NCBI RefSeq assembly: GCF_024347615.1
Contig: NZ_AP025509.1
Location: 62,001-126,000 of the forward strand
DNA: 64,000 nucleotides
Direction of reading: 5' to 3'
Source: Vibrio splendidus
GTDB taxonomy: Bacteria; Pseudomonadota; Gammaproteobacteria; Enterobacterales; Vibrionaceae
Shown: piece after piece, positions 1 to 64,000 of the stretch
How positions within the stretch are numbered: the first letter of the stretch is position 1
How the letters are laid out: each line of letters opens with the position of its first letter
Translations under genes and position numbers: made by a program
The notes under the pieces: generated by a model
What the model saw: the letters and a program-made list of their open reading frames with translations, nothing else
Told to the model about the DNA's origin: nothing
Database searches by the model: none

Positions 1-1
1 C

Positions 2-526
2 GTATCTATCGCTGGTTATCGCGAAAATACTCAACTTTATCAGGAGTACTTTGGGTGCAATATTCAGTGGGGTCAACCGCGGACTGAGATTTGGATACCG
101 AGCCACTTGAGGTTGTCGATCAACCAATCACCGTCTGTCGGCAAGATGAGTTTGGCGATGAACTTCCATGACTTAGACAATTACCTCAACATGCCCGACG
201 CCGAGGATGAGCATAAAGTGACTTATGAGATGATCAATTATAGTCGCCATTTCGGCCTGCCAACGCTGCATAAAGTTTCCAGTCTACTCGGTTTATCTGA
301 ACAGCAGTTCCAGCGACGATTACACAAATTGGGTGTTAACTTTTCTACCATCATGGGATACGCGTTAAGTAACGTGGCGGTGGAGCTATTGTTGTATTCA
401 GTGCCAGTGGAAGAAGTGGCGACGAGGTTAGGTTATACCAACGTCGCGAGCTTTAATCGGATGTTTAAGAAACATAGAGGCTTGACGCCCAAGCAATATG
501 TGGAGCGCTTAAAAACCGGACTGTAA
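2..526 (+). CDS. AraC-family transcriptional regulator, C-terminal part (5' end outside window)
   Basis: The frame is open from the window edge to the stop, so only the C-terminal 174 residues are present. The first part (YRENTQLYQEYFGC, then WIPSHLRL) resembles the end of the arabinose-binding-type sensor domain of OruR/ArgR-like AraC regulators. The last 90 residues form the paired helix-turn-helix DNA-binding domain, with the signature VATRLGYTNVASFNRMFKKHRGLTPKQY. The ATG at 107 lies inside the sensor domain and is not the true start. The ligand cannot be told from the sequence. The convergent neighbour is a urea transporter only 9 bp away, which need not mean a shared function. Family assignment is firm; target unknown. 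Confidence 0.88.
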   Translation, partial: VSIAGYRENTQLYQEYFGCNIQWGQPRTEIWIPSHLRLSINQSPSVGKMSLAMNFHDLDNYLNMPDAEDEHKVTYEMINYSRHFGLPTLHKVSSLLGLSEQQFQRRLHKLGVNFSTIMGYALSNVAVELLLYSVPVEEVATRLGYTNVASFNRMFKKHRGLTPKQYVERLKTGL

Positions 527-535
527 CTATGTTGC

Positions 536-1474
536 CTAACTTGCCTTCGGTTCTTGCGTTAGGCCAGATAAGTAAACCACGACCCAAGTGCTCAAAATGA
601 AAGGGGCGGTGAGTGGTAGCAGTGACAGTTCATGAAAACTGAATGTGATGAGACAGCTTAACAGCATGCCTAATAGGATTAACGGCCAAGGGATCCGCGG
701 ATAGAGCACAAGTGCTAAAGTAGCAAGGATGGCGTTGTACCCGTAAAGACCCTGCTCAATTAGCGTGCCAGAAGCGCCAATCAAACCGCTAAATACGGTG
801 CTGATTAACACTGCGAGCGCAACCCAAATGGCATGCTTGATATTGTTGATTGCGATGGCAACCAAGATAACGAGCCCCGACAACGCATTTTCGATGAAGC
901 TGACTTGGCTTATCCCTTTTAAGAATGGGATAACCACTGGCGGTAGGTTGAACCACGAGTTTGCGTCAAAACTGATGAGTGGTATCAATGCGGAACTGGA
1001 TGGAGAAAATGCCGATAGATCCAAGGTTGATTGGATAGCATAAATCAGCCAAGAGGTGAGGATAAAGGCGCTAGTGTAACCGCGATATTTCTTAAAACTG
1101 AATACGATGTGGGCAACCGGCACTGTGAGTAATGCACCTAACACCGTCACTAAAGCCAATAATGGTGTCACACCAAAAAAGTTACCGATAAATAAACCAA
1201 TTAAAGCCCCATTTAACGCATATATACCACTACCAATATCGTAAGCTGCCTTGTTGGTGTTGGTGTTGGTGTTGGTGTTGGTGTACATATAGCAACAGAA
1301 GGCTAATGCATAACTGCAACTGGCGCCAAGCAAGGTAAGAAAAGCCAGCGCAAGTGACTCAATAGAAATGGCAAATAATAGCAAAATCGACGTCATGACA
1401 GACGGTGTGAAATAGACTTGCCCAATGCCATTGAGCAAGCTTTGAAATGGTTGAATATCCTTATTCGTTCTCAT
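536..1474 (-). CDS. Urea transporter (UT family)
   Basis: The 312-residue, strongly hydrophobic protein has the two-fold repeated layout of UT-family urea channels. The segments around NGIGQVYFTPS (residues 15-25) and IYALNGALIGLFIG match the first half; GISQVSFIENALSG and GLYGYNAILATLAL match the second. It would sit in the inner membrane and pass urea down its gradient. Residues 65-74 are five Thr-Asn pairs encoded by a hexanucleotide repeat, in a loop between membrane segments where family members normally have no such sequence. No urease genes lie nearby in this window. Expression is probably monocistronic. UT-family membership is likely from the repeat pattern; the substrate is inferred from the family. 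Confidence 0.82.
   Translation of the reverse strand: MRTNKDIQPFQSLLNGIGQVYFTPSVMTSILLLFAISIESLALAFLTLLGASCSYALAFCCYMYTNTNTNTNTNKAAYDIGSGIYALNGALIGLFIGNFFGVTPLLALVTVLGALLTVPVAHIVFSFKKYRGYTSAFILTSWLIYAIQSTLDLSAFSPSSSALIPLISFDANSWFNLPPVVIPFLKGISQVSFIENALSGLVILVAIAINNIKHAIWVALAVLISTVFSGLIGASGTLIEQGLYGYNAILATLALVLYPRIPWPLILLGMLLSCLITFSFHELSLLPLTAPFILSTWVVVYLSGLTQEPKAS
1254..1283. repeat. Hexanucleotide microsatellite, TTGGTG x5, inside the urea transporter gene
   Basis: Five perfect copies of TTGGTG are followed by TACATA and preceded by a further TTG. On the coding (minus) strand they encode alternating Thr-Asn. Because the unit is 6 bp, slippage would change the loop length by two residues and keep the reading frame. 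It is therefore a length-variation site and not an on/off switch. Confidence 0.93.
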
Positions 1475-1556
1475 CGTCTGATTACATTATTTTGTCATGT
1501 TAAATTTTTGTAATTCAGATTGTATACAATTTTATTAAGTTAACCATCTTTGTGTA

Positions 1557-2216
1557 TCAATTCTGATACCAGCGCTCACCATAGGCTTGTTGGTAATCTG
1601 GTGTTTCAATGATGCCTTCTTGCTCTGGAACCGTTTCTAATGGCCCTACGATCGTTCGATAAGGTAATACGCCAGCCCATACTGGGATATCCATATCGGT
1701 ATTATCATCATTCACGCCATGTTTACCAATCTTCACGGAGGCTTCCGTTAAAGGTATCGCCAATAGCTCGGTTGCGGTGAGCTCTTTCTCATTACTGAGC
1801 CTGACCTCATTGGTTCTGCCCGGCGCGATTTGCTCAATAAAAATATTCAACAAGCGATCCTTTTCTTGATTGTCATCGATGATTGAAAATGACCCCAATA
1901 CCACAGCAGAACGATAATGCGCACTGTGATGAAATGCCGAACGGGCCAACACCCAACCATCGAACAAAGTGAACGTTAAGCAGGTTGGGTCTCCCTTTTT
2001 CAGACCTCTCAATAAGCGACTGTTTTTGGCCCCATGAATGTAGACCATGTCATCGACTCGCCACGCAAGCATCGGGATAACCATTGGCCCTTGTTCGCCT
2101 TGCAATGCAATGTGTGCGATTAAGCTCTCATCAATAATTTGGTGCAGTTTCTCTTGTTCAAATACGGCTTTGTGAGCCCCTTTTTTAATAGTGGTTCTTT
2201 TCGTGTTAGATAACAT
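1557..2216 (-). CDS. Pyridoxamine 5'-phosphate oxidase-like flavin-binding protein
   Basis: The 219 residues resemble the NimA/PPOX-like flavin-nucleotide-binding family: a split barrel with HIALQGEQGPMVIPM near residue 34, MVYIHGAKNSRLLRGL near 72, and LFDGWVLARSAFHHSAHYRSAVVLG near 103. Such proteins bind FMN or a related cofactor and often act as reductases of small molecules; the substrate here is unknown. The gene is divergent from a MocR-type PLP-dependent regulator with only 90 bp between starts. This pairing is common and suggests the regulator controls this gene. The ATG at 2216 has an AGGAGCG-type ribosome-binding site. The family is clear and the reaction is not. Confidence 0.8.
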   Translation of the reverse strand: MLSNTKRTTIKKGAHKAVFEQEKLHQIIDESLIAHIALQGEQGPMVIPMLAWRVDDMVYIHGAKNSRLLRGLKKGDPTCLTFTLFDGWVLARSAFHHSAHYRSAVVLGSFSIIDDNQEKDRLLNIFIEQIAPGRTNEVRLSNEKELTATELLAIPLTEASVKIGKHGVNDDNTDMDIPVWAGVLPYRTIVGPLETVPEQEGIIETPDYQQAYGERWYQN

Positions 2217-2259
2217 AATCGCTCCTTAATAATTGCCTTTTGATTAATGTAGCGATTAA

Positions 2260-2304
2260 CTGGTCTATTAAATAGAGCCACTTTTAAACACTATTTGGAT
2301 CCAG
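2260..2304. promoter_or_regulatory. Candidate MocR operator between the PPOX gene and its divergent regulator
   Basis: Three related half-sites are packed in 45 bp: CTGGTCTATT at 2260, AATAGAGCCAC at 2271 (inverted), and CTATTTGGATCCAG at 2291 (inverted). MocR regulators are known to bind repeated half-sites of this general kind in divergent promoter regions. The assignment rests on position and repetition only. Confidence 0.4.
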
Positions 2305-2306
2305 TT

Positions 2307-3764
2307 ATGCAGCCTATTGATGTCGGTGATCTACAGTTAGACGAACAACACGACACGCGCCAAACCGCCTTGTTTCACGCGATCAGAGAGAAGATCGTTC
2401 AAGATTTATGGAGCAAGGGCAGTAAGTTACCTTCAACACGTAAGTTGGCTGTCGAGTTATCGGTGAGTCGAAATACAGTGATTTATGCGTACGAACAACT
2501 GGTCACCGAAGGCTATATCGAGAGTAAGCAAGGCTCAGGGTTTTATGTTTCGGTTGAACAACCAGAACACTTTCTAAGTTTGTCTAAGCCAAACAGTATT
2601 CAGGATCCGAAGGTCAAAAAAACAGTCAGTCAACCGAGTACAAACATCGCGACACCTAACGACATTAACCGCAGCTTTGCCCCCGGAGTTCCTGACTTAG
2701 ATGCGTTCCCTTTTGCGAAATGGCAGAGGTTGCTGCAACGCCACTCTACACGTCAGAACATTGCGGGCAATCAAGAGGTTCAGGGAAGCTTGGCCTTGAG
2801 GGAAGCATTGAGCGGGTATCTTGCGAGTAGTCGCTCGGTTCACTGCAGTGCCGATAGAATCATCATCACCGCAGGTGCGCAGCAAGCCATCTCAATCGGT
2901 TTGATGGCGACGTTAGCGATGGGCGACAAAATCCTTGTGGAAGAGCCCGGCTATCGACAAGTGCATAAAATTATCGATCTGTTGAGGCTAGAGCTGGATG
3001 GTGTGAGTGTGCGTGAAAAGGTTGGGTTAGATATTGAAAAAGTGCTGTCCAGTAATGCTAAGGCTCTCTATGTCACGCCGAGTAACCAATACCCAATGGG
3101 CACGACCCTCAATACTGATCAACGCCTTAAACTGATTGGTTGGGCCAATCAACATCAGTCATGGATCATTGAGGATGATTACGACAGTGAGTTTCAGTTT
3201 GCTCATCGCCCTTATACCAGCATGCAAGGGTTAGCGGGAAAGTTAGGGTTCGATGATCGCATCATCTATGTCGGATCCCTGAGTAAGGTGATGTTCAATG
3301 GCTTGCGACTAGGTTATTTGGTGGTGCCAGAAAGTCTGGTGGCGAAGTGTTTTGAGATTAAAGATGCGCTCACGGGAGACACGGCGTCCCACACACAGGA
3401 AGCTTTGGCGGATTTTGTTCGCGAAGGCGACTTACTGCGTCATATTAGAAAGATGCGTCGGTCATACAAACTCAAGCATGAAGCGATGATAGAAGCGATT
3501 AAAAGTGAGTTTCATGGCGATCTTGAAGTGATTAGCCAAGCGGCAGGGCTACATGTGACCGTGAAGTGGTATCAAGGCATATCTGAACATGAGTGGAGCC
3601 GTAGAGCAGAGCTTGAAAATATCATCATTCGTCCTTTTGACTTTTATGAATATGGATCAAGTGATGCTCGTGATTGGAATGGGGCGGTGTTGGGGTTTGG
3701 AAATATCCGTTTGGCTGAGATAAAGCCGAAGATCAAACAGATCGCTCGGCTTTTTTATCAGTAA
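2307..3764 (+). CDS. MocR-family regulator (GntR helix-turn-helix fused to an aminotransferase-like domain)
   Basis: Residues 18-80 form a GntR winged helix (LPSTRKLAVELSVSRNTV). The rest is a fold-type I PLP domain like an aspartate aminotransferase, with the DDYDSEF motif at about 290 and the PLP lysine at 327 in VGSLSKVM. In this family PLP, alone or joined to an amino compound, acts as an effector; catalysis is usually lost. I chose the ATG at 2307; a TTG four codons upstream is the alternative. The neighbour on the other strand is a PPOX-like flavin protein, so vitamin B6 or amine sensing is plausible. PdxR is one member of the family, but the target cannot be fixed without a pdx gene nearby. 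Its terminator overlaps the end of the coding region. Confidence 0.88.
   Translation: MQPIDVGDLQLDEQHDTRQTALFHAIREKIVQDLWSKGSKLPSTRKLAVELSVSRNTVIYAYEQLVTEGYIESKQGSGFYVSVEQPEHFLSLSKPNSIQDPKVKKTVSQPSTNIATPNDINRSFAPGVPDLDAFPFAKWQRLLQRHSTRQNIAGNQEVQGSLALREALSGYLASSRSVHCSADRIIITAGAQQAISIGLMATLAMGDKILVEEPGYRQVHKIIDLLRLELDGVSVREKVGLDIEKVLSSNAKALYVTPSNQYPMGTTLNTDQRLKLIGWANQHQSWIIEDDYDSEFQFAHRPYTSMQGLAGKLGFDDRIIYVGSLSKVMFNGLRLGYLVVPESLVAKCFEIKDALTGDTASHTQEALADFVREGDLLRHIRKMRRSYKLKHEAMIEAIKSEFHGDLEVISQAAGLHVTVKWYQGISEHEWSRRAELENIIIRPFDFYEYGSSDARDWNGAVLGFGNIRLAEIKPKIKQIARLFYQ
3723..3756 (+). terminator. Intrinsic terminator overlapping the 3' end of the MocR gene
   Basis: AAGCCGA pairs with TCGGCTT, with an inner GATC/GATC pair, and is followed by a run of T. 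All of it lies before the stop codon at 3762-3764, so the last codons of the gene double as terminator. Confidence 0.6.
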
Positions 3765-3810
3765 TATTGGTAGGGCTTGCTTACAGTTTGTCGATTCATC
3801 ATTAATCGAG

Positions 3811-5079
3811 TTATAACTTGTCGACAGAAACGGCTTTACCTTTACCTAGCCACTTACGCCAAGGGAGTGACAATGTCACAAAAATAGTGACGGCATAGAG
3901 CATCGACCAGCTTAAACAGATAAACACCAAGGTACAGATGACCAGTGAGAGCATGGCGGTGTATCTAGATGCGCCAGTCAGTAATCGGCAAGCCGCTAAC
4001 ATTGCAAGCAGATAAACCAGAACGAAAATACCGTTGGCGAGTTTAAGAAAGAATTCGAGATCGAGATTAGACAACTCACCAATCACACAAGAGATAAGCG
4101 CGACAAAGCCAATTGCTAAGGTTGGATAAAGTGGTACACCACGGCTATTGAGTTGAGCCATTCTACCTTCAGGACTGTGTTGGCGAGCCTGAGCCCATAT
4201 CATGCGAGACAAGCTTTGTGTGTAAAGGTTTAGGCTAGCAAAACAAGCAAAGAAACCCAGCACACTGATGACGGTTTTGAAGCCATTACCAAACAGTTGT
4301 TCTGTTACCCACGGGATGGATGCAGCATCAAATTCAGGTGAACCATAAGCGCCTAGCTTGATAATAACCACCGAGCAAGCCCAGTACACTATGCCCGCAA
4401 CGAAACACCCTGCAATGATTGCGATGGGAAAGTCACGCTGTGGATTTTTAAATTCTTCTCCCATGTGAGCAAAGGCTTCTATCCCGACAAAGCACCAAAA
4501 CATCACCGCTAAGGCTGCGCCAATCGACCACATCGAATCGGACGTCATGGTCGGAACTGCGATGTCAGCTGCTGTGATGTCGGCTTTCCAAACAAAGGCG
4601 CTAACCAAGGCAAAAATCGACAAGGCAATCACTGTTTGTAAGCGGCCAGAAGACTTACTGCCCATCAAATTGACGGCAATAAGCAGAGCGACGGTAAAGG
4701 ACTGCGCGCCAAGTGGTGTGTCGAGTGGCGCTGGTAACAGTTGTTGTGCAAAACCTCCAGCCAATGCAATCGCAGCCGGAATACCGACAGGAATAACACT
4801 CACAAACAACCAAGCCACGCTGGTTTCTAATTGCTCACTGAATGCTTGACGCACAAAATAGGCGGTGCCACCTGCATTGGGGTAGCGTTTTCCTAATGCG
4901 GCAAAGGTTAGTGCAATCGGGCAAATAGCGATAAACAGGATTAACCACGCGAGTAGTGACAACTGCCCTGCAATGCCTGCTGCGATGGCAGGGATCATAA
5001 ATAATCCAGTGCCTAGCAAGGTAGTCGAGAGTTGTCCGATTCCTGAAATAAGCGTGATTTCTTGTTTGAGTTGTGTCAT
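3811..5079 (-). CDS. yjeH: APC-superfamily amino-acid exporter, YjeH-like (methionine / branched-chain)
   Basis: The 422-residue, multi-spanning permease has the APC first-helix signature GIGQLSTTLLGTGLFMIPA at residues 14-32, and the whole N-terminus resembles E. coli YjeH, which exports L-methionine and branched-chain amino acids. About twelve membrane segments can be counted. The start ATG has an AGGAGAG ribosome-binding site a few bases upstream. It is divergent from an Lrp-family regulator (start 257 bp away) that is followed by a LysR gene. Lrp-family proteins often control amino-acid exporters next to them, so exporter plus regulator is the natural reading. The exact substrate is inferred from similarity. 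Confidence 0.82.
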   Translation of the reverse strand: MTQLKQEITLISGIGQLSTTLLGTGLFMIPAIAAGIAGQLSLLAWLILFIAICPIALTFAALGKRYPNAGGTAYFVRQAFSEQLETSVAWLFVSVIPVGIPAAIALAGGFAQQLLPAPLDTPLGAQSFTVALLIAVNLMGSKSSGRLQTVIALSIFALVSAFVWKADITAADIAVPTMTSDSMWSIGAALAVMFWCFVGIEAFAHMGEEFKNPQRDFPIAIIAGCFVAGIVYWACSVVIIKLGAYGSPEFDAASIPWVTEQLFGNGFKTVISVLGFFACFASLNLYTQSLSRMIWAQARQHSPEGRMAQLNSRGVPLYPTLAIGFVALISCVIGELSNLDLEFFLKLANGIFVLVYLLAMLAACRLLTGASRYTAMLSLVICTLVFICLSWSMLYAVTIFVTLSLPWRKWLGKGKAVSVDKL

Positions 5080-5335
5080 TCGCTCTCCTAGCTATTGGCT
5101 TATCATATCGGCCTTCTTGTGCCTGTCTTCTGATGTTTGGGTGATGCTATGAATGAGAGCATACATTGTCGACATCAATAATACAGCTAGCGAAACGTCT
5201 TAAGACACCGTCAATTTAACGGTTTTAACTTGATTAAGCGTGAAAGTGTCGGCTGTCATAATGGCTGTTATAAGTAGGAAAGTTGTGTCAAATTAGGCGT
5301 TATAAATAGAACAATAAATGGAAAGAATCAGAAGC

Positions 5336-5797
5336 ATGGATAAATTTGATCGCCAAATTTTGGATATTCTCAAAACCAATGCACGATGCTCAGTGAGCGA
5401 TATCGCCCGAGATGTCAGTCTCTCGCGTTCGGCGGTGAATGCCAGAATCAAGAAACTGGAAAGCGACAAAGTGATTACGGGTTATTGTGCACAAGTGGCA
5501 GAGCCCAATCAAACGAAGAATGTGTGCGCTTACATCTTGTTGAAGTTCGACATGTCGAGCAGCGACCATAGTTGTGAGTCTTACGCGACACGAATCCAGA
5601 GTATTGATGAGGTGCAATGGTGCCACTCTATTAGCGGTGAGACAGATATGATGCTTTATGTTGAAGTTGAAAGCATGGACCGTTTGAATCAAATCCGCGA
5701 TCGGCTGCAAAGCTATCCAGAGCTTCGACACCTCATGACTCATACTGTCTTGACGGAGTTTTTTAACAAACAGAATGCGACGGTGCATTCATGTTAG
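5336..5797 (+). CDS. Lrp/AsnC-family transcriptional regulator
   Basis: It has the typical Lrp length and layout: an N-terminal helix-turn-helix (LDILKTNARCSVSDIARDVSLSRSAVNARIKKLE) followed by an alpha-beta effector domain with the family's SISGETDMMLYVEV segment. I chose the ATG at 5336 (MDKFDRQIL) because family members normally begin this way and GGAAAG lies at a suitable distance. An ATG six codons upstream (5318) is possible but has a poor ribosome-binding site. It overlaps the following LysR gene by 7 bp, so the two are translationally coupled. It is divergent from the YjeH-type exporter, which it probably regulates in response to an amino acid. Confidence 0.9.
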   Translation: MDKFDRQILDILKTNARCSVSDIARDVSLSRSAVNARIKKLESDKVITGYCAQVAEPNQTKNVCAYILLKFDMSSSDHSCESYATRIQSIDEVQWCHSISGETDMMLYVEVESMDRLNQIRDRLQSYPELRHLMTHTVLTEFFNKQNATVHSC

Positions 5798-6711
5798 GCA
5801 ATATCAACTTAAACCTACTGCGCTCTCTGCATGTGCTTCTTGAAGAGTGTCATGTCAGTCGAACAGCTCAGCGTTTGCACATCACGCAGTCGGCGGTGAG
5901 CCGTCAACTGGCTCAGCTTAGAGATCTATGTGGTGATCCTTTGCTGGTTCGTGATGGTAACAAACTGGTTCCGACTAACCGTGCTTTGTTGCTCAAAGGT
6001 AAACTCGATGACTTGCTTGGAGAGTTCGACCACCTTTTAGACGATAAACCCTTTGAACCGCAAGACTGGCAGGGTGAACTGGTATTGTCTTCGAGTGACT
6101 ATGTGGCTCAGTATATTCTTCCTGTTATTGTTGCAGAGGTGTCCGCCGAAGCCCCGAACATTAATTTGGCTTTCCGCTTGTGGCAGCCAAACTACCTTGA
6201 AGCTCTGAACGAGTCGGGTATTCATTTGGCTTCCAGTATGTTTCCCACAAAGCCAGAACAACTATCAAGCATTAAGCTTGGTGAAGATAAATCGGTGTGT
6301 TTGATGCGCAAGTCGCACCCATTAGCCCATCAATCGGCTTTGAGTGCAGAAGATATCGTCAGCTACTCTCACATCAAAGTGACAGGTGGCGGAGATAAAG
6401 ACAGCTACGCGGACATAGCATTGAAGAAAAAAGGGCTTAAACGAAGAGTGGCTCTGCAGGTCCCGTTCTTTTCATCCGCAGGCACAGTGTTAATGCAAGA
6501 TGACTATTTGATGATCGTGCCTGAACATATCGCCTATAACCTAGGTCGACACCTCGATACTACCTACTTTTCGTTGCCATTTGATACGGAAATGCACACC
6601 TATTGGTTAATGTGGCACCCTAAATATGACAACGACTCTGCCCACAAATGGGCGCGAGAAAAAGCATTCCAAGCGATGCAAAAGTCGAGTTACAATATCA
6701 GTATGACTTGA
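5791..6711 (+). CDS. LysR-family transcriptional regulator
   Basis: The 306 residues begin with the LysR winged helix (LLRSLHVLLEECHVSRTAQRLHITQSAVSRQLAQL), followed by a periplasmic-binding-protein-like effector domain. The effector domain resembles the NodD/PcaQ-like group in having DWQGELVLSSSDYV near residue 90 and ending in HPKYDNDSAHKWAREK. Its start overlaps the Lrp gene. The LysE-type exporter 124 bp downstream, on the same strand, may be its target. Effector unknown. Confidence 0.88.
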   Translation: MLGNINLNLLRSLHVLLEECHVSRTAQRLHITQSAVSRQLAQLRDLCGDPLLVRDGNKLVPTNRALLLKGKLDDLLGEFDHLLDDKPFEPQDWQGELVLSSSDYVAQYILPVIVAEVSAEAPNINLAFRLWQPNYLEALNESGIHLASSMFPTKPEQLSSIKLGEDKSVCLMRKSHPLAHQSALSAEDIVSYSHIKVTGGGDKDSYADIALKKKGLKRRVALQVPFFSSAGTVLMQDDYLMIVPEHIAYNLGRHLDTTYFSLPFDTEMHTYWLMWHPKYDNDSAHKWAREKAFQAMQKSSYNISMT

Positions 6712-6835
6712 AATCATAGGTGTGATGATAATCTTTGATTTCAAATAATACCTTCTGCGAATTATGGTAAGTGCTAAGTATTGAGTATTAAGCAAAGAGC
6801 GTTCTGCTGGGGCGCTTTGTTTTACTAGGAATGGA

Positions 6836-7453
6836 ATGATGACAGTAACAATTTGGTTTTCTTTATTAGCGATTTGCTTGTTGGGTGCAATGTCTCCGGG
6901 CCCAAGCTTGGCGATGATTGCAAAACACAGTCTGGCTGGTGGCCGTATGAACGGGCTTATCGCGGCTTGGTCTCACGCCGTAGGCATCGGTATTTATGCG
7001 TTCGCAACCATTGTTGGTTTAGCCGTTGTACTTGAGCAATCACCTATGTTGTTCAAAGGCATTAGTTTAGCGGGTGCAGCGTATCTGCTTTATCTCGGCG
7101 TGAATGCGTTGCGTTCGAAAGGTGGGGTTGCTGCGAAATTGGAGGCGGGTGAACAGATGAGTTACATGCAGTCTGCTCGCGAAGCTTTCTTGATCTCTAT
7201 CTTGAGCCCAAAAATCGCGCTGTTCTTCATCGCTCTGTTTAGCCAATTTGTTGCGTTAGGTAATGAACTGACCAATCAAGTGATTATCGTATCAACACCG
7301 CTACTTGTAGACGGTTTATGGTACACATTTATCACCTTGGTGTTGTCTAGCCCTTTGATTGTTGAACGTATTCGCTCGAAAGCTCAGTTGATTGACCGAT
7401 TGTCAGGTGTGGTGTTGATTCTGCTTGCTGTGCGTGTGGTGTGGATGATTTAG
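6836..7453 (+). CDS. LysE/RhtB-family amino-acid exporter
   Basis: The 205-residue inner-membrane protein has the LysE signature near the N-terminus (GAMSPGPSLAMIAKHSLAGG, residues 16-35) and about six hydrophobic segments; ILSPKIALFFIALFSQFV at about 121 is the second conserved block. The start codon is one of two adjacent ATGs, 5 bp after an AGGA. Members export lysine, homoserine, threonine or similar compounds; this one's substrate is unknown. With yjeH, the Lrp regulator and the LysR regulator it makes up a small amino-acid efflux neighbourhood. A strong terminator follows. Confidence 0.88.
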   Translation: MMTVTIWFSLLAICLLGAMSPGPSLAMIAKHSLAGGRMNGLIAAWSHAVGIGIYAFATIVGLAVVLEQSPMLFKGISLAGAAYLLYLGVNALRSKGGVAAKLEAGEQMSYMQSAREAFLISILSPKIALFFIALFSQFVALGNELTNQVIIVSTPLLVDGLWYTFITLVLSSPLIVERIRSKAQLIDRLSGVVLILLAVRVVWMI

Positions 7454-7475
7454 TCATCACTAGACCTTAAGATCT

Positions 7476-7516
7476 AAAACGGCTCACAAGAGATTATCTT
7501 GTGAGCCGTTTTTGTT
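7476..7516. terminator. Strong, probably bidirectional intrinsic terminator
   Basis: A perfect 16-bp stem (AAAACGGCTCACAAGA with its complement) closes a 5-base loop and is followed by TTTTTG on the plus strand and TTTT on the minus strand. It lies between the convergent LysE and hydrolase genes. Confidence 0.92.
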
Positions 7517-7525
7517 TCTACTTAT

Positions 7526-7567
7526 CTAAACGCTAAACGCTAAACGCTAAACGCTAAACGCTAACAG
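7526..7567. repeat. Heptanucleotide tandem repeat, CTAAACG x5 plus one degenerate copy
   Basis: Five perfect copies of CTAAACG run from 7526 to 7560 and a degenerate CTAACAG follows. The array sits between the terminator and the convergent stop of the hydrolase gene. The phrase CGCTAAAAG recurs just beyond, at 7573. Confidence 0.92.
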
Positions 7568-7584
7568 TTAACCGCTAAAAGAAG

Positions 7585-8748
7585 TTAGCCTGCTGAGTTT
7601 AGAACCGAGTCTAATTCTTTCATTGAGTCAGCAAAGTAAGGGTTATAGGTTAAACGTGCATGGTTTTTTCCATCTTCACGATATCCCCATGCTGAGTACC
7701 AAACTTCACTTGTCGCGTTGCACTCTTCTTCAAAACCTTCCTCTTGACCATTGGAGCAGATCTTCTCGCTACCATTGATTCCGTAATACGGATTGCTTGG
7801 CGAGAACAGTAAACCCATGTGAGAACCGTTCGAGATGCGTTGCTCCGGGAGCTTCATGCTGTACTGAACCGCTCGCGGATCATCGAGTGTCGTCTCACCT
7901 TGCCAGATCAACACATTGTTTGGGTTGGGCATCGATTCAGTAAACGCTTGTTGAACGAAACTGGTGTCAATCACGCTGTCGCCTTCACTCATTATAATAA
8001 ACACCGGTTTATCGAAGTGCTTATCTTGTAAGTCATCACGAACGACTTCTGATGTCTCGTAGTAAACCGAGGCACCGTTCATTGGCAATGAGTTGTAACG
8101 CAACACGTTGTCTTCAGGATCTTGATCAGCCCAAGTGAAAAAGTAGCTTGCGAGCCCTGCGTATTGAACGGCAGACGAGCTTGGTTGAAACGCTGGAGAG
8201 AACAGCAGTAATCCGGAGATCTTTGGATCGTTCATCGCTTGCGAAGTGACGAGATTTGCGCCTGTTGAATAGCCGCCAAGCCAAACAGAATCATACTCTT
8301 GCTCAAGTAACTTGGTATGGTGAGCGACCACACCTTGCCAATCTTCTAAGCTCGGTTGCATTAGGTCACCCACACGACTGCCGTGACCCGGAAGCAATAC
8401 AGTTCTCACTAAGTAACCTTGCTCAGCCAAATGGGTAGCGATGTCTTTAAACGAATAGGGTGAATCACCCAATCCATGGACCAATAACACTGCCTTGCCA
8501 TTAGGTTCGGTAGGTTTGTATTCAGTCGGGGAGTTCAGTTGAATCTCAAGCTGCTTGTCTTTTGTCATGAACACGCGGTTTTTCAGCAGCCAATCTTGGG
8601 TGTCATTGACGTAGGCATCAAAGTTGTCTTGCTGATAGCTAGGCAAGTCTGGAGATGTTTCGTAAGCGGGTATAGTTGTCTCGTTGGAACAACCAACGAG
8701 ACTTAAAGTCGTTAAGGCGAGCAGCGTTAGAATGGTATTTCTATGCAT
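7585..8748 (-). CDS. Lipoprotein alpha/beta hydrolase (esterase / lysophospholipase-like)
   Basis: Residues 1-20 are a lipoprotein signal ending in LVGC (lipidated Cys20). The mature part has the alpha/beta hydrolase fold: oxyanion HGLGDSPYSF from 91, nucleophile Ser161 in GYSTG, likely acid Asp257 in SEGDSVID, and His310 in NGSHMG. It would be anchored in an outer or inner membrane leaflet facing the periplasm. The substrate is unknown; monoacylglycerol- and lysophospholipid-type esters are typical for the family. The insert after the histidine contains several cysteines (EKICSNGQEEGFEEECNATSE in outline), which could form a disulfide in the periplasm. The gene stands alone on its strand. 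Confidence 0.84.
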   Translation of the reverse strand: MHRNTILTLLALTTLSLVGCSNETTIPAYETSPDLPSYQQDNFDAYVNDTQDWLLKNRVFMTKDKQLEIQLNSPTEYKPTEPNGKAVLLVHGLGDSPYSFKDIATHLAEQGYLVRTVLLPGHGSRVGDLMQPSLEDWQGVVAHHTKLLEQEYDSVWLGGYSTGANLVTSQAMNDPKISGLLLFSPAFQPSSSAVQYAGLASYFFTWADQDPEDNVLRYNSLPMNGASVYYETSEVVRDDLQDKHFDKPVFIIMSEGDSVIDTSFVQQAFTESMPNPNNVLIWQGETTLDDPRAVQYSMKLPEQRISNGSHMGLLFSPSNPYYGINGSEKICSNGQEEGFEEECNATSEVWYSAWGYREDGKNHARLTYNPYFADSMKELDSVLNSAG

Positions 8749-8801
8749 TTTTTAATGTTGTCTCTGTTGTGCTTTCACTATGTTTGAAACTTAAGTTTAG
8801 A

Positions 8802-9032
8802 TTACTTTTTGCTTGAAAGGTCTTCGTATTCACCTTCAATAACACCGGCATCATTGGTTGATGACTGACGAGTGTTCATATGAGCTGCGAAACCTTGTTT
8901 CTTCATTTGATTCTGAATGCGCTTGCCAGTAATTAAAGCTGCAATAGCTAAAGGAATAGCAAGGATCAAGCTAGTGAATAACGCCAATAGGCCAGTAAAC
9001 AACGCAACAATCGTAACTAATATATTTTTCAT
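8802..9032 (-). CDS. Small membrane protein, function unknown
   Basis: The 76 residues have a long hydrophobic stretch at about 5-35, enough for one long or two short membrane segments, and a polar tail ending in EGEYEDLSSKK. I start it at the second ATG because GAGGA lies 7 bp before it; the first ATG, two codons upstream, is too close to that site. No known family recognised. It lies 53 bp upstream of the hydrolase gene on the same strand and could share its transcript. Confidence 0.6.
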   Translation of the reverse strand: MKNILVTIVALFTGLLALFTSLILAIPLAIAALITGKRIQNQMKKQGFAAHMNTRQSSTNDAGVIEGEYEDLSSKK

Positions 9033-9113
9033 ATTCATTCCTCTTTTTCTATGTTGTTACTATATCGCTTCTATTCTGAACGAAACATGAACACCACCAA
9101 ATAATTCTAGAGA

Positions 9114-9167
9114 GTCACTATGACACAGGTGTGTGTGGATTGAGAGTTTATATGTAGTCATAATCAC
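9114..9167 (+). promoter_or_regulatory. NorR-type binding sites upstream of hcp
   Basis: GTCACTATGAC at 9114-9124 is a perfect match to GTCA-N3-TGAC, the core of sites bound by the nitric-oxide-sensing activator NorR. GTCATAATCAC at 9157-9167 matches with one difference and keeps the GT-N7-AC frame. Both lie about 55-105 bp upstream of a sigma-54 promoter, as expected for an enhancer-binding activator. NorR control of hcp-hcr in vibrios has been proposed from comparative genomics (from memory). Confidence 0.7.
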
Positions 9168-9219
9168 GCACTAAAATAAGGGAATAAAGCTAAGTTTAAT
9201 AAAATCAATTAGTTAAAAG

Positions 9220-9236
9220 TTGGCACGGTTGATGCT
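9220..9236 (+). promoter_or_regulatory. Sigma-54 promoter of hcp
   Basis: TTGGCACGGTTGATGCT has the invariant GG (9222-9223) and GC (9234-9235) separated by exactly 10 bases, and differs from the TGGCAC-N5-TTGC consensus at one position. It lies 70 bp before the hcp start. Confidence 0.8.
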
Positions 9237-9305
9237 CTATAGGGTTTGGAATAAGTCACTGTAAGCAAAGTACTTACAGTTAACTAAAATATTACTGGAG
9301 CCCTT

Positions 9306-10967
9306 ATGTTCTGTATTCAATGTGAACAAACAATTCAAACCCCAACCGTAAAAGGCTGTTCTTTCGCACAAGGTATGTGTGGTAAAACATCGGAAGTATC
9401 CGACCTTCAAGACGTGTTGGTGCATTCTCTGCAAGGTGTTTCTTTCTGGGCCAATTTAGGCCGCGCTTGTGATGTTATTGATACTGAAATTGACGAATGG
9501 GCACCAAAAGCGTTCTTCGCAACACTGACTAACGTTAACTTCGACCCTGCTCGTATTATCGAGTTCGCACAACAATCTAACGAGTTTAAGCAGCGTTTAG
9601 AGCAACAGGTACGTGCGGCTGCTACGTTGATCGGTTTTGAAATCCCAGCACTTTCGGCTGCTGCGCAATTCGATCTTCCTACAGATTCTTCAGAGCTATT
9701 GGCGCTTGCCCCTCAAGCTGCGGTAAACCGTGGTCACGACTCTCAACATGAAGATGTGATTGGTCTTCGCCTTCTTTGCCTATACGGTCTAAAAGGTGCG
9801 GCAGCCTACATGGAGCACGCTCGTGTTCTTGGTCAAACTGACAATGCTATCTTTGCCGAATACCATGAAATCATGGCTTTCTTAGGTACTGACCCATCTG
9901 ACCTAAAACAACTGCTAGATACGTCTATGCAGATTGGCTTGATGAACTACAAAGTTATGGAAATGCTGGATAAAGGTGAGACAGATACATTTGGTCACCC
10001 TCAACCAACAACCGTGAACGTGAAGACTAAGAAAGGCCACTGTATTCTTGTTTCTGGTCACGACTTGCATGATCTAGAAAAGATCCTTCAACAAACTGAA
10101 GGCAAGGGCATCAACGTTTACACTAACGGTGAGATGCTACCTGCACACGGTTACCCTGAACTGAACAAGTACCCACATCTTGCGGGTAACTACGGCAGCG
10201 CTTGGCAGAACCAGCAAAAAGAATTCGCTAACTTCCCTGGTGCCATCGTAATGACATCTAACTGCTTACTTAACCCAGATGTAGGCTCATACGCTGATCG
10301 TCTATTTACGCGTAGCATCGTCGGCTGGCCTGGTGTTGATCACCTTGAAGGCGATGATTTCAGTGCGGTAATCGACTGTGCTCTTGCGCAAGAAGGCTTC
10401 AAACATGACGAGATCGAGCAAATGATCACTGTCGGTTTTGGTCGTAACGCACTGATGGAAGCGGCACCTGCGGTTATTGAGCAAGTGAAAGAAGGCAACA
10501 TCAAACACTTCTTCCTAGTCGGTGGTTGTGACGGTGACAAATCTGAACGTAGCTACTACACAGACTTCACAGCTCAAGCGCCAGAAGATTCAGTAATCCT
10601 GACATTGGCATGTGGTAAATTCCGTTTCAACAAAAACCAATTCGGTGACATTAACGGTATCCCACGTCTGTTAGATGTTGGCCAATGTAACGATGCTTAC
10701 TCAGCGATTCAGCTTGCTATCGCACTGTCTCAAGAGTTTGATTGTGGTATCAACGAACTTCCGTTAACGCTAGTTCTATCTTGGTTCGAGCAAAAAGCGA
10801 TCGTTATCCTGCTTACCCTGTTCGCTCTTGGTGTGAAAGGTATTTACACGGGCCCAACAGCGCCAGCTTTCCTAACAGAAAACCTATTAAAGATTATGCA
10901 AGACGAGTTCGATATGCGTTCTATCTCAACGCCAGAGCAAGATCTTAAAACAATCTTAGCGGCTTAA
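9306..10967 (+). CDS. hcp: Hybrid cluster protein (hydroxylamine reductase / nitrosylase)
   Basis: The 553 residues closely match E. coli Hcp from the first residue ([13 protein letters not shown]). Cysteines 3, 6, 18 and 25 have the C-x2-C-x11-C-x6-C spacing of the enteric type, which holds the N-terminal iron-sulfur cluster; the hybrid 4Fe-2S-2O cluster lies in the C-terminal half. Hcp handles nitric oxide or hydroxylamine in the cytoplasm during anaerobic nitrosative stress, with electrons supplied by Hcr. hcr follows 119 bp downstream, behind a weak hairpin. A sigma-54 promoter and NorR-type sites precede the gene, so nitric oxide should induce it. The ribosome-binding site CTGGAG supports the start. 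Confidence 0.97.
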
Positions 10968-10981
10968 TTTAAGCCAACTCT

Positions 10982-11032
10982 AAGCCCCGTTGTTGTGACG
11001 TTTTTCTAAAACAGACAACGGCGGGGCTTTTT
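10982..11032 (+). terminator. Terminator-like hairpin between hcp and hcr
   Basis: AAGCCCCGTTGT pairs imperfectly with ACAACGGCGGGGCTT (three extra bases) and is followed by TTTTT. It may lower hcr expression relative to hcp. Confidence 0.65.
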
Positions 11033-11086
11033 CGATTTAAATCTTTAGTCATTTAATCATCTAGTCATTAGCAAGGTACACGAACT

Positions 11087-12166
11087 ATGTATGCATGGTC
11101 GGATAGCGATTCAATCAATTTAGTGTGTTTAAAGAAATGGCACGAGACGCCAGATACGGTCAGCTTTGAGCTTGGCAGCGTTCCACAAGACTTACATTTC
11201 AACTTTAAGCCAGGGCAATTTATTACTCTGGGTTTGGATATGCCGGCGAAAACGGATTACCGTGCTTATTCTGTAGCGTCTTGCCCTGAAGATAACCGCC
11301 TGAAGCTGACGGTAAAGCGTGTGGAAGGTGGCTTGGTTTCGAACTTTATTGTTGATGAACTTGATGAAGGTGATGAGGTTTCTGTATTGAAGCCTGCTGG
11401 TGCGTTTAACTGTATTGATTGCATGCCAACGGCGACAAAGAAAGTAACGCTAGTGAGCGCGGGTTGCGGTATCACTCCGGTGATGGCGATGGCAAAGTAT
11501 TGGTTGGCTCAAGGCAGTGATGTTGAAATCGATTTTGTTCACATGGCACGTAATCGACGCGAGACCATCTACTTTGAAGAGCTCAACCAACTCGATGAGA
11601 CACACGCTAACTTTAACCTTAAGTTGCTTCTGAAAGACAGTGAAGGAACAACTGCTCCCCAAGGTCGTCTAGACAAGAGCTGGTTGGTAACACTCAGCCC
11701 AGATATTTTAGACAGAACCGTATACTTGTGTGGGCCGGTTAGCTTTATGCAAGACATAGAAAACTACCTGAAAGAACTTGAGTTCAACATGGATAACTTC
11801 TACCAAGAAAGTTTTACTCCCGCGACTCAAAGTAATAATTCACTAGCCCATAGCAATACTGCTTCAGAAGAACCACAAACAGAAGCGTCAGCAGATTCAA
11901 ATGGCGCCGTTAAGGTGTTTGTTCCTGCATTTGGCGCAGAAGTTGAAGCAGAAGCGGGAACCCCATTGGCGGATTCATTAGAAAAAGCAGGTGTTCCGAT
12001 TATTATTGCTTGTCGCAGTGGGATTTGTGGTTCGTGTAAGTGTAAAGTAACCAAAGGTTCGGTGGAATCAAGCAGCCAAGAAACATTGACGCCAGAACAG
12101 ATTGAGCAAGGTTATGTACTCGCGTGTTCGAGTGCGATTCAGTCAGATGTTGAGGTTGAGTTGTAA
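11087..12166 (+). CDS. hcr: NADH oxidoreductase Hcr, electron donor to Hcp
   Basis: The 359-residue protein joins a ferredoxin-reductase module to a C-terminal plant-type ferredoxin. FAD contact is RAYSVAS at about 65; the NADH-binding segment is VSAGCGITPVMAM at about 125; the reductase module closes with YLCGPVSFM. A Ser/Thr/Ala/Glu-rich linker (about 245-275) leads to the 2Fe-2S domain with CRSGICGSCKCKV and a final Cys in LACSS. It passes electrons from NADH to Hcp. It follows hcp on the same strand, as in enteric bacteria. E. coli Hcr is shorter, mainly because of the linker. Confidence 0.95.
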   Translation: MYAWSDSDSINLVCLKKWHETPDTVSFELGSVPQDLHFNFKPGQFITLGLDMPAKTDYRAYSVASCPEDNRLKLTVKRVEGGLVSNFIVDELDEGDEVSVLKPAGAFNCIDCMPTATKKVTLVSAGCGITPVMAMAKYWLAQGSDVEIDFVHMARNRRETIYFEELNQLDETHANFNLKLLLKDSEGTTAPQGRLDKSWLVTLSPDILDRTVYLCGPVSFMQDIENYLKELEFNMDNFYQESFTPATQSNNSLAHSNTASEEPQTEASADSNGAVKVFVPAFGAEVEAEAGTPLADSLEKAGVPIIIACRSGICGSCKCKVTKGSVESSSQETLTPEQIEQGYVLACSSAIQSDVEVEL

Positions 12167-12239
12167 CAGATGTGAAGCTTTCCAAGAGTGACGAGGATAA
12201 AGTTCTTGTCATAGCGATAAAAGTTAGCTTGCCAGATGT

Positions 12240-12283
12240 AAAAAGGCCACTTAGATCAGATAGAGAGAGCAGATCTAAGTGGC
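12240..12283 (-). terminator. Terminator of the GAPDH gene (minus strand)
   Basis: A perfect 12-bp stem (GCCACTTAGATC with its complement, 12246-12257 and 12272-12283) is followed on the minus strand by CCTTTTTAC. It lies about 140 bp beyond the GAPDH stop; on the plus strand no T-run follows. Confidence 0.72.
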
Positions 12284-12424
12284 AACCTTCCTGTTTATAC
12301 GGGGGAGTAAAACAAGAAGGGTTGCAAAGCCCATTACAGACCTCGCAGATATAATTATTATGTTGTGGAGCTGGTTACCTAAAACTGTTTATAGAATCTA
12401 AGCAATTTACAGGCTCTAAGCAGT

Positions 12425-13861
12425 TTATACTTCAGGGTAAGTCTTGTAGCGCACACCCATCATTTGTTCCATACAGTGAACAACCTGACAGCTGTAGCCA
12501 AACTCGTTGTCGTACCAAATATACAGAACAGCACGGTTGTCTTGTGCGATAGTCGCAACACCGTCAACCACACCAGGGTGGCGAGAGCCAACCAAATCCG
12601 TCGATACAATCTCAGTCGAATCTGTGTAATCAATTTGTGCAGACAGAGAAGAAGACAGCGCCATTTCACGCAGGTACTCGTTTAACTCTTCTTTGTTTGT
12701 GCCTTTCTCAAGGTTTAGGTTTGCTACTGCCATTGAAACATTTGGCGTAGGTACGCGAATCGCATTACCTGTTAGCTTACCTTCCATTTCTGGCATCGCT
12801 TTTGATACCGCTTTAGCAGCACCAGTCGATGTCAGTACCATATTCAATGATGCAGCACGACCACGACGGTCTCCTGAGTGGAAGTTATCGATTAGGTTTT
12901 GGTCATTGGTAAATGAGTGAACCGTTTCAATGTGACCAGACAGTACGCCGAATTTGTCGTGAACCGCTTTCAATACTGGCGTGATTGCGTTTGTCGTACA
13001 GCTTGCAGCAGAGATGATCGTGTCTTCTGGTTGAATGACAGTCTCGTTCACACCAAATACGACGTTCTTGATGTCGCCTTTGCCTGGCGCAGTCAGTAGT
13101 ACTTTCTTCGCACCGTTACATGCAACGTGTTGGCTTAGGCCTTCAGCGTCACGCCATACGCCAGTGTTATCAACCACAAGTGCATTTTCAATACCGTAAG
13201 TCGTGTAATCCACTTCTTCTGGCTTGTTTGCGTAGATAACTTGAATGAAGTTGCCGTTTACGATGATTGCTTTACGTTCTTGGTCAACTACGATACTGCC
13301 GTTGAACTGGCCGTGAACAGAGTCACGACGAAGTAGGCTAGCACGCTTTTCTAGGTCGCCGTCTTTGCCACCACGTACAACGATTGCACGTAAACGAAGT
13401 GGGTAACCTGGGCCACTTTTCTCGATCAATAGACGAGTTAGCAGTCGGCCAATACGACCAAAACCGTACAATACAACGTCACGAGGTTCTGTCATTGCAT
13501 CGCCTTGAAGCGATTCTACAAGTGCAGTTTGTAGAAAATCATCCAGCCCGTGAGTGTCTTCGCGATCTTGCCAGAATGCATGGGCAAGGCGACCAACATC
13601 AATACGACATGGAGATAAGTCCATAGAGAGAAGGTGTTGAATGATTGGTTGAGTCTGTTCTGCTGTAAGAGGAGAACCAGTGTAACGTTTTGCGATACGG
13701 TGAGCTTTGATGATGTCGATAGTTGTCGCGTTAACCAGGGTCTTACCGAAGAGGATAACTTCTACGCCTTTTTGACGGTATAACTGACCTAAAGTTGGAG
13801 CGATGGATTCAGCAATAGTTTGACTAGTTTGCCAGTCTAGGAGGTGCTTTTCGGGACTCAT
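12425..13861 (-). CDS. Long-form glyceraldehyde-3-phosphate dehydrogenase
   Basis: Residues from about 127 onward are a complete GAPDH: Rossmann motif GFGRIGR at 133-139, catalytic Cys288 in SAASCTTNAITP, and WYDNEFGYSCQV near the end. About 125 extra residues at the N-terminus, with no recognised domain, bring it to 478 against the usual 330-340. Long GAPDHs of this kind occur in vibrios and some other gamma-proteobacteria beside a normal GapA. The RGGKDGDLEKRASLLRRDSVHGQF region replaces the usual KYDSVHG context. Whether it works in glycolysis, in gluconeogenesis or on another aldehyde is not settled by sequence. It is monocistronic with its own terminator. Confidence 0.9.
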   Translation of the reverse strand: MSPEKHLLDWQTSQTIAESIAPTLGQLYRQKGVEVILFGKTLVNATTIDIIKAHRIAKRYTGSPLTAEQTQPIIQHLLSMDLSPCRIDVGRLAHAFWQDREDTHGLDDFLQTALVESLQGDAMTEPRDVVLYGFGRIGRLLTRLLIEKSGPGYPLRLRAIVVRGGKDGDLEKRASLLRRDSVHGQFNGSIVVDQERKAIIVNGNFIQVIYANKPEEVDYTTYGIENALVVDNTGVWRDAEGLSQHVACNGAKKVLLTAPGKGDIKNVVFGVNETVIQPEDTIISAASCTTNAITPVLKAVHDKFGVLSGHIETVHSFTNDQNLIDNFHSGDRRGRAASLNMVLTSTGAAKAVSKAMPEMEGKLTGNAIRVPTPNVSMAVANLNLEKGTNKEELNEYLREMALSSSLSAQIDYTDSTEIVSTDLVGSRHPGVVDGVATIAQDNRAVLYIWYDNEFGYSCQVVHCMEQMMGVRYKTYPEV

Positions 13862-14797
13862 CTTTACTCGGGACCTTTCACGTTAAGTTTCTGCATTCAT
13901 GGCGGTTGTAGGGAAGCCAATCAGCATAGGGGATTTGAGGCATCAGGCTGTGGTCTTTATTGCCACTTAAATGTGCTTGATATGCCTTGTGTGCAACTTG
14001 TAATTTTTATGTGGCAGGATTGTAAGGTACGACGGGTTATTCTGCTAGGAAAAATAAATGCAGACAAATTATCTGTAAGTTGGCTTTATATTAGCCATAA
14101 ATCAAGTTTTCAGTGTCGATAAAGGCTATTGACTTTAACAATCTGTAGCACTTATTTTTCGACAAAAAATACTCAAATCAAAATATTATATGTAATAACA
14201 GTCATAGTGATCATTAAAGGTGTGATCGTTAGCTCAAGTTACACGTAAACAGTAAACGACAAATAAGGTGATCAATGCGTTTTCTTGTTCGACCTTTGAA
14301 TACGCCGAATTCGAGTGCGAAAAGTGCATGACGCAAACGATTGGATCTCACAAATTTCACTTAACTTCGGTGTTTGTTGGTTTATAGAGTCATTACTCCC
14401 AACCTTGTGGAGCAGAGAAGCGTGGCCGTTTGCTTATTATGCGAGTGATAATAACTGGATAAAGCTTGCTTCGTTAAACTTCACTTGTTCATACCTCGTT
14501 TGTATACAGCTCTCTCATCTATACTCCTCCTGTTTAAACATCTTGTGTTTAGATCTCGCGTGTTTAAAGCACACTTGTTTAAAGCACAACTGTTTAAAGC
14601 ATATTTGTTTTAACTTTATCTGTTTAAGTAACAGCCCCCCTTTAAAGCCTAAACATGGAGGTAAGTTGATCATAATTTACCGTTCTGGGCTCAGAGTATC
14701 GTTTGTTCATATCCAATTTGATCAATAAGTCCTGTTAATGTCCTATTCTTAACTTGGGCTAGGTAAAATTACTTTCGGGAAGGGAGTCGTTATAAAA
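13862..14797. other. Long intergenic region between the GAPDH and hybrid kinase genes
   Basis: This 936-bp stretch separates divergent genes. It holds the promoter regions of both and a 15-bp tandem repeat array (14471-14635). A 137-codon frame with a GTG start (14315-14728) runs through the array, but it has no ribosome-binding site and no recognised domain, so I do not call it a gene. The first 400 bp are AT-rich and otherwise unremarkable. Confidence 0.7.
14471..14635. repeat. 15-bp tandem repeat array, about 11 units
   Basis: The clearest seven units begin at 14531, 14546, 14561, 14576, 14591, 14606 and 14621, each starting TGTTTAAA or close to it (core TGTTTAAAGCACACT). Four more degraded units in the same phase reach back to 14471 (for example TGTTCATACCTCGTT at 14486). 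No spacers separate the units, so it is not a CRISPR array. The units are intergenic and end about 160 bp before the kinase gene. Confidence 0.9.
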
Positions 14798-17449
14798 ATG
14801 ATAAACATGTCAATTAGATGGCGTCTTATATTTCTTTCCACGGTTTCTGTATTCATCATGTTTGGTTTTACAGTCAATGAAGTGCTCAAGAACGATAAGA
14901 AGATGAATCACCTTGAAACAACTCGTATTAAGGTTGAAGCGCTTCAATCTTTTAATACCGTTTCAAGCGATGCTTATCGATGGTTGGTTCTGTCTAATGA
15001 CTCTCCAGAGAAAGAGCTGCTGCTTTTAAAGCTGCAAGCTGATGTAGCTAGACTCGCTCAGTACGAGAAACAGCTTCGACAGTTCGACAGCAATTGGACT
15101 GTTGAACCACAGTTGGTTGAGCTTAAGAGTGTGTTAGCGAAACTCGCTCGCGTAACCTCCAGTATGAACAATGACGCATCACAAATTACGGACAACAACA
15201 CGCAACTGACAGAGCAGGCCTTCGACTTGCTAAAAGGCGTGTTAATGGAGCTATCTGAGTATCGCATTAACATCGTGGACGAAAAGATCAGTCAAGCTGA
15301 CGCGATGTTTATTAATCTTACTCACTACGTGTTTTGGACTCAGCGAGAAGCGTGGTTGAGCTACCGCTTGTATCGTTCTCCAGAGCTGATAGATCAATAT
15401 TTATTGAGTTATGTTGGTGCTTTAGAAAGGCAGCAGCAGTTATTAGATACGTTTTTCCGTTCTGGAAGCCGTTCGCCTGAAATTAGAAAGCTATTAAGTA
15501 CGTTTTCTAAAGATGATTTTCAAAACCGTTTTACAGCTCGAATCCTCAAAGGTGATTTCTCGTCGTCTGAAATATATGAATATGTGGAAGGTTTAGAACG
15601 AAAGAAGTTAGCGATTTCAAAGGCAGTGGGTGCTTACACTAAGCAATTACAGTTTGATCTGACCAAAAATATAGCACTGCAAAAAAGGCAAACCTTGGTT
15701 ATGACATTGCTTATTCTTGTCGTGTCAGGTGTGTTGTTATGGCTTGGTGTAGCGACATCTCTTCGCTTAAATCGAAACCTATCGATTATTTTGCAAGGGG
15801 TATCTGAATGCGCGGATAGCTACGGCAAGCCCAAGGTCATTCATATTCAAGGCAACGATGAACTTGCCGAGTTCACTGAAACTCTGAATCGAGTGATGGA
15901 GCGCAACTATCAACATAACAAAGAGTTAGTAGAAGCAAAGGAAGATGCAATTTCGGCTAACAAGGCCAAGAGCGCATTTTTAGCCAATATGTCCCATGAG
16001 ATACGTACACCACTCAACGGGATTATTGGGATGGCTGAGATCTTATCTCAAAGCCAACTGAGCGCGAATCAACAAGAAGTGTTAGGAGACATCGAATCGT
16101 CTTCTCACTCATTACTGGTTCTGCTTAATGACATTCTTGACCTGTCCAAAATCGAGTCGGGCAACTTAATGCTATCGCCACACAATGCTGATCTGAGAGA
16201 GGCGGTTTACGACTCAGTAAGTGTGATTTTATCCAAAGCGATAAGTAAAGATATCGAACTCGACATCAATATCGATTCCCAAACTCCACCGCAGCTGTTT
16301 TTCGATGAGTACCGTGTGAGACAAGTACTAACCAATTTGCTGTCTAACGCCATCAAGTTTACGGCAAAGGGCACGATTACGACGGACATTGCATACACAC
16401 CTATGTCTTTGGGTAGAGGCAAGCTGGAATGCAGTGTGTCTGATACTGGAATTGGGATTGAGCCAGAGAAGCTAGAGTCCATATTTGAACCTTTCACTCA
16501 AGAAGATGGCAGCATTACTCGCCAATTCGGTGGGACAGGGTTAGGCCTTGCGATTTGTCGACAGCTTGTTGATTTGATGGGGGGTTACATTACCGCGCGT
16601 TCAGTGAAAGGAGAGGGCTCAACGTTCACTTTTTGTTTGTATGTCGACACTGTCGAAACTCATGTTCAAACCTTCGACAACCTAAGCCGTGCGACTATTA
16701 TCTCGAATTCTTTCAATTACCTCGATCAACTGGTCAAAGAGTGTGAACGCTTAAATGTTCGACCCAATGTTGTGTCATCCATTTCGGATCTTGATGAAAA
16801 CCTGAAAGAAAGTGACTTCATACTTTATTGTCATACGCTGCATCACTCCATGGATAAAGATCTTGCGACGCTAAAGGCGTTATACCCTTTAGCTCGCGTT
16901 ATCGTGTGTCAGCATCATCTCTTTAAAACCAATCTAATCACAGAAACGGTTCACTCAACTCATACATTGCCATTCTTGGGTCGACGATTCTTAAACAGCT
17001 TACAATCGCTCGATATCGGTGAAGAACAAGCGCCGACGGTGGAAGCAAAAGATGAAGAGGTTCGTTCTCTGAACCGACGTATTCTGATTGTTGAAGATAA
17101 CCTAATGAATCAGAAGATAGCGAGCTTCTTTCTTGAGCAAGCGGGCTATGAATATTTGATTGCCAGTAATGGCCAAGAAGCGGTGGATGTCATCACTCAA
17201 GGCGCTCAGTTTGATGCTATCTTAATGGATTGCATGATGCCTGTTATGGATGGAATAACGGCGACCCGTGCGATTCGACAGTGGGAGAGTGACCAACAAG
17301 CCGCACCATTACCCATCATTGCTTTAACCGCTAGTGTGCTGGAAGAAGACATCAAAGATTGCTTTGAAGCGGGCATGAATGCCTACTTGCCGAAACCTTA
17401 TAAATCCCACCAACTGTATGACCTTTTCAGTAGCCTTGATATTGTCTAA
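14798..17449 (+). CDS. Orphan hybrid sensor histidine kinase
   Basis: Order of domains in 883 residues: membrane segment at 9-27; periplasmic helical sensor region, about 30-295; second membrane segment at 298-320; HAMP-like linker; HisKA with phospho-acceptor His400 in [15 protein letters not shown]; HATPase with DTGIGIEP (about 549) and GGTGLGLAI (about 578); a degenerate receiver-like segment at 630-745; and a C-terminal receiver with Asp811 in [12 protein letters not shown]. There is no Hpt domain, so an external phosphotransfer protein is expected. No response regulator lies next to it. The periplasmic part is a helical bundle-type sensor by appearance; the ligand is unknown. The ATG at 14798 is the likeliest start. 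Confidence 0.9.
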
Positions 17450-17481
17450 CTGGCTCATTATCAAGGCTAGCACTGTACGAT

Positions 17482-17718
17482 TTAGCGAACTTCTAACCCA
17501 AGGTTGTATTGCGCAAGGCAGCTACCGACATAACTAATCTTTAGTAATGCAGCCACTAAGATCGTGCTGATGTGTGCGACAATTTGAATTGGCAGTGAGA
17601 AGTGATCGGCCATAGGATAAGCAACAATAATACTGAGTAGCATAAGCAAGGCGGTGGTTGCTAGACTGAAGTTTGAAACAGAAAGTAGCGTTTGAAAGCG
17701 TTGAGTCATCGTCTTCAT
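17482..17718 (-). CDS. Small two-helix membrane protein, function unknown
   Basis: The 78 residues have two hydrophobic segments (about 15-37 and 43-62) and a short tail with one cysteine (YVGSCLAQYN). No family recognised. AGGA lies 7 bp before the ATG, which supports a real gene. Immediately upstream is a 46-bp inverted-repeat structure with an AT-rich, Fur-like centre, suggesting tight regulation, possibly by iron. The gene is convergent with the hybrid kinase gene. Confidence 0.62.
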   Translation of the reverse strand: MKTMTQRFQTLLSVSNFSLATTALLMLLSIIVAYPMADHFSLPIQIVAHISTILVAALLKISYVGSCLAQYNLGLEVR

Positions 17719-17727
17719 ATTGAATTC

Positions 17728-17773
17728 CTAATTGCTATTAATAATTATGATACTCGTTATCAATAGCAATTAG
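17728..17773 (-). promoter_or_regulatory. 12-bp inverted repeat with Fur-like centre
   Basis: CTAATTGCTATT at 17728 and AATAGCAATTAG at 17762 are perfect complements 22 bp apart. The spacer (AATTATGATACTCGTTATC in part) resembles the AT-rich, GATA/TATC-containing sites bound by Fur. It lies 10 bp upstream of the small membrane protein gene, so it could be an operator, or a stem in its leader RNA. Confidence 0.5.
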
Positions 17774-17882
17774 CGTTCCAGTTTTATTTTAATCATTAAA
17801 TCAATTGGTTAAAGTGTATTGTCAACTGTTTGAGTCATAATGACTCCGGCATCTACCGAGTCTTTATGACTCTGATGTGTAG

Positions 17883-18509
17883 TTACCACTGTCTAAATCC
17901 GCAAGTATCGATGTGGAATCGAACACCAGAATACAAACCCAGCCCAACATTATTTTTTTGCCCAAATTCAGCATGAATCTTTTTAAGTTTCACGTGTAGA
18001 TCTTCGCGAGTAATATCATTCGCAGGTACTAAGTCTAAGGCGCAGAATTCCAAGTGTTTACTTCGCAGTGCGCCGCCAGCTTGTTGATTGTAGATATTGG
18101 TTCGCTCTCCGGACACAGGGATAACAACGCCAATTTCAGGCTCAATATATTGTTGTATGTACTTAAGGGTATTGATCATGTTTGGCACATGTTTCTTATT
18201 GGGAAGGGTGAACAGGGTCGTATTACTCATTGCCCAATCCGTGCCTTGCAACAAGACTAAATGCAGAGGCATGCTCTGAGTGATGCCGTTGTCTTTGAGT
18301 TGTTGACCGATCGCTTTGACTTGATCTTGGGCGTGGTTAAGGAGCATCCAACCTCGAAATGCTGATCGGGTCGGAACCTTGTAGCCATGAACATCGACCA
18401 CGAGATCGTCATAAGTGATTTCGGTTTCTTCGGTATAAAGTTTCTCAAATTTTTCAGGGTAGGGTTGTGTCGTTGATAACGCCAAGGTAATCAGAATACT
18501 TCCGTACAT
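17883..18509 (-). CDS. Peptidase M15-like (D-Ala-D-Ala carboxypeptidase type) protein
   Basis: The 208-residue protein carries the zinc-site pattern of the M15 family in its C-terminal half: GERTNIYNQQAGGALRSKHLEF (first His of the site), ALDLVP with the conserved Asp, and SGVRFHIDTCGFRQW with the last His. This motif is shared by VanY/phage-endolysin-like enzymes that cut peptidoglycan peptides. The N-terminus (MYGSILITLALSTTQ) looks like a short or shortened signal peptide, so a periplasmic location is likely but not certain. The middle part has no recognised domain. Some members of the group are inactive relatives. It is monocistronic by spacing. Confidence 0.75.
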   Translation of the reverse strand: MYGSILITLALSTTQPYPEKFEKLYTEETEITYDDLVVDVHGYKVPTRSAFRGWMLLNHAQDQVKAIGQQLKDNGITQSMPLHLVLLQGTDWAMSNTTLFTLPNKKHVPNMINTLKYIQQYIEPEIGVVIPVSGERTNIYNQQAGGALRSKHLEFCALDLVPANDITREDLHVKLKKIHAEFGQKNNVGLGLYSGVRFHIDTCGFRQW

Positions 18510-18587
18510 AAAGTCTCTCCATCGCTAGTGTACACTCGTTATTTAGTTTGATACTGCTGTTGAGTTTCATTCATTTTGCTTAGTTAC

Positions 18588-18643
18588 GCTTAAGTCTAGA
18601 CGGTTAGGTTTAGATGCTTAAGTATAGACGCTGGAGTTTAGGT
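18588..18643. repeat. Imperfect 28-bp direct repeat, two copies
   Basis: Two adjacent 28-bp units, each beginning GCTTAAGT and continuing TAGACG, lie between the M15 peptidase gene and the terminator of the DUF496 gene. The second half of the unit is degenerate. Confidence 0.6.
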
Positions 18644-18645
18644 AC

Positions 18646-18672
18646 AAAAAAACCCACTACTAAGAGTGGGTT
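18646..18672 (-). terminator. Terminator of the DUF496 gene
   Basis: On the minus strand AACCCACT pairs with AGTGGGTT around a 6-base loop and is followed by seven T. Confidence 0.88.
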
Positions 18673-18707
18673 ACTAACATTGTTACAAGTAAATTAGCGA
18701 GGTTAGA

Positions 18708-19022
18708 TTACTTCTTACCTTGAGTTTGCTTGTCTTCTTCTGTTAGTTCACGAATGCGGCGGCTGATGTCGCGACGAGCTTTAGAGATCTCTGCACTCTT
18801 GATGATGTGATCATCAACGCGGTCTTCGTAGTCAGCTTTCATGTTTTTGATAATGCCTAAGATCTCGTCGTGAGTCATCTCTGGCTTGATGTAATCAAGT
18901 AGGTTATCAAGAAGGTCGACACGCTTGCGGTTGTCGCGAACTTTCTTTTCGTTGTCTAAAAGTTCACGCTTAAGTTTGTTCTTACGTCGTGCTTGGTTAA
19001 CAATTTCAAATACGCTGCTCAT
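18708..19022 (-). CDS. DUF496 / YeeX-like protein
   Basis: The 104-residue, highly charged, helical protein matches the DUF496 family (E. coli YeeX) over its full length, with [13 protein letters not shown] at 8 and [21 protein letters not shown] near 74. It is probably a coiled-coil cytoplasmic protein. Family members have been reported to bind DNA or associate with the nucleoid, but no firm role is established to my knowledge. It is monocistronic, with a good AGGAAAAGGA ribosome-binding region and its own terminator. Confidence 0.9.
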
Positions 19023-19217
19023 AGATTCCTTTTCCTAATCGTCAAATACGTTGTCTGGTTCTGATTAAAGCACATCAGTTAGTGTTGTAACAGTCTTTAG
19101 ATCAAAGCAAAAGTAAGGTTGTATAATTATTCGGCACTCTCGCTAAAGTGCGATTGTTTTTATCTAACTGTTCAAGTTAGTATCCAGTATAGACACGGCA
19201 TTGATACGAAATGTGAA

Positions 19218-19418
19218 ATGAATCAACAACAACTGGAAACAGAAGATTTGGGCGACGATGTCACTGAACCTTCGGCAGAGCAAAACAAGCTTCGTGATGC
19301 GTATGTACAAGAACGTACTTATTTGGAAGTCGTGGAAATAGAGCTAAATCGTTCTAAGATCATAATGATTGATGAACAAGGCAGAAAGAAACGAGTACCG
19401 ATTTTGTCTGAGCATTAG
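19218..19418 (+). CDS. Small conserved-looking acidic protein, function unknown
   Basis: The frame is open from 19119, but the sequence becomes protein-like only at the ATG at 19218 (MNQQQLETEDLGDD), giving 66 residues. The C-terminal half, with YLEVVEIELNRSKIIMIDEQGRKKRVP in outline, is amphipathic. No domain recognised. It lies 63 bp before yceH on the same strand and may be cotranscribed with it. Ribosome-binding site is weak. Confidence 0.5.
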   Translation: MNQQQLETEDLGDDVTEPSAEQNKLRDAYVQERTYLEVVEIELNRSKIIMIDEQGRKKRVPILSEH

Positions 19419-19481
19419 CCATTACTGGCTGCATTGTTAAATGTTGAGATGGAATTATCAAAATAATAAAAAGGAAAAACG

Positions 19482-20138
19482 ATGAACACAGTACTTTCCC
19501 CAATTGAAGCGAGAATTATCGGTTGCTTGATCGAGAAAGAAGTCACTACCCCGGATCATTACCCGTTAACGTTAAACAGCTTAACGACTGCATGTAACCA
19601 AAAGAGTAACCGTGAGCCAGTTCTCTCTCTGTCTGAGTCGGACGTTTTAGATGCGGTTGATGGTTTGATAGCTCGCCGCATGGTGAGTGATGAGAGCAGC
19701 TTCAATAGCCGTGTTAATAAGTATCAGCATCGTTTCTGTAATACTGAATTTGGGGATTTGCAATTTACAGAGCAAGAGCGCGCAATCATCTGCTGTATGC
19801 TGCTTCGCGGGGCGCAAACTCCTGGCGAACTGCGCACTCGTACTGGTCGTCTTGCTAATTTTAGTGATGTGAAAGAGGTTGAAGCGACACTCGATAAATT
19901 AGCCGTAAGAGAAGCGGGTGCTTTAGTCGTGAAGCTACCACGTGAAGCGGGTAAACGTGAATCACGCTACCAGCACTTATTGAGTGGTGAAGTGGATGTT
20001 GAAGCGTTTGCGACGGCATCGGTAAGTACGGCTGCTCCCTCTGCGACAAGCGAAAAGTTTGAAGAGCTTGAATCAGAAGTCGCAAGCCTACGTGAAGAAG
20101 TGGCAGAGCTTAAGGCTCTGGTTGAATCACTGCTTTAG
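19482..20138 (+). CDS. yceH: YceH family protein (DUF480)
   Basis: The 218 residues match YceH from the start ([30 protein letters not shown]), with the second winged-helix half beginning at [29 protein letters not shown]. The fold is two winged-helix domains, so DNA or protein binding is expected; the role is unproven. A C-terminal coiled-coil tail ([26 protein letters not shown] in outline) is clear. AAGGAAAAACG precedes the ATG. The next gene starts directly after the stop codon, so they form an operon. Confidence 0.93.
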
Positions 20139-20453
20139 ATGTCTGAGTCTGATAAAAATGCGGATTGGGTCGTGTACTTAATCCGCAATCGTCACAATGC
20201 CCTTTATTGTGGCGTGACGAATAATTTAGAGCGTCGATTTGAACAACATCAAACGGGTAAAGGTGCCAAAGCGTTAAAAGGTAAAGGCCCACTTAAGCTA
20301 GTTTGGAGTTTTGGTGTTGGATCAAAAAGTGAGGCGTTGAAAACCGAATACGCGATCAAACAACTACCAAAATCTCGCAAAGAAAAATTGGTATCACTCA
20401 AACTAATTATTGAGTGGCAACAAGACAGAATTCAATATATCGAAGTCTCATAA
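20139..20453 (+). CDS. GIY-YIG nuclease-like protein (YhbQ/UPF0213 type)
   Basis: The ATG directly abuts the yceH stop, so translation is coupled. The 104 residues carry the GIY-YIG core as WVVYLIRNRHNALYCGVTNN followed by LERRFEQHQTGKGAKALKGK, as in the YhbQ/Slx1-like single-domain group. The family cleaves or binds branched DNA; the role of these small proteins is little known. The catalytic Arg (in LERRF) is present. Length is normal for the family. Confidence 0.9.
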   Translation: MSESDKNADWVVYLIRNRHNALYCGVTNNLERRFEQHQTGKGAKALKGKGPLKLVWSFGVGSKSEALKTEYAIKQLPKSRKEKLVSLKLIIEWQQDRIQYIEVS

Positions 20454-21855
<1,402 letters not shown>

Positions 21856-21856
<1 letters not shown>

Positions 21857-24426
21857 TGAAGAAAAGCTACGCCAGTACACCTAGGAACACCTTAGCTAAA
21901 CTCATTACACGTATCATTATTTTAGTGATAGGCGTGATGGCACTTGGCGTACTTATTCATAATTATGAAACCAGCAGTAATATCGTAAAGCAAGAGACGA
22001 ATCGAACGGTCCAGCAAACCTCTAGCTTGATCCAAAATATGTTTGATTACCGTTTGTCGGTGCTGCAAATCCATCAAGACAGTAGCTCACATAGTGAAAC
22101 ACTCAGAGAGTATTTTGATACCCACAATGAAGAGGCTCTGAGTTATTTCTTTTTTGGTGTTGACCAAAGAGAGCCGGATCATGCGCCGGATCTTCGCTTT
22201 GTTTCTACTCATGACGGTCTGGCCTGGGAAGATGGCAACGGTCAGTTTTATGGATTGGATGAGTCCAACCTAAAACATATCTCTGATGAGGTTTCATTTA
22301 GTAGTAACTGGCATTTCATTAAAGTGATAACCGATATTGGTAAGCGTCATTTGTTGGCTCGCCGAACCCCTATTGTGGATAACAAAACAGGGGAGGTTCT
22401 TGGTCAGCTCTATATCGCGATCGTACTTGATAACAATTTCTCTCTGGCTGAGTCTATTCAGAAGGGCAGCAACTGCGAAAATATTGTTATCGAAGCGCAC
22501 GGTACACCGGTTACGTCGACATTCAGTGGCGATGAAAGTTACACAATAACGGACATCCTCAACTACAAAATGTACGAGCAACTGCCTCGTCATTTCGTCA
22601 CCATCGCGACCATTAAGATCAATGCCGTTGAAACGCCCCTTACCATTCGAGCTGTCCAAAAGAACACTAACTTCATTGCCTTAGAAGAGAACTATGAGCG
22701 TGCGATCATTGTTGTGATTGTGGTGATCATATTGATGTCTTTCTTTGCGAGAGCTTGGATTCAAAGAAAGGTGGCGGCTGAACTCGATAAGTTGATGGAC
22801 TTTACTCGCTCAGCAAGTGACGGCGAAGAGTACAACAAGTTCGATGGCTCCAACATTTTCGAGTTTCATCATATTGGTTGCACCCTTGAGGATACTTTTG
22901 AACGTTTATCTGAACAGAACCAAAAATTCCAAGATCTCTTTAACTTTGCTCATTCACCTATCTTGGTTTGGTCTGATAAAGGTGACTTAATTCAGATGAA
23001 CCCCGCTGCTCGTATGGCGCTATTTGACGCCGATGATAACTACGGAGCGGTGGCTCAAGAGTTTGAGCATCGCATGCTACCGAATATCCATATGGTGGTT
23101 CAAGGTTCAAAGCTGACGGGCATTAACGTTCCCATTGGTGAAAAGGTGTTTCGCTGGAACATGTCTGCTATTCGTGTGGAACATGGCATTACCGGTGTCG
23201 TGGTACAAGGCCAAGACATTACTAAGCTCATTGAAGCTGAGAGGCAGGCTGATCGAGCAAGAGAAGAAGCTGAGCACCTTGCGAATGTGCGGGCTGATTT
23301 CCTCGCAAAGATGAGCCATGAGATTCGTACACCGCTTAACGGTATTCTTGGTGTTTCTCAGTTGCTAAAGCGCTCTATACACAGTGAAGATAACCGTGAA
23401 CAGGTGGATGTACTTTGTAATAGTGCGGAACATTTGCTGGCGGTACTTAACGATATCTTGGACTTCTCAAAGATAGAGCAGGGGCAGTTCAATATTCAAA
23501 AGAAAGACTTCCGCTTGGGGGAACTGGTTAATACATTAGACAGTATCTATCGTCCGCTTTGTGGCGATAAATCGATCGCATTTACTATTGTGAATCACTT
23601 GGCTGATGACATTGAAATAAACACCGACCAAGTGCGCCTGAATCAAATCATGTTTAACTTGGTGAGTAACGCTCTTAAGTTCACTCACCAAGGCGGTATT
23701 TCCGTTAGTTTTGAACTCGAAAGTATCTTTAACTCAGACCATGCGAGTTTGATCGTTCGAGTGAAAGATACCGGTATTGGTATTGATGAAAGCAAGATTG
23801 ACGCTGTGTTTGAACCCTTTGTTCAAGCAGAAGAGACCACGACTCGTGAATATGGTGGGACAGGGCTGGGCCTAACGATTGTAAAAAATCTGATCGATAT
23901 GCTGGAAGGGGACATTCAAGTCCGCAGTGAGATAAACCAAGGTTCGGAGTTCATTATAGAAATTCCAGTGGAAGTGCACTCTAAGCCGCTATTGGACATG
24001 AAGCAACAAGCCGATATCGAACCAGAGGCGTTGTTTAGTCGATCTTTGAACGTATTGCTGGTGGAAGACAATCACACCAATGCCTTTATTGCGCAGGCTT
24101 TCTGTAAAAAATATGGCATGGTAGTTACTTGGGCAAAAGATGGCTTAGAAGCGCTAGAAATGGCTAAGGCGACAACCTATGATCTTATTTTGATGGATAA
24201 CCAACTTCCCAATCTTGGTGGCGTTGAAACTACTCAGCAACTTAGGAATGATATTGGCGTTACGGCCCCGATTTATGCGTGTACCGCGGATGCTCAAGCG
24301 TCGACAAGAGACAGCTTTATGGCTGCTGGGGCTAATTACGTGATTGTAAAACCCATTAAAGAAGAGTCGCTACACCATGCATTTGTTCATTTTAAAAACT
24401 CAAATTGGGATGTAACGAACTACTGA
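21856..24426 (+). CDS. luxQ: AI-2 sensor hybrid histidine kinase/phosphatase LuxQ
   Basis: LuxQ is the inner-membrane partner of LuxP: a kinase at low AI-2 and a phosphatase at high AI-2, passing phosphate through LuxU to LuxO. In 856 residues: membrane segment 15-35; periplasmic double-PAS region; membrane segment 283-299; a cytoplasmic PAS-like segment at about 360-455; HisKA with His488 in [15 protein letters not shown]; HATPase with DTGIGIDE (638) and GGTGLGLTI (667); receiver with Asp781 in LILMDNQLPN. Both phospho-sites are four positions earlier than in V. harveyi LuxQ (492, 785, from memory). The start overlaps the luxP stop by 1 bp. Confidence 0.97.
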
Positions 24427-24487
24427 TCTAAACCTTTGAAAGTGCGTTAGAACAAGTGCTGTGAATAAACTTTACTTGAACACGCAT

Positions 24488-25147
24488 TTATACAAAGCCG
24501 GCAACAAATGCTTGCTCCAACAGCAGCGTTTTTAACTCGTCACTCATATCTAGGTGTTCAGGGAACTGAATGCCTAATAGCCAACCTTGGCCTTGTCTTT
24601 TTTTACTCACTACGTTGTAGACCAGTTCGTTATCTAAGTACTCAGTTAAGATAGAGTTTACTTGTATCTTCCAACCGACATCGATATCTGATTGCTGGGT
24701 AATATAGACGCCACAGCCTGAGACTGAAAAATCGACCAGAGTGGCATCTAATGACAAAGTATCAAAGGTAACTTCACAGCTGAGTCGTACCTTATATCTT
24801 TCGTGTTCACGGATAGGCTTGGTCGCAAAGCTTGAAGGCGGACGAAGGAAAATAAGGTGTGCTGGCGAGGTGATATGAGCCAGTACGTTGGTTTTAAACG
24901 CGACAATGTGTCCAAGTTCGGTGTCGGTGATGGCACGAACAATAATATCCACGTTGATGAGTTTTCTGAGTGTCAGTGCTTCTGTCGCTTTTTGTGACAG
25001 CTCAAGGACAAGGTATTGTTCTTCTTTGTGTCCGATATAGAGTGTACTGATCTGGATCGAGTCGTCTGGGCCAAATTCTAATACACCTGCTGTTTTTGTA
25101 CCTGGTTTGAGGTATCTAAACAGTTCTAAGTTTTTATCTTTATGCAT
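24488..25147 (-). CDS. PilZ-domain c-di-GMP-binding protein, YcgR-like
   Basis: The 219 residues have an N-terminal YcgR_2-like domain (about 1-100) and a C-terminal PilZ domain. Both c-di-GMP contacts are visible: RxxxR at Arg113-Arg117 and DxSxxG at Asp139-Gly144 (DFSVSGCG). Proteins of this layout slow the flagellar motor or act on other surface functions when c-di-GMP is high. It is convergent with luxQ, and no flagellar gene is near, so its partner is open. In vibrios the relatives are the Plz proteins; I cannot say which one this is. Confidence 0.87.
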   Translation of the reverse strand: MHKDKNLELFRYLKPGTKTAGVLEFGPDDSIQISTLYIGHKEEQYLVLELSQKATEALTLRKLINVDIIVRAITDTELGHIVAFKTNVLAHITSPAHLIFLRPPSSFATKPIREHERYKVRLSCEVTFDTLSLDATLVDFSVSGCGVYITQQSDIDVGWKIQVNSILTEYLDNELVYNVVSKKRQGQGWLLGIQFPEHLDMSDELKTLLLEQAFVAGFV

Positions 25148-25341
25148 ATTCGTTACTGAACAATGTTAATCGTCTGATAAAATAATATAACGTCCTGATA
25201 AAACTATGTCATTAGTTTCATTGAGGTAATTTGCAGTATTCGTTCAAAAAGTGAATCGCTGTCCCAAGTAAACAACGGCTTACTCTTGTCGTAAAACAAG
25301 ATACACTGCTGACAGATATATACTTGATGGAGAAATAGTAA

Positions 25342-25692
25342 ATGGAACTGGAAACCTTATTAAATACTCTGGCTGAAACCCCAGAAAGCGTACAATTTGA
25401 AGATACAATGCAAGTGATCGAAGCTCACTATGTTTTTGCGGAGAGTGAATTTCGCAATGGTGAAGTGGTGAATACCGCAGGGCAGAATAATGGTTCGTGT
25501 AAGATTTTTGCTTTTGGTTTAGAGCAAGGTTTATCAGCGGAGCAAACACTTGCTTGTTTTGGTCAATTTTATCGTAACGACGTGCTAGGCTTTCCAGAGA
25601 ACACCGACCATCAAAATATTCGTAACTTCATGGTTCATGGTTGGAACGGTATACAGTTTTCTCAGCCTGCGCTGGTTGCAAAAACGAAGTAG
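25342..25692 (+). CDS. HopJ type III effector-family protein
   Basis: The 116-residue protein matches the HopJ family along its full length (TMQVIEAHYVFAESEFRNG near 28, NNGSCKIFAFGLEQGLS near 56, VLGFPENTDHQNIRNFM near 86). The family is named after a Pseudomonas effector but is widespread in free-living gamma-proteobacteria with no type III secretion context, as here. The role in such species is unknown and an effector function should not be assumed. It is followed by a clear terminator. Confidence 0.88.
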   Translation: MELETLLNTLAETPESVQFEDTMQVIEAHYVFAESEFRNGEVVNTAGQNNGSCKIFAFGLEQGLSAEQTLACFGQFYRNDVLGFPENTDHQNIRNFMVHGWNGIQFSQPALVAKTK

Positions 25693-25722
25693 GCACTAAC
25701 CAAATAAATCTCAGTACTTTTG

Positions 25723-25750
25723 AAGCGAGAAGCAATCTCTCGCTTTTTTG
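25723..25750 (+). terminator. Terminator of the HopJ-family gene
   Basis: AAGCGAGA pairs with TCTCGCTT across a 7-base loop and runs straight into six T. Confidence 0.9.
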
Positions 25751-25808
25751 TCTATGTTGAACCGGTACGTAACCTGCGGAATAGGTTCTAAACTACTGAA
25801 CAGGTAAC

Positions 25809-26117
25809 CTACTGAATAGGCAGTTCAGACAAGCATTTACGGCACAGACATACTCCAGCTTTTGGAATATCGCTAGTATCACGCTTTTCTAGCTCAAAAC
25901 ACCAACACGTCTCTTTACCCGCACTGATATCGCATTGAGCTGGCTCATTACACTGCGGACATTGGTGAGTCGAACTAACACCAGTAAGATTATCCATAAC
26001 TGACGTTTGCTCTTCTTCAGATAAGCCTTTCCAGCCTATAATTTCATCCATTGTTCGAAAGCAGCCACTGCACATTCCGCCATTATTTTTACAAGCCGCT
26101 CGGCAAGGTGTTTTCAT
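25809..26117 (-). CDS. DUF1289 plus cysteine-rich CWC-type protein
   Basis: Residues 1-45 follow the DUF1289 pattern (CRAACKNNGGMCSGCFRTMDEIIGW), with four cysteines that probably bind a metal. Residues 50-100 are a separate cysteine-rich CWC-like module (CPQCNEPAQCDISAGKETCWCF and a final CLCRKCLSEL). Twelve or more cysteines in 102 residues imply zinc or iron-sulfur binding. The two modules are usually short separate proteins, so this looks like a fusion. Function unknown. Confidence 0.78.
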   Translation of the reverse strand: MKTPCRAACKNNGGMCSGCFRTMDEIIGWKGLSEEEQTSVMDNLTGVSSTHQCPQCNEPAQCDISAGKETCWCFELEKRDTSDIPKAGVCLCRKCLSELPIQ

Positions 26118-26276
26118 TTATCTAACCTGTGATTCATTTGGGCTGAAATGTAGCATATTTGTTTGCCTATTAAGAGCCGTTAGGCTAAGAAATTACTCAG
26201 TTAAATTTAGAAATGACCTCGTAATTTTTAGGCTTTTCATGTAGCATCTCGCCCCTTTTGTTGAGTGGGGGATATT

Positions 26277-27629
26277 ATGTTTATTGGATTTGATTATGGA
26301 ACAGCGAACTGTTCTGTCGCGGCTATGGTTGATGGAAAACCAAGCCTGTTACCGCTAGAAGGTAACAACCACTATATTCCCTCAACCGTGTTTGCGCCTA
26401 CTCGTGAAAGTGTTTCTGAGCATCTATTTCGCCATTTGAATATCAAACCGAGTGATGCGGTTGGTGAGCAAGTGTTACGACGTGCTATTGCTTTGAATCG
26501 AGAAGAGAGTATTGATTTGGTGCCAGAAGATATGGCGTTTGGTCAGGCGGCGTTGGATCTTTACTTAGAAGACCCTCGCGATGTTTATTACGTAAAATCC
26601 CCTAAGTCTTTTCTTGGCGCAAGTGGGTTGCATGATGTTCAGGTGAGTTTCTTCGAAGATTTAGTGTGCGCCATGATGGCAAATATTAAACACCAAGCAG
26701 AACTCACGACTCAAGAGCAGATCAAACAAGCTGTTATCGGTCGACCAATTAACTTCCACGGTCGAGGTGGTGAAGAAGCAAACCGACAAGCTGAAGACAT
26801 ACTCTCACGCGCAGCTAAGCGTGCAGGCTTCCTTGATATCGCTTTTCAATTTGAACCAGTAGCCGCAGGCCTTGATTACGAAAGTACCCTGACTGAAAAT
26901 CAAACGGTATTGGTTGTGGATATTGGCGGTGGTACCACCGATTGCTCATTGCTAGAAATGGGGCCAACTTGGTCGGGTAAAGCGGACCGAACCCAGAGCT
27001 TGTTAGCTCACAGCGGTCAAAGGGTAGGGGGTAATGACCTTGATATCTACCTTGCCTTCAAACAATTGATGTCACCTTTTGGTATGGGCAGCAAAGGCAT
27101 TTCGGGTATCGATATGCCACTGACTCAATTCTGGAATCCAATTGCGATCAATAATGTCGAAGCTCAAAAGAACTTCTATTCTCGCGAAAACCTAGCGGCC
27201 TTGAAGTTACTTCGTAAAGAAGCTTCAGACCCTCAAAAGCTAGAGCGTTTGATGAGGGTTTATCATGACACTCTAGGCTATAGCATTGTACGCAGAGCGG
27301 AAGAAGCCAAGATTGCACTAGCAGAATCTTCTCAATATCGAGCCGCGATTAATGTTGCTTCTGAATTGGTCGAAGTGGACATTTCCGTTGAGCAGATGGT
27401 GGAAGCTATTGAATCGCCAAAGTCTAAGATGATTGAGTTGGTTAAAGAAGCCATGCAACAAGGCCAGAAAAAGCCAGACGTAATTTACATGACGGGTGGT
27501 TCAGCTCGTTCACCTATACTTCGTGAAGCCGTACAACAAGCATTGCCGAACGTACCGATCGTGAGCGGTAACTACTTCGGTTCAGTAACCTCAGGTTTAG
27601 CTCGTTGGGCTGAGGTTTGCTTCAAATAA
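26277..27629 (+). CDS. yegD: Hsp70-family chaperone-like ATPase YegD
   Basis: The 450-residue protein has only the actin-like ATPase half of Hsp70: phosphate-1 motif FIGFDYGTANCSVA, phosphate-2 motif VVDIGGGTTDCSLLE and adenosine motif MTGGSARSP. The substrate-binding domain is absent, as in E. coli YegD. I start it at the ATG at 26277, 5 bp after GGGGGA and matching YegD's MFIGFDYGTANCSVA; the upstream GTG at 26265 is inside the ribosome-binding site. Cytoplasmic; substrate unknown. A strong terminator follows. Confidence 0.93.
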   Translation: MFIGFDYGTANCSVAAMVDGKPSLLPLEGNNHYIPSTVFAPTRESVSEHLFRHLNIKPSDAVGEQVLRRAIALNREESIDLVPEDMAFGQAALDLYLEDPRDVYYVKSPKSFLGASGLHDVQVSFFEDLVCAMMANIKHQAELTTQEQIKQAVIGRPINFHGRGGEEANRQAEDILSRAAKRAGFLDIAFQFEPVAAGLDYESTLTENQTVLVVDIGGGTTDCSLLEMGPTWSGKADRTQSLLAHSGQRVGGNDLDIYLAFKQLMSPFGMGSKGISGIDMPLTQFWNPIAINNVEAQKNFYSRENLAALKLLRKEASDPQKLERLMRVYHDTLGYSIVRRAEEAKIALAESSQYRAAINVASELVEVDISVEQMVEAIESPKSKMIELVKEAMQQGQKKPDVIYMTGGSARSPILREAVQQALPNVPIVSGNYFGSVTSGLARWAEVCFK

Positions 27630-27650
27630 GAGTCCAATGATGAGTTATGA

Positions 27651-27686
27651 AGGGCAACCAGTCGCTGATTGGTTGCCCTTTTTTTG
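27651..27686 (+). terminator. Terminator of yegD
   Basis: AGGGCAACCA pairs with TGGTTGCCCT and is followed by seven T. Confidence 0.92.
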
Positions 27687-28121
27687 TGTTTTCTCTAGTG
27701 AAATTTTAATTGAGCGATTTTTTCTAGCTTAAATCGAGAATTGTTTCACAAAGCTAAATATTTCAACTCACTTCATCATGTTACAAAATGTTTCAATGTC
27801 GAGGGTGTATCTCTCGATGGTCTGATGAGTGATTTATCAATTTGATTTTTAATGCTTATTTGTTGACTATAAAATCAAAAATATCCGAAGCTTTTGTCTA
27901 AAAAGATAAAAAAGATCACCAGTAATTATCTGCTTATCTTATTGTTTTAAAGTTATTTTTTTCTTTTTATAGTGCGATTTTTTTTATTTTATATATTTTA
28001 ATGCAACTTTTTTGTCATTCGTATATTAGTGTTTGCCTACTTGTTAAATGCAGGTAACAACTTCTCCGTAAGCACGAGGTTGTTAGTGAATAACTCACCC
28101 AGTTACATAATGGATATGACA
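27687..28121 (+). other. AT-rich leader and promoter region of the porin gene
   Basis: About 435 bp without a gene. The stretch 27860-28020 is extremely AT-rich, with T- and A-runs. Such regions upstream of vibrio porins are typical sites for nucleoid proteins and several regulators, but I see no specific operator. An open frame from a GTG at 28029 leads into the porin; it is not coding, because a signal peptide starts at 28122. Confidence 0.55.
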
Positions 28122-29180
28122 ATGAATAAGAAACTTTTAGCGCTAGCAATTTCTGGTGCAGTATTTGGTACACAGGCAGTTGCTGTAGAACTTTACAACG
28201 AAGACGGCACAACATTCTCTGTTGGTGGTCACGTATCAGTTGCAGTTGGCGACGTAAACAGTGATGACCGCCTTAATAGCGATGACATCGGTGTTGAGTC
28301 TGTATCTCCACGTATCAACTTCGGTGCAACTCACGATCTTGGCAACGGTTTTACTGCTGACGCTAAAGGTGAATGGGCGCTAAACATGCTTGACGGTGGT
28401 GATGAGTCATTCACAACTCGTCTTGGCTACGTTGGTCTTTCTCACGACGATTACGGTCGTGCAGCAGTAGGTACTCAATGGGCACCTTACTACAACGTTG
28501 CTGGCGTAGCAGATATGCCAATCGCATTCGCGAATGACTTCATCTACGAAGATCACGGTAACCTAGGTACTGGTCGTGGTGAAGAGATGGTGAGCTACGG
28601 TAACGCTATCGATTTCGGTAACGCAGGTTCTCTAAGCGCAGCTGTTGCATGGCAAGGTCGTAAGGCAGACAAAATTTCAGCTACAGAAACAAACGAGTAC
28701 GGAAACCGTGGCCAAATTGCTTTGAACTACGCTATTGCTGACTTCACAGCAAACTATGCTTTCAACAGCGGTGATGTTAATTACTCTGGTGTTCCTGGGT
28801 CAAAAACAGCTGATTCTCACGTATTAAGTGCAACTTACGGTTCATACGGCGCTGAAGGTCTTTACCTTGCTGGTGTATACGCAATGAACGGTTACATGAA
28901 CTCATACAAAGGCGATGTTCTTGAAGAGACTGTAGCGATTGAATTACTAGCTTCTTACGCTCTTTCTAACAGCCTGAACTTAAGCGTTAACTACGAAGCA
29001 GTAGAAGACGACAAAATGAGTGAGACTGTGTACAGCACAACTGCTTTACAAGCTGAATACAACTTCACATCTCAGTTCGTAGGCTTTGCTGGTTACCAAT
29101 TTGATCTACAGGGTTCTGGCTCTACTTACAAAGAAAAAGCTGATGACCAGTGGCTACTTGGTGCTCGTTACTACCTATAA
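28122..29180 (+). CDS. Outer-membrane porin (Vibrio general porin type)
   Basis: The 352 residues begin with a signal peptide (MNKKLLALAISGAVFGTQAVA). The mature part alternates short beta-strands and acidic loops, and ends in RYYL, close to the usual C-terminal aromatic signature for outer-membrane assembly. FSVGGHVSVAVG, SPRINFGATHDLGNGFTADAKGEW and ADMPIAFANDF are blocks shared by the large vibrio porins, which form 16-stranded trimers. I started at the third in-frame ATG, where the signal peptide begins. Codon use is strongly biased, as in highly expressed genes. Which named porin it corresponds to cannot be decided here. Confidence 0.92.
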   Translation: MNKKLLALAISGAVFGTQAVAVELYNEDGTTFSVGGHVSVAVGDVNSDDRLNSDDIGVESVSPRINFGATHDLGNGFTADAKGEWALNMLDGGDESFTTRLGYVGLSHDDYGRAAVGTQWAPYYNVAGVADMPIAFANDFIYEDHGNLGTGRGEEMVSYGNAIDFGNAGSLSAAVAWQGRKADKISATETNEYGNRGQIALNYAIADFTANYAFNSGDVNYSGVPGSKTADSHVLSATYGSYGAEGLYLAGVYAMNGYMNSYKGDVLEETVAIELLASYALSNSLNLSVNYEAVEDDKMSETVYSTTALQAEYNFTSQFVGFAGYQFDLQGSGSTYKEKADDQWLLGARYYL

Positions 29181-29252
29181 GTCGCAGACTTATTTAGCAT
29201 AGTGTTTACTCCTTAAGTTTACCTTTTAGGATACTGTCCTAGACACCATGCT

Positions 29253-29295
29253 AAGCCCTCTCCAGCCTTTTGGTTTGAGAGGGCTTCTTTCGTTT
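29253..29295 (+). terminator. Terminator of the porin gene
   Basis: AAGCCCTCTC pairs with GAGAGGGCTT across a 14-base loop, then CTTTCGTTTT. Confidence 0.88.
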
Positions 29296-29529
29296 TAATG
29301 CTCTTCAAATTTAACTGCCTACTTTAGTTTCATTTTCTCTAATTTATGTAAGCCGATGACTCGATTTCTGGTGGGTAGGTCGAGATATACACCGATATTT
29401 ACCTAAAAGTATTCAAATCAATGAATTGAGCTCAAGATCAGAATTTAGAGATCGGTAATCATCTTGTCGAAGACTCTCATTTTATGATGCGCTAAACTCT
29501 GCTCTCTAAAAATAGTTCAGGGATAAACT

Positions 29530-30162
29530 ATGAGCAGCGTTGTAGAACAGAAACAATTGATGAATTCGAAACGAACAGCAACCCCAACAAAAGTACTGTG
29601 TGTTGGGCGTAACTATGTCGATCACATTGAAGAACTTAACAATGCGATCCCTGACTCTATGGTGGTTTTCAATAAGCCAAGCACCAGCGTTACTTCCTCT
29701 TTGTCTTCTTTTCATCAAGAAGCGCTGCACTACGAAGCAGAGATCTGTTTTATTGTTGAAAACGGTGAATATTCTGCAGTGGGATTCGGCTTAGACCTTA
29801 CTAAGCGTGCGTTGCAAAGCAGTTTAAAAGCCAAAGGTTTACCTTGGGAGCGTGCCAAGGCCTTTGATGGTTCAGCTGTCTTTAGTCGCTTTGTTCCCGT
29901 TGATAATTTTGATCTCTCTGACTTAAACCTAGAATTATTTATTAACTGTGTCCGCGTTCAAAAGGGGCACGTTGAGCAGATGCTGTATTCTCCACAAACT
30001 ATCCTAGAAGAGCTCTCTTCTTACACGACTGTGCTTGATGGCGATGTTGTAATGACAGGTACCCCAAAAGGTGTTGGTGAAGTGCATCGAGGTGATATTT
30101 TCCTTGGTCGCCTAAAGTGTGGCGAAACCACATTAATTGAGATCGAGTGGGTAGCAAGTTAA
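29530..30162 (+). CDS. Fumarylacetoacetate hydrolase-family protein (YcgM-like)
   Basis: The 210 residues match the FAH fold: VLCVGRNYVDHIEELN near the N-terminus, LHYEAEICFIVE with the metal-binding Glu residues near 68, and VVMTGTPKGVGEVHRGD near 175. Relatives act as acylpyruvate hydrolases or oxaloacetate decarboxylases using Mg or Mn in the cytoplasm. The first 18 residues differ from relatives and may be an extension. AGGGA lies 7 bp before the ATG. It stands alone; a broad housekeeping role in removing keto acids is possible. Confidence 0.87.
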   Translation: MSSVVEQKQLMNSKRTATPTKVLCVGRNYVDHIEELNNAIPDSMVVFNKPSTSVTSSLSSFHQEALHYEAEICFIVENGEYSAVGFGLDLTKRALQSSLKAKGLPWERAKAFDGSAVFSRFVPVDNFDLSDLNLELFINCVRVQKGHVEQMLYSPQTILEELSSYTTVLDGDVVMTGTPKGVGEVHRGDIFLGRLKCGETTLIEIEWVAS

Positions 30163-30312
30163 GTAGTCTTTTCTATTTGGTTAATAAATTTGCTTTATTG
30201 TTCATTGATGGTATTTAATTCGAATATTTTACTACCTTACAACCAATTGCATCTGGAAGGGTGTTAGTAATTGATATAAAATCCGCCTCCGTTTTTATCA
30301 ATACTGAAACCC

Positions 30313-30945
30313 ATGATCGACTTAGCCATCCTACCTGTTTACCTGACTGCCGTTGTTGCACTTCTCCTTTTGCCTGGCCCTGATATGTTACTCATCGCGA
30401 GTTCAAGTATGAGCTATGGCCGCAAGGTTGGTGTGTTTGCAAGTTTGGGTAACGCGACTTCTGGAATCATCCTGACAGTATTAGCAGCAATGGGTGTTTC
30501 AGCATTGATTGCGATGAGTCCAGTGGCTTTAAAAGCCCTTCATCTGTTAGGCGGCACCTACTTATTAAAAATGGGGTGGGATTGTCTTCGAACAGAGCAG
30601 GGCAATGCGCCTGAGTTAAGCGACAACTTTGCTGCAAAAGCCTACTATCAACGAGCATTGATTAGTAACCTGCTTAACCCTAAAGCGTTGGTTTTCTTTG
30701 TGATGTTCTTACCACAGTTTGTGTCGACGAATATTGAAGCGACTTCTGGTGAGCAGATGCTCGTTCTGGGTTTATTGTTGAATGTTCTCGGCTTAACATT
30801 CAACTTTTTGCTGGTGGCTTTAGTGGGTACGATTGGTAAGTCTCTCGTAGAGAATGCTAAGTTTCGTACCTATCAACAGAAAGTCATGGGCGGAGTCTTT
30901 ATCGTGTTGGCTATCTGGATGTTGTCTTCTTTCTTTACTTCGTAG
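30313..30945 (+). CDS. LysE/RhtB-family exporter
   Basis: A 210-residue protein with the LysE signature VALLLLPGPDMLLIASSSMSYG at 15-36, the second block LISNLLNPKALVFFVMFLPQFV at about 113, and six hydrophobic segments. It belongs to the same superfamily as the exporter at 6836-7453 but is only distantly related. Substrate unknown; likely an amino acid. The gene has its own terminator. Confidence 0.88.
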   Translation: MIDLAILPVYLTAVVALLLLPGPDMLLIASSSMSYGRKVGVFASLGNATSGIILTVLAAMGVSALIAMSPVALKALHLLGGTYLLKMGWDCLRTEQGNAPELSDNFAAKAYYQRALISNLLNPKALVFFVMFLPQFVSTNIEATSGEQMLVLGLLLNVLGLTFNFLLVALVGTIGKSLVENAKFRTYQQKVMGGVFIVLAIWMLSSFFTS

Positions 30946-30990
30946 ACGAATCAACCTAAACATCTTCTCGCGGTTAGCCGCTGAGACAAA

Positions 30991-31019
30991 AATGGACGCT
31001 TCGAGCGTCCATTTTTTAT
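30991..31019 (+). terminator. Terminator of the LysE-family gene
   Basis: AATGGACGCT and AGCGTCCATT form a perfect 10-bp stem around TCG, followed by T's. Confidence 0.93.
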
Positions 31020-31075
31020 TCCTAGCAGTTACATATTGCACTTTATAGAACTGATGTTTTGAAAACGATGATTCA

Positions 31076-32800
31076 CTAAGCGTTCAACTCTTGCTGGTGT
31101 TGTTCAATCAGTTTATTCATGTCTTCTTCACCGCGTAGGCGAGTGTCTTCGTATGTTTCTGTCCCTTCGAACTTTGTTACCGTCTCATAATAAACCTTAA
31201 CTTTTGGTTCTGTGCCTGAAGGTCGGACGATAATGCGTGTGCCATCTTCTAGGTGATAGATGAGAACATCACTTGAAGGCAGGTTAATCGCTTCAGTATT
31301 GCCACCAATGACGAAGCGTAAAGAAGACTGCAGATCTTCAATCACAGAGATAGCAACACCGTTTATTGCTTTAGGTTGTGCCGCTCTGAGTTTAGAACCA
31401 ATCGATGGTGAATCTGGGTCAAGAGCAATGCTTCGCTGCGCGTTGGTATGAACACCATGTTCAAATGAAATCTGAGCGAGAAGATCCCAAACCGTTCGGC
31501 CTTGAGATTTCAACTCTTCAACCAATTGAGCAAACACGACGATAGCAGACAGCCCATCTTTATCTCGTACTTGGGTACCAATTGTGTAGCCTAACGCTTC
31601 TTCATAGGCGAATAAGAACTCGTTCTGCTCATCTTCCAATTGCATGCCAATATTTGCCAGCCATTTAAAGCCCGTCAGCGTTTGGAAGTAAGTCGCCCCG
31701 TGCGATTGAGCCACTTTTTCAAGCAAGGTTGAAGATACGATGCTGTTACCAACTAGCTGATTTTTGGTATGCGGCTTCGACAACAAGTAATGCGCGAATA
31801 GCACACCGACTTGATCGCCTGTTAGCATTTTATAGGAAGCATCATCAGTTCTAGCTGTATCGTCAGTTCTAACCGCTACGGCAAATCGGTCTGCATCTGG
31901 ATCATTGGCGCAAGCGATGTCAGCATCGACACTTTTTGCTAAGTTAACCACGAGATCCATTGCCCCTTTTTCTTCTGGATTCGGGAAGTTCACGGTTGGG
32001 AAGTTGCCATCAGGCTCTCTTTGTTCGGCCACACTGAAGACTTTGTGGAATCCAGCATCGTGAAGAAGATCTTCCGCCATTTTTGCACCCACCCCATGCA
32101 TTGCCGTGTAGGTGATAGTGGTATTCGCCGATTCGATCTCTTTACTCACGTATGGGCTCTGATTGATCGCAGCACGGTACGTTTGATAATAACCCTCAGT
32201 TAACCACACCAGTTTACCTTGCGTTTCAGCATCACTTAGGCTCATTAATGGGATTGGCTTGGTTGAAGCAACATCGATTTCTCCGGCAATACCTGCATCG
32301 TGAGGGGGAATGATTTGAGCGCCATTCTCCCAGTAGACTTTGAACCCATTGTATTCCGGCGGGTTGTGGCTCGCCGTAACAACAACAGCGGCAGCCGCAT
32401 TGAAATGCTCAATACCAAAAGCAGCGATAGGTGTTGCAGCGACATCGGAGGTTAGATACACCTTAATGCCCAAAGCGGTGAGCACAGAAGCCGTATCAAT
32501 TGCGAATTGCTTTGAATCTAAACGCCCGTCATAACCCACAACGACGCCACGAATCGAGGCATTGGCAACATGTTCAATCAAGTAATGTCCAAGGCCTGTT
32601 GCCGTTTCTTGTATCACCAAACGGTTCATTCTATTTGGACCGCATCCTACTTTGCCTCTTAACCCTGCGGTTCCGAATTCTAATCGTTGAGTAAAGCGGT
32701 CTTCTAGTTCGTCGTGCATTCCCTCATCAATGAGGTGTTGAAGCTCTTCACGAGTTCTTGGGTCTGGGTCTCTCGCTAACCAGTTCATTGCATCTTGCAT
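31076..32800 (-). CDS. Phosphohexomutase (phosphoglucomutase/phosphomannomutase, PGM2-like)
   Basis: A 574-residue alpha-D-phosphohexomutase. The phosphoserine is in VVTASHNPPEYNGFKVYW; the metal loop is DPDADRF; the phosphate-binding end is RPSGTEPKVKVYYE. The N-terminus (RTREELQHLIDEG..., FGTAGLRGKVGCGPNRMN) identifies the long PGM2/phosphoglucomutase-2 type, which interconverts glucose-1- and 6-phosphate and often ribose or deoxyribose phosphates. It is not clustered with manC/cpsG found 14 kb away. I start at the ATG at 32800; a GTG two codons upstream is possible. Function by family is firm; preferred sugar is not. Confidence 0.9.
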   Translation of the reverse strand: MQDAMNWLARDPDPRTREELQHLIDEGMHDELEDRFTQRLEFGTAGLRGKVGCGPNRMNRLVIQETATGLGHYLIEHVANASIRGVVVGYDGRLDSKQFAIDTASVLTALGIKVYLTSDVAATPIAAFGIEHFNAAAAVVVTASHNPPEYNGFKVYWENGAQIIPPHDAGIAGEIDVASTKPIPLMSLSDAETQGKLVWLTEGYYQTYRAAINQSPYVSKEIESANTTITYTAMHGVGAKMAEDLLHDAGFHKVFSVAEQREPDGNFPTVNFPNPEEKGAMDLVVNLAKSVDADIACANDPDADRFAVAVRTDDTARTDDASYKMLTGDQVGVLFAHYLLSKPHTKNQLVGNSIVSSTLLEKVAQSHGATYFQTLTGFKWLANIGMQLEDEQNEFLFAYEEALGYTIGTQVRDKDGLSAIVVFAQLVEELKSQGRTVWDLLAQISFEHGVHTNAQRSIALDPDSPSIGSKLRAAQPKAINGVAISVIEDLQSSLRFVIGGNTEAINLPSSDVLIYHLEDGTRIIVRPSGTEPKVKVYYETVTKFEGTETYEDTRLRGEEDMNKLIEQHQQELNA

Positions 32801-33319
32801 AATCACTAAACCTTTTAATGTCGGTATGACTTACTGTTGATTCAATTTAAGTGATATTGATTATCATTTCCATGAAAGCAATCGTAAAACTCAATATAAA
32901 GTAATTTATAACGGCGAGGGCGCGTGGATTAAGCCACTCTCAATAATTGACTGTTTAATAAGTAAACTTACCTTGAACAATTGGATATCACTAACTAGCC
33001 TTTTACATAAATATAACAAAATTTAACAAATTCGCCGTTTTTGAATCTTTCATGGAAACTTCCAACGCTTATGAGCCGTATTATATCTTAGGTTGAGATG
33101 AGGTCAGCAGGCCGTTTACTGGCTAGTTCCATGTGAGTGGTAGATTGAGATTCAGCCTTTCATGTGCAGCTGGAATAACAATGAATGTTGTTCAGATCGC
33201 AATGACATATAGCTCGTAATGAAATACAGCTCGCAACGAAATACAGCTCGTAATGAAACACAGCTCGCAACGACATTTAGGTCGCAAGTATCCAATTAGG
33301 AAGGATAAGGAGAGATCTT
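32801..33319 (+). other. Upstream region of the cytochrome oxidase operon
   Basis: About 520 bp containing the divergent promoters of the phosphohexomutase gene and the cox operon, and the 17-bp tandem repeats at 33200-33284. I see no terminator or known operator here. Confidence 0.6.
33200..33284. repeat. 17-bp tandem repeat, five units, directly upstream of coxB
   Basis: Units start at 33200, 33217, 33234, 33251 and 33268; the consensus is YAAYGAMAYAYAGCTCG. Units alternate between CAA and TAA beginnings, giving a 34-bp super-period. The array ends 35 bp before the coxB start codon, so it lies in the promoter or the 5' leader. Confidence 0.92.
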
Positions 33320-34558
33320 TTGAAAAGATTACTGGTTAGGCTAGGGTGGCTTTTGAAAAGTTTTGTTATGGTTTTGGTATCGCCTTTGGTGCATGCCAGC
33401 ACTGAATACAATATGACTCAAGGTGTCACTGAGATCAGCGGTAAGGTATACGAACTTCATATGCTGATCTTCTACATCTGCTGTGCGATTGCCTTTGTTG
33501 TTTTTGGAGTGATGTTCTATTCGATTTTGAGGCACAGGAAATCGAAGGGCGCAGTTGCTGCCCATTTTCACGAAAGCACGAAAGTCGAAATTCTTTGGAC
33601 CATCATCCCTATTATTATCCTCATCGCTATGGCGATACCCGCCACCAAAACTTTGATAGCGATGGAAGACACCTCCCAATCAGATCTGACCGTTAAAATC
33701 ACTGGTTCACAATGGAAATGGCATTACAGCTATTTTGGTGAAGACGTCGAATTTTTCAGCCTTCTAGCGACCAGTGATAAAGAGATTGAAGGAATTGAAG
33801 TGAAAGGCGCGCATTACCTGCTAGAAGTTGATAAGCCGCTTGTACTGCCTGTTGACCGTAAAGTCCGTTTCTTGATGACTTCCGACGATGTGATTCACTC
33901 ATGGTGGGTGCCAGCATTCGCCGTTAAGAAAGATACCATTCCGGGTTTTATTAATGAGGCTTGGACAAAGATAGATGAGCCCGGTGTCTACCGAGGGCAG
34001 TGTGCAGAGTTGTGTGGCCGCGCTCATGGTTTCATGCCGATAGTGGTGCATGCCATGGAAGAAGACGATTTTGACGCATGGCTAGCAGAACAAAAAGAGT
34101 TGGCGATAGCCGAACAACAAGCCGCGAAAGATGCATTAGATGCGTCACTTTCTTTGGAAGAGTTGAATACCATCGGTGAAGAGGTTTACAAAACTCGATG
34201 TGCGGTTTGTCACCAAGCAAACGGTGAAGGCATTCCCGGAGCATTCCCTGCCATCAAAGGAAGTCCTATTGCCCTTGGTGATGTCGATGTTCATATCGAC
34301 ACCATTGTTTATGGTCGTGGCGGAACGGCGATGCAAGCATTCGATAATCAGTTAACCGAGAAAGAGATCGCAGCGGTAGTGACTTATCAACGAAATGCTT
34401 GGGGTAATGACACCGGCGATATTGTTCAGGCTTCAGATGTGAACGCTTATAAGGCCAAGCAAGAAGGCGGAGCTCAAGCACCTGACGAACAAGGTTCAAC
34501 GGATGAAACGCAAGGCTCAACGGATGAAGCACAAAATGATGCTAAGGAGCAGTTATGA
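33320..34558 (+). CDS. coxB: Cytochrome c oxidase subunit II with fused cytochrome c (caa3 type)
   Basis: Order in 412 residues: signal peptide 1-26 (cut near VHAS), membrane helices at about 47-70 and 92-114, cupredoxin domain with the CuA ligands His193, Cys228, Glu230, Cys232, His236 and Met239 (QCAELCGRAHGFM), then a cytochrome c domain with CAVCH at 294-298 and a polar Glu/Gln-rich tail. It accepts electrons from cytochrome c on the periplasmic side. The start is TTG at 33320, supported by AAGGAG 8 bp upstream and by the signal peptide. It overlaps ctaD by 4 bp (ATGA). Confidence 0.96.
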   Translation: MKRLLVRLGWLLKSFVMVLVSPLVHASTEYNMTQGVTEISGKVYELHMLIFYICCAIAFVVFGVMFYSILRHRKSKGAVAAHFHESTKVEILWTIIPIIILIAMAIPATKTLIAMEDTSQSDLTVKITGSQWKWHYSYFGEDVEFFSLLATSDKEIEGIEVKGAHYLLEVDKPLVLPVDRKVRFLMTSDDVIHSWWVPAFAVKKDTIPGFINEAWTKIDEPGVYRGQCAELCGRAHGFMPIVVHAMEEDDFDAWLAEQKELAIAEQQAAKDALDASLSLEELNTIGEEVYKTRCAVCHQANGEGIPGAFPAIKGSPIALGDVDVHIDTIVYGRGGTAMQAFDNQLTEKEIAAVVTYQRNAWGNDTGDIVQASDVNAYKAKQEGGAQAPDEQGSTDETQGSTDEAQNDAKEQL

Positions 34559-36216
34559 GTTCACCAATCAATAAGCCGGTGAAATCGGCTCCTGCAGAAG
34601 ACCAAGTTCTGATCCATTCTGCGGAAGGTACGCTGGGCAATGATGATTTGCCTGTTGACGATCACGATTCACATGCGGCACCTAAAGGCTGGGCGCGTTG
34701 GCTTTACTCAACCAATCATAAAGACATCGGTACACTTTATCTGTGGTTCAGTTTTGCGATGTTCTTAACGGGTGGTGCCATGGCAATGGTGATCCGTGCT
34801 GAGCTATTCCAACCCGGGTTACAACTTGTTGAGCCAGATTTCTTCAATCAGATGACTACAGTCCATGGTTTAATCATGGTATTCGGTGCCGTGATGCCAG
34901 CATTTACGGGCTTGGCTAACTGGATGATCCCGATGATGATCGGAGCTCCAGATATGGCGTTGCCGAGAATGAACAACCTCAGTTTCTGGATCTTGCCTTT
35001 TGCGTTTCTAATCTTGATCGGATCTTTGTTTACTGAGGGAGGCGGCCCAAGTTTTGGTTGGACCTTCTACGCGCCACTCTCGACAACTTATGGTCCAGAC
35101 AGTACCGCGCTATTCGTATTCTCAGTTCATATTATGGGGATCAGTTCGATCATGGGGGCGATTAACGTCATCGTAACCATAGTGAACATGCGCGCACCGG
35201 GTATGACTTGGTTCAAGCTACCGATGTTCGTATGGACATGGTTAATTACCGCTTTCTTACTGATAGCCGTGATGCCCGTGCTCGCGGGTGCGGTGACCAT
35301 GGTGCTGACCGACAAATACTTTGGGACGAGCTTCTTTGATGCCGCAGGTGGTGGGGACCCGGTGATGTTCCAGCACATATTCTGGTTCTTTGGGCACCCC
35401 GAAGTGTACATCATGATCTTGCCGTCTTTTGGTATTGTCTCGGCGATCATTCCTGCATTCAGTGGTAAGCGTCTGTTTGGTTACCACTCGATGGTGTACG
35501 CGACCTGTAGTATCGCACTGTTGTCATTCTTGGTTTGGGCGCACCACATGTTCACCACGGGTATGCCAGTATTTGCCGAATTGTTCTTCATGTATTGCAC
35601 CATGTTGATCGCTGTGCCGACCGGTGTGAAAGTCTTCAACTGGGTCGCGACCATGTGGCGAGGGGCTTTGACTTTTGAAACTCCAATGCTGTTTGCGATT
35701 GCCTTTATAGTTCTGTTTACGATTGGTGGGTTATCCGGATTGATGCTCGCTATCGTGCCAGCTGATTTCCAATACCACGATACCTACTTTGTTGTGGCTC
35801 ATTTCCACTATGTTCTGGTGACAGGTGCTGTGTTCTCAATTATGGCCGCCGCCTATTACTGGCTGCCGAAATGGACTGGGCATATGTACGACCACAAGCT
35901 CAGTCTGTGGCATTTCTGGACGTCGGTAATTTCAGTCAATGTACTGTTCTTCCCGATGCACTTTTTAGGACTAGCGGGCATGCCGCGTCGTATTCCTGAT
36001 TACGCGATTCAGTTCGCCGACGTTAACCAAGTGGTGTCGATTGGTGGTTTTGCCTTTGGGTTGTCTCAGCTGATTTTCTTATGGCTAGCGATTAAGTGCG
36101 TAAGAGGCGGAGAGCCTGCACCAAGCAAGCCTTGGGACAGAGCTGAAGGACTTGAGTGGACAGTACCAAGCCCTGCGCCTCACCACACCTTTACTCATCC
36201 ACCTAAAGTGGATTAG
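34555..36216 (+). CDS. ctaD: Cytochrome c oxidase subunit I
   Basis: The 553-residue, 12-helix haem-copper oxidase catalytic subunit. The haem a ligand is in TVHGLIMVFGAVMPAFTG; the CuB His and cross-linked Tyr are in FWFFGHPEVYIMILP; WAHHMFTTGMP gives the other CuB ligands; HDTYFVVAHFHYVL gives the haem a3 and second haem a ligands. It reduces oxygen to water and pumps protons (A-type). About 50 polar residues precede the first conserved segment (WLYSTNHKDIGTLYLWF). Start overlaps coxB. Confidence 0.98.
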   Translation: MSSPINKPVKSAPAEDQVLIHSAEGTLGNDDLPVDDHDSHAAPKGWARWLYSTNHKDIGTLYLWFSFAMFLTGGAMAMVIRAELFQPGLQLVEPDFFNQMTTVHGLIMVFGAVMPAFTGLANWMIPMMIGAPDMALPRMNNLSFWILPFAFLILIGSLFTEGGGPSFGWTFYAPLSTTYGPDSTALFVFSVHIMGISSIMGAINVIVTIVNMRAPGMTWFKLPMFVWTWLITAFLLIAVMPVLAGAVTMVLTDKYFGTSFFDAAGGGDPVMFQHIFWFFGHPEVYIMILPSFGIVSAIIPAFSGKRLFGYHSMVYATCSIALLSFLVWAHHMFTTGMPVFAELFFMYCTMLIAVPTGVKVFNWVATMWRGALTFETPMLFAIAFIVLFTIGGLSGLMLAIVPADFQYHDTYFVVAHFHYVLVTGAVFSIMAAAYYWLPKWTGHMYDHKLSLWHFWTSVISVNVLFFPMHFLGLAGMPRRIPDYAIQFADVNQVVSIGGFAFGLSQLIFLWLAIKCVRGGEPAPSKPWDRAEGLEWTVPSPAPHHTFTHPPKVD

Positions 36217-36227
36217 AGGGATGAGCT

Positions 36228-36902
36228 ATGAGTGATAAGCAAAGCGATCCCAATCAAGATAAAAAGCAACCAAAGCGCCTGTCTAATAAGCGATCGACTA
36301 AAAAGCTGACGGGCTACTTGGTGTTGAGTGTAGTTGCGATGTTTGGCTTCGGTTTCGCTTTGGTGCCGCTCTACGATGTGATGTGTGAGGCTTTAGGGAT
36401 CAATGGTAAAACCAATACCGTTTCCGCAGTTCAACCTCAGGGAATGCAGCCTGACTACTCTCGTACGGTTCGAGTTGAATTCATGTCCCACATCAAGCCA
36501 GATATGCCATGGCAGTTTGCGCCTGAGGTTCGAGTGTTAGAGGTTCATCCTGGTGAGGTGGTTCAAACTAACTACATTGCCAAAAACCTCTCTGGAGCCT
36601 CATTGGTTGGCCAAGCCGTACCATCAGTTTCTCCAGGTATGGGAGCAACTTACTTCAATAAGATGGAATGCTTTTGCTTTAATCAGCAGCCATTGGACGG
36701 GCACAAGAGCGCAGAAATGGGTTTGATATTTTACATTGAGCTAGATATTCCAGAATCGATACATACGCTTACACTCTCTTATACGCTGTTTAACATTACG
36801 AGTCAGGTGAGTGGAGAGGCAAGTAAGCCTGAAGTGAGCACATCAACATTGAACACACTACAATCGGGTTCACCAAAAGCGAGCACACTCGCAAGTAATT
36901 AA
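36228..36902 (+). CDS. ctaG: Cytochrome c oxidase assembly protein CtaG/Cox11
   Basis: 224 residues: a single membrane anchor at about 26-46 (LTGYLVLSVVAMFGFGFALVPLYDVMCEALG), then the periplasmic beta-sandwich. The copper-binding CFCF motif (MECFCFNQQPL) and PDMPWQF block are present. It delivers copper to CuB of subunit I. It starts 11 bp after ctaD; AGGGATGAGCT covers the ribosome-binding site. The last 35 residues (Ser/Thr-rich) are a non-conserved tail. Confidence 0.96.
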   Translation: MSDKQSDPNQDKKQPKRLSNKRSTKKLTGYLVLSVVAMFGFGFALVPLYDVMCEALGINGKTNTVSAVQPQGMQPDYSRTVRVEFMSHIKPDMPWQFAPEVRVLEVHPGEVVQTNYIAKNLSGASLVGQAVPSVSPGMGATYFNKMECFCFNQQPLDGHKSAEMGLIFYIELDIPESIHTLTLSYTLFNITSQVSGEASKPEVSTSTLNTLQSGSPKASTLASN

Positions 36903-36940
36903 GAAATTACAGAACCAGTATCAACATAAGGAGTTGAGCG

Positions 36941-37825
36941 ATGAGTTCTAAAAAGGAAGTTTATTTCGTTCCACACCAAAGCCACTGGCCATTGGTGGGT
37001 GCCGTAGCACTGTTTTTGGTCGCGGTTGGCGCTGGCTTGACGGTGCAAAATATGGGCACCGACGCTGCTGGCGGCGTGTTTGGAAAAGCAGTTCTGTTAG
37101 TCGGATTTTGTGTGTTGCTTTACATGCTCGCAGGATGGTTTAGTAATGTGATCACGGAATCATTAAGTGGCGTTTATTCTGAGCAAATATCCCGCTCCTT
37201 TAGGCAAGGCATGAGTTGGTTCATCTTCTCTGAGATCATGTTCTTCGGCGCTTTCTTTGGCGCGCTTTTCTATGCTCGAATGATTTCTGTCCCTTGGATT
37301 GGCGGTGCGGGCAACAATGAAATGACCCATGAAGTGTTGTGGCCGATGTTTCAATCAATGTGGCCGTTAACGACGACACCTGATGGCGTGACGACAGAAG
37401 CGATGTCTTGGCAAGGTATCCCGCTTAAGAACACTATTATCCTGCTGCTTTCCTCTGTGGCGCTGCACATGGCACATATTAGTCTTGAACAAAATAAGCG
37501 TATGGCTTTGATCGTGTGGCTAGAGATAACCATCGTTCTGGCTGGCTTCTTCCTGTTCTTCCAAGTTGAAGAGTACCTTCATGCTTATCAAGAGATGGGG
37601 CTGACACTTCAATCCGGTATCTATGGCAATACCTTCTTCTTATTGACCGGATTCCATGGTTTGCATGTCTGTTTGGGAACGATTTTTTTGATTGTGTTAC
37701 TGGCAAGAGTTGCGAAAGACCACTTCACTCCGAAAGACCACTTTGCGTTCCAAGCGGGCAGTTGGTATTGGCACTTTGTTGATGTGGTTTGGTTAGGGCT
37801 GTTTGTGTTTGTTTATGTGCTTTAA
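36941..37825 (+). CDS. coxC: Cytochrome c oxidase subunit III
   Basis: 294 residues with seven membrane segments. FVPHQSHWPLVGAVALF opens the protein, MSWFIFSEIMFFGAFFGALFYAR is the second-third helix signature, and the end GSWYWHFVDVVWLGLFVFVYVL is the family's hallmark. AAGGAGTTGAG precedes the ATG. It completes the three-subunit core of this oxidase. It is convergent with a small gene on the other strand 19 bp away; no terminator is visible between them. Confidence 0.97.
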   Translation: MSSKKEVYFVPHQSHWPLVGAVALFLVAVGAGLTVQNMGTDAAGGVFGKAVLLVGFCVLLYMLAGWFSNVITESLSGVYSEQISRSFRQGMSWFIFSEIMFFGAFFGALFYARMISVPWIGGAGNNEMTHEVLWPMFQSMWPLTTTPDGVTTEAMSWQGIPLKNTIILLLSSVALHMAHISLEQNKRMALIVWLEITIVLAGFFLFFQVEEYLHAYQEMGLTLQSGIYGNTFFLLTGFHGLHVCLGTIFLIVLLARVAKDHFTPKDHFAFQAGSWYWHFVDVVWLGLFVFVYVL

Positions 37826-37844
37826 CGGTTGAGCCTATAGGGGA

Positions 37845-38075
37845 TTAATAGGGGCGAGGGTTGGGAGTTATCACTCCTGATCCCAAAGCAAGTAATAAAA
37901 GTAGCACGGCAACGGCTGACCACATGACACGACGCCCCAAGAAGTGACTGAGCCTTTTTCCATTGTGTTTGCCCGAGGCGATTTGGATTAGACCTTTCAT
38001 CAAATTGAAAGCGATGAAGAACAGCAAAGCGACCAACACAATTTTAAACAACAACACAAAGGTAGATGACGCCAT
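37845..38075 (-). CDS. DUF2909-type twin-helix membrane protein, opposite to the cox operon
   Basis: The 76 residues from MASSTFVLLFKIVL carry two membrane helices separated by a basic stretch (GKRLSHFLGRR), matching DUF2909, a family found in cox loci of gamma-proteobacteria. It lies on the strand opposite to all its neighbours. GGAG sits 8 bp before the ATG. A longer frame to 38180 exists, but its extra 35 residues overlap the conserved first helix of SURF1 and are not believable. Probably an oxidase-assembly or stability factor by association; function unproven. Confidence 0.78.
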   Translation of the reverse strand: MASSTFVLLFKIVLVALLFFIAFNLMKGLIQIASGKHNGKRLSHFLGRRVMWSAVAVLLLLLALGSGVITPNPRPY

Positions 38076-38076
38076 A

Positions 38077-38910
38077 GTGATAACTCCAAACCGATTGATT
38101 GATGATGAACACAAGTTCCGCAGTAAAGGTTTTTGGATAGCGGTTGTTTTAACTGTGGTTTCAGTCGGCATTTTAATCAAGTTGGGTTTGTGGCAGTTAG
38201 AGCGTGGTAACGAGAAATTGCGTTATGAACAACAGCTATCAGAAAGAGCGCAGCAATCGCCTAGGTCATTGGACACGGTTATCTCTGAATGGAAGGACTC
38301 GCGTATACAAGCGCAAGGTGCATCTGAACAGCAGTTTTTAAATGGTTTGAAGGTTGATGTGGAATTGGAAACACCAAGTGGTTTAGTGGTCTTGTTAGAC
38401 AATCAGGTTAACCAAGGAGCTGTGGGGTATGTGATTTACATGTTGGGTGAGGTTCGCTTTAAAGATGAAAACGAGTCTTTAGTGGCCGAAAAGCAGTTAT
38501 TGATCGATCTGGGGTTCGTTGCGGCAAGTAATGACAGAAGAGAGCTTCCACAACTAGGAAACATCACACTACCAACCAATATGTCAGGGCGTTTGTACAC
38601 TCGTTCAGTGAATCCTCTAAGTCATGAGCTGGGTTTAGAAAACACAATGCCTAAAAGAATTCAAAACATCAACATAACAGCGTTATCAGAGTACACAGGA
38701 CAAGCCGTTTTACCCTTTGTCTTCCAACCGCAAAGCTTAGAATCGTGGCCTTATGAGTTGTTATGGCGACCGACGGCAATGAAATCTGAGAAGCACTTCG
38801 GTTACTCATTTCAATGGTTTGTAATGGCAGCGGTACTTTTGTTTTTGATGTTGTTAATTGGCTATCGGTACCTAAAAGCGACACCTATCACGGAGAACAA
38901 CGATGGATAA
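38077..38910 (+). CDS. SURF1-family cytochrome oxidase assembly protein
   Basis: 277 residues with one membrane helix at each end: FWIAVVLTVVSVGILIKLGLWQLERG with the family's GLWQLxR, and WFVMAAVLLFLMLLIGYRY at the C-terminus. The periplasmic middle contains GLVVLLDNQVNQGAVGYVIY. SURF1 helps insert haem a into subunit I. The start is uncertain: GTG 38077 is given because it directly follows the opposite-strand gene; ATG 38014 (more overlap) and TTG 38095 are alternatives. It overlaps the next gene by 8 bp. Confidence 0.85.
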   Translation: MITPNRLIDDEHKFRSKGFWIAVVLTVVSVGILIKLGLWQLERGNEKLRYEQQLSERAQQSPRSLDTVISEWKDSRIQAQGASEQQFLNGLKVDVELETPSGLVVLLDNQVNQGAVGYVIYMLGEVRFKDENESLVAEKQLLIDLGFVAASNDRRELPQLGNITLPTNMSGRLYTRSVNPLSHELGLENTMPKRIQNINITALSEYTGQAVLPFVFQPQSLESWPYELLWRPTAMKSEKHFGYSFQWFVMAAVLLFLMLLIGYRYLKATPITENNDG

Positions 38911-39511
38911 GTCTCAAGCACAAGTGAACAGGGAAAGTACCGAGGCAAACATGGCTGAGCTTAGAAGCCGTCGTACTAAGGGACGTTTGGTATTAATCGG
39001 ACTCGTTTTAATTTTCGCTTTGCCTGCGATTATCGCCAAAACAGTGTTGGATCAGAATTGGTATACATCAGGTGTCACTAACTCAGGCGAATTGGTCGAA
39101 CCAAGAATTACACTAGCGGATTTCGGCGTAACGGTACCCATGGCAGGAGAGGGTTGGGTTGTGGGTTATATCGCACCGATGGAGTGCGAAAGCTTGTGTG
39201 AACAACAACTCCATTATTTGAATCAAAGCTACTTAGCGTTAGGGAAAAACAAAGAGCGAGTGACCGCCGTTGTTTTCGTCTCAGAAGGTAACTCGTTGTC
39301 GGGTTCGCTCAACAAGCCTGATTTATCTTTGTTAGCTGGTGGTGATCAATTAAGTACCGAGTTTTCGCCGGCTTCCATTGTCATTATTGACCCACTCGGA
39401 CAATTGGTTATGGAATACAAAAGCGTTTCTGATCCTTCGCAGCTAGTCAGCCAATCTAAAGGCATGATTCATGATCTAAGAAAGCTGCTTAAGCTGTCAC
39501 GAGTTGGGTAG
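38903..39511 (+). CDS. Sco-like thioredoxin-fold membrane protein of the cox operon
   Basis: 202 residues: an N-terminal basic stretch, one membrane helix at about 27-47 (LVLIGLVLIFALPAIIAKTVL), then a periplasmic domain with VGYIAPMECESLCEQQLHYL. The C-x3-C pair here is where Sco proteins have their copper-binding CxxxC, and FSPASIVIIDPLGQLVMEY resembles the end of a thioredoxin-like fold. A similar gene occurs in the same place in Pseudomonas cox loci (from memory). It likely handles copper or thiols during CuA assembly. Overlaps SURF1 by 8 bp, so translation is coupled. Confidence 0.75.
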   Translation: MDKSQAQVNRESTEANMAELRSRRTKGRLVLIGLVLIFALPAIIAKTVLDQNWYTSGVTNSGELVEPRITLADFGVTVPMAGEGWVVGYIAPMECESLCEQQLHYLNQSYLALGKNKERVTAVVFVSEGNSLSGSLNKPDLSLLAGGDQLSTEFSPASIVIIDPLGQLVMEYKSVSDPSQLVSQSKGMIHDLRKLLKLSRVG

Positions 39512-39594
39512 TTAATCAGCTTAAGTTGATAAGCTTGAGTTGATGAGCTTGAGTTGATGAGCTTGAGTTAATGAGCTTGAGTTAATGAGCTTTA
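39511..39594. repeat. 14-bp tandem repeat, six units
   Basis: Units start at 39511, 39525, 39539, 39553, 39567 and 39581; the consensus is GTTGATGAGCTTGA. The third and fourth copies are identical. The first base is the last base of the preceding stop codon, so the array sits exactly at the end of the Sco-like gene and 60 bp before ctaA. Confidence 0.93.
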
Positions 39595-39655
39595 GCATAT
39601 TGCGTTAATGCTGAGTGTTGTTAGCGAAAAGGGAATAAGTATAGGGAGATAAACG

Positions 39656-40711
39656 ATGCAGAATAAAGCCCCTGATTTACTCATGCACATGATGAGATTA
39701 ACTATCTTGTTAACCCTTACCGTGATTGTGCTCGGCGCTTATACACGCTTGTCTGATGCTGGCCTTGGTTGTCCTGATTGGCCTGGGTGCTATGGAAAGA
39801 TCACCGTTCCCTCGAATACCCAAGCCGTTAATCAAGCCAATCTACAATTTCCAGAACGAGCTCTCGAAGCAGACAAAGCTTGGATTGAGATGATCCATCG
39901 CTACTTTGCAGGAACATTAGGGCTGCTTATCTTTGTCGTTGTTGCTTGGTGTATTAAAAAGAATATAACAACTGCTGGTCTTCCGTTACTTATCTCTGCA
40001 ACCGTGATATTTCAGGCTTTGCTTGGAATGTGGACGGTGACTCTCAAGTTGATGCCCGTTGTGGTTATGGCGCATTTGATGGGGGGCTTCACGTTGCTGT
40101 CACTGTTGTGTCTGCTCTACTGTCGTTTGTCTCATTTCCAAAGCCGTTTTGGTGAGGCTACCTATTCTTCACCACTTAAAGTCTCGGCACTATTCGGATT
40201 ACTCATTGTAGTCGGGCAGATACTGCTTGGTGGCTGGACATCGTCTAATTATGCCGCTCTGGTGTGTACCCAATTACCTATCTGCGAAGGGAACTGGACA
40301 AGCTATTTAGATTTCAAGAATGCGTTCGACTTTGCTCAACATGGACACGATAACTATGAGTTTGGTGTGTTGGAATATCCCGCAAGACTTACCATCCATG
40401 TCATGCACAGGTTCGGGGCTATTGTGGCGACGTTAACGGTGCTGATGATCGTGTACAAGCTATGGAAATTTGGCCAAGCGCCTCACCAAAAGCTGAGCGT
40501 GATTGTCGCAATAGTCTTGTTTACTCAAATCAGCCTTGGGATCAGTAATGTATGGTTTCATCTGCCAATTTCAGTTGCGGTTTTGCATAACCTAGTCGCA
40601 GCGATGTTGCTCATCAGCATGGTTGTAACCAATTTTGTCGTGTGGCAACGCAAACCAAGTCAGAGCTTGGTGAAAAACAATGTATTACAAGGAGGTAATC
40701 ATGGTCAGTAG
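39656..40711 (+). CDS. ctaA: Haem A synthase CtaA/Cox15
   Basis: 351 residues, eight membrane segments. The four conserved histidines are visible: [34 protein letters not shown] and [12 protein letters not shown]. The N-terminal block [19 protein letters not shown] is the family signature. It converts haem O to haem A in the inner membrane. AGGGAGATAAACG precedes the ATG. The 3' end overlaps ctaB by 11 bp. Confidence 0.96.
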
Positions 40712-41675
40712 AACGTCAACACAGTATGAAGTGGTGGCTCAAGACGCAGCCTTAGCTCATAAGATAGCAGCCAACAATGACATAGCTTTAAGTCACGAAA
40801 TTGCTATAAAAAACAAAGCCACTTGGAAAGTTTATTTAACGTTGACCAAGCCTAAAGTGGTGGCTTTGATGTTGCTGACGGCATTGGTTGGGATGTGCTT
40901 GGCCGTGCCGAATGGATTGCCTTTGCAACAAACTGTGTTCGGGATGATTGGGATAGGGTTAATGGCAGGTTCAGCGGCTGCATTTAACCATTTGATCGAT
41001 AAAAAGATCGACGGTCAGATGACTCGAACAAATCGACGTCCTTTACCATCCGGTGAACTGAGTAGTGTGCGTGTGTTCAGCTTTGCCGCGGGTATCGGCT
41101 TACTTGGGTTTGCCACGTTAATGGTGTGGGTCAATCAACTCACCGCTTGGTTAACCTTTGCAAGCTTGTTGGGTTACGCAGTGATTTATACCATGTACTT
41201 AAAACGAGCGACGCCACAAAACATTGTGATCGCAGGGATCGCAGGCGCAATGCCACCTCTACTGGGCTGGACGGCAGTCACCAACGAGCTTCATTCAAAT
41301 GCTTGGTTGTTGGTGATGATCATCTTTATTTGGACACCTCCGCACTTCTGGGCGTTGGCAATTCATCGTCGTGATGAGTATGCCAAAGTGAATATTCCCA
41401 TGTTGCCCGTGACCCACGGAATCGAATACACCAAGACTTCAATTTTGCTGTATACATTGTTGTTAAGCATCGTGTGTGTGTTACCAGTATTAGTTGGCAT
41501 GAGCAGTTGGATATATCTGAGCGCGTCTTTGGTGCTCAACGGTGGGTTTGTCTATCACGCGTGGGTTCTGAAATATCGTGATGAACCTAATATGGCGATG
41601 AAGACCTTTAAGTTCTCCATCTATCATCTCATGATCTTGTTTGTGGCTCTGTTGGCAGACCACTATCTACTTTGA
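40701..41675 (+). CDS. ctaB: Protohaem IX farnesyltransferase (haem O synthase) CtaB/CyoE
   Basis: 324 residues. The UbiA-type prenyltransferase motif is [20 protein letters not shown]; the second motif region is [19 protein letters not shown]. It farnesylates haem B in the membrane to make haem O for CtaA. I start at the ATG at 40701, just after GGAGGTAATC, and not at the upstream in-frame ATG at 40680. About 45 N-terminal residues precede the conserved part ([21 protein letters not shown]). It closes the oxidase locus; a terminator follows. Confidence 0.96.
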
Positions 41676-41704
41676 TAACCGCATTTCTGCTGTTGCTGAA
41701 TAAG

Positions 41705-41735
41705 AAAACGGATGCTCTGGGCATCCGTTTTTGTT
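41705..41735 (+). terminator. Terminator of the cytochrome oxidase locus
   Basis: AAAACGGATGC and GCATCCGTTTT form a perfect 11-bp stem around TCTGG, followed by T's. Confidence 0.93.
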
Positions 41736-41785
41736 TGGCTAATTACACAAGCTCACATACTTGAAAGTAAGTAACTCGCTAACAA

Positions 41786-43252
41786 TTAGTCCACTTTGTT
41801 CCATGCATCTTGCCAGTGTGAACCGACACCTGGTTCGTACTGAGTTGCTGTTGGAGCCCATTGAACACAGTAGCCAGAGTATGGGAACTCTTTACACTGA
41901 TAAACGCCACCATCGCTGCTCAGAACCTTTGTTCCTGCTGTGTAAGACTCAATGCTTTCTGGGAACACGAAGTCGTAGTCGCCTGCTGGTGGCGGTGTTT
42001 GCTCGTCCATTAGGTGGAAATCAAGCGTGTTCTGATCCACTAAGTTACCTTGGTCATCTTTCGTCACAACCACAAGCATGTGGTGGCCAGCTTCAGACTT
42101 AGACAGAGTCAGCTGAACACCTTCAGCTTGTCCGTCTGTTAACTCAGACTTCTGAGATGCAAGTGCTTCACGATGATGGTTGTACACAGTCAATTCAGCT
42201 TGAATATCGCCTGTTGCTGCTAGCGTAAGGTCAAGCTGAGTAGGTTGGCTCTCATCGATAATGTACTCTGACTCTAGACCTGTTACTTCTAGCTCATGCT
42301 CCGGTTCTGGAGTATCAATCTTGTAGCCGATTTCTACACTGTTAAAGCCAGAGCCCGCTTTTAGATAAACAGGGTTAGTGCCGTAAACGGGGGCGAAATC
42401 ACCTTGGTCGTTTAATTGACCTGCTTTGATTTGCGTCTGCTCTTGATTGATTTTAGAAGAAAGAGCGTAAGACCAGTTATTGGCTTTGCCTTGCTCAGTA
42501 CTTTCAATCACAAGCTCAGTGCTGTATGAGGCGTTTTCACCGGATTGGTCGAATACGCGAGTATAAACAGCATCACCAACATTCAGGTCTTGTGTTGGGT
42601 TGATTTGACCGCCTTGATCCCAATCCGGGATGATAGGGCCGTCGCCATCAAACTTCACATCGATAACGTTGTAGAAAGCCATTGCAGTATCACCCACATC
42701 CCATACCGCAAGGATCACTTGATAACCTTCGCGTTCTGGCACATTACACAAGTGGCTGACTTGCATCGGTGGTTGTTCTCCATTTCCTTCAACAACACAG
42801 AATGGCGTTAAGTCAAAAGAACTGCGTGCCAAAGGCTGGTTTGGGTTCCAGTCTGGTTGAGTAATGTAGTATTTCCAGTCGTGAGTCTTGTGATTAGCAG
42901 TGAACGTCCACTCGAAGTATTGAGAACCAGACTTGATCGGGCGTTTAACCCAGCGATCGGCTGTCTGCTCGTCCAGCGCTGCCGCTAAAGATGATTGCGC
43001 GCTGGCGATTTTTCCATCTGCAGGGCCGACTTCAGGGAAGCCTTCAGGGCCTTCCACACTCTGTGGCTCATATTGGATACCACCGCAGTTGGTGTTTTTT
43101 TGTTGTGTATCACTCGCTGGGAACTTACATAGGGCGACACGACTCTCAGCAACGCCATTATTGTATGCCGAAACATAACCGTGACCGAAGCTTGCTCCAC
43201 TTACGCTAAGTAGCGATAGTGCGATGAGCGATTTTTTTGGGAGTTGTTTCAT
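41786..43252 (-). CDS. gbpA: GlcNAc/chitin-binding protein GbpA (AA10 lytic polysaccharide monooxygenase)
   Basis: 488 residues: signal peptide 1-23, then His24 as the mature N-terminus (GHGYVS), the first copper ligand; His121 in TANHKTHDW is the second. Domains in order: AA10 monooxygenase (24 to about 205), GbpA2-like and GbpA3-like middle domains (to about 415), and a C-terminal CBM5/12 chitin-binding domain with the aromatic pattern YPSxGxxVxW (residues [12 protein letters not shown]). The secreted protein binds chitin and mucin and cuts chitin oxidatively, and helps attachment. A c-di-GMP riboswitch lies in its leader, as in V. cholerae. Confidence 0.96.
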
Positions 43253-43324
43253 TATTTGTCCTTACTGTATTTGGCCGACAAAAAAGAGAACACTCCAGCA
43301 TGCATTGACACTTAAATCCTATTA

Positions 43325-43415
43325 AGTGGCGGCCCCGCTATCATAGACAGAATAATTGTCGACAGACCGGTGGCTTTGCGTCCTATTCTTTCAAATAGTT
43401 TGCCAGAAGTGCGTT
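43325..43415 (-). promoter_or_regulatory. Cyclic-di-GMP-I (GEMM) riboswitch, Vc1-like, in the gbpA leader
   Basis: On the minus strand the conserved core is present in order: GGCAAAC, a CUAUU/AAUAG stem capped by a GAAA tetraloop, GGACGCAAAGCC, ACCGG, a second hairpin stem (CUGUCGAC...CUGUCUAUG), then AUAGCGGGGCCGCC. Spacing and key bases match the Vc2 aptamer of known structure. It ends about 70 bp before the gbpA start. A hairpin CACTTAA/TTAAGTG follows it directly and a U-run lies near 43280, so the expression platform lies between. The V. cholerae gbpA leader carries Vc1, reported as an on-switch. Confidence 0.94.
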
Positions 43416-43737
43416 TGAGCAAGCGAAATGTAGCCAACCAGTTTTATAAATGCGAATCAATAGATTGAAATGTGGAATGCCAATCTCGAACTTTTAATTC
43501 TTAATACAAATTAACTTGCTATATGTTTGGTTCGATAATGTATAAATTATTGATATAAATGAAGAAAGTATTTACTCTAATCGCTTTTGTGAATGTTTTT
43601 CGATTGTGATGTTTTGTTCTACACGACAATTGCGCGCATATCAAAACCAAACCTTTGGTTTCCACTAACCAAACCCTGACATGCTATGTATGAAAAGCCG
43701 GACAATTGATTGGTATGAATTATATAAAGGAGTCGGT

Positions 43738-44091
43738 ATGGAATTCACAGAACTAGATAGAGACGCGTTATATCAAACGTGGATGTCACAAAAATCGAGA
43801 ATGCGTATTACGCAGATGGAGTTTTCAAAAAAGCTTGGAATGAACCAGCTTGATTTCTCTAGAGTGCTAAGAGGCGAGACGCCATTAACTATGTCTTTCG
43901 TTAGTCACTTTTGTCGTTTACTTCATTTAGAGCCTAGGAATGTGTTTCCTTCACTTAAAGAAGGTAATGAGTCAGGGCCAAAAGTGGTCTACCTGAAAAG
44001 TAGAATGAGCGTTGATGGTGAGATCCAAAATGCTTATATCGAAGGAAATCAGGTAATCGTAGAGTATGCACACACCGTTCAGCATGATTAA
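43738..44091 (+). CDS. Small XRE/Cro-CI-like regulator
   Basis: The 117 residues from MEFTELDRDALYQTW include a helix-turn-helix at about 18-65 (RITQMEFSKKLGMNQLDFSRVLRGETPLTMSFVSHFCRLLHLEP). The C-terminal 45 residues (VVYLKSRMSVDGEIQNAYIEGNQVIVEY) are a short beta-rich tail, not a known effector domain. AAGGAG lies 7 bp before the ATG; the frame is open upstream but not coding. It is divergent from gbpA and shares a 485-bp upstream region containing the riboswitch. Targets unknown. Confidence 0.72.
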   Translation: MEFTELDRDALYQTWMSQKSRMRITQMEFSKKLGMNQLDFSRVLRGETPLTMSFVSHFCRLLHLEPRNVFPSLKEGNESGPKVVYLKSRMSVDGEIQNAYIEGNQVIVEYAHTVQHD

Positions 44092-44184
44092 TTTTAAAGC
44101 TAGCTCTGAGTTTTAACTCCCCTTTTCTACAAACTTTTCATATAAGGTATGACTTACTCAATTAAATTCCTTAATTTTAACTAA

Positions 44185-44526
44185 GTGCGTAATGAAACCT
44201 CTAAAAGCTTTTTGTTTGTTGCAACCAGCATCTTCTTGTTTGGTTGTGCAGGCGGCTCAATTAAAACCGCAACTAAATTCACCAGTTATAAAGATTTTCA
44301 GCCAGGCCCTGACGGAGGTGTTGACTTAGTTTGGGCAAGGATTGGGCTACGTGATGCGCAGCGATTGAAATCCAAGTTAGACGACTATGACTCTGTTGTG
44401 ATCGACCGAGAAGCAGGCAACAAAGACTTTTCAACTATGATTGATTCGCTAGATGATGCCAAAGATGCGATCAACTATTGGGTTGAACGTTTAGGTGATA
44501 CTCTACAGAATATTGATGATGCTTAG
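44185..44526 (+). CDS. Small putative lipoprotein, function unknown
   Basis: 113 residues starting at GTG, directly after an in-frame stop, so this or a later codon is the true start. Residues 1-21 look like a lipoprotein signal ending FLFGC, followed by AGGS; lipidation of Cys21 is expected. The rest is a charged, probably helical domain (LRDAQRLKSKLDDYDSVVIDRE). No family recognised. It lies 12 bp before a DUF3820 gene and 93 bp after the XRE gene, suggesting a small operon. The ribosome-binding site is poor. Confidence 0.55.
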   Translation: MRNETSKSFLFVATSIFLFGCAGGSIKTATKFTSYKDFQPGPDGGVDLVWARIGLRDAQRLKSKLDDYDSVVIDREAGNKDFSTMIDSLDDAKDAINYWVERLGDTLQNIDDA

Positions 44527-44538
44527 AAAGAGCCTGTA

Positions 44539-44754
44539 ATGCTAGAGAAAGAGAACCTGATTAAACTTGCTAGAATGCAAATGCCATTTGGTAAATACGC
44601 TGGTCGTACGTTGATTGACTTGCCTGAAGAATATTTGCTGTGGTTCGACAAAAAAGGGTTCCCCTCTGGTGAGCTAGGTGACTTATTAAAACTGTGCCTT
44701 GCTCTGAAAATTGAAGGGCTTGATAGCGTTGTCAAACCATTGAAAAGAATGTAG
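44539..44754 (+). CDS. DUF3820 family protein
   Basis: 71 residues matching DUF3820 over the full length: MPFGKYAGRTLIDLPEEYLLWFDKKGFPSGELGDLL. The family has been described as putative quorum-sensing-regulated, without proven function. It starts 12 bp after the lipoprotein gene and ends just before a terminator. Confidence 0.85.
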   Translation: MLEKENLIKLARMQMPFGKYAGRTLIDLPEEYLLWFDKKGFPSGELGDLLKLCLALKIEGLDSVVKPLKRM

Positions 44755-44764
44755 TTGAATAGAG

Positions 44765-44793
44765 AGCTTGCGTTAATCACGTGAGCTTTTTTT
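44765..44793 (+). terminator. Terminator after the DUF3820 gene
   Basis: AGCTTGCGT pairs with ACGTGAGCT using two G-U pairs, then runs into seven T. Confidence 0.8.
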
Positions 44794-44883
44794 GTTTTCA
44801 AGTGCTACACAATGCTACATGTATGCTGAAGCTTGAAGAATAGCTGCTCTCTTGTCTTCCTTGAAATTACGCAATCGATAGCG

Positions 44884-44901
44884 TGTAAATAATGCTATAC
44901 A
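44884..44901 (+). promoter_or_regulatory. TyrR-box-like operator upstream of aroG
   Basis: TGTAAATAATGCTATACA differs from TGTAAA-N6-TTTACA at one position. It lies about 170 bp before the DAHP synthase start. TyrR controls DAHP synthase genes in enteric bacteria, so the position makes sense. Confidence 0.6.
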
Positions 44902-45071
44902 GGGTGTTTCTAATATAAAACACAAAAAAAATTGCGTTTATTTTCAATTAGTGATTGAAACTAGGGTTTTTACTAGTTAAGTTACAAGGAACAAGAAGAT
45001 TAGTGCTGAAAGAAAGTTACGTGAGACAACGTACATTCAGCTCAAGGATAGAAAAAAGGAAGAAGTAAGCA

Positions 45072-46124
45072 ATGTTCCAGACTGATGATGTAAGAATTAA
45101 CAAAGTAAAAGAGTTATTACCACCTGTTGCTGTTTTAGAAAAGTTTCCAGCGACAGAAGTTGCTTCTTCTACAACCTTTGAAAGCCGCAAAGCGATCCAC
45201 AATATTTTAGAAGAAAGCGACGACCGCTTGCTTGTTATTGTTGGCCCATGTTCTATTCATGATACAGAAGCCGCTCTTGAGTACGGCAAGCGTTTGAAAG
45301 TGTTGCGCGACGAACTTGGCGATAACCTTGAAATCGTAATGCGTGTTTACTTTGAAAAGCCACGTACAACCGTTGGTTGGAAAGGTCTAATCAATGACCC
45401 GTACATGAACGACACGTTCAAGCTAAATGATGGTCTTCGTCTTGGACGTAAGCTACTGCTTGACCTAACTGATATGGGAATGCCGACGGCAAGTGAATTC
45501 CTAGATATGATCACGCCTCAATACGTTGCTGACTTAATCAGCTGGGGCGCAATTGGCGCACGTACGACAGAATCTCAGGTTCACCGTGAACTGGCTTCTG
45601 GCCTATCTTGCCCAGTTGGATTTAAGAATGGTACTGATGGCAACATCAAGATCGCAACAGACGCTATTCGTTCGGCAAGCGCTTCGCACCACTTCTTATC
45701 TGTAACTAAGTACGGACACTCAGCAATTATTGAAACAGTGGGTAACCCTGACTGTCATATCATTTTACGTGGCGGTAAAGAGCCAAACTACAGCGCTGAG
45801 CATGTAGGTAAAATCAAAGAAGAACTAGCTGCGTCAGGTCTTCCACAAAAGGTAATGATTGATTTCAGCCACGCAAATAGCTCTAAGCAGTTTAAGCGTC
45901 AAATGAATGTATCTGATGACGTTAGTGCTCAAATCTCTGGTGGCGACAAAGCTATCTTTGGTGTGATGATTGAATCTCACCTTGTTGAAGGTCGCCAAGA
46001 TCTTGTTGATGGTAAAGCTGCAACTTACGGCCAATCTGTTACTGATGCATGTATTGGTTGGGCAGATACTGAAACAGTACTTCGCCAGTTGGCAGACGCT
46101 GTTGAAGCTCGCCGCAACAAGTAA
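45072..46124 (+). CDS. aroG: 3-Deoxy-7-phosphoheptulonate (DAHP) synthase, AroG-like
   Basis: First enzyme of the shikimate pathway: phosphoenolpyruvate and erythrose-4-phosphate to DAHP, in the cytoplasm. The 350 residues follow E. coli AroG closely, with DDVRINKVKELLPPVAVLEKFP at the start, VIVGPCSIHD, RVYFEKPRTTVGWKGLINDP, GARTTESQVHRELASGLSCP, KNGTDG and the metal-binding RGGKEPNYSAEH and DFSHANSSKQ. The start of the sequence is nearer AroG (Phe-sensitive) than AroF or AroH as I recall them, so feedback by phenylalanine is likely. It is monocistronic, with a TyrR-like box upstream and a strong terminator downstream. Confidence 0.94.
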   Translation: MFQTDDVRINKVKELLPPVAVLEKFPATEVASSTTFESRKAIHNILEESDDRLLVIVGPCSIHDTEAALEYGKRLKVLRDELGDNLEIVMRVYFEKPRTTVGWKGLINDPYMNDTFKLNDGLRLGRKLLLDLTDMGMPTASEFLDMITPQYVADLISWGAIGARTTESQVHRELASGLSCPVGFKNGTDGNIKIATDAIRSASASHHFLSVTKYGHSAIIETVGNPDCHIILRGGKEPNYSAEHVGKIKEELAASGLPQKVMIDFSHANSSKQFKRQMNVSDDVSAQISGGDKAIFGVMIESHLVEGRQDLVDGKAATYGQSVTDACIGWADTETVLRQLADAVEARRNK

Positions 46125-46164
46125 TCTAATCATTATAGCCAGTCACTAAACGACTGAAAATTCA

Positions 46165-46201
46165 AAGCCCTTATTAGCAATCGCTAGTAAGGGCTTTTTT
46201 G
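46165..46201 (+). terminator. Terminator of aroG
   Basis: AAGCCCTTATTAGC pairs with GCTAGTAAGGGCTT (one mismatch) around AATC, followed by six T. Confidence 0.93.
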
Positions 46202-46237
46202 TGGTTCTTAGTTGTAAGCGGAAAGTGCCTTGTACTC

Positions 46238-47659
46238 TTAAATGAGAAAAGACAGTAACTCGTCGACTTTAAGTGACAGTAAAGTTCTATCTTGCTTGGT
46301 TTCCACGTTGAGGCGTATCAACGGCTCTGTATTGGACTTTCTTAAGTTGAAGCGCCATGTGCCCATATTCATGCTGAGCCCGTCTGTGTGATCGATCTCA
46401 ACGGCATCAACTTGATAGTGCGACAACACATAAGCCATGACTTGTTCTGGGTCTGAAACCCTACGATTGATCTCTCCTGAAGAGGGAAATCTATCCATAC
46501 TCGAATTGGTCAATTGGTGAAGAGATTGTTGAGTTTTCGACATCAGTTCGATAACAAGCAGCCAAGGAATCATTCCTGAATCGCAATACCCAAAATCACG
46601 GAAATAATGGTGCGCACTCATTTCACCACCGTACACAGCGTTTAATTCTCGCATCTTCTCTTTGATGAGCGCATGCCCAGCTTTGACTGCAACAGCCTTC
46701 CCACCAAGCTTATTGGCGACTTCAATCGTGTTCCATGTCATACGCATATCGTGCAACACGGTGGCGTTAGGCTCTTTTAACAAAAATGCTTCAGCGAGCA
46801 ACCCGACAATATAGTAACCCTCAATATAATTGCCTTTTTCATCAAAGAAAAAGCAGCGGTCAAAATCACCATCCCACGCAATCCCTAGATCGGCCGAATG
46901 TTCTAGCACAGCATCTCGAGTCGCTATTTGGTTTTCTATAATCAATGGATTGGGAATACCATTAGGGAAGTTTTCGTCAGGAGTATGGTGAACCTTGATG
47001 AAGGTGATAGGGGCACTGAGTTCGTTAAATTTCTTCTCTAAAGCATCAATGACATGTCCTGCGACCCCGTTTCCTGAGTTAACTACAATCTTCATTGGCG
47101 AAAGCTTAGAAGGTGATATATAGGAGAGTAGATGGCCTACATAAGGGGCGAGAACACTGGTTGATCTACTAGAGTTACTTGGTTGTGCATGAACGAACGG
47201 TAAATTGCAGTTCAGCTCTTGATTAAGTTCTTCAATGCGTCGTTTGATTTCATCTAAACCACTGTTTTTACTGATGGGGCTAGCGTCTACACCGATCAAT
47301 TTCATTCCGTTGTAATTGATTGGGTTATGGCTGGCTGTGATTTGTATTCCGCCAATCGCTTTTAGGTGACGAGTCGCAAAGTAGACTTCTTCAGTGCCAG
47401 TCATCCCAAGATCAATGACGCTTATCCCGGATTCGATTAAGCCTGCAGTAATGGCTTCTTGCAGTGACAAAGACGTTTCACGGTTATCTCGACCAATAAC
47501 GACTGGAGGCCATGCACTTAGGGTCTTGGCATTTCCTAACAGGAGATATTCACCAAACGCCTTTCCAAGCAGATAGGTAAACGGCTCATTGATTTGGCTA
47601 CCAATGATGCCGCGAATGTCGTTGTTCTTAAAGCAGCGAAGATCTAATGTTGGTTTCAT
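46238..47659 (-). CDS. cpsG: Phosphomannomutase (CpsG/ManB type)
   Basis: 473 residues of the phosphohexomutase superfamily: NNDIRGIIGSQINEP at the start, phosphoserine in GGIQITASHNPINYNGMKL, metal loop GIAWDGDFDRCFF, sugar loop GGEMSAHHYFRDFGYCDSG, phosphate loop RKSNTEPLIRLNVE. The EMSAHHYF form is that of phosphomannomutases. It converts mannose-6- to mannose-1-phosphate for GDP-mannose. It follows manC with a 16-bp gap on the same strand, so the two form an operon. Confidence 0.93.
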   Translation of the reverse strand: MKPTLDLRCFKNNDIRGIIGSQINEPFTYLLGKAFGEYLLLGNAKTLSAWPPVVIGRDNRETSLSLQEAITAGLIESGISVIDLGMTGTEEVYFATRHLKAIGGIQITASHNPINYNGMKLIGVDASPISKNSGLDEIKRRIEELNQELNCNLPFVHAQPSNSSRSTSVLAPYVGHLLSYISPSKLSPMKIVVNSGNGVAGHVIDALEKKFNELSAPITFIKVHHTPDENFPNGIPNPLIIENQIATRDAVLEHSADLGIAWDGDFDRCFFFDEKGNYIEGYYIVGLLAEAFLLKEPNATVLHDMRMTWNTIEVANKLGGKAVAVKAGHALIKEKMRELNAVYGGEMSAHHYFRDFGYCDSGMIPWLLVIELMSKTQQSLHQLTNSSMDRFPSSGEINRRVSDPEQVMAYVLSHYQVDAVEIDHTDGLSMNMGTWRFNLRKSNTEPLIRLNVETKQDRTLLSLKVDELLSFLI

Positions 47660-47675
47660 TTGATTGTCGCCGCTT

Positions 47676-49211
47676 CTATTTCAATTTTTTGTTCTGAGAC
47701 GACGAAGCTTGTTCGCTTCGAACATCTCGCCCATAGCTGTCTTGATATCGAATGATATCGTCTTCACTTAAATGGCTGCCGGTTTGAACTTCAATCATTT
47801 CAAGAGGTGTCTCGCCAGGGTTCTCTAGGCAGTGGATGTGACCTAAAGGGATGTAAGTCGATTGATCTTCTTCGACGAGATAGGTTTTCTCATCGTTGGT
47901 CACTTTCGCAGTGCCAGCTACTACTACCCAATGTTCCGCTCTATGATGATGCATCTGAAGTGAAAGCTGATGACCCGCTTTTACGGTGATACGCTTAACT
48001 TTGTCTCGCTTTCCTAAATCAATCACATCGTATTTACCCCAAGGCCTAAAGACCTCGCGATGATGTACATGCTCCGTTCGACCAGCCTGATTCAGTTGGC
48101 TAACAATCGACTTAACACCCTGAACCTTGTCTTTGTTCGCAACCAATATTGCATCTTTGGTCTCGACAATAATCAGGTTATCGACACCTACAGTAGCAAC
48201 TAGCTTGTTTTCAGCATGGATGTAGTTGTGTTGAGAGTCGACGGTTAACACATCACCTTCAATGACGTTGTTATGCTCATCTTTGTCGCTTACATCCCAG
48301 ATAGCAGACCATGAGCCAATATCATTCCAACCGACATCCATCGGGATCACAGCTGCGTGCGAGGTTTTCTCCATCACGGCATAATCGATGGAATCACTCG
48401 GACTGCTTTTGAATGCTTCAGCATCTATACGGATAAAGTCGAGGTCGGTGTTTTGCTTTGCAAGAGCGAGTTTACAAGCCGCTAATATCTCGGGGTGGTG
48501 TTCGGCGAGTTCTTCAAGATAGCGTGATGCCTTAAACATGAACATGCCACTGTTCCATAGGTACTGTTCTGAGCGGATGTATGCTTCTGCGGTTGCTTTA
48601 TCGGGCTTTTCTACAAAGCACTCAATGTCGTAAGCATAATGGGTTGGTTGGTCTGTAGTGTTGGTTTCTAGTTGTAGGCTAGAGATAAGAGGTTGCCCTT
48701 GTTTGATGTAGCCATAGCCAGTCTCTGGAGCATTTGGGGTTATACCGAATGTCACCAGGTTGCCTTGTTTTGCGTAATCAACACCACGGTTAATCGATTG
48801 TTGGAATTCAGAGGTTTTAGCTATGTGATGGTCGGCAGCAAGCACTAATAAGATTGGGTCAGCCGCTTCTCCTTTAGTGTCATGAGACTTGGTCAAAGCT
48901 TGCAAGGCTGCAAGTGCGATGGCTGGCGCAGTATTTCTACCGACAGGTTCTAACAAAATGCCACTGTGCAGGACGTTAGCTGAGCGAATTTGTTCAGCAG
49001 CGATAAAACGATGCTCTTCATTACAGATAATGAATGGCGCATCGCAGCTGCTATCCGTTAGGTGTGCGTCGATACCTTGCAGGCGTTGAAGTGTTTGCTG
49101 AAGCATCGACTGTTCGCCAGCAATATTCAGGAATTGCTTAGGATAGAGCTCTCGAGACAGTGGCCAGAGGCGGCTTCCAGAGCCGCCAGCTAGGATGACA
49201 GGTAAAATCAT
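47676..49211 (-). CDS. manC: Mannose-1-phosphate guanylyltransferase / mannose-6-phosphate isomerase
   Basis: 511 residues. The N-terminal nucleotidyltransferase has the signature ILAGGSGSRLWPLSRELYPKQF (positions 6-27) and FVEKPDKATAEAY; the C-terminal third is a cupin isomerase domain with SLQMHHHRAEHWVVVAGTAKVT. The bifunctional enzyme makes GDP-mannose for surface polysaccharide. There are no glycosyltransferase genes next to it in this window, unusual for a manB-manC pair, which often sits in a polysaccharide locus. It is the first gene of the pair. Confidence 0.95.
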   Translation of the reverse strand: MILPVILAGGSGSRLWPLSRELYPKQFLNIAGEQSMLQQTLQRLQGIDAHLTDSSCDAPFIICNEEHRFIAAEQIRSANVLHSGILLEPVGRNTAPAIALAALQALTKSHDTKGEAADPILLVLAADHHIAKTSEFQQSINRGVDYAKQGNLVTFGITPNAPETGYGYIKQGQPLISSLQLETNTTDQPTHYAYDIECFVEKPDKATAEAYIRSEQYLWNSGMFMFKASRYLEELAEHHPEILAACKLALAKQNTDLDFIRIDAEAFKSSPSDSIDYAVMEKTSHAAVIPMDVGWNDIGSWSAIWDVSDKDEHNNVIEGDVLTVDSQHNYIHAENKLVATVGVDNLIIVETKDAILVANKDKVQGVKSIVSQLNQAGRTEHVHHREVFRPWGKYDVIDLGKRDKVKRITVKAGHQLSLQMHHHRAEHWVVVAGTAKVTNDEKTYLVEEDQSTYIPLGHIHCLENPGETPLEMIEVQTGSHLSEDDIIRYQDSYGRDVRSEQASSSQNKKLK

Positions 49212-49298
49212 AGAGTGGTAATTGTGTGCATTAGAATACTGCCATCATATTACCACGCTTCACGCTCATTATTTATCGATAACCAAGAAGGATGTTGA

Positions 49299-50468
49299 CT
49301 ATCGATGACCTTCCGTAGGGGAGTTCAACATATCTTTGGGATCGCTAACATTCTGATTATCACCTAGGCTTTGAACGCTGTTATGACCTTGAACATTAGA
49401 AAAGTCTTGAGGGTCAATCTTGAGTGTCTGTGTTGGGAACGCGATGTCTGCATTGTGTTTATGAATAATCGCCAGAACCTGTAACAGAACGTCTTGCTTC
49501 ACCTTGTGGTACCTGATCCAGTTGACCGTTTTTGTGAAGGTGTAGATAAAGAAGTTCAGTGTTGATGGCCCAAATTTGTCAAAGTTAACGATCAACGTTT
49601 GTTTGGCATCAATATCTGGGTGGGTCTCGAGCATGGTTCTTACATCATCAACAATGAGCGCCAATTTGTCTGCATCTTGATAACGAAGACCAAAAGTTTC
49701 ATTGATTCTACGATTCAACATTCTCGATGGGTTCTCTACCACAATACTACTGAACACCGAATTTGGAACGTACAAAGGACGCTTATCAAAAGTGCGGATA
49801 ATCGTCATGCGCCAGCCAATGCGTTCGACAGTACCTTCGATTTGACGATCGGGAGAGCGTATCCAATCACCGACTTTAAAAGGGCGGTCGAAGTAAATCA
49901 TCATGCCACCGAAGAAGTTCGACAGTAGATCTTTAGCGGCTAAACCGACGATTAAACCACCGACACCACCAAAGGTAAGCAAACCCGATAGGCTCAGCCC
50001 AAACGCCTGCATGATGGTTAAGCCGCCCATCACCATAAAGAACAGTCGAGCCACTTTCGCGATAGCTTGTACTGTGGTTTCGTCTCTGGTTTTCTGCTCT
50101 AAGACATACTCTTCAGAGTTACTGATCATTCGCAGCGTAAACCAAACAAACGTAGATATGATCAGTATGTGTTTGAGTGTTCTTAGCCAGTTGATTTCAT
50201 TACCAAACTGGTCTTGAAGAATCAAGCCAACAGACACGGTAGCAGGCCAGCACCAAAGCAACGTACTGACAGGTGTTTTTAAGGCCTCTAGCAGTAGGTC
50301 ATCCCAATGGAATTGGGTTTTTTTGACCAAGATTTCTAGGCGATTATGGACAATTCGCCAAGCGACCCAAGCGAAAAAGCTCGCAATAGTGATGAACAGG
50401 ACGCTATTTGCCCAATCGCTATGGCTCTGGTTGATGTAGGTTTGTACTTGGGTTATGAATTCATTCAT
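49299..50468 (-). CDS. MscS-family mechanosensitive channel
   Basis: 389 residues with several N-terminal membrane segments and the MscS pore helix TFGGVGGLIVGLAAKDLLSNFFGGMMI at about 168-193, followed by the beta domain (FDRPFKVGDWIRSPDRQIEGTVERIGWRMTIIRTFDKRPLYVPNS). The arrangement resembles the longer YbdG/YnaI-type members. It releases solutes on hypo-osmotic shock. It is divergent from ktrAB (184 bp apart), so osmolyte release and potassium uptake are side by side. Confidence 0.9.
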   Translation of the reverse strand: MNEFITQVQTYINQSHSDWANSVLFITIASFFAWVAWRIVHNRLEILVKKTQFHWDDLLLEALKTPVSTLLWCWPATVSVGLILQDQFGNEINWLRTLKHILIISTFVWFTLRMISNSEEYVLEQKTRDETTVQAIAKVARLFFMVMGGLTIMQAFGLSLSGLLTFGGVGGLIVGLAAKDLLSNFFGGMMIYFDRPFKVGDWIRSPDRQIEGTVERIGWRMTIIRTFDKRPLYVPNSVFSSIVVENPSRMLNRRINETFGLRYQDADKLALIVDDVRTMLETHPDIDAKQTLIVNFDKFGPSTLNFFIYTFTKTVNWIRYHKVKQDVLLQVLAIIHKHNADIAFPTQTLKIDPQDFSNVQGHNSVQSLGDNQNVSDPKDMLNSPTEGHR

Positions 50469-50652
50469 TGTGTGTACTGCCGCAGAAATTATGGGTTAGA
50501 AATTAGCAGAAATCACTTTTGTTCTCTACCTTTATAAATCAATCGATTAGCTGACAATTGTATCTCTATATGGATATATAGTCGTTTTTTTGTATGAAGA
50601 CAATTTTGTTATTTGTTTTCGATGCTACGTAGCTTTGTAAGTGGAGTAATAA

Positions 50653-51309
50653 ATGAGTGACAAACAATATGCAGTTATCGGCTTAGGGCGTTTTGGGTTA
50701 TCTGTATGCAAAGAGCTACAAAGTTCAGGGGCGCAGGTGCTCGCTGTCGATATTGATGAAGAGCGAGTGAAAGAAGCGGCCAATTTTGTTTCACAAGCGA
50801 TTGTTGCGAACTGCACGAGCGAAGAGACAGTTAAAGAATTAAGGTTGGACGATTACGACATGGTGATGGTGTCGATTGGCTCTGATGTTAACTCCAGTAT
50901 TCTAACGACGCTAGTGGTAAAAGAATCAGGCGCAAAAGCCGTTTGGGTGAAGGCGAACGATAAGTTTCACGGCAAGATCCTTTCTAAGATTGGTGCCGAT
51001 CATATCATCATGCCCGAGCGAGACATGGGTATTCGTGTTGCGCGTAAAATGTTGGATAGACGCGTTCTTGAGTTTATCGACCTTGGCAGCGGTTTAGCGA
51101 TGACGGAAATTGTTATTGGTTCTAATTTTTTGGGTAAGAAACTTGGTGACCTTAAGCTGTGTAAAGAAAATGGTGTCGAGGTACTTGGTTTCAAGCGAGG
51201 TCCGAACCTAACTAAAGCACCTGAACTGGATGTGAGTTTAGAAATTGGGGATGTGGTGATCATCGCTGGGCCGAAAGAGACCTTATCTAGAAAGCTACGC
51301 AATTGGTAA
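50653..51309 (+). CDS. ktrA: KtrA, regulatory subunit of the Na-dependent K uptake system
   Basis: 218 residues: an RCK nucleotide-binding domain (GLGRFG at 10-15, VDIDEERV at about 34-41) and a C-terminal RCK_C domain (FLGKKLGDLKLCKENGVEVLGF). It binds ATP/ADP or NAD(H) and gates KtrB from the cytoplasm. AAGTGGAG precedes the ATG. ktrB follows after 26 bp. Matches the V. alginolyticus KtrAB pair in gene order and size. Confidence 0.95.
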   Translation: MSDKQYAVIGLGRFGLSVCKELQSSGAQVLAVDIDEERVKEAANFVSQAIVANCTSEETVKELRLDDYDMVMVSIGSDVNSSILTTLVVKESGAKAVWVKANDKFHGKILSKIGADHIIMPERDMGIRVARKMLDRRVLEFIDLGSGLAMTEIVIGSNFLGKKLGDLKLCKENGVEVLGFKRGPNLTKAPELDVSLEIGDVVIIAGPKETLSRKLRNW

Positions 51310-51335
51310 CTGGCAATCGGAAATAAGGTAACAGT

Positions 51336-52703
51336 ATGAATTCGTTGAAACGAAAAGGTACTTTCTACACACTTAAGAGTGATAAAAAGCCACGTAAAGG
51401 CTCTGAACCTAAGATTATCCTTACGAGCTTCTTAGGCGTACTTATCCCTTCTGCAATATTGTTGACGCTACCCGTGTTCTCTGTGACAGGTCTAAGCTTT
51501 ACGGATGCACTGTTTACCGCCACATCGGCGATCAGTGTGACAGGCTTAGGTGTTGTTGATACCGGTCAGCATTTCACCTTGGCAGGCAAAATCTTACTGA
51601 TGTTCTTGATGCAAGTCGGCGGATTAGGGCAGATGACCCTTTCTGCGGTGCTGCTCTATATGTTTGGTGTTCGGCTCAGTTTGAAACAGCAAGCATTAGC
51701 GAAAGAAGCATTGGGACAAGATCGTAAGATTAACCTCAGGAAGTTAGTGAAGAAGATCATCATTTTTGCATTGGTGGCGGAATTTATAGGTTTCGTATTG
51801 CTCTGTTTTCGTTGGGTTCCTGAAATGGGGTGGGCAACAGGGAGCTTTTACGCGTTATTTCACGCGATTTCCGCATTCAATAACGCAGGGTTTGCGTTGT
51901 TCTCAGACAATATGGTGAGCTTTGTTGACGATCCACTGGTGATCTTTACCTTAGCAGGCTTGTTCATTTTCGGCGGATTAGGCTTTACTGTCGTGGGCGA
52001 CCTATCGACTAACTGGCGGAAAGGCTTCCAACATCTGCACTTACACACCAAGATTATGCTAACGGCGACACCGACGTTATTGGCGGTGGGTACGGTGATG
52101 TTTTGGTTATTGGAGAGAAATAACTCAGCGACGATGGAGGGCTTGTCGACACAAGGGCAGTGGCTGGCGGCTTTTTTCCAGTCAGCGAGTGCTCGTACTG
52201 CTGGTTTTAACAGTGTGGATTTGTCTCAATATACACAACCTGCATTGTTGGTGATGATAGTACTGATGTTGATTGGTGCTGGTTCAACTTCAACTGGTGG
52301 TGGTATTAAGGTTTCGACATTTGCGGTCGCTTTTGTAGCAACGTGGACCTTCTTACGTCAGAAAAAGCATGTAGTGATGTTTAAACGTACTGTGACCTGG
52401 CAAGCGGTAACAAAGTCATTGGCCATTATTGTGGTAAGTGGAGCACTGTTAACCACCGCAATGTTTTTGTTAATGCTTACTGAAAAGGCCGCGTTTGATC
52501 GAGTGATGTTTGAGGTAATTTCGGCCTTTGCGACGGTCGGATTGACTGCTGGGTTAACCGCAAACTTAACTGAACCGGGGAAATACATCATGATTGTGGT
52601 AATGGTGATTGGACGAATCGGACCTTTGACTTTGGCTTACATGTTAGCTCGCCCTGAGCCTTCGTTGTTGAAATACCCTGAAGATACGGTGCTAACGGGT
52701 TAA
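51336..52703 (+). CDS. ktrB: KtrB, membrane subunit of the K uptake system
   Basis: 455 residues of the Trk/Ktr/HKT type with four membrane-pore-membrane units. Selectivity loops are visible as SAISVTGLG, AFNNAGFALF, ARTAGFNSVD and AFATVGLTAG, each with the key glycine. GAGSTSTGGGIKVST is the intramembrane gating loop after the third unit. Na-dependent K uptake is the known role in vibrios. Forms an operon with ktrA and ends at a terminator. Confidence 0.96.
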   Translation: MNSLKRKGTFYTLKSDKKPRKGSEPKIILTSFLGVLIPSAILLTLPVFSVTGLSFTDALFTATSAISVTGLGVVDTGQHFTLAGKILLMFLMQVGGLGQMTLSAVLLYMFGVRLSLKQQALAKEALGQDRKINLRKLVKKIIIFALVAEFIGFVLLCFRWVPEMGWATGSFYALFHAISAFNNAGFALFSDNMVSFVDDPLVIFTLAGLFIFGGLGFTVVGDLSTNWRKGFQHLHLHTKIMLTATPTLLAVGTVMFWLLERNNSATMEGLSTQGQWLAAFFQSASARTAGFNSVDLSQYTQPALLVMIVLMLIGAGSTSTGGGIKVSTFAVAFVATWTFLRQKKHVVMFKRTVTWQAVTKSLAIIVVSGALLTTAMFLLMLTEKAAFDRVMFEVISAFATVGLTAGLTANLTEPGKYIMIVVMVIGRIGPLTLAYMLARPEPSLLKYPEDTVLTG

Positions 52704-52751
52704 TAACGTTAACAGGCTAAGTTAACCCTTCTTGTTAGTGCGTTAGAAAAA

Positions 52752-52780
52752 CAAAGCCAGCGAATATGCTGGCTTTGTTG
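52752..52780. terminator. Terminator between convergent ktrB and msrAB
   Basis: CAAAGCCAGC and GCTGGCTTTG form a 10-bp stem around 6 bases; the T-run is broken (TTTGTTG). Confidence 0.75.
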
Positions 52781-52809
52781 TCATAGGCTGTTCGTTAATT
52801 GCTGAATGC

Positions 52810-53952
52810 TTAGCCCTCAAACATCTCAACGTATTCCTCATAGCCTTCTTTTGCTAATTTATCCGCTGGAATAAAGCGCATTGCGGCTGAGTTCATGCAG
52901 TAGCGTAAACCTGTTGGCTTTGGACCATCTTTAAATACATGTCCTAGGTGAGAGTCACCAAATTTACTGCGAACCTCTGTTCTCGGGTAAAGCAGCTTGT
53001 AGTCAGTAGTCGTTACAACATAAGCCTCGCTGATTGGCTGTGTAAAGCTCGGCCAACCTGTTCCTGATTTGTATTTGTCTTTTGAAGAGAATAAAGGCTC
53101 ACCCGTTACGATATCTACGTAAATACCTTCCTGCTTGTTGTCCCAGTACTTATTGTCAAAAGGGCGCTCTGTTGCGTCGTCTTGTGTAACATCGTATTGC
53201 AGTGAGGTTAGAGAAGCTTTGATCTCTGCATCAGACGGCTTGCTGTATGTCTTAGCATTGGCTGTCGCATTCTTACCGTCGATGATCTGACGGATCGTTT
53301 GCGGGTTTTCTTTTCTATCATCGCCGAAGACTTTATCTAGGTACTGATCACGACCAGAAGCGTAGCGGTAGTAGTTATAACGAACTTTGCTCTTCTTGTA
53401 ATAATCTTGATGGTAATCTTCTGCTGGCCAGAATTTTTCAAACTTAATCAGTTCTGTTTTTAGTGGTTCACCAAAGATCTGAGCTTTGTCTATCTCCATC
53501 ATGAAGTTTTGAGCGACGTCTTTCTGTTCTTGGTTATGATAGAAAATAGCAGGTCGATATTGTGGACCTCTATCTACGAAAGAGCCTTTGTCGTCGGTTG
53601 GGTCGATGTGTTGGAAGAATTGGTCAAGCACCTGTTCATAGCTGACCACATCAGGGTTATAGGTCACATTGATCACTTCGATGTGGCCAGATTTACCCGA
53701 TGAAACTTGTTTGTAGGTTGGGTTTTCTAATTCACCACCAGAATACCCAGAGATAACGTCTGTCACGCCTGTCAGTTTTTCTAGATCGGATTCTGTACAC
53801 CAAAAACAACCACCAGCCAGTGTCGCGATTTCAGTTTTACCTGAATTAGCCGTTTTATCCATTGTATTGGCAGTGCCAGTCTGGCTTACAAACAGCGAAA
53901 TCAGTGGTAATGCAACCACGAGTGATACCAATATTTTAGATAATTTATTCAT
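52810..53952 (-). CDS. msrAB: Periplasmic methionine sulfoxide reductase MsrA-MsrB fusion
   Basis: 380 residues: a signal or anchor helix (about 6-25); MsrA domain with catalytic Cys49 in [10 protein letters not shown] and [17 protein letters not shown]; linker at about 210-255; MsrB domain with [11 protein letters not shown], and catalytic Cys352 in [12 protein letters not shown]. It repairs both S- and R-methionine sulfoxide in exported proteins. The usual zinc-binding CxxC pairs of MsrB are not visible, as in some fused forms. The gene is monocistronic. Confidence 0.95.
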
Positions 53953-54152
53953 AGATACCTCATCTTGACGTTTTTCTCATTCGATTTTGAATGTACGAAT
54001 AGAGACAGGTTTTAGATGGAAAAAATTACACTATTCATGAAAAAAATATCTCAAATAGAAAATCTTGCTCATAAATGCCGCCAGTAGTAGGGTGTAGGCA
54101 TTGATATAAAATACCAAATAATGATGACGTTTTCGTACATCTAAGGAACAAC

Positions 54153-54551
54153 ATGCAAGCAGAAGTTAAATGGGTCGAAGGCTTTAAATTCCTAGGTCAC
54201 TCTCAATCAGGCCATTCTATTGTTATGGATGGAAGCGGCGGTGCTACAGCGCCAAGCCCTATGGAGATGGTGCTCATGGCCGCTGGTGGTTGTAGCTCTG
54301 TTGATGTAGTGGACGGTTTGAAATCTGCAGGCCAGAACATCACTGGTTGTAATGCAAAACTTGAAACAACACGCCGTGAAACCGCACCAAAAATCTTTAC
54401 CGTTATTAATATTCATTTTGAAGTATCGGGTGACAACCTTGATCCTGAGCTTGTTGCTAAAGTCTGTGCGGATTCATTAGAGAAATACTGTTCAGTATGT
54501 CTGATGCTAGGTGCAGGCGTAGAGATGACTCATAGTTGGGAAATCGTCTAG
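54153..54551 (+). CDS. OsmC-family protein
   Basis: 132 residues of the OsmC/YhfA type. Catalytic cysteines are Cys47 in LMAAGGCSSVDVV and the Cys pair in SLEKYCSVCLML. Proteins of this group reduce organic hydroperoxides or are small thiol-redox proteins. The match to the YhfA subgroup is closer than to Ohr/OsmC by its short N-terminus. Located next to msrAB (divergent), giving two redox-repair genes side by side. The ATG follows AAGGAACAAC. Confidence 0.9.
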   Translation: MQAEVKWVEGFKFLGHSQSGHSIVMDGSGGATAPSPMEMVLMAAGGCSSVDVVDGLKSAGQNITGCNAKLETTRRETAPKIFTVINIHFEVSGDNLDPELVAKVCADSLEKYCSVCLMLGAGVEMTHSWEIV

Positions 54552-54586
54552 TCTTCTGATTGTACAGCTTGGCGGTAGGCTAATCT

Positions 54587-54628
54587 TTACGGCTTACGGC
54601 TTACGGCTTATCGCTTGCGGTTTATAGG
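54587..54628. repeat. Heptanucleotide tandem repeat, TTACGGC x3 plus three degenerate copies
   Basis: TTACGGC is perfect at 54587, 54594 and 54601, followed by TTATCGC, TTGCGGT and TTATAGG in phase. The array lies between the osmC stop and the shared terminator. Confidence 0.88.
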
Positions 54629-54645
54629 CATAGCCAGATAAAGAA

Positions 54646-54683
54646 AAGGGCGGAGCACTTTAAAGTGCTCCGCCCTTATTATT
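54646..54683. terminator. Bidirectional terminator between convergent osmC and ompA
   Basis: AAGGGCGGAGCACTTT followed directly by its exact complement forms a perfect 32-bp palindrome, with ATTATTTT on one side and TTTTCTTT on the other. Confidence 0.92.
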
Positions 54684-54703
54684 TTAACTAAGGTAGAGTG
54701 CTG

Positions 54704-55774
54704 TTATTCAGCAGCTTCTACGATAACTTCTTCAACTTTGACTTCTTCTTGGTATTCAAAACCAGGGATCGTTGCGTCAACACGACGGTTTTGAGCACGA
54801 CCTTCAGCTGTAGCGTTTGATGCAATTGGATTCTCTTCGCCTTCACCTGAAGCTGTAATACGGTCTGCTTCAATGCCTTGCTCTTCGATGTATGCGGCTA
54901 CAGCAGCAGCACGTTTCTTAGAGATCATTAGGTTATACTCAGCTGCACCTGTTGAGTCTGTGTGACCAACAACAGCTACTGAAGACTGAGGGTGAGCTTT
55001 TAGTACTTCAACTAATGGCATTAGCGCAATTTTACCATCTGTAGATAGTTCAGTGCTGTTAGTTGCGAACATTTCTTGAGAGTAGCTCTCTGTTTGCGCT
55101 TTAGTTACAACGACAGCCATCTTCTCTTCAACGACAACTGCAGGCTCTGTGATTGGCTCAGATGGCGCTTGAGTCACTGCTACTGCAGAAGCTGTTGCAG
55201 CCGCCGCTGATGCTGTTGTGTTGCCAGTACCGAAGTTGTAGCTAACACCGACTGATAGTAGGTTCGAGTTCAGGTCTTGAACGTAGTTGTCGTCGAAATC
55301 ATCAAAATATTGGTATTCAACACGAACTGCCCAATCAGAAGAAAGCTGCTTCTCTAGACCGATGCCAGCAGAAAGAACAACGTCATCTTCGCCACCGTGT
55401 GAAATGTAAGCAGGACCTGCTTTAAAGAATACGTCGAATTCTTGTTGTACTGCTAGGCGGTACATTGGAGTCAATGAGATGGCAATGATTGGGTCGCTGA
55501 ATTGGCTTGTAGTACCATTTTTTGTAAAACTAGTTTTGTAGTCTCCAAGGAAATCAGAGCTTAATTCAATACCAAACTTGTCTGAGAAGTTATAGCCAGA
55601 GTAAATACCTGCGCCGATTGCATCATCATCACACTTCGTACCGTCAACACACGCACTGTCTAACCAGCCCATGCCCACTTTTGCACCCACATAAGTGGTT
55701 GCAGCGATAGATGGAGCCGAAGCCAATCCCGAAGCAGCGATGACAGCACACATGATTTTTGACAGTCTTTTCAT
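54704..55774 (-). CDS. ompA: OmpA-family outer-membrane protein
   Basis: 356 residues: signal peptide 1-24 (ending SIAA), an eight-strand beta-barrel (25 to about 190) of the OmpA/OmpX type, an Ala/Val/Pro linker (about 193-225), and a C-terminal OmpA peptidoglycan-binding domain (VVGHTDSTGAAEYNLMISKKRAAAV and GRAQNRRVDA). A 20-residue acidic Glu/Val-rich tail is added. It ties the outer membrane to the cell wall. AAGGATAAG precedes the ATG. Codon use indicates high expression. Confidence 0.92.
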   Translation of the reverse strand: MKRLSKIMCAVIAASGLASAPSIAATTYVGAKVGMGWLDSACVDGTKCDDDAIGAGIYSGYNFSDKFGIELSSDFLGDYKTSFTKNGTTSQFSDPIIAISLTPMYRLAVQQEFDVFFKAGPAYISHGGEDDVVLSAGIGLEKQLSSDWAVRVEYQYFDDFDDNYVQDLNSNLLSVGVSYNFGTGNTTASAAAATASAVAVTQAPSEPITEPAVVVEEKMAVVVTKAQTESYSQEMFATNSTELSTDGKIALMPLVEVLKAHPQSSVAVVGHTDSTGAAEYNLMISKKRAAAVAAYIEEQGIEADRITASGEGEENPIASNATAEGRAQNRRVDATIPGFEYQEEVKVEEVIVEAAE

Positions 55775-56109
55775 AATCTTATCCTTGGGTTTATTTTTTA
55801 TTTTTGTCTGAACCTGCTTATAAAAGATAACTTACTGGTTTACGACACTGCTAAAGTAAGTAAATCAAGGCGTTGGCTCAGGTTGAAACGATTTAGAATT
55901 CATTGACGTATTGTTAATCTGATTGCGTATTGGAGTCAATGAAATTGTTAAAAATTATATATTTAAGGTGCTATTTACTGATTTGTTTGTCAATTAAATG
56001 TTGTCTTAAATGTTGGAAAACAAAGAAACCTCGTATCACGGTTAGTTGATACGAGGTTTTAAGTTTTATTCTGACGAATTATTAGGTTACATAATTGGAT
56101 TTGCTTGAA
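55775..56109. other. Intergenic region between ompA and phnX
   Basis: About 335 bp, AT-rich, holding the ompA promoter and 5' leader and the phnX terminator. I see no small RNA that I can recognise. Confidence 0.55.
56026..56059 (-). terminator. Terminator of the phnW-pbfA-phnX operon
   Basis: AAACCTCGTATCA and TGATACGAGGTTT form a 13-bp stem around 8 bases; TTTCTTTGTTTT follows on the minus strand. Confidence 0.87.
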
Positions 56110-56928
56110 TTATGGACGATCACCCTCAAGCAATCGCTTTTCGATATCTGCAATCACTCCAGGTAGGTCTGCAATGGTATCGATCAGGTAGTGCGGGTTT
56201 GATTTGTTTAGCTTAACGCTTGCTTTTTCACGTGCAGCTGTAAGTGTTGTCTCGTCTGCATCTAAATATTCTTGGTATGTTAAGCCTGCTTCGTTACCCG
56301 ATAATACAAGTCCAACTGTCCACATGCCTGCGTTGTGACCTTCATCGATACCAGGTGCTGCATCATCTACTTTCACACACGCTGAAACGCTGGTTACGGC
56401 AAGGTCGATTACGTTTTTAAGTGCCATAAATGGAGCAGGGCGACCGCCTTGAGGTAGGTCATCGGTTGCTACGATGTTGTCAGGGTGGTAACCGTAATCT
56501 GCAGCCGCAGGGATTAGCACATCCATCACTTCACGTGGGTAACCTGAACAAGACCCGATCTTCACGTTCTTCTCTTTTAAGTTATTGACCACTTCTATCG
56601 CGTTTAAAATTGGAGCTGCGTGATCGGCTACTTTCGCTTTTTGAAGAGGCATGAATGCCGCGTAGATCGCGTCAACATCTTCACTTGTCATGGAGCGTCC
56701 GAATTGAGCCTTCCAACGAGCGTCAACGGCTGGAATTCGACCAACTGCTTGGATGTGGTCCCATTTGCCGATCCCCATAGGTTCACGCGCTTCTGCTAAG
56801 TCGATATCAAAGTCGAAACCTTGTCTGAATGCTTCAACAAAGATGCTGGTTGGAGCAAACGATCCAAAATCAACGATAGTGCCAGCCCAGTCAAAGATAA
56901 CCGCTTGGATAGGTGATGTCGTGTTCAT
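56110..56928 (-). CDS. phnX: Phosphonoacetaldehyde hydrolase (phosphonatase)
   Basis: 272 residues of the HAD superfamily. Nucleophile Asp13 is in [17 protein letters not shown]; Lys55 in [10 protein letters not shown] is the Schiff-base lysine of the cap domain, as in characterised phosphonatases. [10 protein letters not shown] carries the HAD Ser motif, and [12 protein letters not shown] the acidic pair. It cleaves phosphonoacetaldehyde to acetaldehyde and phosphate in the cytoplasm, the C-P-breaking step of the cluster. It follows pbfA after 127 bp on the same strand. Confidence 0.97.
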
Positions 56929-57055
56929 AATAGTGTCCTATTGTGTGTCACTTCCCGCCTGTTTAAAACTCAAAGGTTCAATCGGGAGGTTACGGGTTGT
57001 TTTAGGTTATTGGTTGCTTGAAATTATTGCTTCAAGGCACGCTTTAAAAGGAGAT

Positions 57056-58477
57056 TCAAAGGTATTCAAAGTCATTGCAGACTTTTGCTATCGCTTTTTC
57101 GAATACAGTCAGAGCGATTTCTAGTTCGCTGCGGCTGATGATCAATGGTGGGCTTAACTGAATCACGTTACCTTGTGACACCTTAAAGCTCAGGCCATCG
57201 TTCAGGCATTGGTAAAGTACTGCTTCTGCTTCGTCGAAAGCTCTGGTCTTAGTGATATGGTCGGTGACCAATTCCACGCCCCAAAGCAGGCCGATGCCGC
57301 GAACGTCACCAATAACTGGGTATTTCTCTTTCATTTGAAGCAGCTGCTCACGCATAAATGCGCTGTCGGCTTGTACTTTTTCAAGTAGGTTTTCTTGCTC
57401 AATCACTTCCATGGTGGCGAGTGCTGCCGCGCAACCAAGTGGGCTTTTTTCATGGGTGTAGTGACCAAGGGATACTTGCGCTGCCGTGTTGTATTTGTCT
57501 TTAGTGATCATGGCTGCGATTGGAACTAAGCCGCCGCCAAAACCTTTACCGATACAAAGAATGTCAGGTTCGATATCAAAAGCTTGGTGAGTGAACCATT
57601 CGCCACTGCGACCCATACCGTTTGGAATGTCGTCGATGATCAACATGACGTTATGCTTATCACAAATCTCACGGATGCGCTTCCAGTAAGCTTTGCTTGG
57701 TACTTGCACGTCTGTGTTACGAACTGCTTCTGCAATGAAGGCACCAATGCCACCTTCTTTTTCAATCACATATTCTAGGTAATCGGCGTAGTGCACATCG
57801 CATGCAGCCTCACTTTCACCGCCTGCGTTTTGCCCACGAAGCGGGAAAGCACCACGGTAGGAAACCGCTGGTGGAATACGTTCTACGCCAGCCATTAACG
57901 GCCCCATACCCTCGCGAAAACAAGCTTCACCACCCACTGAAATTGCATCCAGTGACGCGCCGTGGAATGAATCCCATAGCGACACTACTTTGAAGTTGTT
58001 GGTGACATGTCGAGCCAGCTTGAGCGCCATACCAATAACTGAAGTACCACCGGGAGCAAACAACACGCGATTCAAATCACCACCGCAGATCTGTGTGAGT
58101 TTCTCAGCACACTGAACGGCCGTCTCATTGGTGAAGCGACGTGGTGAAAATGGCAACGACGCCATTTGCTGAGTCACTTTATTAATAATATGTGGGTGGC
58201 CATAACCAAGCTGATGAACATTGTTACCGTGAAAGTCCATGTACTTTTTGCCCGTCGCATCTTGAATGTAGATGCCTTCGGCTGCTTCAAGTGTGTCTAG
58301 GCAAGGCGTTGACATGGCTTGATGAAGAAACACGTCAGAGTCACGCTTTAACATCGCTTGAGTCGCATCATCGTTTAGTGATTCGTTCCATTTTTCGCGT
58401 GCTGGCGTGGTATTCACATCGCCTTCGCTTCGAAAGTGCGTCGCCTTTAGAATCGGCTCTTGATTGGTCGTCGTCAT
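57056..58477 (-). CDS. pbfA: PbfA-type (R)-1-hydroxy-2-aminoethylphosphonate ammonia-lyase
   Basis: 473 residues of the class III aminotransferase fold, PLP lysine Lys311 in LCIGKGFGGG. It sits directly between phnX and phnW and shares a 1-bp overlap with phnW. The class III DE-x-Q-x-GFGRTG motif is altered here to DDIPNGMGRSG (282-292), and GGTSVIGMALKLARH (144-158) is the PLP phosphate region. From memory, PbfA described in V. splendidus eliminates ammonia from (R)-1-hydroxy-2-aminoethylphosphonate to give phosphonoacetaldehyde, so PhnX can then act. A phosphonate-specific role follows from context; the exact reaction follows from the family. Confidence 0.88.
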   Translation of the reverse strand: MTTTNQEPILKATHFRSEGDVNTTPAREKWNESLNDDATQAMLKRDSDVFLHQAMSTPCLDTLEAAEGIYIQDATGKKYMDFHGNNVHQLGYGHPHIINKVTQQMASLPFSPRRFTNETAVQCAEKLTQICGGDLNRVLFAPGGTSVIGMALKLARHVTNNFKVVSLWDSFHGASLDAISVGGEACFREGMGPLMAGVERIPPAVSYRGAFPLRGQNAGGESEAACDVHYADYLEYVIEKEGGIGAFIAEAVRNTDVQVPSKAYWKRIREICDKHNVMLIIDDIPNGMGRSGEWFTHQAFDIEPDILCIGKGFGGGLVPIAAMITKDKYNTAAQVSLGHYTHEKSPLGCAAALATMEVIEQENLLEKVQADSAFMREQLLQMKEKYPVIGDVRGIGLLWGVELVTDHITKTRAFDEAEAVLYQCLNDGLSFKVSQGNVIQLSPPLIISRSELEIALTVFEKAIAKVCNDFEYL

Positions 58478-59580
58478 TATTTGATGTCCCAGTACATAGC
58501 GTTTTTCACCGCGCCAATGAGAGCTTCAATGTCTGACGGGTAAACTTCACCGATGTTACCGATTCGGAAGCAGTCTGCGTTTGAAACCTTGCCCGGATAA
58601 ATCACAAATCCTTGCTCTTTCAAACGGTCATAGAATTCTTTGAATTGGTAATCGCTATGAGTTGGAGAATAGAAAGAAGTAATGATAGGTGAATGAAGGT
58701 CATCATTAAGCAGTGGTTCAAAGCCAAGGGAACGCATACCTGCAACCAATGTGGTTTGGTTGGTTTGGTAGCGACTATGACGAGCTTCGATGCCGCCTTC
58801 TTGTTCCAATTCAAGTAGAGCTTGGTAGAAAGCGCGCACTGTATGAGTCGGAGAGGTGAAGCGCCATTTACCATGGTTGCTTTCCATGCAGTGCCACTGG
58901 TCAAACAGGTCAAGGCTTAATGAGCGAGCTTGGCCTTTGCACTTCTCTAGTTCTGACTGCTTTGCAATAACAAAGCCGAACCCAGGTACACCTTGAATAC
59001 ACTTGTTTGCCGAGCTGATCATGTAATCGATACCTAAGTCAGCAATATCCATAGGAATTCCACCAAAGCTCGACATCGCATCTAGAATGACGGTTTTGTT
59101 GTGCTGTTTTGCCAATTTGGCAATTTCTTCAATTGGATTCAGCATACCCGTAGTGGTTTCACAGTGGACAATCGCTACGTGAGTAATGTCTGAATCCATG
59201 GCCAATGCCGTTTCCATTTCGTTCAAGTCAGGTTGTGATGTTTCACCTGGGGAAACGACATGGCATGGAATGTTTAAGTATTCTGCGATTTGAGCAATCC
59301 GAGCCCCATACGCACCGTTGTCAACAACAAGAAGCTTACCGCTTTTAGAAATAACGCTACCGATTGTTGCTTCAACTGAAGCGGTGCCGCTACCTTGCAT
59401 TAGTACGCTCGTGTAACCCGTTTGCTTAGTCGCCGAAGTCACTAGCTTGCTACGAATCACTTCAACAACGTCTTTGTTGTATTCATCATCCCAAGTACAC
59501 CAATCTTTTAGCATCGCTTGGCGAACGGTTTCAGAAGTAGATAGAGGACCCGGTGTCAGTAGTAGGTATTCGTTTCTCAT
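58477..59580 (-). CDS. phnW: 2-Aminoethylphosphonate:pyruvate aminotransferase
   Basis: 367 residues, fold-type I PLP enzyme. [18 protein letters not shown] opens the protein, [15 protein letters not shown] holds the phosphate-binding region, and the PLP lysine is in [18 protein letters not shown] (about Lys193). It transfers the amino group of 2-aminoethylphosphonate to pyruvate, giving alanine and phosphonoacetaldehyde. The ATG at 59580 is preferred over a TTG two codons upstream. It is the first gene of the minus-strand operon phnW-pbfA-phnX, which starts 25 bp from a palindromic operator. Confidence 0.97.
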
Positions 59581-59604
59581 GTTCAATTCTCGTTATCTGT
59601 GTTT

Positions 59605-59616
59605 TGGACTATACCA
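59605..59616. promoter_or_regulatory. Palindromic operator, TGGACTATACCA
   Basis: One of three related 12-bp palindromes in the phosphonate cluster, two bases off TGGTATATACCA. It lies 25 bp upstream of the phnW start. Confidence 0.6.
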
Positions 59617-59792
59617 ATATTTACGGTTACTTTAACAACCAATTTAAACGGTCGTAAATAGCCCAAACGTTATTTTCACAAAAGCTTCATATTCAAATTT
59701 GTCACTTGTGTTGAGAAAATTTCCGATCTTTAAATTGCCATTTTTTGTTCATTTAACCGTCATAAAAGTCGATTAGGTTAATACTCATCATC

Positions 59793-59804
59793 TGGTACAT
59801 ACCA
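59793..59804. promoter_or_regulatory. Palindromic operator, TGGTACATACCA
   Basis: Second copy, one base off a perfect palindrome, in the middle of the divergent phnW/phnS region. The form GT-N-TA-N-AC fits HutC-type GntR regulators, to which known phosphonate regulators belong. Confidence 0.7.
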
Positions 59805-59963
59805 ACGTAAAGGCGTGTACTAGTCACCTAAATGAATTTATGGGTATAGGTGCCTCTTGATGAGGCTTCTAACTTAAGAAACGTTAAACCTAGGCAGCTT
59901 TAAACCTCGATAACTTTTAATTTTGGCAACTTCTCACTTTAGAGTTGAGCCTGACTGGAGAAA

Positions 59964-60974
59964 ATGATGAAAAACCGTTTTATGAAAGGATCACTTGCAG
60001 CGTTAGTAACTCTACTCGCTGGTAATGCTTATGCAGCACAGGAAGTGACGGTTTACACCGCTTTTGAAACTGACATTTTAGCGAAATACAAGAACGCATT
60101 TGAAAGTGAAAACCCAGACATCAACATCAGGTGGGTACGTGATTCAACTGGGATCATGACGGCAAAATTATTGGCCGAAAAAAACAACCCGCGCGCAGAG
60201 GTAGTTTGGGGACTTGCTGGTTCTTCAATGGCACTGCTTAAAGAAGAGGGCATCCTGAAACCTTATACGCCTCAAGGTGTAGAAGCATTACGCGCTAACC
60301 TTAACGACCCGCAATCTACTCAAGCTTGGTATGGCAACGACGCATTTTTCAATGCGGTTTGTTTCAACGAAGTAGTTGCTAAGCAATTGAAACTACCTGC
60401 ACCTAAATCTTGGGATGATCTAACAAAGCCTATCTACAAAGGACACATTGCAATGCCAAACCCAGCGTCTTCTGGTACCGGCTACATGCAGGTTTCGGCT
60501 TGGTTACAAAACATGGGTGAAGACCAAGGTTGGAACTACATGCAGAAGCTAGACCAAAATATTGCTCACTACACGCACTCTGGTTCTAAGCCATGTGTTC
60601 AAGCGGGCATGGGTGAAGTCGCTATTGGTATTTCTATGGCGAGCCGTGGCGCTAAGCTGAAAACTCAAGGCGCTCCACTTTCAGTTATTACGCCTGAAGG
60701 CATCGGATGGGAATCTGAAGCGGTAGGCCTTGTTAAGCCTTCTGATGCAGCACAACGTGTTATCGATTGGTCTATTTCTAAAGCGGCAAACGAGCTTTAC
60801 ATCGAAATGTACCCAGTTGTTGGTCACCAAGATGTGACAGGCAAAGCAGAGAACTTCCCTAATGTAGAAAAGAACATGGCAAAAATGGACTTCGCTCGCA
60901 TGGGCAGCGAACGTGCCGACGTTCTTAAAACATGGTCTGAGAAGTTTGATGCTAAATCAGAGCCAAAATCTTAA
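59964..60974 (+). CDS. phnS: Periplasmic binding protein for 2-aminoethylphosphonate
   Basis: 336 residues: signal peptide 1-25 (ending NAYA), then an iron(III)/AEP-type type II binding fold with VTVYTAFETDILAKYKNAFE, WYGNDAFFNAVCFNE and MPNPASSGTGYMQVSAWLQ. It would capture 2-aminoethylphosphonate for the PhnTU(V) ABC transporter downstream. The ATG pair at 59964/59967 leaves a choice of start; GGAG favours the second slightly. It faces the phnW operon; a UUCG terminator separates it from the next gene. Confidence 0.9.
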   Translation: MMKNRFMKGSLAALVTLLAGNAYAAQEVTVYTAFETDILAKYKNAFESENPDINIRWVRDSTGIMTAKLLAEKNNPRAEVVWGLAGSSMALLKEEGILKPYTPQGVEALRANLNDPQSTQAWYGNDAFFNAVCFNEVVAKQLKLPAPKSWDDLTKPIYKGHIAMPNPASSGTGYMQVSAWLQNMGEDQGWNYMQKLDQNIAHYTHSGSKPCVQAGMGEVAIGISMASRGAKLKTQGAPLSVITPEGIGWESEAVGLVKPSDAAQRVIDWSISKAANELYIEMYPVVGHQDVTGKAENFPNVEKNMAKMDFARMGSERADVLKTWSEKFDAKSEPKS

Positions 60975-61038
60975 TCTGACGACCTATTCAGTTACGTAAC
61001 TATTTAACTATTTAGCTCATTAGAAGTTAGAGATCAGT

Positions 61039-61066
61039 AAAGGAAGGCTTCGGTCTTCCTTTTTTA
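61039..61066 (+). terminator. UUCG-loop terminator after phnS
   Basis: AAAGGAAGGC and GTCTTCCTTT pair (one G-U) around a TTCG tetraloop and run into T's. It probably reduces, not abolishes, transcription of the next gene. Confidence 0.9.
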
Positions 61067-61101
61067 GTTTACGCCTTTAGGTTTTAAGTAAGGTACAACA
61101 A

Positions 61102-62523
61102 ATGACAAAGCACTACTCATATTGGTTCAAGCAAGCGTTAGAACAAGAGTTTGGCAACATCAATGAGGGGCTAGATTCGGCGAAGTCGCTCCAAAAAGAC
61201 GTCAACTGTGATATCGCCATTGTTGGCGGTGGCTATACGGGTTTATGGACGGCGATTTTAATCAAACAACAGCAACCCGAAAAGCATGTTGTCGTGATTG
61301 AAAAAGGTCTATGTGGTAGCGGTGCTTCTGGTGCGAACGGCGGTTGCATGCTGACGTGGTCAACTAAGTATCCGACGCTGAAAAAGCTCTACGGAAAAGA
61401 ACAAGCGAAATGGTTGGTTAAGGAATCGGAAAAGGTTATATACGAGATTGAAGCCTTCTGTAACGAACACAAGATTGACGCGCATCTATATCGAAGCGGT
61501 ACTTACTACACGGCGACCAATGAAGCGCAAAAGGGTGGAATGGAGCCTGTTGTTAATGAGCTGGTTAAGCAGGGTATCAATAGCTGGAAGAAGTGCGACA
61601 ATTCTTTGGCTGATAAAGCGGGATCTGATCGCCACATTGAGGGTTACTACTCAGAAGCTGCGGGTAGTGTGCAGCCAGCGTTATTGGCGAGAGGTTTGCG
61701 CCGAGTCGCGCTCGAACTGGGTGTTGAAATTCACGAAAACACAGAGATGACATCACTCGACTATGGCTCCCCAGCTCGAATTCAAACCAAAGGCGGTTCC
61801 GTATTTGCGGATAAAGTGATTTTGGCACTCAATGCGTGGATGCTCGATCACTTTAAAGAGTTCAAACGCAGCATTGTGGTTGTCTCTTCAGATATGGTAA
61901 TGACCAAGCCTATTCCTGAAAAGCTCAAGCAATTTGGCCCAGAGAAAGGGGCGGCGGTGGTGGATTCGCGTATCTTTGTCCACTACTACCGAGATACCCA
62001 GGACGGACGACTCATGTTGGGCAAAGGCGGCAATAAATTCTCGTTCGCCAATCAAGTTGAAAGCATGTTTAACCAAACGACCAACTACCTGCCGATTCTC
62101 AATCAATCGTTCCAAAAACTGTTCCCTAAATTGGAACAAAGTGAATTCGATTACAACTGGTCTGGCGGCTCAGATCGTTCGGTCACCGGATTGCCATTTT
62201 TCGGTAATCTAAAAGGCCAAAGCAACATCTATTATGGGCTTGGTTATTCAGGCAATGGCGTTGCTCAAACCCGTATGGGCGGAAAAATTTTGTCTTCAAT
62301 GGTACTCGATATCGACAATGCTTGGACACGAAGTGGTTTAACTAAAGGCCCGTTAGGACACTTCCCGCCAGAGCCATTTCGTTGGGTAGGTGCGATGATG
62401 GTGCGTGATGCGGTGCGAAGAAAAGAGAACGCGGAAGATTCTGGTAACACGCCATTGTGGCTAGATAAACAGTTATCCAAACTCGCAGGTGCGGCGGGCA
62501 AAGCCGACAAGGTTGAATCATAG
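61102..62523 (+). CDS. FAD-dependent oxidoreductase of the phosphonate cluster
   Basis: 473 residues of the D-amino-acid-oxidase (DAO) superfamily: FAD-binding CDIAIVGGGYTGLWTAILI with GGGYTG at 42-47, then GANGGCMLTW near 75 and NWSGGSDRSVTGLPFFG near 354. The C-terminal 70 residues are family-specific. From memory, FAD enzymes found in AEP clusters (PbfC/PbfD group) oxidise N-methyl-2-aminoethylphosphonate, some also AEP itself, directly to phosphonoacetaldehyde. Context inside phnW/pbfA/phnX/phnST makes that role likely; I cannot tell which named enzyme it is. The AAGGTACAACAA ribosome-binding site supports the start. Confidence 0.85.
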   Translation: MTKHYSYWFKQALEQEFGNINEGLDSAKSLQKDVNCDIAIVGGGYTGLWTAILIKQQQPEKHVVVIEKGLCGSGASGANGGCMLTWSTKYPTLKKLYGKEQAKWLVKESEKVIYEIEAFCNEHKIDAHLYRSGTYYTATNEAQKGGMEPVVNELVKQGINSWKKCDNSLADKAGSDRHIEGYYSEAAGSVQPALLARGLRRVALELGVEIHENTEMTSLDYGSPARIQTKGGSVFADKVILALNAWMLDHFKEFKRSIVVVSSDMVMTKPIPEKLKQFGPEKGAAVVDSRIFVHYYRDTQDGRLMLGKGGNKFSFANQVESMFNQTTNYLPILNQSFQKLFPKLEQSEFDYNWSGGSDRSVTGLPFFGNLKGQSNIYYGLGYSGNGVAQTRMGGKILSSMVLDIDNAWTRSGLTKGPLGHFPPEPFRWVGAMMVRDAVRRKENAEDSGNTPLWLDKQLSKLAGAAGKADKVES

Positions 62524-62664
62524 ATTAATCTAACGTTTAAATTAGAAGTTTACATTTAGGCTCTCAGTGATTTATGGGCAAGTCACTGAGGGCTTTCAAC
62601 GTTGAACAAACTTTTAATGCTGAACAAATAGCAATCTTTAATGCTTATTATATCTGCAATATAA

Positions 62665-62693
62665 CTGTCATTTAGCTACTATAAATTTGTCAC
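62665..62693 (+). promoter_or_regulatory. Pho-box-like repeats upstream of phnT (weak)
   Basis: CTGTCAT, CTACTAT and TTGTCAC follow each other at exact 11-bp spacing, the phasing of PhoB sites, with AT-rich 4-bp linkers. The middle unit is poor. It lies about 30-55 bp before the HutC-like operator. Confidence 0.35.
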
Positions 62694-62720
62694 TCAACTG
62701 CAATATTCTCAGTTTAAATT

Positions 62721-62732
62721 TGGTATATACCA
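62721..62732. promoter_or_regulatory. Palindromic operator, TGGTATATACCA
   Basis: A perfect 12-bp palindrome, 18 bp before the phnT start. It matches the GT-N-TA-N-AC core of HutC-type GntR operators. Two near-copies lie upstream of phnW and phnS. Confidence 0.75.
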
Positions 62733-62750
62733 TATAGAGAGTGCTGTAGT

Positions 62751-63860
62751 ATGAGCAACCAAACTTATTTGAATATTGAAAACGTTGTAAAGCAATTTGG
62801 CCAATTTACAGCGTTAAAAGACATCTCCCTATCGATAGATAAAGGCGAGTTCGTCTGCTTCCTTGGCCCATCTGGCTGTGGAAAAACCACCTTATTACGT
62901 GCGATTGCAGGTCTAGACTTGCCAACTTCAGGTTCTATTGAGCAGAACGGTAATGATACGACCTTCTTGCCACCAGAAAAGCGCGACTTTGGCATCGTGT
63001 TCCAATCTTACGCTTTGTTTCCAAATCTCACTGTAGAAGAAAACATTGCGATTGGTCTGAAAAATCAAGGCATGTCGACCAAAGAAGCCCTTGAGACGGT
63101 TGAGTCTTGGTTAGAGACCATCGGCTTACCAACGTCTGGCCAAAAGTACCCAAATCAGCTATCTGGTGGACAACAGCAGCGTGTTGCTCTGGCTCGCGCA
63201 TTAGCGTTGTCTCCAGGCTTGTTGCTACTCGATGAACCGCTGTCTGCGTTGGATGCGAAGGTAAGAACACATCTGCGTGACGAGATCTGCCAACTGCAAC
63301 GCAAGTTGGGTATCACCACTATCATGGTGACGCACGACCAAGATGAAGCCTTAACGATGGCAGACCGAATTGTGGTGATGAACCATGGTGTCATTGAGCA
63401 AGTAGGTGCCCCACAAGAGATCTACCAAAAACCCGTCAGTCGTTTTGTGGCTGAGTTTGTTGGCAGCATGAACTTCATTCAAGCTTCTGTCGCAGCGCAA
63501 GGCAAGATACGTATTGCTGAGTCGATGTTACCGTTGCCGGGTTTAGATAACCTCACGCCAAAACTTGGTGATGTTTTCGATATTGCCGTTCGTCCAGAGC
63601 AAATCCAGTTTGTGGATCGTTTTAGTGAGTCATTACCCGTGAGAATCGTATCAAGCGAATTCTTAGGGGCGTTTTATCGTGTTGAGTGTCAATTGCAACA
63701 TGACTCCACGGCGAAAGAGATCATCGTTGATGTATCAGTCAAAGAGTTCAATCGATTGAAGCTGCGTCGCAGTGATATTCGTTATGTGGCGTTTGACCAA
63801 GAAGGCCTGAGAGCTTACCCATCGAAAAGCCTGCAAGTGATGAAAGACGAGGCGGCGTAA
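62751..63860 (+). CDS. phnT: ABC transporter ATP-binding protein for 2-aminoethylphosphonate
   Basis: 369 residues: Walker A GPSGCGKTT at 39-47, Q-loop VFQSYALFPNLTVEENI, signature LSGGQQQRVALARA, Walker B LLLLDEPLSALD, His-loop IMVTHDQDEAL, and a TOBE domain at the end. It energises uptake with the PhnS binding protein and the permease that follows. It starts 227 bp after the FAD oxidoreductase gene, has its own promoter region with the palindromic operator, and is followed after 6 bp by a permease gene. Confidence 0.93.
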   Translation: MSNQTYLNIENVVKQFGQFTALKDISLSIDKGEFVCFLGPSGCGKTTLLRAIAGLDLPTSGSIEQNGNDTTFLPPEKRDFGIVFQSYALFPNLTVEENIAIGLKNQGMSTKEALETVESWLETIGLPTSGQKYPNQLSGGQQQRVALARALALSPGLLLLDEPLSALDAKVRTHLRDEICQLQRKLGITTIMVTHDQDEALTMADRIVVMNHGVIEQVGAPQEIYQKPVSRFVAEFVGSMNFIQASVAAQGKIRIAESMLPLPGLDNLTPKLGDVFDIAVRPEQIQFVDRFSESLPVRIVSSEFLGAFYRVECQLQHDSTAKEIIVDVSVKEFNRLKLRRSDIRYVAFDQEGLRAYPSKSLQVMKDEAA

Positions 63861-63866
63861 ATAATC

Positions 63867-64000
63867 ATGGAATCGACTCAAATGATGCAATCTAAGCTGC
63901 TAATTCAACGACGAGTACAGCCTTTTCTTGCTCGATTAAGTAAAGACAACGTAATCCTATTTGGGCTGTTGGCCTTTTTGTCTGTGTTCATGACGCTGTT
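63867..64000 (+). CDS. ABC transporter permease, start of gene (runs out of window)
   Basis: The ATG lies 6 bp after the phnT stop. The 44 residues visible begin MESTQMMQSKLL, then a basic stretch, then a hydrophobic helix (VILFGLLAFLSVFMTL), as in PhnU/PhnV-type permeases. Only the N-terminus is visible, so the permease identity rests on context. Confidence 0.7.
   Translation, partial: MESTQMMQSKLLIQRRVQPFLARLSKDNVILFGLLAFLSVFMTL

Follow-up and report, generated by a model that had tools for sequence, protein, structure and literature searches.

The locus analysed here has close relatives in print, for which we draw on sections of three papers, PMC8154272, PMC10590968 and PMC12366243. PbfA was characterised from Vibrio splendidus as a lyase that acts on R-HAEP and feeds PhnX, and both the PbfA and the PhnX activities have been shown for that species (PMC8154272). 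The FAD oxidoreductases form several groups, separated by a median distance of 0.81, and TIGR03364 is the family named for PbfD1 (PMC10590968). In a coupled assay, extracts with V. vulnificus PbfB released phosphate from N-methyl-AEP and none from AEP, an activity that comes from extract assays and not from purified enzyme (PMC10590968).

We examined a 64,000-nucleotide stretch of V. splendidus DNA (the window), which holds such a cluster at its end. The cluster is real, its biochemistry is already published, its arrangement is common in Vibrio and it is mostly ordinary. We read it, with a probability of roughly 0.9, as a locus for hydrolytic aminophosphonate utilisation, in which three substrates have one entry each, PhnR acts at three promoters, and PhoB possibly adds a further control. 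What is new is a set of palindromes at phnW, phnS and phnT that probably form the PhnR operator.

Gene content and the predicted entries to phosphonoacetaldehyde

The genes named in the preliminary description were all found where it had placed them, and all six proteins encoded within the window (PhnX, PbfA, PhnW, PhnS, the FAD oxidoreductase and PhnT) exceed curated NCBIfam cut-offs. The window end cuts through the uptake system, inside phnU; beyond it lie the remainder of this permease gene, the GntR regulator gene phnR and an EamA-type gene.

56110..56928, minus strand: phnX, phosphonoacetaldehyde hydrolase (TIGR01422, 317.8 bits, cut-off 220)
57056..58477, minus strand: pbfA (NF049939, 733.4 bits, cut-off 525)
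58477..59586, minus strand: phnW, AEP--pyruvate transaminase (TIGR02326, 645.9 bits, cut-off 400.8)
59964..60974, plus strand: phnS (PhnS2), AEP ABC transporter substrate-binding protein (TIGR03261, 497 bits, cut-off 392.75)
61102..62523, plus strand: pbfB, FAD-dependent aminophosphonate oxidoreductase (TIGR03329, 748.1 bits, cut-off 632.8)
62751..63860, plus strand: phnT (PhnT2), AEP ABC transporter ATP-binding protein (TIGR03265, 523.2 bits, cut-off 457.7)
63867..64000 in the window, continuing to 65591 (L009:8867-10591), plus strand: phnU, permease (TIGR03262, 827.9 bits, cut-off 593.25)
behind phnU, beyond the window: phnR (TIGR03337, 369 bits, cut-off 296.75)
behind phnR, beyond the window: EamA-type gene (TIGR03340, 313.3 bits, cut-off 288.15)

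The PhnWX hydrolytic AEP pathway is recognised here by phnW and phnX, both above their curated cut-offs in one cluster, and PbfA by a match above the NF049939 cut-off inside that cluster. Residues 6-266 of PhnX align with the phosphonoacetaldehyde hydrolase 2iof, and PhnW has the solved relatives 9kk8 and 1m32. The start of phnW is either the TTG at 59586 or the ATG at 59580, and its last base is the first base of pbfA, whose product is 94-95% identical to those of three other V. splendidus loci (L014, L016, L017). Because no PEP mutase above the cut-off is present in the genome (best match 122.3 bits, cut-off 319.55), we take the pathway to be degradative rather than biosynthetic. A search for the C-P lyase PhnJ found none, and no match to the phosphonoacetate hydrolase PhnA reached the cut-off.

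We infer the enzyme activities in this strain from published relatives. Judging from their families, PhnSTU would import AEP-type compounds. PhnW would transaminate AEP with pyruvate to give phosphonoacetaldehyde, PbfA would form the same product by eliminating ammonia from (R)-1-hydroxy-AEP, and PbfB would form it, together with methylamine, by oxidative deamination of N-methyl-AEP; PhnX would then split phosphonoacetaldehyde into acetaldehyde and phosphate. The earlier proposal that three enzymes should each lead to phosphonoacetaldehyde and PhnX, with an AEP-type ABC transporter adjoining, is supported.

The same proposal had the FAD protein oxidise AEP as well, which would give AEP two entries, a transaminase and an oxidase. 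The window protein is 64% identical over 471 columns to the V. vulnificus FAD oxidoreductase P0087, an anchor that we equated with the published PbfB (WP_049798008) by name and similarity only. Set against the median distance of 0.81 between groups, an identity of 64% fits membership of the same group only, so the protein groups with PbfB and is probably not a PbfC; PbfD is excluded by the TIGR03364 match, which scores 26.4 bits where the cut-off is 285.1. Its predicted structure has a mean pLDDT of 90.2 and a pTM of 0.91, with a confident fold up to about residue 463. Given this group and the lack of phosphate release from AEP by the published PbfB extracts, we rejected the AEP-oxidase role. 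An AEP oxidase would also be redundant because PhnW is present, and we consider a second AEP entry very unlikely. The likely picture is one of three substrates with one predicted entry each, and with no FAD route for AEP.

Palindromes, Pho-box-like repeats and hairpins

A conserved 14-bp palindrome lies ahead of phnW, phnS and phnT. Pho-box-like repeats and two hairpins were found in the same intergenic regions.

59604..59617, no strand: operator-like palindrome 1, phnW side (used to train the scoring matrix)
59724..59763, plus strand: Pho-box-like repeats ahead of phnS, with half-sites at a spacing of 11 bp, score 19/28
59792..59805, no strand: operator-like palindrome 2, phnS side (used to train the scoring matrix)
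61039..61062, plus strand: intrinsic-terminator-like hairpin (TTCG loop, T-run) in the phnS/pbfB gap, fold -13.9 kcal/mol, z -2.29
62558..62595, plus strand: strong hairpin after pbfB, possible terminator with a short T-run (within 62550-62600: -22.9 kcal/mol, z -6.49)
62665..62704, plus strand: Pho-box-like repeats upstream of phnT, score 21/28
62720..62733, no strand: operator-like palindrome 3, phnT side (held out of the scoring matrix)

The matrix was trained on the phnW and phnS sites, which leaves the phnT site as the only held-out test. Across homologous loci, a match of at least 15 bits occurred within 60 bases before phnW in 29/30 and before phnT in 27/27, and for phnS all 30 had one in the 200 bases ahead of the gene; the denominators differ because genes lacking enough upstream sequence were omitted, and many of the loci are closely related, so the counts are not independent. 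The same upstream scan gave no match of at least 15 bits before phnX, pbfA, phnU, phnR or the EamA-type gene. The 29 core loci yielded 86 matches scoring 14 bits or more, a count that includes the training sites, compared with 1-6 in five shuffles.

Could a regulator other than PhnR bind the palindrome? We assign it to PhnR from position and conservation, and 14 of the 17 distinct matches to a related pattern in the genome fall outside the locus. On the other hand, the three matches lie at the three presumed promoters of a locus that bears phnR, and the pattern is kept in relatives. We regard a different regulator as unlikely. The palindrome is shared among the promoters of the locus, as in a PhnR regulon, and it is probably the PhnR operator. 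PhnR would then control the phnW-pbfA-phnX, phnS-pbfB and phnT-phnU-phnR promoters, most simply as a substrate-released repressor. A literature search, made mostly without subscription papers, found no published report of a Vibrio PhnR operator.

The Pho-box-like repeats before phnS and phnT, scored with an E. coli consensus, are suggestive only. The phnT-side score of 21 ties for the best among all placements on both strands of 74 kb, and median scores in homologous loci were 19 on the phnS side (29 loci) and 20 on the phnT side (26 loci), the 99th percentile of the background being 19. Part of the pbfB coding sequence reaches 19 as well, and three pst-type loci in this genome, intended as positive controls, reached just 16-18 anywhere in 3.8 kb, which leaves the score not validated. 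At phnS and phnT, PhoB may impose an additional control by phosphate starvation. Together, the palindromes and repeats predict expression that needs substrate, and perhaps phosphate shortage too.

A terminator scan found 14 candidates, compared with a shuffle mean of 8.9 (sd 3.0), and single matches therefore rest on their fold results. The sigma-70 promoter scan was uninformative (3 found, mean of 12.8 in shuffles). With no operator of its own here, pbfB would be expressed by transcription that reads through the terminator-like hairpin after phnS.

Distribution in Vibrio and the position of pbfB

A full set of side entries in one locus had been described as unusual. We rejected its rarity on the basis of a survey of 148 Vibrio genomes that counted only matches above family cut-offs. 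phnW was clustered with phnX in 77 of these genomes, and all four enzymes were encoded in one locus in 45. The FAD family was above its cut-off in 52 genomes; PhnW, PhnX and PbfA were also present in 51 of these, and in 45 no more than 20 kb separated the FAD gene from the other three. Among the seven exceptions, the FAD gene is on a different contig in five (G007, G008, G054, G099, G109), one (G044) has the locus without a PbfA above cut-off, and in one (G115) contig numbering puts the genes 1.86 Mb apart, perhaps because a circular chromosome is numbered from a point between them. Clusters with side entries are also tabulated outside Vibrio, in Mesorhizobium, with pbfA, pbfC or pbfD, and pbfF (PMC12366243). 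Nor is the set complete, as had been claimed, since the S-HAEP racemase PbfF is absent among the nine genes identified at the locus. A compact predicted route for the use of three natural aminophosphonates is thus common among marine vibrios.

A comparison of cluster order across relatives had been suggested as a check. In 15 of 16 Vibrionales loci, phnX-pbfA-phnW and phnS-pbfB have the same gene order on the same strands; in the sixteenth, from V. lentus (L011), pbfA is cut off by the end of the contig. This conservation of gene order is far beyond chance. One locus (L026, 28% match) was excluded from all locus counts.

The position of pbfB varies more widely. In one clade, to which the window belongs, it immediately follows phnS; in 26 of the 45 loci examined it lies elsewhere. 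If pbfB were a passenger behind phnS that serves another amine pathway, such scatter would be expected, as would the rarity of a PhnR operator within 400 bases upstream of it (1 of 45 loci, namely L035, in which pbfB and phnW are divergent) and the presence near pbfB, in 13 of 22 outlying loci inspected, of a gene whose product starts like a GcvA-like LysR protein, four of them model-tested. Against this stand the company that the FAD gene keeps in the survey, the published M1AEP activity of PbfB (PMC10590968), and four outlying copies that may be co-read with the gene ahead of them, lying 121-149 bases behind phnR (L027, L051, L052) or 44 bases behind phnU (L038). We give the passenger explanation the least credence of any considered here, and retain pbfB as the probable entry for N-methyl-AEP.

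Elsewhere in Vibrio, pbfB is often near what may be a LysR gene of its own, and a few copies sit close behind phnR or phnU. By eye, a conserved stretch lies upstream of several outlying pbfB genes; a pattern search caught four loci only.

Among the compared loci, the phnS-phnT gap has other occupants: a GNAT-like protein, a HAD-IB hydrolase behind pbfB, and a second PbfA-like enzyme, encoded at L027:7077-8438. Tentatively, and with the odds against it, optional entry enzymes might dock in this gap, and pbfB would have landed behind phnS once in the lineage of the window, under the phnS promoter and its PhnR operator; the other occupants may act on undescribed aminophosphonates. The variable gap points to a few candidate enzymes for aminophosphonates that have no described route of breakdown.

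Comparison with known systems

The transporter and regulator belong to the PhnS2, PhnT2, PhnU2 and PhnR families (TIGR03261, TIGR03265, TIGR03262, TIGR03337), all four above cut-off here, whereas the window system falls far below the cut-offs of the other PhnS, PhnT, PhnU and PhnV models (TIGR03227, TIGR03258, TIGR03226, TIGR03255). It has a single 574-residue permease, in contrast to the two of that other type.

As in the published V. splendidus phnWX-pbfA cluster, phnW, phnX and pbfA occur together; the sections consulted of PMC8154272 leave the FAD gene and regulation untreated. The locus resembles that of V. vulnificus PbfB (PMC10590968) in its FAD group and its aminophosphonate cluster context. 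In the window, pbfB is directly behind phnS. Like the alphaproteobacterial clusters in the part of PMC12366243 used here, it gathers several side entries to phosphonoacetaldehyde in one locus; those clusters differ in having predominantly phnWYA in place of phnX, other FAD groups (pbfC or pbfD) and the S-HAEP racemase gene pbfF.

Gene content of the locus and routes into PhnX

The genome comprises two contigs (5.88 Mb). All of the genes named in the preliminary description are present at the locus, each above its curated NCBIfam cut-off and with concurring Pfam domains. The minus strand encodes phnX (phosphonoacetaldehyde hydrolase), pbfA (ammonia-lyase), and phnW (aminoethylphosphonate [AEP]–pyruvate transaminase), with the first base of pbfA being the last base of phnW. 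After these, the plus strand encodes phnS, pbfB (FAD oxidoreductase), and phnT, followed by phnU, which is cut by the window edge after 134 bases. Past the window, the same contig continues with phnU, phnR, a gene for an EamA protein whose NCBIfam name is “phosphonate utilization associated putative membrane protein”, and a TRAP-type solute-binding protein (NF037995, 111.8 bits against a cut-off of 50). PhnX has solved-structure relatives including 2iof, and PhnW has 9kk8 and 1m32; when solved structures are searched by sequence, PbfA (212 bits) and PbfB (53.2 bits) match other enzymes best. PbfA (window 57056-58477) scores higher with an older model, NF004755 (“aspartate aminotransferase family protein”), than with the PbfA model (889.3 against 733.4 bits), which may be why the PbfA copy of one relative (L037) carries that name.

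The preliminary description held that a full set of these enzymes in one locus is unusual. We surveyed 148 genomes of the genus Vibrio, counting only matches above family cut-offs, and found the FAD family in 52, PbfA in 75, PhnW in 79, and PhnX in 78. All four enzymes occur in 51 of the 52 FAD-positive genomes, and in 45 of the 52 the FAD gene shares a contig with the other three genes and is no more than 20 kb from any of them. phnW and phnX are at most 5 kb apart in 77 of the 148 genomes, with pbfA also within 5 kb of phnW in 73. Vibrio genomes thus commonly carry the full set, and further multi-entry clusters, from Alphaproteobacteria, are listed in the consulted part of PMC12366243. PhnJ was not found in the V. 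splendidus genome, nor did any PhnA, PEP mutase, or TIGR03364 protein score above cut-off there.

According to the consulted sections of PMC8154272, V. splendidus PbfA is a lyase specific for (R)-1-hydroxy-AEP (R-HAEP) that does not act on the S form, and PhnW and PhnX alone process R-HAEP inefficiently. The portion consulted of PMC10590968 divides phosphonate-cluster FAD oxidoreductases into three groups, PbfB, PbfC, and PbfD, and reports that purification of V. vulnificus PbfB failed, while extracts containing it, combined with PhnX, freed phosphate from N-methyl-AEP and none from AEP. The window PbfB is 64% identical to a V. vulnificus protein over 471 columns and distant from the PbfD1 family: TIGR03364 gives 26.4 bits against a cut-off of 285.1. 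Because of this likeness and distance, and because the published PbfB extracts freed no phosphate from AEP, the earlier proposal that PhnW, PbfA, and the FAD protein all feed PhnX holds, as judged from sequence, with each route serving one substrate; its extension of the FAD route to AEP is not supported. The same scheme is drawn in the consulted part of the review PMC10574752. The observation is confirmed and its interpretation partly so.

Candidate operators and Pho-box-like repeats

The divergent phnW-phnS region contains two conserved 14-bp palindromes. A scoring matrix trained on 54 such sites, with the phnT site held out, found a third palindrome immediately before phnT that was absent from the training set. 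With the threshold set at 15 bits across 45 loci, sites were located within 60 bases upstream of phnW in 29/30 cases (the exception, L038, has one 107 bases upstream), within 200 bases upstream of phnS in 30/30, and within 60 bases upstream of phnT in 27/27. A site within 400 bases upstream of pbfB occurred in 1/45 loci, and none was found within 200 bases upstream of phnX (0/29), pbfA (0/28), phnU (0/29), phnR (0/31), or the EamA gene (0/26). Since phnR belongs to the locus, its product, a GntR regulator, is predicted to be the likely binder of the palindromes. The genome has 17 distinct matches to a related 12-base pattern, three of which fall at these promoters; because a reversed control pattern gives 10 matches, chance may account for most of the remaining 14.

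Pho-box-like repeats are found upstream of both phnT and phnS. Those before phnT score 21 of 28, the top-scoring placements on both strands of 74 kb. In the relatives, best scores have a median of 20 for phnT (26 loci), 19 for phnS (29 loci), and 12-14 for other genes, compared to a 95th percentile of 16, a 99th of 19, and a maximum of 21 in 3000 random 200-base stretches; the phnS search spanned 330 bases, so its chance level is somewhat higher. The Pho-box score is not validated, as three pst-type loci from the window's own genome, intended to serve as positive controls, peaked at 16, 18, and 17 across their whole 3.8 kb.

Position of pbfB and the phnS-phnT gap

The content of the phnS-phnT gap varies between loci.

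Occupants of the phnS-phnT gap
pbfB: 15 of the loci in the window's clade, and L036
HAD-IB hydrolase between pbfB and phnT: L011:4881-5531, L015:11494-12147, L018:11517-12170, L021:11469-12140, L025:11494-12147
Small GNAT-like protein (other Vibrio; matches below cut-off; L037 annotated GNAT): L029:11193-11603, L030:6625-7092, L037:8006-8416
Second PbfA-like enzyme (37% identical to PbfA; NF049939, 608.8 against 525): L027:7077-8438 (genome G082)
MFS-like gene, other strand: L034
167-335 bases only: L028, L031, L032, L033, L035, L038

The HAD-IB hydrolase scores above the TIGR01490 cut-off in four loci and just below it in L011; histidinol-phosphatase models are nearest, far under their cut-offs. 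At the corresponding place, the window has no open frame of 50 residues. Another genome likewise encodes a second PbfA-like class-III PLP enzyme (G065:C48:61370-62689; NF049939, 598.6 against 525). Two AEP clusters are on plasmid-labelled records, L037 (V. parahaemolyticus NZ_CP141289.1) and L038 (Plesiomonas NZ_CP062197.1); the former record, linear and 68 kb, could be part of a chromosome under a wrong label.

The phnS-pbfB interval contains a hairpin (TTCG loop, T-run), and a second, strong hairpin follows pbfB. Because only 39 bases separate the first hairpin from the pbfB start, pbfB is probably transcribed from the phnS promoter through this terminator-like structure.

In an unrooted tree of 45 PbfB proteins, several of them near-copies, the 19 encoded directly behind phnS fall on one side of a branch (support 99/98), with the 25 encoded elsewhere and one whose gene is divergent from phnW on the other. 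Behind pbfB in three of the 19 (L019, L023, L054), the available stretch showed no phnT. On these sequences, the simplest account would be a single move of pbfB to its place behind phnS. The PbfB of the window clusters with its counterparts from V. crassostreae 9ZC13 and Vibrio sp. 10N.261.45.E2 (support 97/87), a group that we take to be the Splendidus clade, as the preliminary description also supposed.

Among the 25 genes elsewhere, three are 121-149 bases behind phnR and one is 44 bases behind phnU; given these short distances, transcription of the four may likewise start at a promoter with an operator. Another three are 194-296 bases behind the EamA gene, and the rest have a same-strand core gene at least 566 bases away or none in the stretch. 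In 13 of 22 loci examined, a gene near the outlying pbfB has a GcvA-like start; four such genes tested by model matched GcvA best, below its cut-off. In several loci among L028-L053, a stretch upstream of outlying pbfB is rich in repeats and partly conserved. pbfB there often has a GcvA-like LysR gene nearby, and the stretch is possibly the site of that regulator.

In the literature searched, we found no earlier description of the palindromes or of where pbfB lies; both are modest additions to a pathway that, with its side entries, is already known.
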